Both the position numbers and the translations under genes were made by a program. The notes under the pieces were generated by a model, which was not told the DNA's origin, ran no database searches, and saw nothing but the letters and a program-made list of their open reading frames with translations. A stretch of 47,729 nt of DNA from Candidatus Methylacidiphilales bacterium (GTDB lineage Bacteria > Verrucomicrobiota > Verrucomicrobiia > Methylacidiphilales > JANWVL01), in NCBI GenBank assembly GCA_025056655.1, contig JANWVL010000105.1, positions 1 through 47,729 of the forward strand. Direction: 5' to 3'. This document shows positions 1 through 47,729 of the stretch, piece by piece (within the stretch, counting starts at the first letter, position 1; every line of letters starts with the position of its first letter).

Positions 1-1
1 G

Positions 2-334
2 ATGCTGGAAGGTGTGAGTCCTTGGTGGTGGGTGGTGGCGGCGGGGTTGTGTGAGGTGGTGTATGCGGTGGTGATGCCGCAGACGCAGGGGTTTACGCGG
101 TTGTGGCCTTCGTTGTTTACGTTGGCTTTTATTGCGGCGAGTATGTATTGCCTTTCGTTGGCGATGCGGGGGTTGCCGGTGGGGACGGCTTATGCGGTGT
201 GGGTGGGGATTGGGGCGTGTGGGACGGCCTTGGTGGGGGTGTGTTTTTTAGGGGAGTCGCGGGATGTGGGGCGGTTGTTGGGGATAGGGTTGATTGTGGT
301 GGGAATTGTGTTGGTGAAGCTTTCGCATCGGTGA
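2..334 (+). CDS. sugE: Small multidrug resistance family exporter, Gdx/SugE type
   Basis: A 110-residue protein with four hydrophobic segments, the length and layout of the SMR family. It follows the guanidinium exporter (Gdx, formerly SugE) subgroup closely: a membrane-embedded Glu in the first helix (GLCEVVYAV), then a QGF-x-RL block and the Gdx-type segment LPVGTAYAVWVGIGA in helix 3, and FLGES before helix 4. Gdx proteins are dual-topology dimers that exchange guanidinium for protons in the inner membrane. The residues before QGF differ from the usual KYTHGF, so substrate range is not certain. The ATG at base 2 gives a full-length product, but an earlier start or an upstream guanidine riboswitch would lie outside the window. 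Confidence 0.85.
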   Translation: MLEGVSPWWWVVAAGLCEVVYAVVMPQTQGFTRLWPSLFTLAFIAASMYCLSLAMRGLPVGTAYAVWVGIGACGTALVGVCFLGESRDVGRLLGIGLIVVGIVLVKLSHR

Positions 335-367
335 TGGGGGGGGATGAGGGCCTGGTGCGGGGGGAGA

Positions 368-1663
368 TTAGTAAAGGGGTTGGGGGATTATTTCTGTTGC
401 GGGGATGAAGAGGCTGAAGGTGGTGCCTTGGCCTGGTTCGGTGCGGACGAAGACGCCTCCTTCAGCGGCGCGGAGGAGTCGTTCGACGACGGCGAGGCCG
501 AGGCCGGTGCCGGTGCCTTGGGGTTTGGTGGAGAAGTAGGGTTCGAAGATGCGTTCGAGGATGTTGGGGGGGATGCCTTGGCCGTTGTCTTTGATGTGGA
601 GGGCGACGAGGGGTGCGCGGTTGGCGAAGGTGAGGCGGTTGATGAAGATTTGGGTGGGGGTGTTGAGATAGAGGCTCATGTCGATGGGTTGCATGAGGAT
701 TTCGGGCTTGATTTCGATGGTGAGTGGGGTGTCGGGGTCTGCAGCGCTGCGGCAGGCGTTTTCGATGATGTTGTAGAGGATTTGGAAGAGGTCGGTGCGG
801 CTGATTTTGATGTGGATGTCTTCGGTGGGGTGGAAGCGGAGGGTGTGTTTTTTAGATGCGGGGTGGATGCGGAAGACGTTTTCGATGTCGGCGAGGACTT
901 GGTTGAGGGAGGTTGGTTGGGTCTGGGTGGGGTTGAAGAGGCCGAGGTAGCGGCGGCTGATTTCTGAGGCGCGTTCGGTTTCTCGGATGATGTCGTAGGT
1001 GAATTCGGCGAATCGTTTTTTGGATTCGGTGTCGAGGGTTTTGTGTTGTTGGATGAGCTCTTGGAGGAGTTCGGCTTGGGTTTTGACGGTGGTAAGGGGG
1101 CTGAGGATGTCGTGGAGGATGCCGGGGTAGATTTCGTCTTTGATGCGGGAGAGTTCGATGCTGAGTTCTTTTGCTTCAAGTTCGTTTTGGACTTGGGTGA
1201 TTTTCTCGGTGTTTTCTTTGGAGAGGAGTGCTTGGTAGCGGCGGTCCATTGCTTTTTCGACGGCGTCGCGGACGCGGTGGATGTCGAAGGGTTTGTTGAG
1301 GTATTCGCAGGCGCCGTAGTTGATGGATTGGCGGAGGGATTTGGTGGTTTCGTAGGCGGTGAGGATGATGACTTGGATGTGGGGGTCTATTTTTTTGAGT
1401 TGGTTGAGGAGCTCGATGCCGGACATTTCTGGCATGCGGATGTCGACGATGGCGACGTCGATACGGTGTTGGCGGGCAATTTTGAGGGCTTGGGATGGGG
1501 CGCTTGCGACGTATACTTCGTAGTCGTCTTGGAAGACGATGCGGAGGGATTTGCGGGGACCTTCGTCGTCGTCAACGATGAGGAGGCGTCCTCGGACGGC
1601 TCGTGAGCCATCGGGTAGGGTGGTTCCGGGTTTGATGGTGGGGTCGGTGATGGAGGGGGCCAT
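368..1663 (-). CDS. Hybrid response regulator / histidine kinase
   Basis: A cytoplasmic 431-residue signalling protein with a receiver domain at the N terminus and a kinase at the C terminus. The receiver (about 25-145) shows the acidic pocket VDDDE, phospho-acceptor Asp74 in VDIRMPEM, the Thr of LTAY and Lys124 in NKPF. A linker helix follows, then an H-box (His184 in LHDILSPL) and a HATPase domain with an N-box (NIIENA), G1 (DNGQGIPP) and G2 (GTGLGL). There is no membrane segment or sensor domain, so it is probably driven by phosphotransfer or a partner. It starts 20 bases after dnaN ends on the same strand, so the two are probably co-transcribed. The physiological signal cannot be read from the sequence. 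Confidence 0.88.
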   Translation of the reverse strand: MAPSITDPTIKPGTTLPDGSRAVRGRLLIVDDDEGPRKSLRIVFQDDYEVYVASAPSQALKIARQHRIDVAIVDIRMPEMSGIELLNQLKKIDPHIQVIILTAYETTKSLRQSINYGACEYLNKPFDIHRVRDAVEKAMDRRYQALLSKENTEKITQVQNELEAKELSIELSRIKDEIYPGILHDILSPLTTVKTQAELLQELIQQHKTLDTESKKRFAEFTYDIIRETERASEISRRYLGLFNPTQTQPTSLNQVLADIENVFRIHPASKKHTLRFHPTEDIHIKISRTDLFQILYNIIENACRSAADPDTPLTIEIKPEILMQPIDMSLYLNTPTQIFINRLTFANRAPLVALHIKDNGQGIPPNILERIFEPYFSTKPQGTGTGLGLAVVERLLRAAEGGVFVRTEPGQGTTFSLFIPATEIIPQPLY

Positions 1664-1683
1664 AGGATGGGTGGGGGTGGGGG

Positions 1684-2784
1684 TTATGCGGATCGTATGG
1701 GCATGATGACGTAGAGGAAGGGTTTTGAGTGTTTGATGACACCGGGGCTGAGTTCGTCGGTGTAGTCGAAGAAGAGGGTTTCGGTGTCGAGGTTGCGGAC
1801 GGGCTCCATGAGATAGACGGGGTTGAAGGCGATGGCGAAGTCTTTGCCTTTGTAGTCGAGGGCGATGGTTTCCTTGGCTTCGCCTACGTCGGGGAGGTGG
1901 GTGCTGAGTTCGAGTTTATTTTTGGTGAAGGTGAGGCGGACAGCGGTGTGGAGGTCGGGGGCGAGGCAGGAGACGCGGCGGAGGGCGTTGAGGAAATGTT
2001 CACGGTCGATGATGACGCGTTCTTTGGCTTCAGTGGGGATGACTTGGCGGTAGTTGGGGTATTTGCCTTCGACGAGCTTGGTGACGAGGATAGTGTTGCC
2101 TAGGGAGAAAGCGATTTGTTTTTCGTCGGCGACGGTGAGGGTGAGTGGGGCTTCGGAGTCGGAGAGGATGGTTTCGAGGTTTCGAATGGCTTTGGAGGGG
2201 ACGATGATGTCGAGCTCTTGGCTTTTTGTGATTTCCATTTCGTGCTCGGTGAGGGCGAGGCGCTTGCCGTCTGTGGCGACGAGGGTGAGTTTTCCGTTCT
2301 GAAAGCTGAAGAGGGTGCCCATGAGCATGCGGCGGGTGTCGTCGCTGGCCATGGCGTAGGAGGTTTTGCGGATCATTTCGCGCAAGGTTTTTTGGGTGAG
2401 GGTATAGGTGCGGGAACCTTCTACGGTGGGGAATGGCGGAAATTCTTCCTCTGGTAGGCCGAGGATTTTGAATGTGGCTTGGCCGGATTCTATGGTGGCG
2501 TTGTTTTTGGAGTCGACAGTGAAAGCTAGCTCAGGGGTGGGAAGCTCGCGAACGACGGTAGAGAGGCGGCGTGCAGGCAGAGTAGTGGCGCCTGGTTTTT
2601 CGACGGTGCCGTCGATGGTAATTTTGATAGCGTTGTCGAGGTCTGTGGCAGTGAGTGAGATTTTTCCGTCTTTGGCCTGTATGAGGGTGTTCGAGAGAAC
2701 AGGCATGGTGGTTTTTTGATCAGCGGCCAAGAGGACTGTCTGAAGAGCTTGGTGTAGGGATTCCTTGCTGAGAATGCATTTCAT
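1684..2784 (-). CDS. dnaN: DNA polymerase III subunit beta (sliding clamp)
   Basis: A 366-residue beta clamp, the normal length for the family. It forms the ring that tethers DNA polymerase III to DNA and recruits MutS, ligase and other partners. Recognisable features are the N terminus (MKCILSKESLHQAL), the first-domain signature TLPARRL, LPEEEFPPFP, the second-domain stretch MRMLMGTLF-like around DDTRRMLMGTLF, and the C terminus FLYVIMPIRSA, close to the conserved YVIMPMR/L end that forms the clamp-binding pocket. It is not next to dnaA or gyrB; recF is about 12 kb away. Its start ATG lacks a strong Shine-Dalgarno sequence. The upstream 257 bases carry a dyad resembling DnaA boxes. Confidence 0.97.
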   Translation of the reverse strand: MKCILSKESLHQALQTVLLAADQKTTMPVLSNTLIQAKDGKISLTATDLDNAIKITIDGTVEKPGATTLPARRLSTVVRELPTPELAFTVDSKNNATIESGQATFKILGLPEEEFPPFPTVEGSRTYTLTQKTLREMIRKTSYAMASDDTRRMLMGTLFSFQNGKLTLVATDGKRLALTEHEMEITKSQELDIIVPSKAIRNLETILSDSEAPLTLTVADEKQIAFSLGNTILVTKLVEGKYPNYRQVIPTEAKERVIIDREHFLNALRRVSCLAPDLHTAVRLTFTKNKLELSTHLPDVGEAKETIALDYKGKDFAIAFNPVYLMEPVRNLDTETLFFDYTDELSPGVIKHSKPFLYVIMPIRSA

Positions 2785-2848
2785 AAGGCCTGTGGCAAAG
2801 CTTTTATCCTAGGATATGGGGGGAGAAAAACAAGACTTTTTTATTCGG

Positions 2849-2869
2849 CTTATTCATGGTGTGAATAAG
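2849..2869. promoter_or_regulatory. Dyad with DnaA-box-like arms upstream of dnaN
   Basis: CTTATTCA (2849-2856) and TGAATAAG (2862-2869) form a perfect 8-base inverted repeat with a 5-base spacer. The right half reads TTATTCACA on the minus strand (2860-2868), which fits the DnaA-box consensus TTATnCACA. It lies about 65 bases upstream of the dnaN start. A second 12-base palindrome, TATCCTAGGATA, lies at 2805-2816, between the dyad and the start codon. Autoregulation by DnaA or a repressor site are both possible. The rest of 2785-3041 holds no convincing gene. Confidence 0.35.
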
Positions 2870-3041
2870 GGCGATTTTTCTGGTTAACTCCTTGTGGGAA
2901 AAGGTGTTGTGATTAGTGAAAGGTTGTGAGTTATAAAATCAATAAGACGGGAGAGTGGGGGGTGGGCTGTTGGAGGAACTGGAGGTGGTGAGGGGTGAGG
3001 GGGTGTTATTGTGGAGAAGTTGGGGGTTATTCGCGAAGTTG

Positions 3042-4316
3042 TTAACATTTGTTAGAGCTGAGGATGCGGCTGTGGATAGCGGTGATAGGCTCTTCCTGGT
3101 TGATTTGTTTGGCGAGGTTGAGGGCGGCAGTCGTGAAATGGGGGTTATTTTCGATCTGAGTGATGGCAGCGAGGAGGCTATCGGCGGTGAGCGAGGTGGC
3201 TGGGAGGGTGAGGGCAGCTCCGAGATGGGCGAGACGTGCAGCGTTTTGAGGTTGGTCAAATGCGTGGGGGATGACGATGGAAGGTTTTCCTGCGCGCAGG
3301 ACTTCGGCCGTTGTGCCGATGCCACCGTGGTGGATGACTGCACGGCAGTGAGGTAGGATTCGATATAAGGGAATGTAATCAGTTATGAAGTGCGCCTCTG
3401 AGTGTAGGTTTTTGTTCTTCAGGAGCATAGCATGGCGGCCTGCCAGGAAAATGGCGCGCCGCGTGCGAAGTGCGGACATCACCGTCTCAAAAAACAGGCC
3501 TGGATGCTCGATAATGGTCGTGCCAAGGGTGATAAGCCACGGGGGATCGTTGTTGTCTAGAAACATGGTAAGCGCTTGGTCGTCTTGTATGGGAGGCCAC
3601 GGCTCTTTCCAAAACGCAAAGCCCAAAGGATGCCATTCTGGCGGCCATTCTGGTGCGGGTGGAGCAAACGAAGGGGAGTAGAGTTGCAGGAGGGCCTGCC
3701 GTGTGAAGCCCGCATAGAATGCGTTATTGATTGGGGGAAGCCCGACTTCTTGCCTGAGGTGATTAATAATCGGGTCTGTGACTCTTCGCATAAGCTGACG
3801 CCCGACTATCCACGCGATCTTAGAGATTGGAAAAAGCCATGGGTTACGGGGAAATATCCAGCTTGTGCCAGCGGGTCCTTGGCCGTGGCCTGGGGTAATA
3901 CCGGGCGCGAGCGTGATAGTAAAAATAGGACTTTTGTGGCGGTCTGCAGCTGCTTGTGCGCTGAATGAGAAATGGTGCGCGATCATGCCATCGTGTTGTG
4001 GGATAAGTTTGCAGAGTGTTTGATATGCTTCTTTGAAGATAGGTGCGATGCCTTTTGAAAGTAAGGTTTTTAATGCACTGAGGCCGATATGTCGCGTGGA
4101 GAAGGCATCGTGTAGGCTACTAAGTAGCGCTTGCTGGCTGTGCTGAATCAAAGGACAGAAGGCAGCGTGTGTGAGCCTTGCTTTGTTTTCCCACATCGGA
4201 TCCAGAGCTAGGGTGATAGAATGACCGCAGCGCTGCAATCCTTCTGCAAGAGCTAGAAAGGGATGGATATCGCCTGCGGATCCCCAGGACGTCAGAAGCC
4301 AACGCTGTGCGGCCAT
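3042..4316 (-). CDS. UGT-type glycosyltransferase (GT1 / GT28-like)
   Basis: A 424-residue GT-B fold glycosyltransferase of the UDP-glucuronosyl/sterol glucosyltransferase type. The N-terminal Rossmann domain opens with a glycine-rich loop, TSWGSAGDIHPFLALAEGL, typical of enzymes that glycosylate lipids, sterols or polyketides. The donor-binding domain carries HHGGIGTTAEVLRAGKPSIV followed by PHAFDQPQNA (about residues 329-358), the UGT signature that contacts the nucleotide sugar. The acceptor is unknown. It is followed, after only three bases, by the SOUL-like lipoprotein's stop on the same strand, so the HAD gene, lipoprotein and this gene form a likely transcription unit running leftward. 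Confidence 0.85.
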   Translation of the reverse strand: MAAQRWLLTSWGSAGDIHPFLALAEGLQRCGHSITLALDPMWENKARLTHAAFCPLIQHSQQALLSSLHDAFSTRHIGLSALKTLLSKGIAPIFKEAYQTLCKLIPQHDGMIAHHFSFSAQAAADRHKSPIFTITLAPGITPGHGQGPAGTSWIFPRNPWLFPISKIAWIVGRQLMRRVTDPIINHLRQEVGLPPINNAFYAGFTRQALLQLYSPSFAPPAPEWPPEWHPLGFAFWKEPWPPIQDDQALTMFLDNNDPPWLITLGTTIIEHPGLFFETVMSALRTRRAIFLAGRHAMLLKNKNLHSEAHFITDYIPLYRILPHCRAVIHHGGIGTTAEVLRAGKPSIVIPHAFDQPQNAARLAHLGAALTLPATSLTADSLLAAITQIENNPHFTTAALNLAKQINQEEPITAIHSRILSSNKC

Positions 4317-4319
4317 GGA

Positions 4320-4970
4320 TTAACGCTCCAATACGGGGATTTGCACTTCGAAAGCCTGCATAAAAAAGGGAGTGATTCGTGGATTAGCAAATATGGCGTA
4401 TCGCGGCTGTCCTACAAATTTCCAGCTTCTTTTTTTTCCCTCCTGAAGAAGCTTTTGTGTAGCTTTAAGTAAAGTTTTGATCTTTGGGCGTTGGTTGATG
4501 CGATAGCATCCTACCACGAGCGCGTCCAGGCGCTTCAGGCTCCAACGGAGGTTTTGAAAGAGTCGCGCTGAATAACGCTCTGCGACCTCGTCTGGATCAG
4601 GATATTTGCCTCCTTTATCAGGCAGGAGAAACAACCAGTCGTGTTCGGCGCGATCAGTCTCGTCCGGCAACACGAGAAAAACAGGCCAGGACATTCGCAT
4701 CTTGCTATGGCTAAAGTAAAGCATCGCCGCGCGGTGTGCGATAGACCAAGTCTCCTCTTCTCTTGCGATGCTCACACGCACTGATAACACATCTGCCGAT
4801 GGGAGATCCTTAATGGTGGCGGTTTCTCGGGCACTGCGTTGAAATAGTGGGTGCTCGGGCTCAGCGCATCCCAGAAAGAAATAGCATAAGAGTGCGAGCG
4901 ACCCAAAGCTGGTTATCCGGATCTTATAAAAAGCTCTGTCCCGAGGGACTAAATCCGTAATTTTTCCCAT
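4320..4970 (-). CDS. SOUL/heme-binding-family-like lipoprotein
   Basis: A 216-residue protein with a lipoprotein signal: hydrophobic stretch ending in FFLGC, with the lipidated Cys at residue 35. The mature part resembles the SOUL/HBP family: SKMRMSWPVFLVLP matches the KIxMTxPV block in position, LVVGCYRI is placed like the LAVRxFxG strand, a helix leads into a Gly, and the end ARY-x-PP-W-T-P-x-x-RRNEV is echoed by RYAIFANPRITPFFMQAFEV. Several signature residues are lost, so the assignment is a fold-level inference. SOUL proteins bind tetrapyrroles or peptides. It sits five bases after the HAD gene and three bases before the glycosyltransferase. The n-region before the hydrophobic part is long (about 20 residues), so the true start could be further in. 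Confidence 0.6.
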   Translation of the reverse strand: MGKITDLVPRDRAFYKIRITSFGSLALLCYFFLGCAEPEHPLFQRSARETATIKDLPSADVLSVRVSIAREEETWSIAHRAAMLYFSHSKMRMSWPVFLVLPDETDRAEHDWLFLLPDKGGKYPDPDEVAERYSARLFQNLRWSLKRLDALVVGCYRINQRPKIKTLLKATQKLLQEGKKRSWKFVGQPRYAIFANPRITPFFMQAFEVQIPVLER

Positions 4971-4976
4971 GATCTG

Positions 4977-5771
4977 CTAAGGTTGCTTACTCCTCACAAA
5001 GTGCTCAAGCGCCTCTAAGACACCTTTTCCAGCTTTTCCCTTGGCAACGTAGCCCCCTTCTTTTCGCACATGCTTTTTTACGGCTTCTATTCCGTTTGCA
5101 GGACAAGCCAAATTGTGCGCGATAGACCGCTCTAGCATCGGGAGGTCGTTCCAGTGATCGCCTATTGCAAAGACTTTCTCGGAAATTGCCCCGATACGCT
5201 TCGATAGGGCGTTTAGGCAAGTCCCTTTATTGTATTCGGGGTGGCTAAAACGAAAATACACAGAGTTCCGCACGACCATCATCCCTGGATCCTCCGCGAG
5301 GATTTCGTTAATCAGAGCATGCGTGCGTTCAGCTTCCACTTCGTTGTCCGCAATAATTGCTAAGGGGGATCCCGGATCAGCATGGATTTGAAACGACACG
5401 CGCACTGAGCGACGCAGCACTTCATACAGGCGATCCAGCAGCGCTGCCTTCGCCGAAAAAAGCTCTCGGTGAGCAGCAGCACAGCGGTCATTCCATTCCG
5501 TCCAAGGGATGATTTCTCGATCTCGCACAGCATGAATCTCTCGCTCCACTAGCACGACCCAGTCTGGCCACTCGGAAAATTCCCGTGCGGTCAATTCCAC
5601 ACATAGACTATGCCAATCGCGCCCCGTGTTGATCACCCACTGCCCACCCGAGCGGCGAAGCTCCCGAACGGCTTCAAAAAAGCCATCTGGCGGCCGATCC
5701 CACGGATCCTGATCCACCAGTGTGCCGTCAAAATCCGTGCAGATCAGAGATAAAGGATAGACTGCGTTCAT
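4977..5771 (-). CDS. HAD-superfamily phosphatase (Cof-like, subclass IIB)
   Basis: A 264-residue HAD hydrolase. Motif I is CTDFDGTLVD (nucleophile Asp13, acid/base Asp15), motif II is the Thr of INTGRDW, motif III a Lys near the NKGTC block, and motif IV is GDHWNDLPML (about 204-212). The cap between motifs II and III is of the alpha/beta C2 type found in sugar-phosphate and nucleotide phosphatases (Cof, sucrose-phosphatase-like, mannosyl-phosphoglycerate phosphatase). The substrate cannot be told. It precedes the lipoprotein and glycosyltransferase on the same strand and follows a small membrane protein by 13 bases. Confidence 0.85.
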   Translation of the reverse strand: MNAVYPLSLICTDFDGTLVDQDPWDRPPDGFFEAVRELRRSGGQWVINTGRDWHSLCVELTAREFSEWPDWVVLVEREIHAVRDREIIPWTEWNDRCAAAHRELFSAKAALLDRLYEVLRRSVRVSFQIHADPGSPLAIIADNEVEAERTHALINEILAEDPGMMVVRNSVYFRFSHPEYNKGTCLNALSKRIGAISEKVFAIGDHWNDLPMLERSIAHNLACPANGIEAVKKHVRKEGGYVAKGKAGKGVLEALEHFVRSKQP

Positions 5772-5784
5772 TCGCTCTCCCTTC

Positions 5785-6030
5785 CTAATCGCGTCGCTTT
5801 CGAGTCAGTCTCCATATAGCGTAGCCTAGCGCGATGCTGCTTGGTAAAAGGAACGGCGGCAACGTCATCGGAATCGGCAGAAAAATGTAGAGCAACACTC
5901 CGAGCGCAAAGATATTCACCCCTAAGAGAAAGAAAATCGGCACATAGAGAGGAAGCGCCCGCAAATGATCTTGAAGCGGATCCCACCAGCGAGACAAAAT
6001 TTTACGCAGCATAGCATCAATTCTTCTCAT
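5785..6030 (-). CDS. Small two-helix membrane protein, unknown
   Basis: An 81-residue protein. A basic amphipathic N terminus (about 1-25) is followed by two hydrophobic helices, roughly 27-50 and 53-74, and a basic tail ending RLTRKRRD. No family is recognised. The 13-base gap to the HAD gene and shared strand suggest the two are co-transcribed, from the divergent promoter region 6031-6070 that also serves the Rieske gene on the other strand. Confidence 0.6.
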   Translation of the reverse strand: MRRIDAMLRKILSRWWDPLQDHLRALPLYVPIFFLLGVNIFALGVLLYIFLPIPMTLPPFLLPSSIALGYAIWRLTRKRRD

Positions 6031-6070
6031 AGCCGATCAAAGGCGTTAACGTCGAATTCAATTTTTCGCT

Positions 6071-6382
6071 ATGAAAATGATTCCCCTCTCCCAAGACCAA
6101 CTTCCTCCTCTGGGTGCTGCCACACTCATCGAAACAGAAAGTCACCGCATCGCCTTATTTCGCACCAGTAGCGGCCTCTACGCGCTCGACGATCACTGCC
6201 CGCATCGCGACGGACCGCTGCACCAAGGCACCATCGAAAATGATTGCGTCACCTGTCCGTGGCATCTCTGGCAATTTCGTCTCACCGATGGCCGTTGCAC
6301 GAATGTCTCACACGCTACCGCTGCCAAGACATACCGCATCGTCGAAAAACAAGGCGAATTCTTCATCCAGATCGAGGACTAA
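6071..6382 (+). CDS. Rieske [2Fe-2S] ferredoxin-type protein
   Basis: A 103-residue single-domain Rieske protein. Cluster ligands are in CPHRDGPL (Cys43, His45) and CPWHLWQF (Cys62, His65), the CxH...CxxH pattern. It resembles the ferredoxin components of dioxygenases and the small NirD subunit of nitrite reductase. No oxygenase, nitrite reductase or reductase gene lies nearby, so the electron partner is unknown. There is no signal peptide or membrane anchor, pointing to a soluble cytoplasmic carrier. Confidence 0.88.
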   Translation: MKMIPLSQDQLPPLGAATLIETESHRIALFRTSSGLYALDDHCPHRDGPLHQGTIENDCVTCPWHLWQFRLTDGRCTNVSHATAAKTYRIVEKQGEFFIQIED

Positions 6383-6457
6383 CAAAAGCTCCTTCTTCCC
6401 CTTCCCCTATTTCTGAGCTATCGCAGGCCATTTCTGCCCCAGCCACCGCCGCCCGAT

Positions 6458-7249
6458 TCACAGCGTGCCAAACTTCGCCAAGTGCCCCTCCCGCCGCGCA
6501 GATTGATACAACACCCAAGTCAACACCCCCGCCCCCACCAGCCACAACACGTTGAGCCCCGCCGCTCGCAAGAAAAGCTCCATCGGGAAACTTCCAGGAT
6601 CGGCGATCACCTGCCGCATCCCTTCAAACGCATGCGTCGCCGGCATCCAGCTCCCCACCGCCTGCATCCACGGCGGCAGCACCTCTAGCGGATAAAACAC
6701 TGCAGCGAAAGGTTGAATCAGAAACGGAATCCCCCACGCCAGCGCTTCCACACCTTGCCCATACCGCATGATCAGAGCCATCGTGATCATCCCTATCGCC
6801 CATCCCATCACCATCAAATTCGCAAACAACGGAATCAACGCCAACCCCAGCCGCGTCAAATGAAAATCATAAATCGCCACCGCCAATCCGCTCAATATCA
6901 GCACAATAAATGACGTCTTCAAAAATCCCACCACATACGTCGCCACGATAAACTCCGAAATCCGCACCGGCGCCACAAAGACATTTAGCGTATTCCGCGC
7001 CCAGATGTCCTCGAGAAACGATATCGAAACCCCCTGCGCCGAGCGATACAAGATGTCCCAAAAAATCATTGCCCCGATGAGAAACGTAATCTTCGGCGAG
7101 CCGCTCAACTGCGTCATATACACCGTCAAAAACCCCCACACCAGCAAATCCATCGTCGGCCAAAACAACATCTCGATCAACCGCGGCACGCTCCGCCGAT
7201 AGATATACAGATACCGCAACACAATCCCGTAAATCGTCACCCCATTCAT
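6458..7249 (-). CDS. ABC-2 type transporter permease
   Basis: A 263-residue integral membrane protein with about six hydrophobic segments and the ABC-2 layout: a cytoplasmic amphipathic N terminus (RYLYIYRRSVPRLIEMLFWP), then helices including WGFLTVYMTQL and the PLEVLPPWMQ loop with the following conserved WMPATHAFEGMRQ segment. These permeases export lipids, polysaccharides or drugs. Its start overlaps the stop of the upstream ATPase by four bases (ATGA), indicating translational coupling; the pair makes a complete exporter if each subunit dimerises. Confidence 0.87.
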   Translation of the reverse strand: MNGVTIYGIVLRYLYIYRRSVPRLIEMLFWPTMDLLVWGFLTVYMTQLSGSPKITFLIGAMIFWDILYRSAQGVSISFLEDIWARNTLNVFVAPVRISEFIVATYVVGFLKTSFIVLILSGLAVAIYDFHLTRLGLALIPLFANLMVMGWAIGMITMALIMRYGQGVEALAWGIPFLIQPFAAVFYPLEVLPPWMQAVGSWMPATHAFEGMRQVIADPGSFPMELFLRAAGLNVLWLVGAGVLTWVLYQSARREGHLAKFGTL

Positions 7250-8019
7250 GATCCCCTTGCCTCCACTTCCTCAAGCTGCCCATCCCGCGCGATGCGGATA
7301 AAGACATTTTCTAAACACGAAGCGTTGAACCGCCTCGTGATCTCCTGCGGCGTGCCCTCCGCTATCACACGGCCGCGACTTAGGAAAATCACCCGATCAC
7401 ACATCACCTCCACATCCCGCATATTGTGCGACGTGTAGAGCATCGTCATCCCGCGCTCCGCGTGGATGCGCCGCAACAACGTCCGCACTTTGTCCGCCAT
7501 ATCCGGATCCAAGCTCGCCGACGGCTCATCCAAAAAAAGAATCTCCGGATTATTGAGCAACGCCTTAGCCAAATTCACCCGCGTCGATTCGCCAGCCGAA
7601 AGCCGTCCCGTGATCTGCGTCCGCAGATGCGAGATTTCAAGCGTCTCCAAAAGCGACGCAATCGTCGCCTCCTTATTCTTCACACCATACAACGTCGCAA
7701 AAATCCGCAAATTCTCCACCACCGTCAGATTCGTCGGCAGCGAAACGTAGGCCGAAGAAAAGTTGCAACGCCGCAAGATCGCCACCCGATGCCGCTCCAG
7801 CGGCAACCCAAAAATTTGCACCGTTCCCGACGTCGGCAACGTCAACCCCAGCAAGATCGAAATCAACGTCGTCTTCCCTGCGCCGTTCGGCCCCAAAAGC
7901 CCTAAAATCTCGCCACGTGAGATTGAAAAGGAAACACCATCGAGCGCCTTCTTTTTTTTGAAAACCTTCGTCACCCCGCTTACCTCGAGCACGCAATCCT
8001 CGAGGAATGATGCCGACAT
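7246..8019 (-). CDS. ABC transporter ATP-binding protein (ABC-2 exporter)
   Basis: A 257-residue nucleotide-binding subunit. Walker A is GPNGAGKT (43-50), the signature is LSAGES (140-145, a variant of LSGGQ), Walker B is ILFLDE (160-165) and the switch His is in YTSHNM. It belongs to the group that drives ABC-2 exporters for lipids, antibiotics or sodium. It is the upstream partner of the permease, with a four-base overlap. The initiator tRNA lies 23 bases upstream, reading in the same direction. Confidence 0.92.
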   Translation of the reverse strand: MSASFLEDCVLEVSGVTKVFKKKKALDGVSFSISRGEILGLLGPNGAGKTTLISILLGLTLPTSGTVQIFGLPLERHRVAILRRCNFSSAYVSLPTNLTVVENLRIFATLYGVKNKEATIASLLETLEISHLRTQITGRLSAGESTRVNLAKALLNNPEILFLDEPSASLDPDMADKVRTLLRRIHAERGMTMLYTSHNMRDVEVMCDRVIFLSRGRVIAEGTPQEITRRFNASCLENVFIRIARDGQLEEVEARGS

Positions 8020-8042
8020 AAAAAACAGGAATTCAATAGGGG

Positions 8043-8116
<74 letters not shown>

Positions 8117-8373
8117 ATGTTGGCTGGTAATATGCACCGCCCGACTCAAAGAGCAAGAATTTTTTGAGCAACCCCCTTCGCTACGGCCTCCTGCAGAGCA
8201 TCTCGTGCCCGCCGGGAAACCGCATTTGTAAAACACACGGCCCGAGAAGTTTTCAAGCTAAACATTTCGATGCAACGCGAACTAAAAAGGCGGCTGAGGA
8301 AACCTGCCCTCCTTTTTGGCCACTGGGTTTGAAAGGCAGCACGGGCACAGGGTGGGTCAACTATGAACAGTTA

Positions 8374-8437
8374 ACAGCCAGCCTTCTGATTCTGAGAGGA
8401 TCTGGAGGAGGCAACTCGGAGACAGAAGGCTGGCTGT
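8374..8437. repeat. Long dyad, 15-base perfect arms
   Basis: Arms ACAGCCAGCCTTCTG (8374-8388) and its exact reverse complement (8423-8437) flank a 34-base centre. The centre holds GGAGGAGG in the plus direction and CCTCCTCC in the minus direction. There is no T-run on either side, so an ordinary intrinsic terminator is unlikely. It may be a structured RNA, a transposon relic or a protein-binding site. Confidence 0.7.
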
Positions 8438-8439
8438 AT

Positions 8440-8495
8440 GGGGTTATCCTGATGCTCCTATAAGGGGGTTATCCTGATGCTCTTATATCCTGATG
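8440..8495. repeat. Short direct repeats with ATCCTGATG core
   Basis: GGGGTTATCCTGATGCTC occurs at 8440-8457 and again at 8465-8482, a 25-base period. A third partial copy, ATCCTGATG, is at 8487-8495. The block directly abuts the long dyad. The TTATCC part matches the first six bases of a DnaA box, but the remaining ACA is absent, so iteron or DnaA function is only a guess. Confidence 0.6.
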
Positions 8496-8594
8496 TCCTG
8501 CAGCGGTGTGGCGGAAAGGTAAGGTTTTAAAGCGGCGCCGGAGAGGCCTTGCGACGCCAGGGATGAAGGAGAGCAGGGAAAAGGCCGAGAGTGG

Positions 8595-8636
8595 GGCAAC
8601 TCGGGAGAGCTGCGGTTTTTTGCCTCCCGAGTTGCC
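8595..8636 (-). terminator. Dyad after the cysteine-rich lipoprotein gene
   Basis: Arms GGCAACTCGGGAG (8595-8607) and CTCCCGAGTTGCC (8624-8636) are perfect inverted repeats with a 16-base loop. The structure begins 14 bases after the stop codon of the minus-strand lipoprotein gene, the place of a transcription terminator. It lacks a T-run on the minus strand, so it could instead be an mRNA-stabilising or regulatory hairpin. Confidence 0.5.
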
Positions 8637-8650
8637 GTGGTGTTGCGTGG

Positions 8651-8803
8651 TTATTTACCGCAGCAATCTTCGCATTTGCCTTTGCAGCAGGCTTCGCAGT
8701 TGTCGCCGCAACATTTTTTGCAGCGGTCGCTTGTCTTCTCGGCTGTGGTGGCACAGCCGATGGTGAGGAAGGCTGCAAGAGCAATAAGGATGAATGTTTT
8801 CAT
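8651..8803 (-). CDS. Cysteine-rich mini-lipoprotein with three CxxCC units
   Basis: A 50-residue ORF, below usual length cut-offs. It begins with a lipoprotein signal, MKTFILIALAAFLTIGC, with lipobox TIGC and Cys17 as the lipidation site. The mature part is strongly patterned: CxxCC units at residues 28-32, 36-40 and 44-48, separated by GDN and KGK and ending GK. That gives nine cysteines in a 21-residue stretch, plus the lipidated one. A strong ribosome-binding site, GGAGG (8811-8815 on the complement), lies seven bases before the ATG, unusual in this window. Metal binding (Cu, Zn, Cd) or redox buffering at the envelope are plausible inferences; no known family is recognised. A dyad follows the stop codon. 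Confidence 0.78.
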   Translation of the reverse strand: MKTFILIALAAFLTIGCATTAEKTSDRCKKCCGDNCEACCKGKCEDCCGK

Positions 8804-8899
8804 AAGTGAACCTCCGTTTGTGAAGGGTTTAATAGACGAGCCCCAAGGATTGGCCTGGGTTTATTCAGGCATGATTGGGGTGCCGACTTTCGAGGCCGA

Positions 8900-9292
8900 T
8901 CAGATGAGGCGAGGCGGAGGGAGGAGAGGGCGCTCTGTGCGGGAGAGGGCCGTCTCGTCGAGGAGATGAAAGGATTGGGTGAGGGCGGGGCAGGGCAAGA
9001 GAGAGGTCGGAAGTGAAAGGGTGTAGGGATAGGGGGAGAGGGGTGAGCAGAGACAGGTGGCGTGGCAGGGAGTGAAGGGCGCGTGGGAACAGGCTGCGGG
9101 AGATGCGTCTTGAGACGGAGATGGAGCACAGCAGGAGGAGGCAGGTGGGGTGTTTTCGCAACAAGCACAGGAGGAAGGTTGGTGGGCAAGCGGGAGCGAG
9201 GCAAAGCTTGTGATGGGCGTAAGCACTGAGGCGGCCGTCAGGCTTGTGAAAGCCAACGAGGCGATGAGCGTGGAGAGGGATGACGGCCGCAT
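8900..9292 (-). CDS. Putative secreted cysteine-rich protein, unknown
   Basis: A 130-residue frame starting with a hydrophobic signal-like segment (about residues 6-31, ending near SFAS), followed by a Cys-rich region with CACC, SCC, an isolated Cys in PAACSH, and CHATCLC, then a Pro/Leu-rich tail ending in PPPRLI. The signal-then-cysteine-pairs layout makes it more likely to be real than the overlapping frames, but the low-complexity tail and weak start context leave doubt. It lies 96 bases upstream of the mini-lipoprotein gene on the same strand; both are Cys-pair-rich and may share a role, such as metal handling. No family is recognised. Confidence 0.5.
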   Translation of the reverse strand: MRPSSLSTLIASLAFTSLTAASVLTPITSFASLPLAHQPSSCACCENTPPASSCCAPSPSQDASPAACSHAPFTPCHATCLCSPLSPYPYTLSLPTSLLPCPALTQSFHLLDETALSRTERPLLPPPRLI

Positions 9293-9373
9293 AAGGTTAA
9301 GATAAATGCGGAACGGAGCGTGTCAAGGTAGAGACGGCTTGTGAGGCGGGTCGCGGTGGGGTAGGATGAGGGG

Positions 9374-10681
9374 ATGATAGCACGTTATGCGCGGCCGGAG
9401 ATGACGGCGATTTGGGAGGAGCGGACGAAGTTGGATTTGTGGCTGGAGGTGGAGGTGACGGCGTGTGAGGTGATGGCGGAGCTGGGTTGGATCCCGGTGG
9501 AGGATGCGCGGGTGATTCGGGAGCGGGCGAGGTATGATGTGGAGGCGGTGCGCGGGAACGAGGCGCGGACGCAGCACGATGTGTTGGCGTTTTTGGAGGA
9601 GGTGGCGGCGCAGGTGGGGCCGGCTGGGCGGTGGATTCATCAGGGGTTGACGTCGTCGGATGTGTTGGATACGGCGTTTGCGGTGCAGTTGTGTCGGGCG
9701 TGTGATCTGCTTTTGGCAGATGTGGAGGGGGTGATCGAGGCGGTGCGGCGACGCGCGGTGGAGTATATGTTGACGCCGATGATGGGGCGGACGCATGGGG
9801 TGCATGGGGAGCCGATCACGTATGGGTATAAGTTGGCGGGGATGGTGGAGGAGTTTCGGCGGGCGGCGCGGCGATTGCGAGCGGGGCGGGAGGAGGTGGC
9901 GGTGGGGAAGATTTCTGGGGCGATGGGGACGTATGCGCATGGGGCGCCGGAGTTGGAGCGGCGGGTGTGTGAGCGGTTGGGGTTGAGGGCGGAGCGGCTT
10001 TCGACGCAGGTGGTGCCGCGGGATCGGCATGCGGCGTTGATGCAGGTGTGGGCGCTTGTGGCGACGAGTGTGGAGCGGTGGGCGGTGGAGTTTCGGCATT
10101 TGCAGCGGACAGAGGTGCTGGAGGTGGAGGAGTATTTTGCGGAGGGACAGAAAGGGTCGAGTGCGATGCCGCATAAACGGAATCCGATTGTGGGGGAGCG
10201 GCTGTGTGGGTTGGCGCGAGTGGTGAGAGGGTATGCGGTGACGGCGCTGGAGAATGTGGCGTTGTGGCATGAGCGGGATATTTCGCATTCGAGCGCGGAG
10301 CGGGTGATTTTTCCGGATGCGGCGGTGGCGCTGGATTATATGCTGAATTTGCTCAGAGAGCTTGTGGAGCGGCAGTTGGTGTATCCGGAGCGGATGCGGC
10401 AGAATTTGGAGCAGATGCGTGGGCTGTATGGTTCGCAGGGGTTGTTGTTGGAGTTGACGCGGAAGGGTGTGGGGCGACGGGAAGCGTATGAGGCGGTGCA
10501 GGCGGCGGCGATGGCGTGTTGGCGGGATGAGAGGGAGCGGCCTTTTGTGGAGCATGTGCGGGAGGTGCCGCTTTTGCGGGAGAAGTTGAGCGATGAGGAG
10601 ATAGCCGCGGCGTGTGGGCTCGAGCGGCATGTGAGGTGGGTGAGGGAGAAGTTTGAAGAGCTTGGACTGGTGAGCCCGTAG
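9374..10681 (+). CDS. purB: Adenylosuccinate lyase
   Basis: A 435-residue member of the fumarase/aspartase superfamily. It releases fumarate from SAICAR and from adenylosuccinate in purine synthesis. The superfamily signature GSSAMPHKRNPI sits at about residue 260, with the catalytic Ser in its flexible loop. Further blocks are TQHDVLAF near the N terminus, HQGLTSSDVLDTA, and GRTHGVHGEP with the general acid/base His. The end ERHVRWVREKFEELGL matches the C-terminal helices. A GAGGGG purine-rich site precedes the ATG. Codon use is extremely G-rich (GCG, GGG, GTG), following the local strand bias. Confidence 0.96.
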   Translation: MIARYARPEMTAIWEERTKLDLWLEVEVTACEVMAELGWIPVEDARVIRERARYDVEAVRGNEARTQHDVLAFLEEVAAQVGPAGRWIHQGLTSSDVLDTAFAVQLCRACDLLLADVEGVIEAVRRRAVEYMLTPMMGRTHGVHGEPITYGYKLAGMVEEFRRAARRLRAGREEVAVGKISGAMGTYAHGAPELERRVCERLGLRAERLSTQVVPRDRHAALMQVWALVATSVERWAVEFRHLQRTEVLEVEEYFAEGQKGSSAMPHKRNPIVGERLCGLARVVRGYAVTALENVALWHERDISHSSAERVIFPDAAVALDYMLNLLRELVERQLVYPERMRQNLEQMRGLYGSQGLLLELTRKGVGRREAYEAVQAAAMACWRDERERPFVEHVREVPLLREKLSDEEIAAACGLERHVRWVREKFEELGLVSP

Positions 10682-10722
10682 GGATGCTGGAGAAAAAGAG
10701 CGGCGGGAAGACAGGGGGAGGG

Positions 10723-11670
10723 TCAGGCCTGTGGAACGGCGGGTTTTTGGGAGGTGATGTGGAGGCGGTCCCACCAGATGGGTTGTGAGGGGTGAGTGAA
10801 GGGAATGCGTTGGGTGGGACTGGCTAGAGTGTAGATGGCGTAGGAGAGATTTTGCTTGAGGTAGTCGCCGCGAAGGAATTTGCGGATACGGTGAAGGAGG
10901 ACGATGGGAAGACGCAAGAGGCGCGTCCAGAGGGGAGCGAGTTTTTTGTGGAGGTAGTAGGCTTCGGCGCGGGCGTTGGGTTTGAGGTTCATATTATCTC
11001 CGGTGTCAGTGAAGGTGGAGATGTAGTCGCGGATGGCGTGGAAGGAGGAGCCGTCGCGGAGACGTTCGATGACCCAAGCGGCGTCGGCGAGGTCTTTGTA
11101 GCGGGTGTCGAAGCGTTTCCAGGGTTTTTCGACGACGTGACGTTTGTAGAAGAGAGCGGCGGTGAAGATGGGGAGGTGATCGGCATAGACGTGGCAGAGC
11201 CAAGGCTTGAGGCCTGGGCGGTTGGAGATGAGGTGACCGTTTTTATCGACGACGAGGACGCCGGCGCAGAGGATTTCAGTGGAGGGGTGACGTTGAAAGT
11301 AAGCAGCGATGGTGGTGAGTGCGGAGGGGAGAAACTGTTCGTCGCAGTTGAGGTAGCAGAGGATGTCGCCAGTGGCTTTGGCAATGCCACGGTTGATGGC
11401 ATCATACATGCCGTGGTCCTGCTCTGAGTAGATGGAGAGTTGGTAGAAGGGATTGTTTGAAGAGGGGTCGAGGATTTTTTGTTGGTTGACGTAGAGGGTG
11501 GCGTTGAATTTTTGGGCGAATGGCTGGATCTCGGGGGTGCCGGCATCTTGGATGATGTGTTCGACGGAGATAGGAGGGTTTGTGCCTTGGACTTGATCGG
11601 CGACGGAGGCGATGCAGAGGGCGAGCCAGTCGAGCTGGCGATAGCTCGGGGTGATCACGGAAAACTTCAT
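10723..11670 (-). CDS. Glycosyltransferase family 2
   Basis: A 315-residue GT-A fold enzyme. The N terminus MKFSVITPSYRQLDWL is the usual first strand and loop of GT2; YSEQDHGMYDAINRGIAKATGDILCYLNCDE holds the donor-binding region with its acidic NCDE in place of DxD. This is the subgroup typical of surface polysaccharide clusters. A longer frame reaches 11718, but that would overlap the end of the upstream epimerase gene and add residues before the conserved start, so the ATG at 11670 is chosen. It lies 26 bases after the epimerase gene. Confidence 0.88.
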   Translation of the reverse strand: MKFSVITPSYRQLDWLALCIASVADQVQGTNPPISVEHIIQDAGTPEIQPFAQKFNATLYVNQQKILDPSSNNPFYQLSIYSEQDHGMYDAINRGIAKATGDILCYLNCDEQFLPSALTTIAAYFQRHPSTEILCAGVLVVDKNGHLISNRPGLKPWLCHVYADHLPIFTAALFYKRHVVEKPWKRFDTRYKDLADAAWVIERLRDGSSFHAIRDYISTFTDTGDNMNLKPNARAEAYYLHKKLAPLWTRLLRLPIVLLHRIRKFLRGDYLKQNLSYAIYTLASPTQRIPFTHPSQPIWWDRLHITSQKPAVPQA

Positions 11671-11696
11671 ATTTTGTGGGAGGAGAGGATCACATT

Positions 11697-12698
11697 TTAG
11701 TATCGGTTTACGATGCAATACTTGGGGTCTTGGCGGATCATTTGGTCGTAGATCCAGCGGTAGGTTTTTTCGAGGCCGACGCGGAGGGGGATGGAGGGTT
11801 CCCAGTTGAGGAGGCGTTTGATGAGGGTGTTGTCGCTGGATCGGCCGCGGACGCCGAGGGGGGCGTCGAGTTTGTAGTGGCGCTTGAGTTTGACGCCGGC
11901 GATTTCTTCGGCGATGTCAACGAGTTGGTTGATGGTGACCATTTCAGCGCTGCCGAGGTTGATGGGGTCTGTGATTTGGCTTTCCATGATCATGGTGGTG
12001 CCTTTGATGCAGTCGTCGATGTATTGGAAGCTGCGGGTTTGTTGGCCGTCGCCCCAGATTTCGATTTCGTATTTTTTGTTGAGGACAGCGGAGATGACTT
12101 TGCGGCAGATGGCAGCGGGGGCTTTTTCGCGGCCGCCGTCGAAGGTGCCGTGGGGGCCGTAGACATTGTGGTAGCGGGCGACGCGGGTTTCGAGTCCGAA
12201 ATCTTCTCTGAAGTGGCGACACATTCTTTCGGAGAAGAGTTTTTCCCAGCCGTAGCCGTCTTCGGGGTCGGCGGGGTAGGCGTCTTCTTCTTTGAGGCCG
12301 GGGTTGTTGGGGTCGCGTTGTTTGTAGCCGGCGTAGACGCAGGCGGATGAGGCGAAGAAGAAGCGCTGGGCGCCGCATTGTTTGGCGGCGAGGAGGAGGT
12401 GGGTGTTGATGAGGACGTTGAGCATGCAGAGGGCTTTGTTGAGTTCGATGAAACCCATGCCTCCCATGTCAGCGGCGAGGTTGTAAATCCAGTCGCAGCC
12501 GTTGACGGCTTGGATGCAGGCGTCTTTTTCTTCGAGGTTGAGGGTGAGGTTTTCGGCTTGGTCGAAGCGTTGATACCATTGCCATTGGGGTTTTTTATCT
12601 ACGGCGCGGACGCGGTAGCCTTGGGAGAGGAGGTGTTTGACGAGGTGGCCACCGATGAAGCCGCCGGCGCCGGTGACGAGAACGAAGGGTTTGCTCAT
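11697..12698 (-). CDS. GDP-mannose 3,5-epimerase-like NAD-dependent epimerase
   Basis: A 333-residue extended short-chain dehydrogenase. The NAD loop is TGAGGFIGGHL (9-19). It is unusually close to plant GDP-mannose 3,5-epimerase: NLAADMGGMGFIE, SSACVYAGYKQ, the YxxxK catalytic pair in DGYGWEKL, and ARYHNVYGPHGTFDGGREKAPAA all line up with that enzyme. In plants it makes GDP-L-galactose; in bacteria relatives supply unusual deoxy- or galacto-configured sugars for surface glycans. The start overlaps the aguA stop by four bases, and a GT2 follows, so the sugar product may feed a glycan. Confidence 0.85.
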   Translation of the reverse strand: MSKPFVLVTGAGGFIGGHLVKHLLSQGYRVRAVDKKPQWQWYQRFDQAENLTLNLEEKDACIQAVNGCDWIYNLAADMGGMGFIELNKALCMLNVLINTHLLLAAKQCGAQRFFFASSACVYAGYKQRDPNNPGLKEEDAYPADPEDGYGWEKLFSERMCRHFREDFGLETRVARYHNVYGPHGTFDGGREKAPAAICRKVISAVLNKKYEIEIWGDGQQTRSFQYIDDCIKGTTMIMESQITDPINLGSAEMVTINQLVDIAEEIAGVKLKRHYKLDAPLGVRGRSSDNTLIKRLLNWEPSIPLRVGLEKTYRWIYDQMIRQDPKYCIVNRY

Positions 12699-13942
12699 AG
12701 AGGGAGGGGTGAACCTAAGTAGTGTGGGGTTGTGGGGGTGTCAATTTTAATTCGGGGCATTTGTTGGGTGATGCAGTGGATGGCGCCGAGGCCCCAGATG
12801 AGGTCGGTGGCGTCGAAGGGGACAATGGTGCGATCGGGGAAGCATTGTGCGAGGATGGAGCAGGCGATGTCGTCGGCGGGGTCGCGGAAGATGGGGACGA
12901 TGACTTGGCGGTTGGCGATGTAAAAGTTGGCATAGGATGCGGGAAGGCGCTGGTCGTCGATGTAGCGCGGTTTTGGCATAGGTAGGGTGGTGATGCGAAG
13001 GGGGCGACCGCGGGCGTCGGAGAGGGTTTGGAGGAGGGTGTAGTTGTTGGTGAGGGGGAGGTAGTTGGGGTCGTGGGGATTTTCTTCGATGGCGGTGACG
13101 ACGTGGCCTGGGGCGACGAAACGGGTGAGGTCGTCGACGTGGCCGTCGGTGTCGTCGCCTTCGATGCCTTCGCCGAGCCAGAGGACTTTTTGGATGCCGA
13201 GGTAGTCGCGGAGGTAGGTTTCGATTTGATGGGGGGAGAGGGTGGGGTTGCGGTTGGGATTGAGGAGGCAACTTTTTGTGGTGAGGAGGGTGCCTTCGCC
13301 GTCGGTGTCGAGTGCGCCGCCTTCCATGATGATTCCTGGGGTGAAGAGGGGGAGGCCGAGGAATTGTGCGACTCGGGAGGGGATGATGTCGTCGAGATCG
13401 TATGGGGGGTATTTGCCGCCCCAGGCGTTGTAGTCCCAATCTACGATGGCGGCGCGGCCGTCTGGGTGTGTGAGGAAGATTGGTCCGTGGTCGCGACACC
13501 AAGGTTCATAGGATGGGAAGGGGTGTAGCCAGACGGTGCCTGGAATTTGTGCGGCTTCGAGGACCGAGATGGTGTGGCCGATGTGGGAGGCGTTTTCACC
13601 GAGTAGGGGGATGAGGCGGTCGGTTTCGCAGCGAGGAGCACAAATCACGCGGCCTTCAGCGGCATCAGGCCAATTCTCGAAGGAGGAGACAAGCGGAACG
13701 ATCTCGGTGAACTCTCGAAGGGCTTGGAGGATTTGTTCGCGGTGCGTAGGGGAGAAGAAGTGGATGTGGACGGCTTCGTGGTGAGCGAGGAGGCGAGTGA
13801 GGCGAGCCCATATTTCAGGAATGGGTTCAAACCTTCCGGGGAAACTAATGCCATCTTCGCGGGGCCAGGTTAGGAATGTGGCACCGTGGAGCGTCCATTC
13901 AGCGGGCATGGAGAAGCCGAGGGAACGAGGGGAGGGAGACAT
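12695..13942 (-). CDS. aguA: Agmatine deiminase
   Basis: A 415-residue peptidyl-arginine-deiminase-family enzyme hydrolysing agmatine to N-carbamoylputrescine and ammonia. Visible blocks: MPAEWTLHGATFLTWP at the N terminus, EPWCRDHGPIF, the Asp/His-bearing EGDDTDGHVDD, and the nucleophile Cys390 in AIHCITQQMP near the C terminus. It is slightly longer than the usual 340-370 residues. The next enzyme of the pathway, AguB, is encoded just upstream (29-base gap), so together they make putrescine without ornithine. The stop overlaps the epimerase start. Confidence 0.95.
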   Translation of the reverse strand: MSPSPRSLGFSMPAEWTLHGATFLTWPREDGISFPGRFEPIPEIWARLTRLLAHHEAVHIHFFSPTHREQILQALREFTEIVPLVSSFENWPDAAEGRVICAPRCETDRLIPLLGENASHIGHTISVLEAAQIPGTVWLHPFPSYEPWCRDHGPIFLTHPDGRAAIVDWDYNAWGGKYPPYDLDDIIPSRVAQFLGLPLFTPGIIMEGGALDTDGEGTLLTTKSCLLNPNRNPTLSPHQIETYLRDYLGIQKVLWLGEGIEGDDTDGHVDDLTRFVAPGHVVTAIEENPHDPNYLPLTNNYTLLQTLSDARGRPLRITTLPMPKPRYIDDQRLPASYANFYIANRQVIVPIFRDPADDIACSILAQCFPDRTIVPFDATDLIWGLGAIHCITQQMPRIKIDTPTTPHYLGSPLPL

Positions 13943-13971
13943 GGTAGGATGAGTGCGAGGAAGGGGTGAGG

Positions 13972-14886
13972 CTAGGGGTTATCCAGGTAACGGCGTTGGA
14001 GGTCGGCGTAGGAGTCGATGCGGCGATCGCGGAGGAAGGGCCAATGGGTGCGGGTGGTGTCGATGAGGGAGAGATCGAGGGATGCTATGAGAATGGTTTC
14101 TTGATCGGATGGGGCTTCGGCGATGATTTGGCCCATGGGGTCGGCGATGAAGCTGTGTCCCCAGAATTCGATGCCTGGGGGGCCGTAAGGAGTTTCGTGG
14201 CCGAGGCGGTTGATGGCGGCGAGGTAGCAGCCGTTGGCGATGGCGTGGCTGCGCTGGATGGTCTGCCAGGCTTGGAGTTGAGCGGCGCCGCAGGTGGCTT
14301 TTTCGTCAGGATGCCATCCGATGGCTGTGGGGTAGAAGAGAATTTGTGCACCTTGGAGGGCGGTGAGGCGGGCGGCTTCGGGATACCATTGATCCCAACA
14401 GATGAGGACACCGATGGTGGCGTAGGCGGTGCGCCAAGCGCGGTAGCCGAGGTCGCCTGGTGTGAAGTAAAATTTTTCGTAGTAGCGAGGGTCGTCGGGG
14501 ATGTGCATTTTGCGGTAGGATCCGAGGTAGGAGCCGTCGGCGTCGAGGATGATGGCGGTGTTGTGGTAGAGGCCGGGTGCGCGGCGTTCGAAGAGGGAGG
14601 CGATGATGACGATGTGGAGTTGTTTGGCGAGTTGGGAGAGTGTGCGGGTGGTGGGGCCGTCGGGGATGGGTTCGGCGAGGGAGAAGTTGGTGTGGTCTTC
14701 TTCTTGGCAGAAGTAGTGGGTGCGGAAGAGTTCTTGGGTGGCGATGATCTGGGCGCCTTTTGAGGCGGCTTGGCGGATGAGGTGGGTGTGGTGGTCGAGG
14801 TTTTGATCGGGGTCGGGGAAGGCGTGGGTTTGAATCAGGCCGAGGGTGACGGAGGTGTGTGGTGAGGGGGGGTCGGGGTGAGTCAT
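13972..14886 (-). CDS. aguB: N-carbamoylputrescine amidase
   Basis: A nitrilase-superfamily amidase of about 304 residues that hydrolyses N-carbamoylputrescine to putrescine, CO2 and ammonia. The catalytic triad is visible: Glu in ATQELF, Lys in YRKMHIPDD, Cys in LICWDQWYPEAARL. Binding-pocket block YEKFYFTPGDLGY is typical of AguB. The frame can be extended to 14922, two bases after recF, but the ATG at 14886 fits the family's N terminus better. It is followed directly by aguA, giving the complete agmatine-to-putrescine route. Confidence 0.93.
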   Translation of the reverse strand: MTHPDPPSPHTSVTLGLIQTHAFPDPDQNLDHHTHLIRQAASKGAQIIATQELFRTHYFCQEEDHTNFSLAEPIPDGPTTRTLSQLAKQLHIVIIASLFERRAPGLYHNTAIILDADGSYLGSYRKMHIPDDPRYYEKFYFTPGDLGYRAWRTAYATIGVLICWDQWYPEAARLTALQGAQILFYPTAIGWHPDEKATCGAAQLQAWQTIQRSHAIANGCYLAAINRLGHETPYGPPGIEFWGHSFIADPMGQIIAEAPSDQETILIASLDLSLIDTTRTHWPFLRDRRIDSYADLQRRYLDNP

Positions 14887-14924
14887 GGGAGGGACATTGG
14901 CAGAAAAAGGTGCGGTGGGCAACG

Positions 14925-15962
14925 TTAGGCGGATGGAGAGTGGGGGACGTTTTCTAAGTCGATCACGCTTGCGAAGGATTTTTTGATTGTGGTGTCGGGG
15001 GGAGATGGGGAGACGTAGATAAGGGGGGCGTGCTGGGGAATTGCTTGGATAAAGGCGGAGCGGTGGTAAGTGTCGAGGGGGGCGAGGATGTCGTCGAGTA
15101 GGAGCCAGGGTGAGGCGGAGCGGCTGGTGTTGAGGTGATGGGCTTCGGTGAGTTTGAGGGCAAGGATGGCGATTTGGATTTGGCCTTCGGAGGCGTATTT
15201 TTGGAGGGGGCGTTTGTTAATCAGGATGCGCCAGTCGTCGCGGTGTGGACCGATGAGGGAATAGCCTAGGGAGCGTTCTTCTTGTAGTGAGGCGCTGAGG
15301 GATGAGGGGCGGGATGTGAAGCTTGGCAGGAAATCGAAGGTGAAGTTTGCGGTCGATGGGGAGAGGGTGTGGGCGAGGGTTTGGAGTGTGGGGTTGAGTT
15401 TTTCGACGAGTTGTGAACGAGATTGGGTGATCTGCCATCCGATCTCGATGTAGAGTGATTCGATTGCTTGGCCGACTGCTGCTTGGGGGGAGGGGGATCG
15501 GAGCCAGGCGTTGCGTTGGGCGAGGATTTTTCGCCAGCGTCGGAGAAGGGTGATGTAGGAGGTGTCGTGCATGGCGATGAGGCTATCCAACCAAGCGCGG
15601 CGATTTTCGCTGCTAGTGAGGAGGGTGAGGGTATCGGAGCGACTGATATAGACGGCGGCGGTGCGGCCGTAGAGTTCGTGGGGTTTGCATGGGATTTTGT
15701 GGGGGAGGAAGTATGATTTGGTGTGTTCGTGCCATGCGATTGATCCGACGTCGGAGTCTACTTGCCAATGATGGGAGCCGTGGTGAGCGATTTCGTGCCA
15801 GAGGCGGGTGCGGAAGGAGGAGAGGCGGCTGATGAGGTAGAGGGCTTCGAGGATGGAGGTTTTTCCGATGCCGTTTGGGCCTGTGATGAAGAGGCGTTGG
15901 GGGGAGAGATCGAGGGAAAGGGATTTCCACGATCGAAAGAAGGAGAGGTGGAGATTCCGCAT
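14925..15962 (-). CDS. recF: DNA replication and repair protein RecF
   Basis: A 345-residue RecF, an SMC/ABC-type ATPase that loads RecA at single-strand gaps with RecO and RecR. The start MRNLHLSFFRSWKSL matches the family's first strand. Walker A is GPNGIGKT (28-35), the signature region lies in YASEGQIQIAIL and Walker B in WLLLDDILAPLD. The same reading frame is open for a further 329 codons upstream, but that part is an Arg/Pro/His-rich shadow of the genes ahead and is not part of recF. The start lies five bases after the msrB stop. It is separated from dnaN, its usual partner near oriC, by about 12 kb. Confidence 0.95.
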   Translation of the reverse strand: MRNLHLSFFRSWKSLSLDLSPQRLFITGPNGIGKTSILEALYLISRLSSFRTRLWHEIAHHGSHHWQVDSDVGSIAWHEHTKSYFLPHKIPCKPHELYGRTAAVYISRSDTLTLLTSSENRRAWLDSLIAMHDTSYITLLRRWRKILAQRNAWLRSPSPQAAVGQAIESLYIEIGWQITQSRSQLVEKLNPTLQTLAHTLSPSTANFTFDFLPSFTSRPSSLSASLQEERSLGYSLIGPHRDDWRILINKRPLQKYASEGQIQIAILALKLTEAHHLNTSRSASPWLLLDDILAPLDTYHRSAFIQAIPQHAPLIYVSPSPPDTTIKKSFASVIDLENVPHSPSA

Positions 15963-15967
15963 ATGAG

Positions 15968-16549
15968 TTAATGCGGATTGGAGGCGGGGAGGGGTATGAA
16001 GTGAAGAGCGGCGGAATTTAGGCAGTATCGGAGGCCAGTAGGAGGGGGACCATCGGGGAAGACATGGCCGAGGTGGCCATCGCAGCGTGTGCAGAGGATC
16101 TCGGTGCGGATCATACCGTGGGAGGTGTCGAGCCGCTCGGTGATGTTTTCTTTGGCGATGGGAGCGAAGAAGCTTGGCCAACCGGTGTGGGATTCGAATT
16201 TGGAGTGGGAATGGAAGAGTGGGAGATGACACCCTGCACAGCAGTAGATGCCGGTAGCTTTGTTGTGGAGGAGGTGGCCGCAGAAAGGACGCTCTGTGCC
16301 TTGGGCGCGGAGGATGCGGTAGGCTTCGGGAGAGAGTTTTTGTTTCCACTCGGAGTCTGGTAGGATGAGTTTGGGGAGAAGTTGTGGGGGCGTGAGGGTG
16401 CCGTCTGGTGAGATTTCTCGGATTAGGACTAGGGGGGGAGAGTTTGGGAGGGGCGAGGATGCGGGGTTGGGTGGGGAGGACATGTTGGGTTGTTGAAGAT
16501 TGAGGTTGAGAAGAAAGATAAGCGCAAAGTGAAGGGAGGCGAAGGTCAT
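15968..16549 (-). CDS. msrB: Peptide-methionine (R)-S-oxide reductase, probably exported
   Basis: A 193-residue MsrB that repairs methionine-R-sulfoxide. Zn ligands are two CxxC pairs (Cys104/107 and Cys153/156 in CTRCDGHLGHVF), and the catalytic Cys176 is in RYCLNSAALHF. Also present is HTGWPSFFAP. The first 20 residues are hydrophobic (FASLHFALIFLLNLNL), followed by a Pro/Ser-rich linker, suggesting a signal peptide or membrane anchor and activity in the periplasm. A start at Met23 would remove that segment. The gene abuts the GT9 gene with no gap. Confidence 0.92.
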   Translation of the reverse strand: MTFASLHFALIFLLNLNLQQPNMSSPPNPASSPLPNSPPLVLIREISPDGTLTPPQLLPKLILPDSEWKQKLSPEAYRILRAQGTERPFCGHLLHNKATGIYCCAGCHLPLFHSHSKFESHTGWPSFFAPIAKENITERLDTSHGMIRTEILCTRCDGHLGHVFPDGPPPTGLRYCLNSAALHFIPLPASNPH

Positions 16550-17665
16550 TTAGGAGATGTTTGTAGCCAGGGAGGAAGGGGAGAGTGTGATCGGTGTGGA
16601 AGGGGAGGGCAAGAGAGGGGTATCGCGAAGGGCGTCTTTGACGGCTTCTTCGATTTGTTCTACGGAGATTGCGCGATAGGAGCGGATCCAATATTCCTCT
16701 GTGGTTTCCCATTTTTTGCGGCGTGGGGTGCGCATGATGATGACTGAACGGGGACTGAGAGGTCGCCAGCGTATAGGGCCATAAGTCGGTGAGGAGCGAC
16801 CGAAGATATCGACTGCAGGGCAGTTTACGGCAGCTGCGAGATGGCTTGGGCCGGTGTTTCGGGAGACGAAGACCTTTGCGTAGCGGAGGAGCCAGGCGAG
16901 TTCGCCTAGGTGGGTTTTGCCGGCTAAGTTGATGAAGGGGATGTTCCAAGCGTGGAGCATGCGTTTAATTTTGACGATGGAGGGATCGCGAGCGCGATCG
17001 CCGATGAGGACGATGTCGAAGCCGTAATTTTTGTAGATGCGTTTGGAGAGTTCAGCGAAATATTCTGCAGGCCATCTTAATGTGGGGGAGAAAGCGGTGG
17101 GGTTGATGACTGCGTAATTCATGGTTTCGAAGAGTTGCGGCATTTTTTCTGCGAGTGAGTCTTTGTAGCGGACATCTAGGACGATGGAGGGGCGGATAGG
17201 TCCTTTGGGTTCGACGCCGAGTTCTTGTAGGAGGTCGAAGTTGTATAGGGCTTCGTGTTTCAATCCTTGATCGCGGGTATCGGGGTGTGAACGATTGAGG
17301 GTCCATGACCATCCTAGTCTTGAGTAACCGACGCGGAGGCCGATGCGTTGTTGCCATGCAGCTAGGTAGCAAGAGGGGTGGGGGTGGAGGTGAATAATCG
17401 ATGTAGGGCGGATCTGGCGCAGGCTCATTGAAATCATGGCGACGTCTTTCCATGAGAATTCTTCTGCCTGGGGGGGGATAGAAATAAAACCGGCTAGGCA
17501 TGGATGATTTTGAAGGAGGATGCGTAGGGGCTCGCGAGCCATGAAGTAGAATTTAGTGTCGGGAAAGCGCTTTTTGAGAATAGGCAGGCAAGAGGTGCTG
17601 ATGATGACATCTCCAATGCGGTCGGGACGGCAAATGACGACGCGAGAGGACTGCTCCAGTTTCAT
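16550..17665 (-). CDS. Glycosyltransferase family 9 (heptosyltransferase type)
   Basis: A 371-residue GT-B enzyme of the ADP-heptose:LPS heptosyltransferase family. The opening VVICRPDRIGDVIISTSCLP is the family's first motif, with the catalytic Asp in RIGD. NPTAFSPTLRWPAEYFAEL and FVSRNTGPSHLAAAVNCPAVDIFG are the donor-binding blocks. It probably adds a heptose or related sugar to LPS core; rfaE2 elsewhere in the window makes the donor. A longer frame to 17710 adds 15 residues not seen in the family. A hydrophobic short tail follows the domain. Confidence 0.9.
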   Translation of the reverse strand: MKLEQSSRVVICRPDRIGDVIISTSCLPILKKRFPDTKFYFMAREPLRILLQNHPCLAGFISIPPQAEEFSWKDVAMISMSLRQIRPTSIIHLHPHPSCYLAAWQQRIGLRVGYSRLGWSWTLNRSHPDTRDQGLKHEALYNFDLLQELGVEPKGPIRPSIVLDVRYKDSLAEKMPQLFETMNYAVINPTAFSPTLRWPAEYFAELSKRIYKNYGFDIVLIGDRARDPSIVKIKRMLHAWNIPFINLAGKTHLGELAWLLRYAKVFVSRNTGPSHLAAAVNCPAVDIFGRSSPTYGPIRWRPLSPRSVIIMRTPRRKKWETTEEYWIRSYRAISVEQIEEAVKDALRDTPLLPSPSTPITLSPSSLATNIS

Positions 17666-17726
17666 TTTGATGAATAAATTAAAACAAAACAGGCGTGTGT
17701 GGCAACGCAAGGAATGTGGATAGAAG

Positions 17727-18854
17727 TCAGCAGAGGAGTCTTTGGACAGCGGTGTCGTAAGTGAGCATAATGGCGCGATTGTGTGCTAGGTGAGCGCGTC
17801 GGTTGCGTTCTTCAGGGTTTTCGATGGCTTCTAAGATTGCATTGCTTAGGGCGGTGGGATTGTTTTCTGGGACAAGCCAGCCTGTAGCGCCGTCTTCTAT
17901 GGCGTGGACGAGACCTCCTGAAGCGTAGGCGATCGCTGGACATCTGCAGGCTGCAGCTTCGATGATAGAAAGTCCAAAGCCTTCGATACTATGTGGAAGC
18001 GACAAACTCGGCTGAATGAGGAGGTATGCTTTTTGATACTCTTGGATGAGGGTGCTGTCGCTTGCATCGGGAATGTGGACGCAGCGAATTTTATTGCGTC
18101 GAGCTAGAGAAAAAATTTTTTTTCGATAGGAACGCGATCCGCGGCCGATCATGCGATAAGTGATGCGGTATTTAATCGCGCTTGGCAGTAGGGCCATGGC
18201 TTTTATTGCTTCCAGTTGACCTTTTCGTGGATCGAGGCGAGCAACGGATAGGATGATAATTTCAGTTGGAGGCTTAGTCGTGGGGGTTGCGTTTTTTAGG
18301 GGCAAGTTTCGGAAAGGATGGCTTAGGCCGCATGGGGCGATCTCAACGGAACGGTCTTTGGGGAAATATGGAGAACGCAGCAACAGATCACGAACGAACG
18401 GGGTAGTGGCGAAAATAGAGACTTGTTTTTGTTGAAATAATGAGAGCATGATGGGGCCCCAGAACCAGGAGCGGCGGTTTATTTTTAGTATCTCCGATCC
18501 ATGGAAGAGGATGCGGATGGAGGAATTCGCGGGCTTTAGCCCGGATAATGCCCATGCGCGCAGAGCGCCCCAGCTAGTTAAGCAGATGATCCGATCGGGT
18601 AAGGCATTTGCGTGGAGTCTGAGGAAGCGAATGAAGCGGTAGGTGTCACTCCACCGGAGGGTTCCTTTGCCGGGGATAGAGGTAATGATATAAGGCCAAG
18701 CGCCGGCGCGGCTTGGAGGTTGTTGGCAGCAGACTTCTAAGGGGATGCCTTTGTTATGGGCTTCAAGAGCTAGCTCCTGAACATAGCGAGCGACTCCACC
18801 GCGGAATGGGTAGAATTCATGGGTTAGAATGAGTGCAGGCTTTGAGAAAGGCAT
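17727..18854 (-). CDS. Glycosyltransferase family 4
   Basis: A 375-residue GT-B retaining glycosyltransferase. It opens with LILTHEFYPFRGGVARYV, where the Gly-rich acceptor loop is typical. The C-terminal domain has ARLDPRKGQLEAIKA and the E-x7-E signature in EGFGLSIIEAAACRCPAIAYASGG. The ATG at 18854 is preferred to an upstream TTG at 18872, which would overlap the preceding gene. It is followed by the GT9 gene and is probably part of the same LPS or surface-glycan set. Confidence 0.9.
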   Translation of the reverse strand: MPFSKPALILTHEFYPFRGGVARYVQELALEAHNKGIPLEVCCQQPPSRAGAWPYIITSIPGKGTLRWSDTYRFIRFLRLHANALPDRIICLTSWGALRAWALSGLKPANSSIRILFHGSEILKINRRSWFWGPIMLSLFQQKQVSIFATTPFVRDLLLRSPYFPKDRSVEIAPCGLSHPFRNLPLKNATPTTKPPTEIIILSVARLDPRKGQLEAIKAMALLPSAIKYRITYRMIGRGSRSYRKKIFSLARRNKIRCVHIPDASDSTLIQEYQKAYLLIQPSLSLPHSIEGFGLSIIEAAACRCPAIAYASGGLVHAIEDGATGWLVPENNPTALSNAILEAIENPEERNRRAHLAHNRAIMLTYDTAVQRLLC

Positions 18855-18864
18855 ACAGAGGGGG

Positions 18865-19335
18865 TTAAGCAAGTTGTATGAGGCCGTTTAGCCAGTATTG
18901 TGGAGGAGCGACAATTTTGAGGCTTTGTATTTCGATGAGTCTTTTTTTAATGAGGTTATGAAATTCGATGGAGGCGGCATCGTCTAGCTGGAAGGATTCG
19001 CATAGGGAGAGAGTTTTTTCGAGTAAGGGACGGATGAATGGGTAGATCTTTTTTTTGAACAGTTCTTTGCGTTGGCGCTTAATTACAGGGATCAGTAGCT
19101 TGGCTTGTATTTGATTTTCTATCTCGGAGGCGGTTTGTGAGAAGGTTTGTGGGGCAGTAGGAGGTAATTTTTTTGAGCTTCGTGGGGCGGTTTGTCGTAG
19201 AGCTTCATATTTTTTTTCTAGTAATTCCAGTTCGAGATATTCTTTTTGTAGTTTTTTCAAAATGGCAAGGTCAGATGGGGTTAAAAATTGTCCTTGGCAA
19301 GCACGGAGTTGCTTAGCGAGGGGGCAGGTATCCAT
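18865..19335 (-). CDS. Coiled-coil protein of unknown function
   Basis: A 156-residue charged, mostly helical protein, without signal peptide or membrane segment. Residues 20-50 (LAILKKLQKEYLELELLEKKYEALRQ) and about 65-100 look like coiled coil. Two Cys lie near the N terminus (Cys4 and Cys13). No family is recognised. It is the first gene of the leftward run and is divergent from mutS; a GAAGTA/TACTTC dyad (19394-19413) lies in the shared intergenic region. Confidence 0.7.
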   Translation of the reverse strand: MDTCPLAKQLRACQGQFLTPSDLAILKKLQKEYLELELLEKKYEALRQTAPRSSKKLPPTAPQTFSQTASEIENQIQAKLLIPVIKRQRKELFKKKIYPFIRPLLEKTLSLCESFQLDDAASIEFHNLIKKRLIEIQSLKIVAPPQYWLNGLIQLA

Positions 19336-19425
19336 ATCGGCGAGAGGCTATCGGGAAGTAGAGATAAAATCAACGTGCATGCAGTGGGGCAGTGAAGTAG
19401 ATTTGTTTACTTCTGGGTAAAGATT

Positions 19426-21936
19426 ATGAGTGTGGATGTGCTGACGCCGATGATGCAGCAGTATCGCACATTGAGGCGTGAGGTGCCGTCCGATGCGTTG
19501 CTTTTTTTTCGGTTGGGTGATTTTTATGAAATGTTTTTTGAGGATGCGGAGCGGGGAGCCAAAGCTTTAGACTTAACTTTGACGCAGCGGCAGGGGGTGC
19601 CGATGTGTGGAGTGCCGTATCATACTGCGCAGGTTTATATCAACCGTTTGATTGCGCAGGGGTTTCGAGTGGCGATTTGTGATCAGCTTGAAACGCCGCG
19701 CCCTGGCCAGTTAGTTAGGCGGGGGATTACGCAGATCATTAGTAAGGGAACGATTACTGATACGGAATGTCTAGCGCCGAAAAGGAATAATTATTGTTGT
19801 GCTTATTACGTGGGGGCGCAGGGGGTGGGATTAGCTGCGTTGGATTTGACTACTGGGGAATTTCGGGCGGGGGAATTTCCGCGTGCGGCATTGCATGAGG
19901 CGGAAGATTGGCTTATGCGCTGGCAGCCAGCAGAGATTCTTTATCCGCAAGACCAGAAATTGCCTGCGGTCTGTATCGATGCGGTTCAGACGGTGTGTGA
20001 CCCGTGGACGTTTTCTTTGGATAATGCGCGGTTTGTGTTGTTGGATCACTTTAAGTTGCATACGCTGGATGCTTTTGGGTTGGAGACGTTGCCGCTGGCT
20101 ACAGCTGCAGCAGGGGCTTTGCTTCATTATGTAAGGGAGACGATGCGGCACGATGTGCGGCATGTTTTGTGTGTGCGGGTGGTGGAGCGGGAGCAAGTCT
20201 TAATTCTGGATCCGACGACGTTGCGGAATTTAGAGATATTGGAGCCAGTCTCTAGGCTAGCGCCGGCTGAAGCCTCTTTGCTAGCGGCTATGGATCGAAC
20301 GGTGACTGCGGGTGGGGGGCGTTTGTTGCGGCAGTGGATTACTGCGCCGTTGCGGGATGTGGAGGGGATTGAGAAACGGCTTGAGGTGGTGGATTACTGG
20401 GTGAGATATGAGCGCCATCGGGATCTTTTTCGTGAGGCTTTGCGGGGGGTGAGGGATATCGAGCGGCTTGTGGCGCGGTTGTCCTTGGGAACGGGGAATG
20501 CGCGAGATTTGGTGGCGTTGCGTTCTACTTTGGCGCAAATCCCGCGTGTCAAGGGTCTAATGAGTGAGGTTCCTTGTCGTTTGACTCAGCAACTTGCGGA
20601 GCAGGTTGTGTATCCTGAGTCGTTGTATGAGTTGCTATCGAAAGCGCTGGTAGATGAGCCGCCGGTCGCGGTGAAAGAGGGGGGACTTATACGGGAGGGA
20701 TATCATCCGGAAGTGGATGAATTGAGGCAGGCTACGGTGCGGGGGAAGGAGTGGATTGCACAGCTTCAACAAAAAGAGCAAGAGCGGACGGGGATTAAGT
20801 CGCTGAAGATCCGCTACAATTCGGTGTTTGGCTATTATATCGAGGTGAGCCATGCACAGCGGGACGCAGTGCCGCGAGATTACATTCGTAAGCAGACTTT
20901 GGCGAATGCTGAGCGATACATTACGCCTGAGTTGAAAGAGATGGAGAACAAGATATTGGGGGCTGAGGAGCGGTTGAAGCAGCTTGAGTATGAGCTTTTT
21001 CTTGAGCTACGGGCGGCGGCGACGCGGGAGACTGCACAATTGCAAGCTACTGCTGCAGCGATCAGTGCTGCGGATGTCTTGGCGGGCTGGGCTTTGCTGG
21101 CAAGGGAGCAGGGTTATGTGCGGCCGATGGTGAGTGAAGGGGATCGGCTTGAAATTGAAGAGGGTCGACATCCTGTGTTGGAGCGATTGACTGTGGGAGG
21201 GCGTTTTGTTCCGAATGATATACGCATGGATAAGGAATCGCGGCTCATGATATTGACAGGGCCGAATATGGCAGGAAAGAGCACGTATTTGAGGCAGACG
21301 GCGTTGATTGTGGTGATGGCGCATTGCGGGTCTTTTGTTCCAGCTAAGAGGGCTGAGGTGCCGATTACCGATCGAGTTTTCACGCGTGTGGGGGCGTCGG
21401 ATGATTTGGCGAGGGGCCAGAGCACGTTTATGGTGGAGATGAGTGAGACGGCGCACATTTTGCATCATGCGACGGAGCGCAGCTTGGTGATTTTGGATGA
21501 GATAGGGCGTGGGACGAGCACGTTTGATGGGCTATCGATTGCGTGGGCGGTGGCGGAGTATTTACATGGTGAGTTGAAAGCGAAGACTCTTTTTGCGACA
21601 CATTATCATGAGTTGACACGGCTTGCGGATCAGTTGCCTGGTGTTGTGAATGCGCATGTGGCTGTGAGGGAGTGGAACGATCAGATTATTTTTCTGCATA
21701 AGATCATGCCAGGGGGTGTGGATCGAAGCTATGGCATTCAGGTGGCTCGGCTGGCAGGTTTGCCTAAGCAGGTTGTAGATCGTGCGGGAGAGATTTTGGC
21801 GCGGCTAGAGGTGGCGGGTGGGCAATCGAGGCGGGCTATTATTTCAGAGATTGAAGGAATTCATTCGGACAGAAAAAGGGCTCACCGCGCTGCGGGAGAG
21901 GCAACGGGGGAGCTTTTTGTGGATTGTGCTGAGTAG
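19426..21936 (+). CDS. mutS: DNA mismatch repair protein MutS
   Basis: An 836-residue MutS, of normal length. The mismatch-reading Phe-x-Glu is in GDFYEMF (Phe33, Glu35). The connector, lever and clamp domains follow, the latter with YNSVFGYYIEVS. The ATPase domain holds Walker A GPNMAGKSTYLRQ (about residue 611), Walker B LVILDEIGRGTSTFDG and the ATHYHEL block. It binds mismatches and recruits MutL, and normally contacts the beta clamp. No mutL is in the window. An open GGGTAAAG stretch precedes the ATG. Confidence 0.98.
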   Translation: MSVDVLTPMMQQYRTLRREVPSDALLFFRLGDFYEMFFEDAERGAKALDLTLTQRQGVPMCGVPYHTAQVYINRLIAQGFRVAICDQLETPRPGQLVRRGITQIISKGTITDTECLAPKRNNYCCAYYVGAQGVGLAALDLTTGEFRAGEFPRAALHEAEDWLMRWQPAEILYPQDQKLPAVCIDAVQTVCDPWTFSLDNARFVLLDHFKLHTLDAFGLETLPLATAAAGALLHYVRETMRHDVRHVLCVRVVEREQVLILDPTTLRNLEILEPVSRLAPAEASLLAAMDRTVTAGGGRLLRQWITAPLRDVEGIEKRLEVVDYWVRYERHRDLFREALRGVRDIERLVARLSLGTGNARDLVALRSTLAQIPRVKGLMSEVPCRLTQQLAEQVVYPESLYELLSKALVDEPPVAVKEGGLIREGYHPEVDELRQATVRGKEWIAQLQQKEQERTGIKSLKIRYNSVFGYYIEVSHAQRDAVPRDYIRKQTLANAERYITPELKEMENKILGAEERLKQLEYELFLELRAAATRETAQLQATAAAISAADVLAGWALLAREQGYVRPMVSEGDRLEIEEGRHPVLERLTVGGRFVPNDIRMDKESRLMILTGPNMAGKSTYLRQTALIVVMAHCGSFVPAKRAEVPITDRVFTRVGASDDLARGQSTFMVEMSETAHILHHATERSLVILDEIGRGTSTFDGLSIAWAVAEYLHGELKAKTLFATHYHELTRLADQLPGVVNAHVAVREWNDQIIFLHKIMPGGVDRSYGIQVARLAGLPKQVVDRAGEILARLEVAGGQSRRAIISEIEGIHSDRKRAHRAAGEATGELFVDCAE

Positions 21937-21947
21937 GGTAAGAGGTG

Positions 21948-24710
21948 TTACAGCTTCTCTGTGGGGAGATCGGATTGGAGGTAGTATTGCTGGCCGATAC
22001 GGAATTCTTGCTGTTTATCTAAGAGGAGGATTCGTAGGTCGGATATGGAACGGTTTATGGTTTGTATTTGCTGGCGGAGGCGGTTTTGAGTGCGTGGATC
22101 TCGAGTTGAGGTGAGTTGTTTTTGAAGAGTTTGGACGTTGTTGGAGAGGGCGTGGATGGAGTTTTGGATGTTTTTGATTTCTTGGGAGATTTTGTTTTTC
22201 CAATTGTTGTAGGTTTTAATGATGTAGTCGAGTTGAGCTTGTTGCAATTTATCGATTTCTTCTTGGGGAATGACTCTTCGGGTGCGAGGGGATGGGGGAT
22301 AGGGTAGGTCTATGGGGGGGAGGTCTCGAGGGATGTCTAAATCCAGTGGGGGAAATTCGTAGGGGGATCGTCCTGTGGGGCCGGGGATGAAGGGGTTACA
22401 TTTGTTTTTACCGTGGGGGCCGGCTAGGTAAATGGCGTGTAGTGCGGCATCGGAGATGAGCCCATGGTTAAACCATTCGATTTCATCGATGCGCATGGCA
22501 GGAGGCCTTGATCCGCGGCCTATCTCAGTGGATATGCGCACTGGCTGCGTATTGGCGAATGAGGCAAAAGATTGATTGCTGGTGATGGGCGGGGAAACCC
22601 AGTCATTTACACGGAATGTGAATTGCATTCGATTGTCGGGGAGTCGTTTACCGCGGATGGCGATGAAATTCCAGGAACCATGGCAGAGGCCGCTATGGCC
22701 GACTGGTTTGGTGGGGAAGTTGGGTATGCAGGAGTTAACTGGAAGAGGGGGGCTTTGTATCAGCTCGCTTACGCTGTTGTTGTCTCGTAGGCCGGCGTAT
22801 AGGTAGGTTGTGCGTGGGCCTACGATATTGGGGTTAAGAGGATGGAATGGAGCGAAATCAAATAGGCCGAGGATGAGGCCTGGTCCGGTTGCGTTGGGGA
22901 AATCGATCTTAGTCCAGAGGTTGACGCCGCCGACTCCTCTTGTGACTGTGAAATTGTCATTGGGAATATAAAGCCAGGCGTCGTAGACGAAGGCGTGGTC
23001 GTTTTGAAGTTCAGGTGAGTGTGGGATGGTGAGAGCGGGATCGGTGGTGGGGGTAGTGTATTGCAGACTCAGGGCGCCGTCTACGAGGCCGTCGGATGTC
23101 CAACTGTATCCGTTGCCAACAGTAGCCACGTGGTTACCGCGGAGGCTGGTAGCTGTGTTGCCAGAAGTTTCATCAAGTGGTAGCCAGAGGGTGAAATCAG
23201 CAGGGGTTGTGTTAACTGCTGTGGAGTTTACACGAGGGGAGCATTGGCTGCAGGCATCTGGGGAAAGGGGTGGAAGGGCTTGTTGACCGGTGCAGGAAGG
23301 ATCGCTGCATTGCAGGTTGCCGCATGAATAGAGGATAGTGTTGAGATACTCGTAAATGGCTTTTTCAACTTCACAGCATTTGATGAATGCGAGGGTTTCG
23401 TCGCTATGTCCACTGCCGGTGCCCGTTAATGCACTGGCGGTTTTGTTAGTCGAACCGATGATTGCCATAGAGGAGGGAAGACCTTGGCCGGGGTCAATTA
23501 GTGTGATTTTATTGTGGAGACGGATGTTGGTGAAGTTGAGGGGGCCAGAGAAGCGTTGGTAAGGCGGGCCGAATTTGTCATCGACGCACAAAACATGTAG
23601 GTTACTCCGGCCGCCGTTTTGATAGTTTGCAGGATTTAGGAGGTATTGCCATTGGGGGTAAGATGCACCTCCGGGGTTTCGGTCGACGGGGTCAATTTCG
23701 ATATAGACTTTTTTTCCATTATCGCAGGCTTCGATGAGTGCGGCGGTGATAGCGGCGTGGGTGAGTTTGTTTTCGGCGATCACGATGGTGTTTTGAGCAG
23801 CTTTGATGGCGTTTACGTAGTGAAGGAGAGCATTATTGGCGTTGGGATTTGTGGGAGGTAGGTTGTTTGGATTGGGGGAGAATCTTACGCCGACTTTGCA
23901 TTTGCCGTTGTTGAATACGGCCATATCGTGAGGGTAGGTATTAAGGTTTTTGTTTTTTGTAGGATCGAGATGATATCGCCCGTCGGTGGGGTTGTTGGGA
24001 GAGTTCATCATTTGGGCGAGCTCGTTTTGCATGGGGAGAGCTAACTTGTCTCCTATGCTATTCAGAGATGGCTGAGATGATGGGAAGTCGCCTTTGAATG
24101 TGATGCCGGAGTTGTGTTGATTATTGTAGGCGCCGGTGGTTTTATTATCGGTCCCAATCTTGACCACCGATCTACCTGAGCCCGGCACGCCCGGATTAAT
24201 GGGGGTGATAAGGTAATCCTTTTTGTGCATGATACCGTAGCTTGAGGGTAAGGCGGGAGGAGTGATGTGGCGTATTTCGTAACGGAAATTGGGATAATTT
24301 GCTGCCAAGGTGTTAATCATATAACCACAGTAATCGGTTACGTGAGACTGTGTGTTGCCAGGAGTGTTCAAATATCCTGCGTCCAGTATGAGGTAGATCT
24401 GGCCTAGGGGGATGAGGGGGAGTTTGTTAGAGATGGCTTGGAGGAGCTTGCATGCAGCGCCGTGGGTGAGCGCGGTGCCTGTGAAGCTGTATATTGTTAT
24501 ATACATGCGTTCGCCATTTTGGAGGCTGTTGATCGAGTTGATCATGCTCGTTAAGGGGTCGTATTCTCCTGGGCCTACGTTATTGGTGTTGTCGTCAGGC
24601 TCGGAGTAAGTGAACGTCCAGTCTGTTCCTACTACGGTCCCGGCATGAGCTGGGGTTGTGAGATGGAGCCAGATGATGGCGGCGGTGGAGAGGAGAGATA
24701 AGAGTTTCAT
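21948..24710 (-). CDS. Secreted phospholipase-D-like protein with LamG-type domain
   Basis: A 920-residue exported protein. A signal peptide ends in PAHA-G (cleavage near residue 23). Two PLD half-sites follow: HxK in MHKKDYLITP (His162, Lys164) with downstream GTDNKTTGAYNNQHN, and HNKITLID (His399, Lys401, Asp406) with GSTNKTAS. Together they could form one active site. A Cys-rich linker (about 463-490) leads to a concanavalin-like LamG region (about 505-765) beginning LWLPLDETSGN. A Pro-rich segment with DIPRDLPPIDLPYP precedes a C-terminal coiled coil (about 835-905). The substrate could be a lipid, a nucleic acid or a glycan. Both Asp of the HKD pattern are not equally clear in the first half. 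Confidence 0.85.
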   Translation of the reverse strand: MKLLSLLSTAAIIWLHLTTPAHAGTVVGTDWTFTYSEPDDNTNNVGPGEYDPLTSMINSINSLQNGERMYITIYSFTGTALTHGAACKLLQAISNKLPLIPLGQIYLILDAGYLNTPGNTQSHVTDYCGYMINTLAANYPNFRYEIRHITPPALPSSYGIMHKKDYLITPINPGVPGSGRSVVKIGTDNKTTGAYNNQHNSGITFKGDFPSSQPSLNSIGDKLALPMQNELAQMMNSPNNPTDGRYHLDPTKNKNLNTYPHDMAVFNNGKCKVGVRFSPNPNNLPPTNPNANNALLHYVNAIKAAQNTIVIAENKLTHAAITAALIEACDNGKKVYIEIDPVDRNPGGASYPQWQYLLNPANYQNGGRSNLHVLCVDDKFGPPYQRFSGPLNFTNIRLHNKITLIDPGQGLPSSMAIIGSTNKTASALTGTGSGHSDETLAFIKCCEVEKAIYEYLNTILYSCGNLQCSDPSCTGQQALPPLSPDACSQCSPRVNSTAVNTTPADFTLWLPLDETSGNTATSLRGNHVATVGNGYSWTSDGLVDGALSLQYTTPTTDPALTIPHSPELQNDHAFVYDAWLYIPNDNFTVTRGVGGVNLWTKIDFPNATGPGLILGLFDFAPFHPLNPNIVGPRTTYLYAGLRDNNSVSELIQSPPLPVNSCIPNFPTKPVGHSGLCHGSWNFIAIRGKRLPDNRMQFTFRVNDWVSPPITSNQSFASFANTQPVRISTEIGRGSRPPAMRIDEIEWFNHGLISDAALHAIYLAGPHGKNKCNPFIPGPTGRSPYEFPPLDLDIPRDLPPIDLPYPPSPRTRRVIPQEEIDKLQQAQLDYIIKTYNNWKNKISQEIKNIQNSIHALSNNVQTLQKQLTSTRDPRTQNRLRQQIQTINRSISDLRILLLDKQQEFRIGQQYYLQSDLPTEKL

Positions 24711-25006
24711 AATGGGTTGTTTTTAACGGCTAGGCTATTGATAATATTTCTTTGAGGCAACTTATGGTCGGTAAAACTTTATTTACAATCTAGGCAAAAA
24801 ATTAACAAAATTAGCTTAGTCTTGGGTCTTGTTCTTGCTGCGCTGTTACTGGGGTGAGCCGTGCGTTGTATGAGTCCTGGGAGTGTTTTTGGTGGATAGG
24901 GTGGGCGATGAGCTGATTTATGAGGTGTGTGGTTGCGGCTGTGTCTGGTTGCTGAGGGTGGGAGAGCTGGTTGTTGAGTAGTTTAAGGACCAGCGATGAG
25001 TTACCA
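24711..25006. other. Gene-free intergenic region
   Basis: No convincing reading frame on either strand. The part next to the secreted PLD gene is AT-rich and probably carries its promoter (minus strand TTGTTA, 17 bases, TAAATA is a weak candidate at about 24765-24800). The part next to the tRNA has a loose GCTGGT/ACCAGC dyad that could end the tRNA transcript. Confidence 0.4.
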
Positions 25007-25077
25007 TGCGGGCGGAGGGAATCGAACCCTCGCGCCTAGCTTGGAAGGCTAGCGTTCTACCATTAAACTACGCCCGC
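25007..25077 (-). tRNA. tRNA-Gly (TCC)
   Basis: The minus strand folds as a 71-base cloverleaf. The acceptor stem is GCGGGCG/CGCCCGC, the anticodon loop is CTTCCAA with anticodon TCC, the T arm is GAGGG-TTCGATT-CCCTC, and the discriminator is A. CCA is not encoded. It reads GGA and GGG codons, which are common in the G-rich genes here. Confidence 0.96.
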
Positions 25078-25119
25078 GGCTGTGTGTGGTCTTAGCGGAA
25101 AGGATTTGGGGAGGCAATT

Positions 25120-27720
<2,601 letters not shown>

Positions 27721-27758
27721 GTAAAAGAAATAAGGCACGGGGTGTGTTCTGCAAGCTG

Positions 27759-27785
27759 GAATGGGGAGGGGGAGGATTTTTCAGG
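27759..27785 (-). promoter_or_regulatory. Candidate heat-shock (sigma-32-type) promoter for clpB
   Basis: On the minus strand CCTGAA (27785-27780), a 13-base spacer and CCCCATTC (27766-27759) resemble the sigma-32 consensus CTTGAA-N13-15-CCCCATnT, with one mismatch in each box. A transcript would begin about 30 bases before the clpB ATG. The region is shared with the divergent W/DP-repeat gene. Whether this organism has RpoH is unknown. Confidence 0.4.
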
Positions 27786-27821
27786 TTTTTGTAAGCGAAA
27801 AAATACGTGTAAGGTGCTGAC

Positions 27822-29531
27822 ATGGTATCAGCTGATAGATCTTCTGCAGGCTTTAGGTGGATTTGGGGGGTAGGTTTTCTATTGATCGCTTTCGCAATCG
27901 GCTATGGGGTCGGCGCTGGGTCGAGGCCTACAGTTCCAAGGGATGTAAAGAATTTGGCAAGGGATAATTCTATACAGCGGGCGAAAGTTTCTTCTGAGTT
28001 TCAAAGTCAGGCGACATCCTTCGAAGGTGAAGTCTCTGTGCAGCGGGCAACTTCTGAAGCAGCGACGGCGGCAATTCTAGCCGAGCAAGCGAAACAATCG
28101 GGTAATTGGCAACCTTTAATTCAAGCCATCTTTGCGGAGGAGAAGCTTTCGGAGCGGTATCGCAAGGCTCTTGGGTTATTTGATGCTGTGAGTCTTGCGG
28201 AGATGCCTTTGGTGCTACAGCAGGTTTTAGGGATGGAGGCGGGTAGCGAACGTGATTTGCTTCTTTCGATGATGGTGCAGAGGTGGGTGTATGAAGATCC
28301 GCAGGCTGCGGCGGTGTTTGCTTCGCAAATTGTTAAGATAGGGGATCGGGAGCAGGTGTTGAGTTTGGTTGCGCGGATTTGGGCTGAGAGGGATCCGCAA
28401 GCGTCTTTGGCGTTTGTTCAAAGTCTTGAACAGGGGTCTGTAAAACATCGGGCGATGCGTGCGCTTTTGGAGGGGGTAGCTAAGAGGGATCCGCGGCTTG
28501 CTGTGGGGCTTTTGGAGAGATATGGCCATCAGGGTCATGAGTGGCTTTTTGTGCGTTCGGTTTTTAGCCAGTGGGCACAGCAGAATCCTCAGGAGGCGGC
28601 ACAGGTGGCGGCTTCGTTGAGGGATATGCGGCAACGTGAATTGGCGATGCGGATTGTGGCGATGGAATGGGCGAAGGTAAGCCCTGAGGCGGTGTTGGCG
28701 TGGGGAAATGGGATTTCGGAGATGAACATTAGGCGGTCGGTGTTGACCGGTTTATTTGCTAGTTGGGGACAAGACAATCCGCAGGTGGCGGCGCGCGCGG
28801 TGTTGAATTTACCTGCTGGGGATATACAGACGGATTCGCTTAGGAATGTGCTGTGGTCGTGGAGTAGTGTCGATGTGCGGGGGGCGTTGGCTTTTGCTCA
28901 TCAGCTTGGTGATCCTGGGTTGCAGAAGGCTGCTTGGGAGACGATTTTCAGTCAGTGGGGGCGCACTGCGCCACGGGAGGCAGCGGATTATCTTTGGGGT
29001 AACTTGAGTGGGGAGAAGCGGTATGATTATTTATCGGGGATTATGAGTCAGTGGGGGCGGAACACGCCGGCGGAGGCTATACAGTGGATGGTTTCACGGA
29101 ATGATAGCAAGTTGATTAATCGGTATTTGCCGAGTCTGATTGGTGTGTGGACAACGAGTGATTTGCCGCGGGCTACGCAATATGTGGCGAGTATGCCTGA
29201 GGGGGAGTTGAAGAATCGGGCGATACGGGAGGTGATGGGTCATTATGCGCGGATGGATGTCGTAGCGGCATCGGAGTATCTGGATAGGCTTCCGTTGAAC
29301 GTTTCGCGGGATCATGCGGTGCAGAGTTTTGTTTTTGCTACAATGGGTAGTGATCCTGAGAGGGCAAGTTTATGGGCACAGAGTATCCGTGATGTGGCTT
29401 TGCGGCGGGAGACGATGATGAGTGTGGCGCGGGAGTGGCTGCGTGTGGATGCTAGTGCGGCACGGCAGTGGATTCAGGGAGGCTTATTTACGGCTGAGCA
29501 GAGGAATGAGCTTTTGAATGCGAGGGAGTAG
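27822..29531 (+). CDS. Membrane-anchored helical-repeat (W/DP) protein
   Basis: A 569-residue protein with one N-terminal membrane helix (about 12-31, IWGVGFLLIAFAIGYGVGAG), so most of it lies outside the inner membrane. From about residue 120 to the end it consists of roughly a dozen repeats of about 32-36 residues. The recurring pattern is W followed by a few residues, then D/N-P-x-A-A, a helix, a short turn and a second helix with R (for example QWAQQNPQEAA, RWVYEDPQAAA, SWGQDNPQVAA, QWGRNTPAEAI). This predicts an alpha-solenoid scaffold for protein binding. Such arrays are known to me mainly from Verrucomicrobia-like genomes, without assigned function. The 3' end overlaps rsmE by 44 bases, tail to tail. 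Confidence 0.82.
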   Translation: MVSADRSSAGFRWIWGVGFLLIAFAIGYGVGAGSRPTVPRDVKNLARDNSIQRAKVSSEFQSQATSFEGEVSVQRATSEAATAAILAEQAKQSGNWQPLIQAIFAEEKLSERYRKALGLFDAVSLAEMPLVLQQVLGMEAGSERDLLLSMMVQRWVYEDPQAAAVFASQIVKIGDREQVLSLVARIWAERDPQASLAFVQSLEQGSVKHRAMRALLEGVAKRDPRLAVGLLERYGHQGHEWLFVRSVFSQWAQQNPQEAAQVAASLRDMRQRELAMRIVAMEWAKVSPEAVLAWGNGISEMNIRRSVLTGLFASWGQDNPQVAARAVLNLPAGDIQTDSLRNVLWSWSSVDVRGALAFAHQLGDPGLQKAAWETIFSQWGRTAPREAADYLWGNLSGEKRYDYLSGIMSQWGRNTPAEAIQWMVSRNDSKLINRYLPSLIGVWTTSDLPRATQYVASMPEGELKNRAIREVMGHYARMDVVAASEYLDRLPLNVSRDHAVQSFVFATMGSDPERASLWAQSIRDVALRRETMMSVAREWLRVDASAARQWIQGGLFTAEQRNELLNARE

Positions 29532-30279
29532 GGCAGAGGTCGATTGGGTTGGGGAGAGGGAAGAGGAAGCGGATCTGGCTGAGGAGCACGGAGAGAGCGA
29601 GGGGACAGCGTAGCACGGAGTGACCGAGTGAGACTGGTTGGTAACCGTGACGGTAAGCTTCGGTGTATTCTTCTGGGGTGAAGTCGCCTTCGGGGCCGAT
29701 GAGGAGGGAGATTGAATCCGTTGTTGTGGGGAGGACGTCGCGGAGTGGCTTGGAGTGGGGTTCGAGTGAGGCGATGATTTTTGTTGAGGCGGTTGATGAA
29801 GAGAGGAAGGTATGAAATGGTTGGGGGGGGCTAAGAGTGGGGATGTGGAATGAAGCGGACTGTTTGGCGGACTCGATGAGTATGCGGTGCCATTTTTGGA
29901 TTTTGTTTGGTAGATTTTTTTCGGATAGGTGCATTTCGGAGCGGGCGGTAAGAAGGGGTTGGATATGATGGACGCCGAGGGGAACGGATAGTGCGAGCTG
30001 GTCGTGCCAGGCGTCTTGTTTGGGTAGGGCTAATGCTGCGGAGATGCGAGGGGGTGGTAGGGTGTATTGTCGGATGGGTGTGAGGGGGGTGAGGGAGAGG
30101 TGTTTTTTTTTAACGGCTGTAATTTCTGCGAGGAGATACTGGCCTTGGATATTGAATAGCACGGCGCGGTGATGTGGGCGGACTCGTAGGACGTGGATGA
30201 GATGGTGATACTCGGATTCGGGGAGGGTGAGGGGTGTGGCGTGGAGGTGGGGGCAGAAGGCACGGACGGGAAGGGACAT
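29488..30279 (-). CDS. rsmE: 16S rRNA m3U1498 methyltransferase
   Basis: A 263-residue SPOUT-fold methyltransferase that makes N3-methyluridine at 1498 of 16S rRNA. An N-terminal PUA-like domain (YHHLIHVLRVRPHHRAVLF) is followed by the knotted domain with LLIGPEGDFTPEEYTEA. The usual last motif LGxRILRTETA reads LGHSVLRCPLA here, so the SAM-binding loop diverges and activity is likely but not certain. The tail is longer than usual and runs 44 bases into the end of the convergent repeat-protein gene. It is the last gene of a five-gene leftward operon. Confidence 0.9.
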   Translation of the reverse strand: MSLPVRAFCPHLHATPLTLPESEYHHLIHVLRVRPHHRAVLFNIQGQYLLAEITAVKKKHLSLTPLTPIRQYTLPPPRISAALALPKQDAWHDQLALSVPLGVHHIQPLLTARSEMHLSEKNLPNKIQKWHRILIESAKQSASFHIPTLSPPQPFHTFLSSSTASTKIIASLEPHSKPLRDVLPTTTDSISLLIGPEGDFTPEEYTEAYRHGYQPVSLGHSVLRCPLALSVLLSQIRFLFPLPNPIDLCPTPSHSKAHSSAQP

Positions 30280-30293
30280 GGTGGGGAGAGGTG

Positions 30294-31061
30294 CTAGTTG
30301 AGTTCGCGACGGAGGAGGAGTAGGGTGATATCGTCGTGAAAGGAGGTGGTGGAGACGTGGTTTTTTACGGCGTGTAGGATGAGGGAGCAGAGTTTTTCTA
30401 GGTCGGCCGAGGCGTGGGTGATGAGGGCTTCTTTGAGGCGTGTGAGGCCAAACTGTTCTTGGTGGGGATTGAAAGCTTCGTTGAGGCCGTCTGTGAAGGC
30501 GACAAAGGTGTCGCCAGGCTGGAGGTGAATTGTGGTGGGGGTGAGGAGGGCATCGAAAGTTTCGCCTGAGTCTAAGCCTAGTGCGAGGCCGCGGGATTCT
30601 TTAATGGAGGTGAGGTGTGGGGGGGAGTGTTGAGTGGAGAGAAGGAGGGGGATCTCGTGCCCGGCGCGGGATATTTCTAGGGTGTGAGTGGAGGAGTCGA
30701 GGATAGCGTAGATCATTGTGATGAATGTGCCTTCTTTGATGTCGGGGTAGAGGAGGCGGTTGAGGTGGCAGAGGGTTTCCTTTGTGGAGGAGTGAAGGGG
30801 GGCGCAGGAGCGAAGGGCGGATCGGCAGGTGGCCATGAGTAGGGAGGTGGAGATCCCTTTTCCAGAGACGTCGGCGATGGTGATGGCTGTTCGTTGGGGG
30901 GAGAGTGTGAAGATATCGAAGTAGTCGCCGCTGATTTCTTGCGCTGGGAGGTTTCGGCCGAATATGGAGTATCCGCGGGGAGCGGGATGGTGGTGGGGGA
31001 GGAGGATTTCTTGAATTTCGCGAACGGTGGAAGGGGGGTAGTCGGGTTTAGTTTCTTTCAT
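30294..31061 (-). CDS. PP2C/SpoIIE-type serine phosphatase (RsbU-like)
   Basis: A 255-residue SpoIIE-domain phosphatase with no sensory domain. Metal-binding and core motifs: EISGDYFDIF, ITIADVSGKGISTSLLMA, VAFTDGLNEAFN and FHDDITLLLLR. Such enzymes dephosphorylate anti-anti-sigma (STAS) proteins and so free sigma factors. The gene right upstream encodes a STAS protein, its likely substrate. No RsbW-type kinase or sigma factor is nearby. Confidence 0.9.
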   Translation of the reverse strand: MKETKPDYPPSTVREIQEILLPHHHPAPRGYSIFGRNLPAQEISGDYFDIFTLSPQRTAITIADVSGKGISTSLLMATCRSALRSCAPLHSSTKETLCHLNRLLYPDIKEGTFITMIYAILDSSTHTLEISRAGHEIPLLLSTQHSPPHLTSIKESRGLALGLDSGETFDALLTPTTIHLQPGDTFVAFTDGLNEAFNPHQEQFGLTRLKEALITHASADLEKLCSLILHAVKNHVSTTSFHDDITLLLLRRELN

Positions 31062-31099
31062 TGAGGCGGGGGAGGGGTGAGGTGCTTTGGGGGGAGAGG

Positions 31100-31609
31100 T
31101 TATGGATTAGGTGTGTGGGTGTTGCGGGAGCGGAGGTAGTGGACGACGTCTTGAAATTTGGAGGCGTTGGGGGGGTGCCATTGGATGAGATTTTCATGGG
31201 CTTGGAGCATAGAGGCGCTGGTTTGGTTTTTATCGAGTGGGGTAATGGGTTCGATGGATTTTAGGGAGAGGGGTGTGGGGTCGGGGAATGGTGAAGTTGA
31301 GTGAATTGTGAAGAGTTTGTCTAAGCAGAGGTTGGTAATTATTTCGAGGTTGCGGCCTGTGGTGTGGATGAAGTGGAGGGGGGGAAGGCCTTGTTTTTTG
31401 TGCCGAAGGGCAATTCCTGTGAGTGTGCCGAGAAAGGTGCTGTCGAGGTAAGTGCATGTTTGTAGATCTAGGATGACGTGGGGTTGCGAGGCATTGATGG
31501 TCGAGTCGAGGAAGGCTTTGATGAGTGGGGCGTTTTGAAAGGTAGCCCGGCCTGAAATGCGGATGTAGATGTAAGGGGGATCGATGGCTGCTGAGATTTG
31601 ATCAGGCAT
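31100..31609 (-). CDS. STAS-domain protein (anti-anti-sigma factor)
   Basis: A 169-residue STAS protein. The domain (about 5-110) has the phosphorylatable Ser in CTYLDSTFLGTLTG, matching the DSSGL-type site. The C-terminal 55 residues form an extra, unassigned tail that ends in basic residues. By analogy with SpoIIAA/RsbV it would be phosphorylated by a partner kinase and dephosphorylated by the adjacent SpoIIE-type phosphatase. The gap to that gene is 38 bases. Confidence 0.88.
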   Translation of the reverse strand: MPDQISAAIDPPYIYIRISGRATFQNAPLIKAFLDSTINASQPHVILDLQTCTYLDSTFLGTLTGIALRHKKQGLPPLHFIHTTGRNLEIITNLCLDKLFTIHSTSPFPDPTPLSLKSIEPITPLDKNQTSASMLQAHENLIQWHPPNASKFQDVVHYLRSRNTHTPNP

Positions 31610-31623
31610 GGGGGTGAGAGGGG

Positions 31624-32895
31624 CTAGGCGAGAAGGAGGACGGGGTTTTCGAGGTGGCGACGGAGTGCAGATAGGAATTGAGCGCCGATAGCCCCGTCTA
31701 TGACTCGATGATCACAGGATAGTGTGAGGGTCATTCGGTGACCGATTGTGATTTGGTTGAGGTCGTTGACGATGGGTTTTTTGGTGATGTTTCCTACTGC
31801 TAAGATAGCGGCTTGAGGGGGATTGATGATGGCAGAGAAGCTATCAATACCCATCATGCCGAGATTCGATACGGTGAAGGTGCCGCCGAGGTAATCGTCG
31901 GGTTTTAGTTTTCCTTCACGGGCTTTTGTGGCGAGGTTTTTAGCTTCGATGGAGATTTGGCGGATGTTTTTTGAGGAGGCAGAGCGAATGACGGGAGTGA
32001 TGAGGCCGTTTTCTAGGGCTACGGCGAAGGCTAGGTGGACTTCGCTGTGCTGGCGTATGGCGTCGCCTTCGAAGGAGCTGTTGACGGCTGGAACGGCGCG
32101 GAGTGCGTGGACTACGGCTTTCATGACGAAGTCGTTGTAGCTGAGCTTGACGGGATCGGTGAGGTTGGCGAGGGCTTCGTTGAGGGCGGTGCGGGTTTGG
32201 ACGAGGGGGTCGGCGTTAATTTCAATTTGGAGGTAGAAGTGGGGGATTTGGGTTTTGCTTTCGAGAAGGCGACGGGCGATCGTCTGGCGCATGGGGGTGA
32301 GGGGGATGCGAGCGTCGCGTGCTATGGGGCCAGTGGGGAAGAGGGGAGGGGCGTTTTGAGCAAGGTTTTGTGCAGCTTGGAGGACATCGCGTTTAACGAT
32401 GCGTCCGCCGGGGCCAGTGCCAGAGATGAGATGCAGGGGGATGTTTTGTGTATGCGCTATTTTTTTGGCCAGTGGGGAGATTTTGATGCGTGATGTGGGG
32501 GGCGGTGGTGGGCTTGTAACGGTGGTGCGATCTGAGGAGGAGGGGGATGGCTGGGGGGAGGGGGCGGATGGTGTTTGGGTAGTGGGTTGTTGGGTAGGGG
32601 TTGTTGTGGGTGTTGGAGTGGAGGTTGTGGAGGGGAGATCGAAGGGTTCGTCTGCGGTGGTTGTAAGGATGCCGATTGGGGTGTTTATGGCGACTTTAGT
32701 GCCTGCAGGGATAAGAATTTTTCGCAGGTAGCCTGAGTCAAAGGCTTCGAGGTCCATTATGGCTTTATCTGTTTCGACCTCGGCGATGACTTCACCGGAT
32801 TGGATGTGGTCGCCTTCTTTTTTGATCCAGTTTGCGAGAGTGCCCTCAGTCATGGAGGGGCTGAGCATGGGCATGGTGATGGTTTTGACGGGCAT
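31624..32895 (-). CDS. pdhC: Pyruvate dehydrogenase E2, dihydrolipoamide acetyltransferase
   Basis: A 423-residue E2 with one lipoyl domain (lipoylated Lys44 in ETDKAIMDLEA), a long Pro/Thr/Ser linker (about 85-140), a peripheral-subunit binding domain (KISPLAKKIAH ... GRIVKRDVL) and the catalytic core. The active-site His396 and Asp400 are in SCDHRVIDGAIGAQFL. MPMLSPSMTEGTL is typical of the pyruvate rather than the 2-oxoglutarate enzyme, in the mitochondrial/alpha-proteobacterial style. E1 and E3 genes are not in the window. It is followed by the STAS gene after 14 bases. Confidence 0.94.
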   Translation of the reverse strand: MPVKTITMPMLSPSMTEGTLANWIKKEGDHIQSGEVIAEVETDKAIMDLEAFDSGYLRKILIPAGTKVAINTPIGILTTTADEPFDLPSTTSTPTPTTTPTQQPTTQTPSAPSPQPSPSSSDRTTVTSPPPPPTSRIKISPLAKKIAHTQNIPLHLISGTGPGGRIVKRDVLQAAQNLAQNAPPLFPTGPIARDARIPLTPMRQTIARRLLESKTQIPHFYLQIEINADPLVQTRTALNEALANLTDPVKLSYNDFVMKAVVHALRAVPAVNSSFEGDAIRQHSEVHLAFAVALENGLITPVIRSASSKNIRQISIEAKNLATKAREGKLKPDDYLGGTFTVSNLGMMGIDSFSAIINPPQAAILAVGNITKKPIVNDLNQITIGHRMTLTLSCDHRVIDGAIGAQFLSALRRHLENPVLLLA

Positions 32896-32911
32896 AGGGG
32901 TTTTGGGAAGG

Positions 32912-33196
32912 TTATTCGCTACGTCGGGGGAGGCGGAAGATTTGGTGGGCGAGACCTATGGTGATGATTTCGCCGTTGAGTTTAGTGAGGGAGAAGATGT
33001 GATGGTTATGGTATTCTAGCAGAGCGGCTGTGGCTTCACCGCTGAGGCGGCCGATACCCATGGCGCTTAAGAGTGTGTTTTTGTTTTTCATCTTGGCTTC
33101 TTCGCTTTGGATGATGTGGGTTTTGTGGGCTTCGAATGAGGGGTTTGTGAGGAAGAGGGCGAGTAGAATCAGAAGTGTGAGGAATAGGAGTCGCAT
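32912..33196 (-). CDS. Small exported protein of unknown function
   Basis: A 94-residue protein with an N-terminal hydrophobic segment (MRLLFLTLLILLALFLTNPS) acting as signal peptide or anchor. The rest has a YHNHHIFSLTKLNGEIITIGLAHQIF stretch, loosely like small DUF4359-type proteins (YHNY-x-x-FS ... SVG-x-x-GHVF). The match is from memory and weak. It lies 16 bases upstream of pdhC in the same direction. Confidence 0.65.
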   Translation of the reverse strand: MRLLFLTLLILLALFLTNPSFEAHKTHIIQSEEAKMKNKNTLLSAMGIGRLSGEATAALLEYHNHHIFSLTKLNGEIITIGLAHQIFRLPRRSE

Positions 33197-33253
33197 AGGT
33201 GGATATTGAAAATTGGCAAATTTTAAGAAAGTGACAAGGGAAGAAGCGGTAGT

Positions 33254-33775
33254 GTGAGGCTTGATTTATGGGGCATAGAAAAGCAAAGTGGGGGTGTGAA
33301 ACGAGTTGTTCCGTTGGATGAAGTGGGGGTGTATCGTGCGAAGTTGCGCGCGGAGGGTAAAAAGGTAGTGGGGACGAATGGGTGCTTTGATATACTGCAT
33401 TATGGGCATGTGTGTTATTTGGAGAGGGCGCGGGCTTATGGAGATTTTCTTTGGGTGGGGATCAACAGCGATGCAGCGGTGCGGGCTCTAAAAGGGGATG
33501 GGCGGCCGATCAATACGGCGGAGGATCGAGCGGGAGTGTTGGGGGCGTTGCGTTTTGTGGATGCGGTGACGATTTTTGATCATGTGCGAGCGACTGTTTT
33601 TTTGGAGGCTTTGCAACCGGATGTTTACGTGAAAGGGGGCGACTACACTGAGGAGAGCCTGGATCCTGAGGAGCTGAAGGTGTTGCGAGGCTGTGGGGCG
33701 CGTATTGTGATTGAGCCGTTTGTTGCGGGGCGTTCTACGACGCGTATTATTGAGAGGATTGCGAACGTCAGATGA
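33254..33775 (+). CDS. rfaE2: D-glycero-beta-D-manno-heptose 1-phosphate adenylyltransferase
   Basis: A 173-residue nucleotidyltransferase of the HldE C-terminal type. TNGCFDILHYGHVCYLE holds the HxGH active site; KGGDYTEESL and GRSTTRIIERI are family blocks. It makes ADP-heptose for LPS core. The kinase domain (RfaE1) is absent, so it is the two-protein form of the pathway. The frame opens at GTG 33254; a second GTG at 33296 (KRVVPLDE) would match the family length more tightly. The stop overlaps the purN start by four bases. Confidence 0.93.
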   Translation: MRLDLWGIEKQSGGVKRVVPLDEVGVYRAKLRAEGKKVVGTNGCFDILHYGHVCYLERARAYGDFLWVGINSDAAVRALKGDGRPINTAEDRAGVLGALRFVDAVTIFDHVRATVFLEALQPDVYVKGGDYTEESLDPEELKVLRGCGARIVIEPFVAGRSTTRIIERIANVR

Positions 33776-34374
33776 AGCCACTGTTGCGTTTGGGGGTGCT
33801 GGGCTCGGGGAAGGGGAGTAATTTTTTAGCCATCCATGAGGCTATACAAGCGGGGAAGCTGCATGCCGAGATTCGATTGGTAGTGAGTGATCGAGAGGAT
33901 GCTGGGATAGTCGAGCATGCACGTCGGTTGGGTTACCCGATTTGGGTTTTGCCTTTGAGTCGCTACAAGACGCGATTAGAGCCGGAACTTGAGGGGGAAC
34001 TTGTGGAGCGCTTGCGTGAAGCGGGATGTGAATGGGTGATTCTTGCTGGGTATATGCGGGTGGTGAAAGCACCGCTTTTGGAGGCATATAGAGGAAGGAT
34101 TTTAAATATACATCCCTCGCTTTTACCGGATTTCAAAGGGCTAGAGGCTTGGAAACAGGCATTGGCAGCAGGTGTGAAAAAGACGGGTTGCACGGTGCAC
34201 TATGTGGATGAGTCTCTTGATGGCGGCGAAATATTAGCCCAACGAGAAGTCCCCGTCTGGCCAGATGATACGCCTGAGGAACTTCATAGGCGAATACAAG
34301 AAGCAGAACATATCTTGTATCCAGAGGTGCTTGAGAAACTGTGGCAGAAAGAGCATGGACTAACTTTAGATTGA
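33772..34374 (+). CDS. purN: Phosphoribosylglycinamide formyltransferase
   Basis: A 200-residue folate-dependent GAR transformylase in purine synthesis. It shows GSGKGSNFLAIHEAI (nucleotide loop), VSDREDAGIVEHA, the catalytic Asn/His pair in ILNIHPSLLPDFKG and the catalytic Asp in HYVDESLDGGEIL. It is ATGA-coupled to rfaE2. The short gap of 48 bases to trpE suggests one transcription unit with it. Confidence 0.95.
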   Translation: MKPLLRLGVLGSGKGSNFLAIHEAIQAGKLHAEIRLVVSDREDAGIVEHARRLGYPIWVLPLSRYKTRLEPELEGELVERLREAGCEWVILAGYMRVVKAPLLEAYRGRILNIHPSLLPDFKGLEAWKQALAAGVKKTGCTVHYVDESLDGGEILAQREVPVWPDDTPEELHRRIQEAEHILYPEVLEKLWQKEHGLTLD

Positions 34375-34422
34375 GCGATACTCGACAAGCTATCAATGCA
34401 GGGATAAAGGAAGAAGGACTGC

Positions 34423-35952
34423 ATGAGTGAAATTACGCCGACGATAGGAGAATTTAATCATTGGGCGGAACAGGGGAATGTTATTCCAATTCAGAAGACT
34501 TTAGCGGCGGATTGGATTACGCCTTTGGCTGCTTATGAAAAGCTGGCAAAGGATAATCGTTATGCTTTTATTCTGGAGAGTGTAGAGAGGGGGCATCGCT
34601 TTGCGCGGTATTCGATCATTGGAGCTGGCCCTTGTGTGGTGATGATGGCGCGTGATGGGATCGAAGAGTGGATTTGGGCGGATGGCAGATGCGAACGCAG
34701 GGAGGTGAAAGACCCGTTGAGATCGCTTGAGGGGCACATGCGGCGGTATGTTATACCGAAGGGGATGCCGTCGTTGCCTTTTTTTTGCGGAGGTGCGATA
34801 GGCTTTTTGGCATACGAAGCGGGATGTGTGTTTGAGCCGGTGGTGCCGCGGGCGAGGGAAGACGACTTAGGGGTTCCTGATTTTTATTTTATTATATGTG
34901 ACGAGGTTGTTGTTTTTGACCACGAGAAGCATGTGATCCATATTGTGGTAAACGTTCATCTCAGCGCTGAAAGAGATTTCTCAAGGGTCTATACGGATGC
35001 GGTAGGGAGGATAGGCATTATCGAAAGTGTCTTGTGTGAAGCGCATGAGATTAATCCCATACCGATGGGATTAGTGGGGGAAGCAATCGAGAGTAGCGTG
35101 AATATGACACGGGACTATTACTGCCAGATGGTGGCGCGTATGCAGCGGTATATCGAGGCCGGTGATATTTTCCAAGTGGTGCCATCTCAGCGTTGGTGTG
35201 TAGCGTATGATCATGATCCTATTCTTCTGTATCGTGCGCTTCGTGCGATTAATCCATCTCCGTATATGTTTTGTTTGAAGTTCGATAGTCTAGCTTTGGT
35301 GGGGTCATCTCCGGAAGTGCACGTCCGATGTGTGCAGGGGCGAGCAACGATTCGCCCGATAGCTGGCACACGGCCGCGACATGAGGATGCAGAGAGAGAT
35401 CGAGCGATAGCAGAGGAGCTTTTGGCGGATGAAAAGGAACGCGCAGAGCATTTGATGTTGGTAGATCTTGCGCGGAATGATTTAGGAAGGGTTTGCAGGT
35501 ATGATACGGTGCATGTGACTGATTTTATGGTGATCGAGCGGTATTCGCATGTGATGCATATTGTTTCGAATGTGGAAGGAAGGTTGCGGGAGGATGTGAC
35601 GCCGTATGACGTGTTGAGAGCGACTTTTCCGGCTGGGACAGTGACGGGAGCACCGAAAATTCGAGCCATGCAAATCATCGCTGAGAATGAACCGACGTGC
35701 CGAGGCACATATGCAGGAGCAGTAGGATACTTTAGTTATGCTGGTAACTTAGACTCTTGCATTGCTATCCGAACGTGGTTGATCAAGGATGGGAAGGCTT
35801 ATTTGCAAGCTGGAGGCGGATTGGTGGCAGATTCAACACCGGAAGGTGAATATCTAGAGAGCTGCAATAAAGCGCAGGCAGGGCTTAAAGCCATGTCATG
35901 GGCAGTTGCTTTAAGCAAACGCAAGATTCGAGCAGGTTCCATAGTCCAATGA
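34423..35952 (+). CDS. trpE: Anthranilate synthase component I
   Basis: A 509-residue chorismate-using enzyme that forms anthranilate with ammonia from TrpG. Signatures: YSIIGAGP near the N terminus, [50 protein letters not shown] and [15 protein letters not shown]. The end MSWAVALS is typical. No obvious Trp-leader peptide was found in the 48-base gap before it. Its stop overlaps the trpG start by four bases. Confidence 0.96.
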
Positions 35953-36548
35953 GCGGCCAAAATTCTACATTTCTAATCATCGATAACTACGACTCATTCA
36001 CCTATAACCTTGTTCAATACTTAGGTGAGCTGGGAGCGACAGTCATCGTCAAGCGCAATGATGCTATTTCGGTTGCGGAGATCCGAAAGATGAATCCGGT
36101 TGGGATCGTGATCTCTCCAGGGCCGAAGCGTCCAGAAGATGCGGGTGTTTGCAACGAGGTTATTGCGGAGCTAGGCCAGCGAATTCCTATTCTTGGGGTG
36201 TGTCTTGGCCATCAATGTATAGGACATGTCTTTGGTGGTGAAATTGTGCGAGCGCCGCGATTGATGCATGGAAAGACGTCGCTGATTTTACATCAAGGAG
36301 AAAGTGTGTTTGCGGGTCTTCCTTCACCTTTTGCTGCGACGCGTTATCATTCGTTGATCGTGCGGAAAGAGACACTGCCGGAATGCTTGAAAATAACGGC
36401 GACGGCGGACACTCCCGACCAAGAAATAATGGGCTTGATGCATAAAGAGTGGCCGATACACGGAGTGCAGTTTCATCCCGAAAGCATTCTCACCGAGCAC
36501 GGAAAAGATTTATTAAAAAACTTTATGAAAATAGCATCGGCAACATAA
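35949..36548 (+). CDS. trpG: Anthranilate synthase component II, glutamine amidotransferase
   Basis: A 199-residue class I glutamine amidotransferase (also able to serve PabA roles). It opens with [21 protein letters not shown]. The catalytic Cys is in [15 protein letters not shown], and His/Glu in [15 protein letters not shown]. The frame runs from 35898, but the ATG at 35949 is chosen since it overlaps the trpE stop as ATGA and gives the normal N terminus. Confidence 0.96.
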
Positions 36549-36573
36549 CATAGTCCACAGTCAGACGCGCGCT

Positions 36574-37302
36574 ATGAAGCTTAACATCGACCTTCACTGC
36601 CACTCACGCTTCTCAGCGGATGGAGTGGCAGATCCAGAGGAAATGGTGCAGGTCGCTAAAGAGCGTGGTCTGCAAGGATTTGCTATTACAGATCACAACA
36701 CGTGTGCCTGTGTCGATTATTTCCTGCAGCTTGGATTGATGCGGGAAGACGGATTGCCAGTCGATAACTTTCTTATCATTCCTGGACAAGAGATTACCAC
36801 GAGTGCTGGTCATCTTTTGGCTCTTGGAGTGCGACTTCCTGACTTAAAGGGGATTGATCCGAGTGAAGCGGTGAAGATTATCCATGAACATGGAGGTTTA
36901 GCGATACCGCCGCATCCGTATGATTATTTTAGAGCGGGGATTCGAGAGGCCACGCTGCAAGCGATACGCTGGGATGCTATAGAGGTCTTCAACGCGGCCA
37001 CTACCTTTCGCCATTGTAACCGCCGAGCCTACGAATTTGCCTTAGGCGCACATCTTCCAATGACGGCTGGTAGCGACGCACATCATGCCGAGATGATAGG
37101 GATTGCTTATACAATTCTCGATGCGGATGAATTCTCGGTAAATGGGGTTCTGCGAGCGATTCAAAAAGGACCGGAGCGGATGGAACGTTATCTTCGTAAA
37201 CGTGACGCCTTGCGTAAGACGTGGCGCAATCTTTTCAGGAAAAGTTACGCTAAAAAAGTGAAACAAAGCTCGTCAAAAAATCTCCTGCACAAAAGTGACT
37301 AA
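36574..37302 (+). CDS. PHP-domain metal-dependent phosphoesterase
   Basis: A 242-residue PHP-fold protein. Metal ligands: DLHCHSRFSADG, ITDHNT, PHPYD and GSDAHHAEMIG. This is the stand-alone type related to YciV/TrpH nucleoside-3',5'-bisphosphate phosphatases and polymerase-linked PHP domains. Its position right after trpEG (25-base gap) recalls E. coli trpH next to the trp genes. The C terminus is basic (RKRDALRKTWRNLFRKSYAKK). Substrate is not certain. Confidence 0.88.
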   Translation: MKLNIDLHCHSRFSADGVADPEEMVQVAKERGLQGFAITDHNTCACVDYFLQLGLMREDGLPVDNFLIIPGQEITTSAGHLLALGVRLPDLKGIDPSEAVKIIHEHGGLAIPPHPYDYFRAGIREATLQAIRWDAIEVFNAATTFRHCNRRAYEFALGAHLPMTAGSDAHHAEMIGIAYTILDADEFSVNGVLRAIQKGPERMERYLRKRDALRKTWRNLFRKSYAKKVKQSSSKNLLHKSD

Positions 37303-37328
37303 ACCTTCGCTACTCTTCATGCTGATTT

Positions 37329-38699
37329 ATGCAAGCCAAGACGGAAGCACAACTTAACAGCACTAACGCGCAACTGTTGCAGCGCATCCGCATTGCAAAG
37401 CAGGCACAAAATTATGATTATGCCATAGCTCTATATCAAAACATATTGGCCACTGAACCTGAATTTATCGAAGGCCGCAGAGAGCTACGTGCATTGTGTA
37501 TTGCTAAGTATAAGACCCTCAGTCCTCTTACGCGGCAGATGAATAGCGTAAAGGTGAGCGCGCTTCTCGTGAAAGCTGCCGCAGAAGCCAAAAGAAATCC
37601 AAAAGAAGCATTAAAAACATTGGAAGAGGCTTTGGCTCTCGAGCCGCATAATCAAAGGGCGAATTCGTTGCTTGCGGAAATCGGCATACAAGAAGGCCTA
37701 AAGGAAATGACAGCATTGGCTTATGAAACCTTGCGAGACGCTAAGCCTAACGACACCGATAACCTCTATAAGTTGGCGCTAACCTACAAGGATTTGGGCG
37801 AACTCGAGAAAGCGCGGATGACACTGGAGAGACTCGTTCAGATCGATCCAACGAATGGTGAAGCGCTGAGCTTATTGAAAAACGTTACGGCTAGCATCAC
37901 TTCTAAGAGTGGTGGGTGGGAACAAGCACAAGACTATCGAAGTCTGATTAAAGACCAAGAACAAGCAGCCCTACTTGAACAGGCCTCAAAAGTCGTCAAA
38001 AGTGAAGAGGCGATTCTTGAACAAATCAACACGCTTTATGCGCGTCTCCAAGCAGAACCTAACAATATTCCTATAGCCAAGCAGATTGCGCAGCTCTGTC
38101 GTCAACGTGGAGACCTTACTACGGCATTGGAGTGGTATCGTTATGCGTATGAATTGTCTGGACGCGCAGATCCAGTGATTGAGAAAGCAATCAGTGATAT
38201 AGAGCTTGAAATGATTGATGAGCAACTCAAGACTTTGAGCGGAGAACAGAGCGCCGAACGCGAAGCCTTACTTCAACGCAAAGCCCAACTACACCTGGAG
38301 CAGTGCCGCCAGCGCGTTGCAAAGTATCCGAATGATAACCAATTTCGATTTGAGCTTGGTGAGGCGCTTTATCGGGCAGGCCAATACCGTGAGGCTTTGC
38401 GAGAATTGCAGCTTGGGATGAGACAACCCTCCGTTCGTTTACGTGCGATGAATCTTATCGGGCAAGCTTACCACCATCTTGGAATGAATGATCTTGCTGT
38501 GAAGCAACTTCAAACTGCTGCCGATGAGATCCCGATCATGGACGACCTTAAAAAGGAGATACTCTACAATCTCGCCCAAGTGCTTTTTTCACTAGGCCAA
38601 AAAGATGCTGCTATTGAGCGGCTCAAGCTTATCTATGAAGTGGATATGTCGTATCGGGATGTTGCGGATCTTGTTGAAAAGTCTTATCAACAGTCGTAG
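37329..38699 (+). CDS. TPR-repeat protein
   Basis: A 456-residue protein with tetratricopeptide repeats across its length, for example AQNYDYAIALYQNILATEP, LGELEKARMTLERLVQIDP, RGDLTTALEWYRYAYEL and AGQYREALRELQLGM. There is a charged linker at about 190-235. No signal peptide or membrane helix. Similar proteins act as scaffolds. It is the last gene of the rightward rfaE2-to-TPR run and converges on cysNC with a 12-base gap. Confidence 0.85.
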   Translation: MQAKTEAQLNSTNAQLLQRIRIAKQAQNYDYAIALYQNILATEPEFIEGRRELRALCIAKYKTLSPLTRQMNSVKVSALLVKAAAEAKRNPKEALKTLEEALALEPHNQRANSLLAEIGIQEGLKEMTALAYETLRDAKPNDTDNLYKLALTYKDLGELEKARMTLERLVQIDPTNGEALSLLKNVTASITSKSGGWEQAQDYRSLIKDQEQAALLEQASKVVKSEEAILEQINTLYARLQAEPNNIPIAKQIAQLCRQRGDLTTALEWYRYAYELSGRADPVIEKAISDIELEMIDEQLKTLSGEQSAEREALLQRKAQLHLEQCRQRVAKYPNDNQFRFELGEALYRAGQYREALRELQLGMRQPSVRLRAMNLIGQAYHHLGMNDLAVKQLQTAADEIPIMDDLKKEILYNLAQVLFSLGQKDAAIERLKLIYEVDMSYRDVADLVEKSYQQS

Positions 38700-38711
38700 A
38701 AGGCTGGCCTT

Positions 38712-40610
38712 TCAGATCGAAGTCTCGGGTTCTTTTAATTGAAGCTGAGGGAGGATGCGATCGAGTAAGAGGTCGAGTGCTTTTTCTGGGCTGAGGAGAT
38801 CGGTGCGGATCTCGATTTCGGGGTTTTCTGGCGGTTCATAAGGGGCAGAGATGCCGGTAAAATTCTTGATCTCGCCAGCTAGCGCTTTGGCATAGAGGCC
38901 TTTTGGATCTCTTTTTTGGCAAACTTCTAGTGGGGCGTTGATGTAGATTTCGATGAATGGGATTTTGGTCTCTGTGATGATGGCTCGAGCTCGTTCTCGA
39001 TCGAGTCGGTAGGGAGAGATGAAAGAAGTGATGACGATCAGGCCAGCTTCAGCCATTAGTTTAGCGACTTCGGAGGCGCGTCGAATGTTTTCTGAGCGTG
39101 CTGCGGGTGAAAAATCTAAGTCACGGTTAAGTCCGAAACGCAAATTGTCTCCATCCAAAATGAAAGTTTGGTAGCCGCGTCGAAAAAGATCTCGTTCTAG
39201 TGCAACAGCCAATGTCGTCTTGCCGCTGCCGGAGAGGCCTGTGAACCATAAGACAGCGCCGCGATGTAAATTTCTGGCCTCTCGCATTTCTCGGCTTACG
39301 CCGCCGTCAGCCCAGACGATGTTTTCACTGGAGCGTCTTTCTTCAGGCTTGGCGTGGAGCACAATGCCGCCGCCGGCAGCAATTCCATTTGAGCCGATGA
39401 TCACAAATCGCCCGGTTTCTGGTAGGAAACTGGCTAGATCTAGAGCTATCGGAGATCGAGTGCGCAGGGTCACTTCGCCCACTTCGTTTTTGCCAATGAA
39501 ATCAGGGCTATGCGGTGGAGCGACTAGGGTAGCGGTATCAATCACTCGATGGAGTGTAATGAGGGAGGCTTCGACTTCTTGGGTGGTGAGGCGTAGCTTG
39601 AAACGGGAGCCGACGCGTAGAGGCTCTGAGGCGATCCAGAAGACGTTTGCACGGAATTCATGAGTTTCTATGCAACCGCTCTGGGGTTTTTGGGCAATGT
39701 GTCCTCGGCGAATGAAGATTTGTTCGGTGAGAGTAATAGCGACGGAACGCCCTGCCTCTGCTTGGAGGATCGGCTCTTGAGGGATGGGCCAGGTCTCAAA
39801 GGATTTCACGCGCGACCGTTTACCATCTGGGAGAAACTCTATCTCGTCTCCGACGCGAAGGGTCCCAGCCTCGATGCGGCCGGCGATGATGCGGCGGTCG
39901 TCGAATCGATAGACATCCTGGACCGGCAATCGCAACGGCATATCGTGGCGAGCTGAAGGAGGCGTGAATTGCGCAAGAGCTTCAAGGATGGCTGGAGCAG
40001 TGCACCACGGCATCAGATCTCGTGCGGAGTGGGTGATATTGACTCCGTAGCGTGCGGATATGGGGATAAAGTAAGTCGGGGTGATATTGAGTTCTTTCAA
40101 AAAGTCTGTGTATTCCTTTTGAATTTGCTCAAAGGTTTTTTGGTCGTAGTGAACGGTATCCATTTTATTTACCGCGACGATAATTTGGCGGATACCTAGC
40201 AGAGAAAGGAGATAACCATGCCGACGAGACTGCTCTTGGATGCCTTCATTGGCGGCGATCAAGAGGATTGCGGCGTCGGCGCTTGCTGCGCCTGTGATCA
40301 TGTTTTTCAAGAACTCTTTGTGGCCAGGGGCGTCAATGATGACGTAGTCGCGGGTGGCGGTGCGAAAGGGAATCTGGGTGGTGTCGATGGTGATGTTTTG
40401 CTCCTGCTCTTCAAGCAGCGCGTCGAGTAGGAAGGCGTATTCGAAATCCATTCCTTCAGCTTCAGCAGCGGCTTTGAGCTGTTCATATTTGCCTTCGGGA
40501 ACTGAGCCGGTATCGAATAGAAGGCGACCGATTAGCGTAGATTTGCCGTGATCTACGTGGCCGACAATGACAATGCGCAGTTTTTCTCGAGAAGGAGCGG
40601 TGGAAGACAT
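38712..40610 (-). CDS. cysNC: Bifunctional sulfate adenylyltransferase subunit 1 / APS kinase
   Basis: A 632-residue fusion. The N-terminal GTPase (CysN) has [25 protein letters not shown] and NKMDTVH; it couples GTP hydrolysis to sulfate adenylylation by CysD. Translation-factor-like beta barrels follow. The C terminal 190 residues are APS kinase (CysC) with P-loop [11 protein letters not shown] (about residue 461), [14 protein letters not shown] and [11 protein letters not shown]. It makes PAPS. It lies five bases after cysD. Confidence 0.96.
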
Positions 40611-40615
40611 AGCGA

Positions 40616-41455
40616 CTACATGAATCCTTTTGCGCGGAGCTTTTGCATGGCGTTTCGCTCGTGATGATCTTGAGCACGACCAGCTCGTTCAGAAGTCTTG
40701 GTGGTGCGAAGTTCTTCGATAATGTCATCGATTGTGGTTGCGGAACTTTCGACTGGTTTCGTGATCGGCCAGCATCCTAGGGAGCGAAACCGCATCATTT
40801 TTCCGGTCTGCGGATCGGGGCGAGCAAAATACATTTTGGGGATGGGGATTTTTTCGCGTTTTATGTAGAGCCAGATATCTAGCTCAGTCCAATCCAGCAG
40901 CGGTTGGACGCGCACATGCTCGCCTGGGCCTACTTGAGTGGTGAATTGGTTCCAAAATTCCGGGGGTTGATCTTTGTAGTCCCATTCGAATTGGGCAGTG
41001 CGAGGCGAGAAGTAACGCTCTTTTGCGCGCGTGGGATCTTCGTCGCGGCGAATGCCGGTAATCAAAGCGTCCCATTGATACTTTGCCATGGCTTGTTGTA
41101 GGGCGACGGTCTTGAGCTCGTGTGTGACGGTGACTGGGTCGTGCGTTTCATAACCGATCGGGGAAGAGTATGGGGGATCGCCGCGGCGTGCAGCTTCGTT
41201 TATCCAGACGATGAGGTCGAGGTCGTAGTAGTTTTTCGCCCAGTCGCGAAATTCGAGCATCTCTGGAAATTCGTAGGTGGTATCAATGTGAAGGATCGGG
41301 AAGGGGATTTTGGTGCAAAAGGCTTTTTTTGCGAGCCAGATGAGGACGTTGGAATCTTTGCCCATGCTCCAGGGGAGGGCGATACGTTCAAAGGCGTAGA
41401 AGGCTTCACGGAAAATGTAGATAGACTGAGATTCGAGGCGGTCGAGATGATCCAT
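40616..41455 (-). CDS. cysD: Sulfate adenylyltransferase subunit 2
   Basis: A 279-residue PP-loop ATP pyrophosphatase that forms adenylylsulfate with CysN. The PP-loop reads [18 protein letters not shown], a variant of SGGKDS. Further blocks: [35 protein letters not shown] and [16 protein letters not shown], and the C-terminal GCWPITKP and [14 protein letters not shown]-like end. The ATG at 41455 (MDHLDRLES) is chosen; the frame extends 13 codons further. Confidence 0.96.
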
Positions 41456-41528
41456 TTTCGCTAATGAAATAAGAAGGTTTGTATTAGCATGCAACGGCGT
41501 CAGCTCTCAATGCTGAAATGATGCCGAT

Positions 41529-42071
41529 TCACGAAGAGGTGACGGGAGTTTTTCTGAGCATTGCTTGATAATCAGCGTAGTGGTGTGGGTTGAGAGTTTC
41601 TTCTGGAGCCCACGGCGCAAAAATTTTGTCTAGGGCTGGGTCGTAAGGTCCGCGTTTGATCTCTAGGATGACGGTGTCTTTTTCATGAGCCAAGATGGTG
41701 TGCCAAAGTCCTGCGTCGATGTCTGCAAGGGCATGGAGAGGAGAGTGTGGGGAAAGGACCACATGGTGAAGGATAGTGCCGTCATCGTTAAAAATAAAAA
41801 CGCTGAGAGATCCTTGTATAAGGTAGATCAGCTCAGTCGCAGCAGGTTGAGGGTGGCGATGCGGGCGGAAATAGGCGGACGGTTGAATGAAGTTTAGTAG
41901 GCGCTGCACGGTGTCAGTAGGCCGGCGTTGCAGGGGCCACATGATGCGGTGACGGGGAGATTGATGTGATAAGGCCAGTGCACGTTGCCATATCTTTTGC
42001 ATCGATGGGTCTTGGAGACTTAGAAAAGGAGAGGTAGGAGATTCGATAGAGAGAGGAAAAGGCATGTTCAT
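41529..42071 (-). CDS. WbuC-family cupin-fold metalloprotein
   Basis: A 180-residue cupin. The metal motif is RPHRHPQPAATELIYLIQGSLSVFIF, followed by the second-motif region DIDAGLWHTILAHEKDT and a C-terminal EIKRGPYDP and FAPWAPEE. WbuC-type proteins occur in O-antigen and surface polysaccharide clusters with no settled activity. It lies between a GT4 gene (27 bases upstream) and cysD, which supports a glycan link. Confidence 0.85.
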   Translation of the reverse strand: MNMPFPLSIESPTSPFLSLQDPSMQKIWQRALALSHQSPRHRIMWPLQRRPTDTVQRLLNFIQPSAYFRPHRHPQPAATELIYLIQGSLSVFIFNDDGTILHHVVLSPHSPLHALADIDAGLWHTILAHEKDTVILEIKRGPYDPALDKIFAPWAPEETLNPHHYADYQAMLRKTPVTSS

Positions 42072-42098
42072 AATATTCTTATGGAAGGGTCTGAGGCG

Positions 42099-43208
42099 CT
42101 AGGAGAGGTGATAGTTGAAGAGTTGTAAAATTTTGTTGCCCATCTGATCGATTGTGTGATGTGTTTTCACAAAGAGTTCAGCTTTTTCAGCGCGGGCGAT
42201 GCAAGCGTCGTAGTGTCGAAGGCATTTCTCTATCGCGGCAATTAAGGCTTCTACTGAATGCGGTGGAATGAGCTCGCCATACATTCCTTGATTGAGGGCT
42301 TCTGGAATGCCGCCGACTCGCGTAGCAATGACTGGTGTGCCTGCGGCCATAGCTTGGAGTATCGACTGGGGAACTCCTTCACCGCTGGTGCTAGCGAGGA
42401 TGCAGAGATCCATCGCGCGAAAGTAATTCCAAGGGGCGTCACGATGCCCGAGGAGGTGTATGCGGTCTTTGCATGCGAGCATCTCGCGGTCGCGCTTCAA
42501 ATGTGGCTCGCCAGGGCCTGTTCCTACAAGCACAAGATGTAGATTCGGGAAATTTTCTGCGAGGCGATCAAATGCAGACATGAGTAGACGATGCCCTTTC
42601 CAGCTTCTCAGCACGGAAACTTGACCTATGAAGCGGGTATGTTGAGGGAGGTTGAGCTCCAGAGCTAAATTTCGGCGTGCCGTCTCGCGATCGAGTAGGC
42701 TTTGTGGCGGTTGTATTCCAGTGGGGACGTTGCATACGCGGTCGATAGGGAGTTGGAAACGGGACTTGATTTCTTCGGCTATTCTCGAGCTCGTCGTGAT
42801 CGTTAAGTGGGTCATGTAGCGATAGAGCAACATGTTCTGTGGATTCTTTGCGATCGGAGTGCTGACGTGGCGATACCGCACACGTAATGGACTACGTGCA
42901 ACCATTGCTGCAGACAGCCCAACCCAACTATCCACGCTGCTGTGAGTGCAAACGATGTCCGGTCTTGTCTGTAAAAAAACTCGGGCGAGCTGCGTAACAT
43001 CGGCAATTTGATCGCGCTTCTGAAAACCTATCGGGAAAACTTCAAACCTCTCTGCACGAGCGCGAGCAAAGATCTGAGAATGAGATGGCGCCACTAGAAA
43101 TACGGTGTGTCCATGCTCACGAAACCACATGGCTTCGGCTAGGACACGGATCTCCTGTCCTCCCCAGCCCTCGGATGCCTCGGTGTGGACTATTTTCCAA
43201 CGCCTCAT
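42099..43208 (-). CDS. Glycosyltransferase family 4
   Basis: A 369-residue GT-B enzyme. The acceptor side starts WKIVHTEASEGWGGQEIRVLAEA with its Gly-rich loop. The donor domain has SVLRSWKGHRLLMSAFDRL and the signature GEGVPQSILQAMAAGTPVIATRVGGIPE. It resembles core/LPS-type transferases such as the heptose-adding or glucose-adding kind. It is followed by the WbuC-like cupin gene. The acceptor and sugar are unknown. Confidence 0.92.
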   Translation of the reverse strand: MRRWKIVHTEASEGWGGQEIRVLAEAMWFREHGHTVFLVAPSHSQIFARARAERFEVFPIGFQKRDQIADVTQLARVFLQTRPDIVCTHSSVDSWVGLSAAMVARSPLRVRYRHVSTPIAKNPQNMLLYRYMTHLTITTSSRIAEEIKSRFQLPIDRVCNVPTGIQPPQSLLDRETARRNLALELNLPQHTRFIGQVSVLRSWKGHRLLMSAFDRLAENFPNLHLVLVGTGPGEPHLKRDREMLACKDRIHLLGHRDAPWNYFRAMDLCILASTSGEGVPQSILQAMAAGTPVIATRVGGIPEALNQGMYGELIPPHSVEALIAAIEKCLRHYDACIARAEKAELFVKTHHTIDQMGNKILQLFNYHLS

Positions 43209-43236
43209 GCATTTACAATCTATCAGCTCAGCGGGA

Positions 43237-44040
43237 TCAATACCAAGCCTTCTTCACAAGAGCGTAGGCGGAGTGGTTGTGGATGCTTTCGATATTTTCG
43301 GCTTCGATTTGATATGCAGTCACGCGAGGTTCACTATTGAGCTTTAGCGCGACATTTCTTACTAGATCCTCGACGAAGACTGGATGATCGTAGGCAAGCT
43401 CAGTGACTCGTTTTTCGTCAGCACGCTTCAGAAGTGAAAACACCTCCGCGCTGCCGCAAGACTCCACCCATTTGACTAATTCCTCGATCCAGACTGTCGC
43501 GCGAGAGCGAATAGCTACCGTCACGTAGCCACGTTGATTGTGGGCGCCGTATGCACTGATAGCTTTCGAGCAGGGGCAGAGAGTGGTGAGCGGCACGCGG
43601 ATCTTTAAAACGAAATCATCACGTCCGTCTTCGTGGGTGACCACGAAAGTCACCCCATAATCCACTAAGCCCCGCGATTCCGTTACGGGTGCTTTCTTTT
43701 CGATAAAGTAGGGAAAATCCAAAATAAGGTGCGCCGCTGAGGCATCAAGCCGTGTGCGCAGAGAGTGCACAATCGGAAAGAGTTGATCAGCCTGGATCTC
43801 GCGTCCATGGCTGTGAAGGATTTCAACAAAACGGCTCATGTGTGTGCCTTTGTAATGATGCGGAAGATCGACGGTCATTTCGACGCGAGCTACAGTGTGT
43901 TGGATCACCTGAGAAAGATCCCGCACGGCGATCGGATAAAGCAAATCCTTGATGCCCACACGATCGATAGCGATTTCTCGATAGTCGCGCTCATTCTGGC
44001 GATCTGCCAGCATACAGTTGGCAGCATTGTCCTTACTCAT
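43237..44040 (-). CDS. folE2: GTP cyclohydrolase IB (FolE2)
   Basis: A 267-residue FolE2, the metal-flexible type I cyclohydrolase making dihydroneopterin triphosphate for folate or queuosine. It shows the family's IDRVGIKDLLYPI, THMSRFVEIL, the active-site Cys in TLCPCSKAIS (about residue 156-158) and AHNQRGYVTVAIR. It is only weakly similar to FolE1 and often replaces it under zinc shortage. It runs away from the divergent LysM amidase. A dyad at 44068-44084 lies upstream of its start. Confidence 0.96.
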   Translation of the reverse strand: MSKDNAANCMLADRQNERDYREIAIDRVGIKDLLYPIAVRDLSQVIQHTVARVEMTVDLPHHYKGTHMSRFVEILHSHGREIQADQLFPIVHSLRTRLDASAAHLILDFPYFIEKKAPVTESRGLVDYGVTFVVTHEDGRDDFVLKIRVPLTTLCPCSKAISAYGAHNQRGYVTVAIRSRATVWIEELVKWVESCGSAEVFSLLKRADEKRVTELAYDHPVFVEDLVRNVALKLNSEPRVTAYQIEAENIESIHNHSAYALVKKAWY

Positions 44041-44067
44041 CGTGTTACAAGCTACAACAAAAAAGCA

Positions 44068-44084
44068 AAAACGCTAAGCGTTTT
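44068..44084. promoter_or_regulatory. Dyad in the folE2 / amidase divergent region
   Basis: AAAACGC (44068-44074) and GCGTTTT (44078-44084) form a perfect 7-base inverted repeat around TAA, about 28 bases upstream of the folE2 start. GCTAAG/CTTAGC (44073-44078, 44108-44113) makes a wider second dyad across the region. An operator is possible; a Zur site for folE2 would normally be more AT-rich. Confidence 0.3.
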
Positions 44085-44130
44085 GCCTTGGCGGAAACGG
44101 ACGTTTTCTTAGCTTGTTTCTCGACAAGTC

Positions 44131-44967
44131 ATGAGGGCGCGCAGTCTTTGGTTGCATATTTTCCTTATTGGAATGTGGAGCGCCTTCGGAGGCTCATTGA
44201 TAGCTCAAACACAACCGCCTGATTATCATGTCGTGCGTCGAGGAGAGACCTTGTATCAAATAGCGCGATACTATGGCATTTCGCCGCGGGAGTTGATGGC
44301 AGAAAACCAAATCCGCAACCCAACTCGATTGCAGATCGGACAGCGCTTACGTATCCCTACCCCTCAAAAATCCACCTCGGCATCCGATGAGAGCGCAATC
44401 CAAAACGGCTATCTACCTCCTCATACCCCTACCCTTCCACACACCAAAGAAACCCCACCACTCAATCCTAGCTCAAAAAGAATTTCATCTTTCTTACGGC
44501 CGATTATCCATCTGATGGAGATCCCGCGAGTAAAGCGCGGGCGATGGAAATACGTGGTCGTCCACCACAGCGGCGCCTCTTCAGGCAACGCAAAAATTAT
44601 GGACAGTTACCACCGACGCATCGGAATGGAAAACGGACTAGCTTATCATTTCGTGATCGGAAATGGACGACAAAGCAGAGACGGCCAAATCGAAGTTGGC
44701 CACCGTTGGGTCCATCAAATCGCAGGAGGCCACCTCTACGATGATCGCCTAAACGAGATCAGCATCGGAATTTGCCTGATCGGCAACTTCAACCGCCACG
44801 CCCCCACCAAACGCCAAATCGCCGCCACCACCGAACTCATCCGTTACCTCAACCAACGCTGCGGCCGACGCCTCATATTCCGCGGACATCGCGAAATCAA
44901 CGCACGCCCCACCGATTGTCCCGGGCGCTATTTTCCCTTGCGCGCATTCCATCGCCTTTTCAACTAA
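44131..44967 (+). CDS. LysM-domain peptidoglycan amidase (amidase_2 / PGRP type)
   Basis: A 278-residue exported cell-wall enzyme. A signal peptide (LWLHIFLIGMWSAFGGSLIAQ) is followed by a LysM domain (about 32-75; YHVVRRGETLYQIARYYGIS ... LQIGQRLRIP), a Pro/Ser/Thr linker, and an N-acetylmuramoyl-L-alanine amidase of the T7-lysozyme/PGRP type (about 138-275). Zn ligands are in VVHHSG (about 146), GHREIN (about 253) and TDCPG (about 264). It cleaves the bond between muramic acid and the peptide stem. Confidence 0.92.
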   Translation: MRARSLWLHIFLIGMWSAFGGSLIAQTQPPDYHVVRRGETLYQIARYYGISPRELMAENQIRNPTRLQIGQRLRIPTPQKSTSASDESAIQNGYLPPHTPTLPHTKETPPLNPSSKRISSFLRPIIHLMEIPRVKRGRWKYVVVHHSGASSGNAKIMDSYHRRIGMENGLAYHFVIGNGRQSRDGQIEVGHRWVHQIAGGHLYDDRLNEISIGICLIGNFNRHAPTKRQIAATTELIRYLNQRCGRRLIFRGHREINARPTDCPGRYFPLRAFHRLFN

Positions 44968-45186
44968 ACCACAGCCTCAATCCCGCCTCAGAGCAATTTG
45001 AAAACTCCCACACCCCACCCTTGCCTCGTATGAACTTTCACCACGCCGACCAAACCAAAAAGTGAATAAAAACACCCCCCACCCACCCCACCTCATCTCT
45101 CGATCCACAACCCCAACCTAAACGCCCCATCCCCCGCGCAATCCCCCACCCCCATCCCAGAAACTACCCCCTTTCCCTCACCCAGA
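44968..45186. other. Gene-free convergent intergenic region
   Basis: C-rich on the plus strand, about 219 bases, between two convergent genes. No reading frame with a coding look and no strong terminator hairpin was seen. Confidence 0.4.
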
Positions 45187-47211
45187 CTACTTCCCCCTCC
45201 GCGCCGCCGCCGTGCCTCTTGCCACCCTTCCACTCTCCTTTCTCTCCACCGACATCTGTGCCCGCAGCTCCAAGATTTGATCCCGAATCAGCGCAGCCTT
45301 CTCATAGAGCAATTTCTTCGCCGCCGCCTTCATCTCCGCCTCGAGCTCCGCAATCAACTTCTCCAAATCCCGCGGCCCATCTGGCTCCCCCACCACGGCC
45401 ACCGCCTCCTCCTCACTCCCCGAATAAGTCCTCAAGCTCTCCTCGATCGTTCGTCGCACTGCCCGCGGTTTCACCCCATGCGCAGCATTATAAGCAGCCT
45501 GCTTCTCGCGCCGATACGCCGTCACCTCGATCAACCGCCGTATCGCCGGCGTCATCTTATCCGCATACAAGATCACGCGCCCCTGCAAATGCCGCGCCGC
45601 CCGCCCCGCCGTCTGAATCAACGACCGCTCCGACCGCAGATACCCCTCCTTATCTGCATCCAAGATCCCCACCAGCGCCACCTCCGGCAAATCCAGCCCT
45701 TCCCGGAGCAAATTGATCCCCACCAACACATCAAACCTCCCCTGCCGCAGATCCCGCAAAATCTCCACCCGCTCGATCGTATCAATCTCCGAATGCAAAT
45801 ACCGCACCCGAAACTTCAAATCCCGCAAATAATCCGCTAAATCCTCCGCCGTCCGCTTTGTCAACGTCAAAATCAACACCCGATCCCCCCGCTCCACCGT
45901 CTCCCGCGCCTCCGCCACAATATCATCCACCTGCCCCCTCAACGGCCGCACCACAATCTCCGGATCCAAAAGCCCCGTCGGCCGGATAATCTGCTCCACC
46001 ACCTGCCCCCCACTCAACTCCAACTCCATCGGCCCAGGCGTCGCCGAAACGTATATCCGCGCCCCACACAACGCCTGAAACTCCTCATACCGCAACGGCC
46101 GATTATCCAACGCCGAAGGCAACCGAAACCCATGCTCCACCAACGTCACCTTCCGCGCCCGATCCCCATTATACATCCCCTGTATCTGCGGCAACGTCGC
46201 ATGCGACTCATCCACCACCACCAACGCATCCTCAGGAAAAAAATCCAACAACGTAAACGGCCGCGACCCCGGCGCCCGCCCAGCCAAATGCCGCGAATAA
46301 TTCTCTATCCCATTACAATACCCCATCTCCTCAAGCTGCTCCAAATCATAATTCGTCCGCAACCGCAACCGCTGCGCCTCCACCAACTTCCCCGCTCGCT
46401 CCAACTCCGCCACCCGCTCATCCAACTCCTCCCGAATCGCCCCAATCGCCCGCCGTATCTTCTCCCGCGGCGTCACATAATGACTCGCCGGAAACAACAC
46501 AAACCGCCCAAGCCCCCTCACCGTCCCCCCCGTCACCGGATCAAACTCCGCCAACCGCTCCACCTCATCCCCAAAAAACTCCACCCGCAACCCCACCTCC
46601 ATCGTAGCCGGCAACACCTCCACCACATCCCCACGCACCCGAAACCTCCCACGCCCCAACTCCACATCATTCCGCTCATACTGCATCTCCACCAACTTCC
46701 CCAAAAACGCCTCCCGCGACAACCCCTGCCCCACCTCCAAACTACAAATCATACTCAAATAATCCTCCGGCGACCCCAACCCATATATACACGACACCGA
46801 CGCCACCACTATCGTATCCCGCCGCGTCAAAAGCGACGCCGTCGCCGCCGACCGCAACCGATCAATCTCCTCATTAATCGCCGAATCCTTCTCAATATAC
46901 GTATCCGTCGCCGGCAAATACGCCTCCGGCTGATAATAATCAAAATACGACACAAAATACTCCACCGCATTCTCAGGAAAAAACTGCTTAAACTCCGAAT
47001 ACAACTGCGCCGCCAACGTCTTATTATGCGACACCACCAACGTCGGCCGATTCACCCGCGCAATCACATTCGCAATCGTAAACGTCTTCCCAGACCCCGT
47101 CACACCCAGCAAAACATTATGCCGACACCCCTCCTCAATCCGCCGCACCAAAGCCTCAATCGCCTGCGGCTGATCCCCAGCAGGAGAATACGGAGCACAC
47201 AACCTAAACAT
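45187..47211 (-). CDS. uvrB: Excinuclease ABC subunit B
   Basis: A 674-residue UvrB, the helicase-like damage verifier of nucleotide excision repair. Start [21 protein letters not shown] is the family's N terminus. Walker A is [10 protein letters not shown], the beta-hairpin [12 protein letters not shown] is present, and motif VI-like QTAGRAARH and the C-terminal UVR domain ([12 protein letters not shown] ...) that binds UvrC follow. An upstream in-frame extension to 47448 is open but reads Gly/Trp/Arg-rich and overlaps the CRISPR end; it is not part of the protein. The coding strand is strongly G-rich. Confidence 0.97.
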
Positions 47212-47369
47212 CAAACCCCCCACACTACCACCCCCACCCCACCCCCGCAAGCCCCCCACACAACAACACGTTAACCCACAGCCTTCTAACTCCCAACCCA
47301 CCTCTCCCCAGACCGCCACCCTCCAAACGGCACAATCCCCTTGGAGGGCGGCGTTCCACCGGCGCCCAA

Positions 47370-47729
47370 AGGAAAATAGCCGCCCCACGGGCTTCCGCGG
47401 GGCGACGTCATAGAGGTGCGCGCCCCGGCGGGCACATACGAGTTTCAATCCGCGCCCCGCGGGCTTCTGCGGGGCGACTCTAATATGTAGAGTGTTCCAC
47501 CTCGATGAGGTCCCGTTTCAATCCGCGCCCCGCGGGCTTCTGCGGGGCGACCACATTCAACAGAATATATTCAATATTTATCTGGTTTCAATCCGCGCCC
47601 CGCGGGCTTCTGCGGGGCGACCTCCTCCCGAGCTGCCCGATACTTCTCCATTTCCGTTTCAATCCGCGCCCCGCGGGCTTCTGCGGGGCGACGAAAAAAA
47701 GTAATATGAAAAATAATGTAGCTCAGTTT
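47370..47729 (-). CRISPR. CRISPR array, leader-distal end, continuing beyond the window
   Basis: Four identical 37-base repeats at 47442-47478, 47515-47551, 47585-47621 and 47656-47692; a fifth begins at 47726 (GTTT) and runs off the edge. A degenerate copy lies at 47370-47406. Spacers are 35, 36, 33, 34 and 33 bases. The repeat holds a stem CGCCCCGC/GCGGGGCG and, on the minus strand, ends in ATTGAAAC, the usual 5' handle of mature crRNA, so transcription should run leftward. The degenerate repeat at the left fits the leader-distal end. Leader and any cas genes must lie to the right. No cas gene is in the window, so the type is not assigned. Confidence 0.95.

Follow-up and report, generated by a model that had tools for sequence, protein, structure and literature searches.

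The well-studied bacterial metallothioneins, SmtA and MymT among them, are cytosolic, and metallothioneins are rich in CxC motifs; the M3Cys9 cluster of the metallothionein beta domain counts nine thiols. The peptide described here, which contains three CxxCC units and no CxC, is encoded in the window, the whole stretch of 47,729 nucleotides that was analysed. It shares with SmtA/BmtA (Metallothio_Pro) and MymT a very short, Cys-rich chain without a hydrophobic core, but differs from SmtA and MymT in its export signal, the period of 8 of its CxxCC units, the absence of His and the lack of a match to a Pfam metallothionein. With the beta domain it has in common exactly nine thiols in about 21-30 residues, although that domain is not exported and has no sequence relationship to it. 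The chlamydial OmcA (Chlam_OMP3), likewise small and Cys-rich, is a lipoprotein, as the peptide may be, but its length and Cys pattern are different. Like the CxxCC gene, MymT corresponds to a small non-annotated ORF, and a further likeness is found in Csp1, an exported Cys-rich protein holding Cu(I) outside the cytoplasm (PMC7558416). However, Csp1, which has a Tat signal, is larger and forms a tetramer of four-helix bundles, and no similarity to it was found; the 34-aa mature peptide is too short for the four-helix bundle of the Csp proteins and matched no PDB sequence. Among efflux systems, SO_0444 is one that Shewanella needs to grow when stressed by Zn or Cu (PMC3219624); in Nitratiruptor, the genes induced by Cd as well as by Cu include one of the SO_0444 family (PMC10092412).

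The CxxCC gene lies on the minus strand at positions 8651 to 8803, starts with ATG, stops with TAA and codes for an exported peptide of 50 aa, as indicated by the ORF list, the codon score and the existence of a relative in another genome. The product reads MKTFILIALAAFLTIGC-ATTAEKTSDR-CKKCC-GDN-CEACC-KGK-CEDCC-GK. Its translation shows a signal sequence (residues 1-16) with a lipobox-like LTIGC ending at the possibly lipidated C17 (8753 to 8803, minus strand), followed by nine more Cys, so that the mature part contains 10 Cys in 34 residues including C17, and no His or aromatic residue. The three evenly spaced CxxCC units noted in the sequence-only reading were confirmed at residues 28-32, 36-40 and 44-48 of this minus-strand product, and the core that they form, CKKCCGDNCEACCKGKCEDCC, extends from 8660 to 8722 on that strand. 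A ribosome-binding site, GGAGG, is located 7 nt 5' of the ATG (8811 to 8815, minus strand). The codon-usage score of the ORF is +0.155 bits/codon, and that of every overlapping alternative frame tested is negative.

The hairpin said to follow the stop codon is indeed present and strong (8595 to 8636, minus strand; folding -28 kcal/mol, z -6.8), but it lacks a T-tract and is thus not a classical intrinsic terminator, and a scan for intrinsic terminators gave no match at the CxxCC gene. The hairpin is built by two copies of GGCAACTCGG, a sequence that occurs in about three copies in the window (8413-8422, 8595-8604 and 8627-8636), one of them inverted. Near-duplicate GGGGTTATCCTGATGCTC units are also found in the intergenic DNA at 8437-8490.

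Relatives of the peptide were searched in 62 genomes of the order with a profile and with a DNA pattern that covers two units. The only other true relative in the order is encoded at G009:C110:1626-1778 and has the sequence MKKLILSLAFSIAALVALNSVQASAGTASCQACCGDKCAQCCKGDCGSCCK. Its genome, G009, belongs to another family of the order than the window genome, which is the sole member of its own family in the genome set searched. In a single comparison, the two peptides were aligned at E 9e-10. Over the 21-residue core they are identical at 9/9 Cys and at four of the six linker residues, the linkers CCGD/CCKG being kept, and at none of the six 'xx' residues. For the 21 codons of the core, dN is 0.33 and dS 2.0, giving a dN/dS of about 0.16 that comes from one pair with dS near saturation. 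As one relative is known, the constraint rests on this single pair of 21 codons, and it supports a protein-level constraint on the cysteines. The Cys pattern that the sequence-only reading expected to recur in related genomes is thus present in G009 together with an export signal, and the ratio of nonsynonymous to synonymous changes agrees with the protein constraint expected there.

Matches to the two-unit pattern occurred in 11 of the 62 genomes, and a reversed control pattern gave one match each in two of them. The only small exported ORFs with two matches in register, corresponding to three units, were those of the window and G009, and the remaining matches resemble TGC/CTG-rich DNA. The three-unit CxxCC pattern is therefore not a product of chance. 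According to one alternative, the ORF would be spurious or a fresh repeat expansion without function, given that its three 24-nt units are 58-63% alike and may descend from duplication, and that CxxCC patterns often arise by chance in TGC-rich repeats. This explanation, already disfavoured by the ribosome-binding site and the positive codon score, is barely credible in view of a relative in another family that has a signal sequence, all nine Cys and the low dN/dS.

The lipobox, read by eye as L-T-I-G-C17, carries Thr instead of Leu at position -3 and is therefore acceptable, not textbook as it had been called; the general pattern fits, but it is not conserved in the G009 relative. The genome of the window has a gene for signal peptidase II (PF01252, 116.8 bits), and the window peptide would probably be anchored in the envelope by a lipid at C17. 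The relative in G009 shows an ASA|G site similar to those cleaved by signal peptidase I and no comparable lipobox, and is probably released by that enzyme. It follows that the signal sequence is common to the pair, whereas lipidation may not be: the comparison of the two peptides supports conserved export, and neither an obligate lipoprotein nor the outer-membrane location suggested before is supported.

No family was found for the CxxCC peptide in Pfam, NCBIfam, PADLOC or the PDB sequences, and for these libraries the earlier statement that it belongs to no known family holds. A Pfam scan up to E 10 gave only a chance scorpion-toxin match at 0.18; very weak matches may have been lost to the HMMER filters. 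Neither the Metallothio_Pro/SmtA profile nor the Chlam_OMP3 (OmcA) profile matched the peptide, and no CxxCC lipoproteins were found by a literature search. An AlphaFold2 model built from the two sequences predicts a short helical turn for each CxxCC, with a pLDDT of about 80 there and 66 for the whole model; a Foldseek search with this low-confidence model found no similar structure in the PDB. Judged by its sequence, the peptide is outside every metallothionein sequence family tested. It displays the traits of metallothioneins as a functional class, being small, very Cys-rich, devoid of aromatics and conserved in its Cys spacing (9/9).

The presence of nine thiols in 21 residues, without His or aromatics and on short polar linkers, favours a metallothionein-like reading, and the conservation of these nine Cys in G009 next to heavy-metal efflux genes makes the product probably a small extracytoplasmic metal-binding peptide. 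Our preferred explanation, with a probability of roughly 0.55, is that of an extracytoplasmic metallothionein-like thiolate peptide that would buffer or sequester soft metals (Cu(I), Zn, Cd). The signal sequence would take the peptide out of the cytoplasm, and after export its nine thiols, on short polar linkers, could wrap a small soft-metal cluster of three divalent ions or several Cu(I). The metal would then be buffered or sequestered in the envelope, alongside metal-efflux proteins. A metal-thiolate role had been suggested before, and the metal-efflux genes found near the relative in G009 now support it independently, metal binding itself being what we infer.

The gene order in G009 is an ArsP_1 permease, a Cys-rich, exported-looking protein of 119 aa, the CxxCC gene and a terminator, the last recognised by eye 3' of the CxxCC gene, where a T-rich run comes after a GC-rich hairpin. 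As a likeness to SO_0444-type Cu/Zn efflux units, the CxxCC gene of G009 thus comes after a permease of ArsP_1 type whose N-terminal segment is rich in Cys (DCCGDQ..SC..TCC); no gene of this kind adjoins the window copy. The permease (L031 1-1120) scored 105 bits with ArsP_1 of Pfam, 103 bits as SaoE-like and 88 bits as SO_0444 Cu/Zn efflux-like, below the equivalog cut-offs of both SaoE and SO_0444; as the SO_0444 cut-off is 300 bits, it is a distant relative of the latter and not an equivalog. The 119-aa protein carries CC and CxxxCxHC motifs and has a relative in another genome, G005 (31% identity, E 1.5e-6), for which no Pfam or NCBIfam family was found. This relative is located in a cluster with two heavy-metal RND pumps of the CusA/CzcA family and their adaptors (G005:C38:198000-214000, L337). 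A Cys-ended protein of 154 aa is encoded in the same cluster.

The main rival explanation is a disulfide-bonded small envelope peptide, whose cysteines could form disulfides instead in an oxidising envelope. By analogy with OmcA, the CxxCC units would be engaged in intra- or intermolecular disulfides of a rigid or cross-linked surface lipopeptide. Export brings the peptide into a compartment that permits disulfide formation, its odd mature Cys count (9) would spare one for an intermolecular bond, and the host phylum, Verrucomicrobiota, is related to the Chlamydiae. However, neither Chlam_OMP3 nor any other Pfam family was matched, metal-efflux genes accompany the relative in G009, and the short polar linkers and absence of hydrophobics are closer to metallothioneins than to disulfide folds, which makes this explanation rather unlikely. 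The high thiol content and the export would also be expected of an envelope peptide that serves as a thiol redox buffer or as a sink for oxidants, with no specific metal. Such a sink needs no particular spacing, whereas the exact spacing of the nine Cys was kept though all xx residues changed, and the metal-efflux context in G009 argues in the same direction; this role is quite improbable. Copper handling for methane oxidation was also considered and rejected, as within the order pMMO/AMO is present only in family f7 (AMO/pMMO subunit A, PF02461, in 13/13 genomes) and is absent from the window genome and from G009. With this enzyme and genomes of about 1.9-2.5 Mb, family f7 would correspond to Methylacidiphilaceae, and the order to Methylacidiphilales.

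Several points speak against the metallothionein-like reading, among them that the CxxCC copy of the window has no adjoining metal gene, that the upstream ORF, ORF-A, is unlike its positional counterpart in G009, that the constraint comes from a single relative and that the cysteines could be oxidised to disulfides in the envelope. The neighbours of the CxxCC gene are a tRNA-Met gene, an ABC-2 transporter pair and adenylosuccinate lyase, which say nothing on the function of the peptide, and both ArsP_1 genes of the window genome are on other contigs. ORF-A (8900 to 9292, minus strand), the best of six frames, would code for 130 aa with a signal-like N-terminus and a Cys-rich sequence (SCACC..SCC..) ending in PPPRLI, and is preceded immediately 5' by a sigma-70-like promoter, TTGACA-16-TATCTT (9299 to 9326, minus strand), identified by consensus match only. 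Its synonymous codon bias is like that of true genes, and it is likely coding. No family match was found for ORF-A, and no metal-regulator site was recognised by eye upstream of it. ORF-A ends 96 nt upstream of the CxxCC gene, compared to 94 nt for the counterpart gap in G009, and is possibly the first gene of a two-gene unit with it. Homology between ORF-A and the 119-aa protein of G009 was tested and not found, in spite of their similar positions.

The small size of the CxxCC gene, its strong ribosome-binding site and the strong hairpin directly after its stop codon would also suit a metal sensor or leader-like peptide, in which a neighbour would be regulated through the translation of the short Cys-rich ORF or through metal binding. 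However, the product has a signal sequence, the gene in G009 is the last of its unit, before the terminator, and the window copy is followed on its strand by the tRNA and ABC transporter genes, with no metal gene, so that a regulatory role appears highly improbable.

We further propose, tentatively, that the metallothionein-like peptides of the window and G009 may represent a new exported, partly lipid-anchored metallothionein family with CxxCC at period 8, whose members would carry a cluster of M3Cys9 type in the envelope and cooperate with heavy-metal efflux. Should the peptide bind metal, its metallothionein-like cluster would lie in an extracytoplasmic compartment in which free thiols risk oxidation. 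It would also be an example of how metal-handling peptides of this size go unannotated.

The search was extended beyond the pair. Two further order-level searches in small genome sets, a DNA pattern search in 384 genomes of the class and a tblastn search of plasmids yielded no further relative. A DNA pattern scan of the whole collection, after in-frame translation, gave no exported relative among the matches listed, which included low-complexity CCxG/CxxC repeat reading frames, and a stricter pattern scan of viral contigs gave repeats only. Long period-4 CCxG frames (CCVGCCEGCC...) are frequent in phage-like contigs (e.g. L152, L194, L219) and are probably the shadow frame of repetitive DNA. 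The profile search in 388 genomes of the phylum yielded no further relative apart from a Sel1-repeat protein with a CC stretch. This match, in the Akkermansia-like genome G158 (E 1.9e-8), is not an orthologue, but a Sel1-repeat protein of 174 aa that contains a CCGEKAAACCKGD stretch. Encoded on the minus strand at L329 1120-1644, the Sel1-repeat protein of the Akkermansia-like genome carries ACCGEKAAACCKGD after its signal, and further CC motifs.
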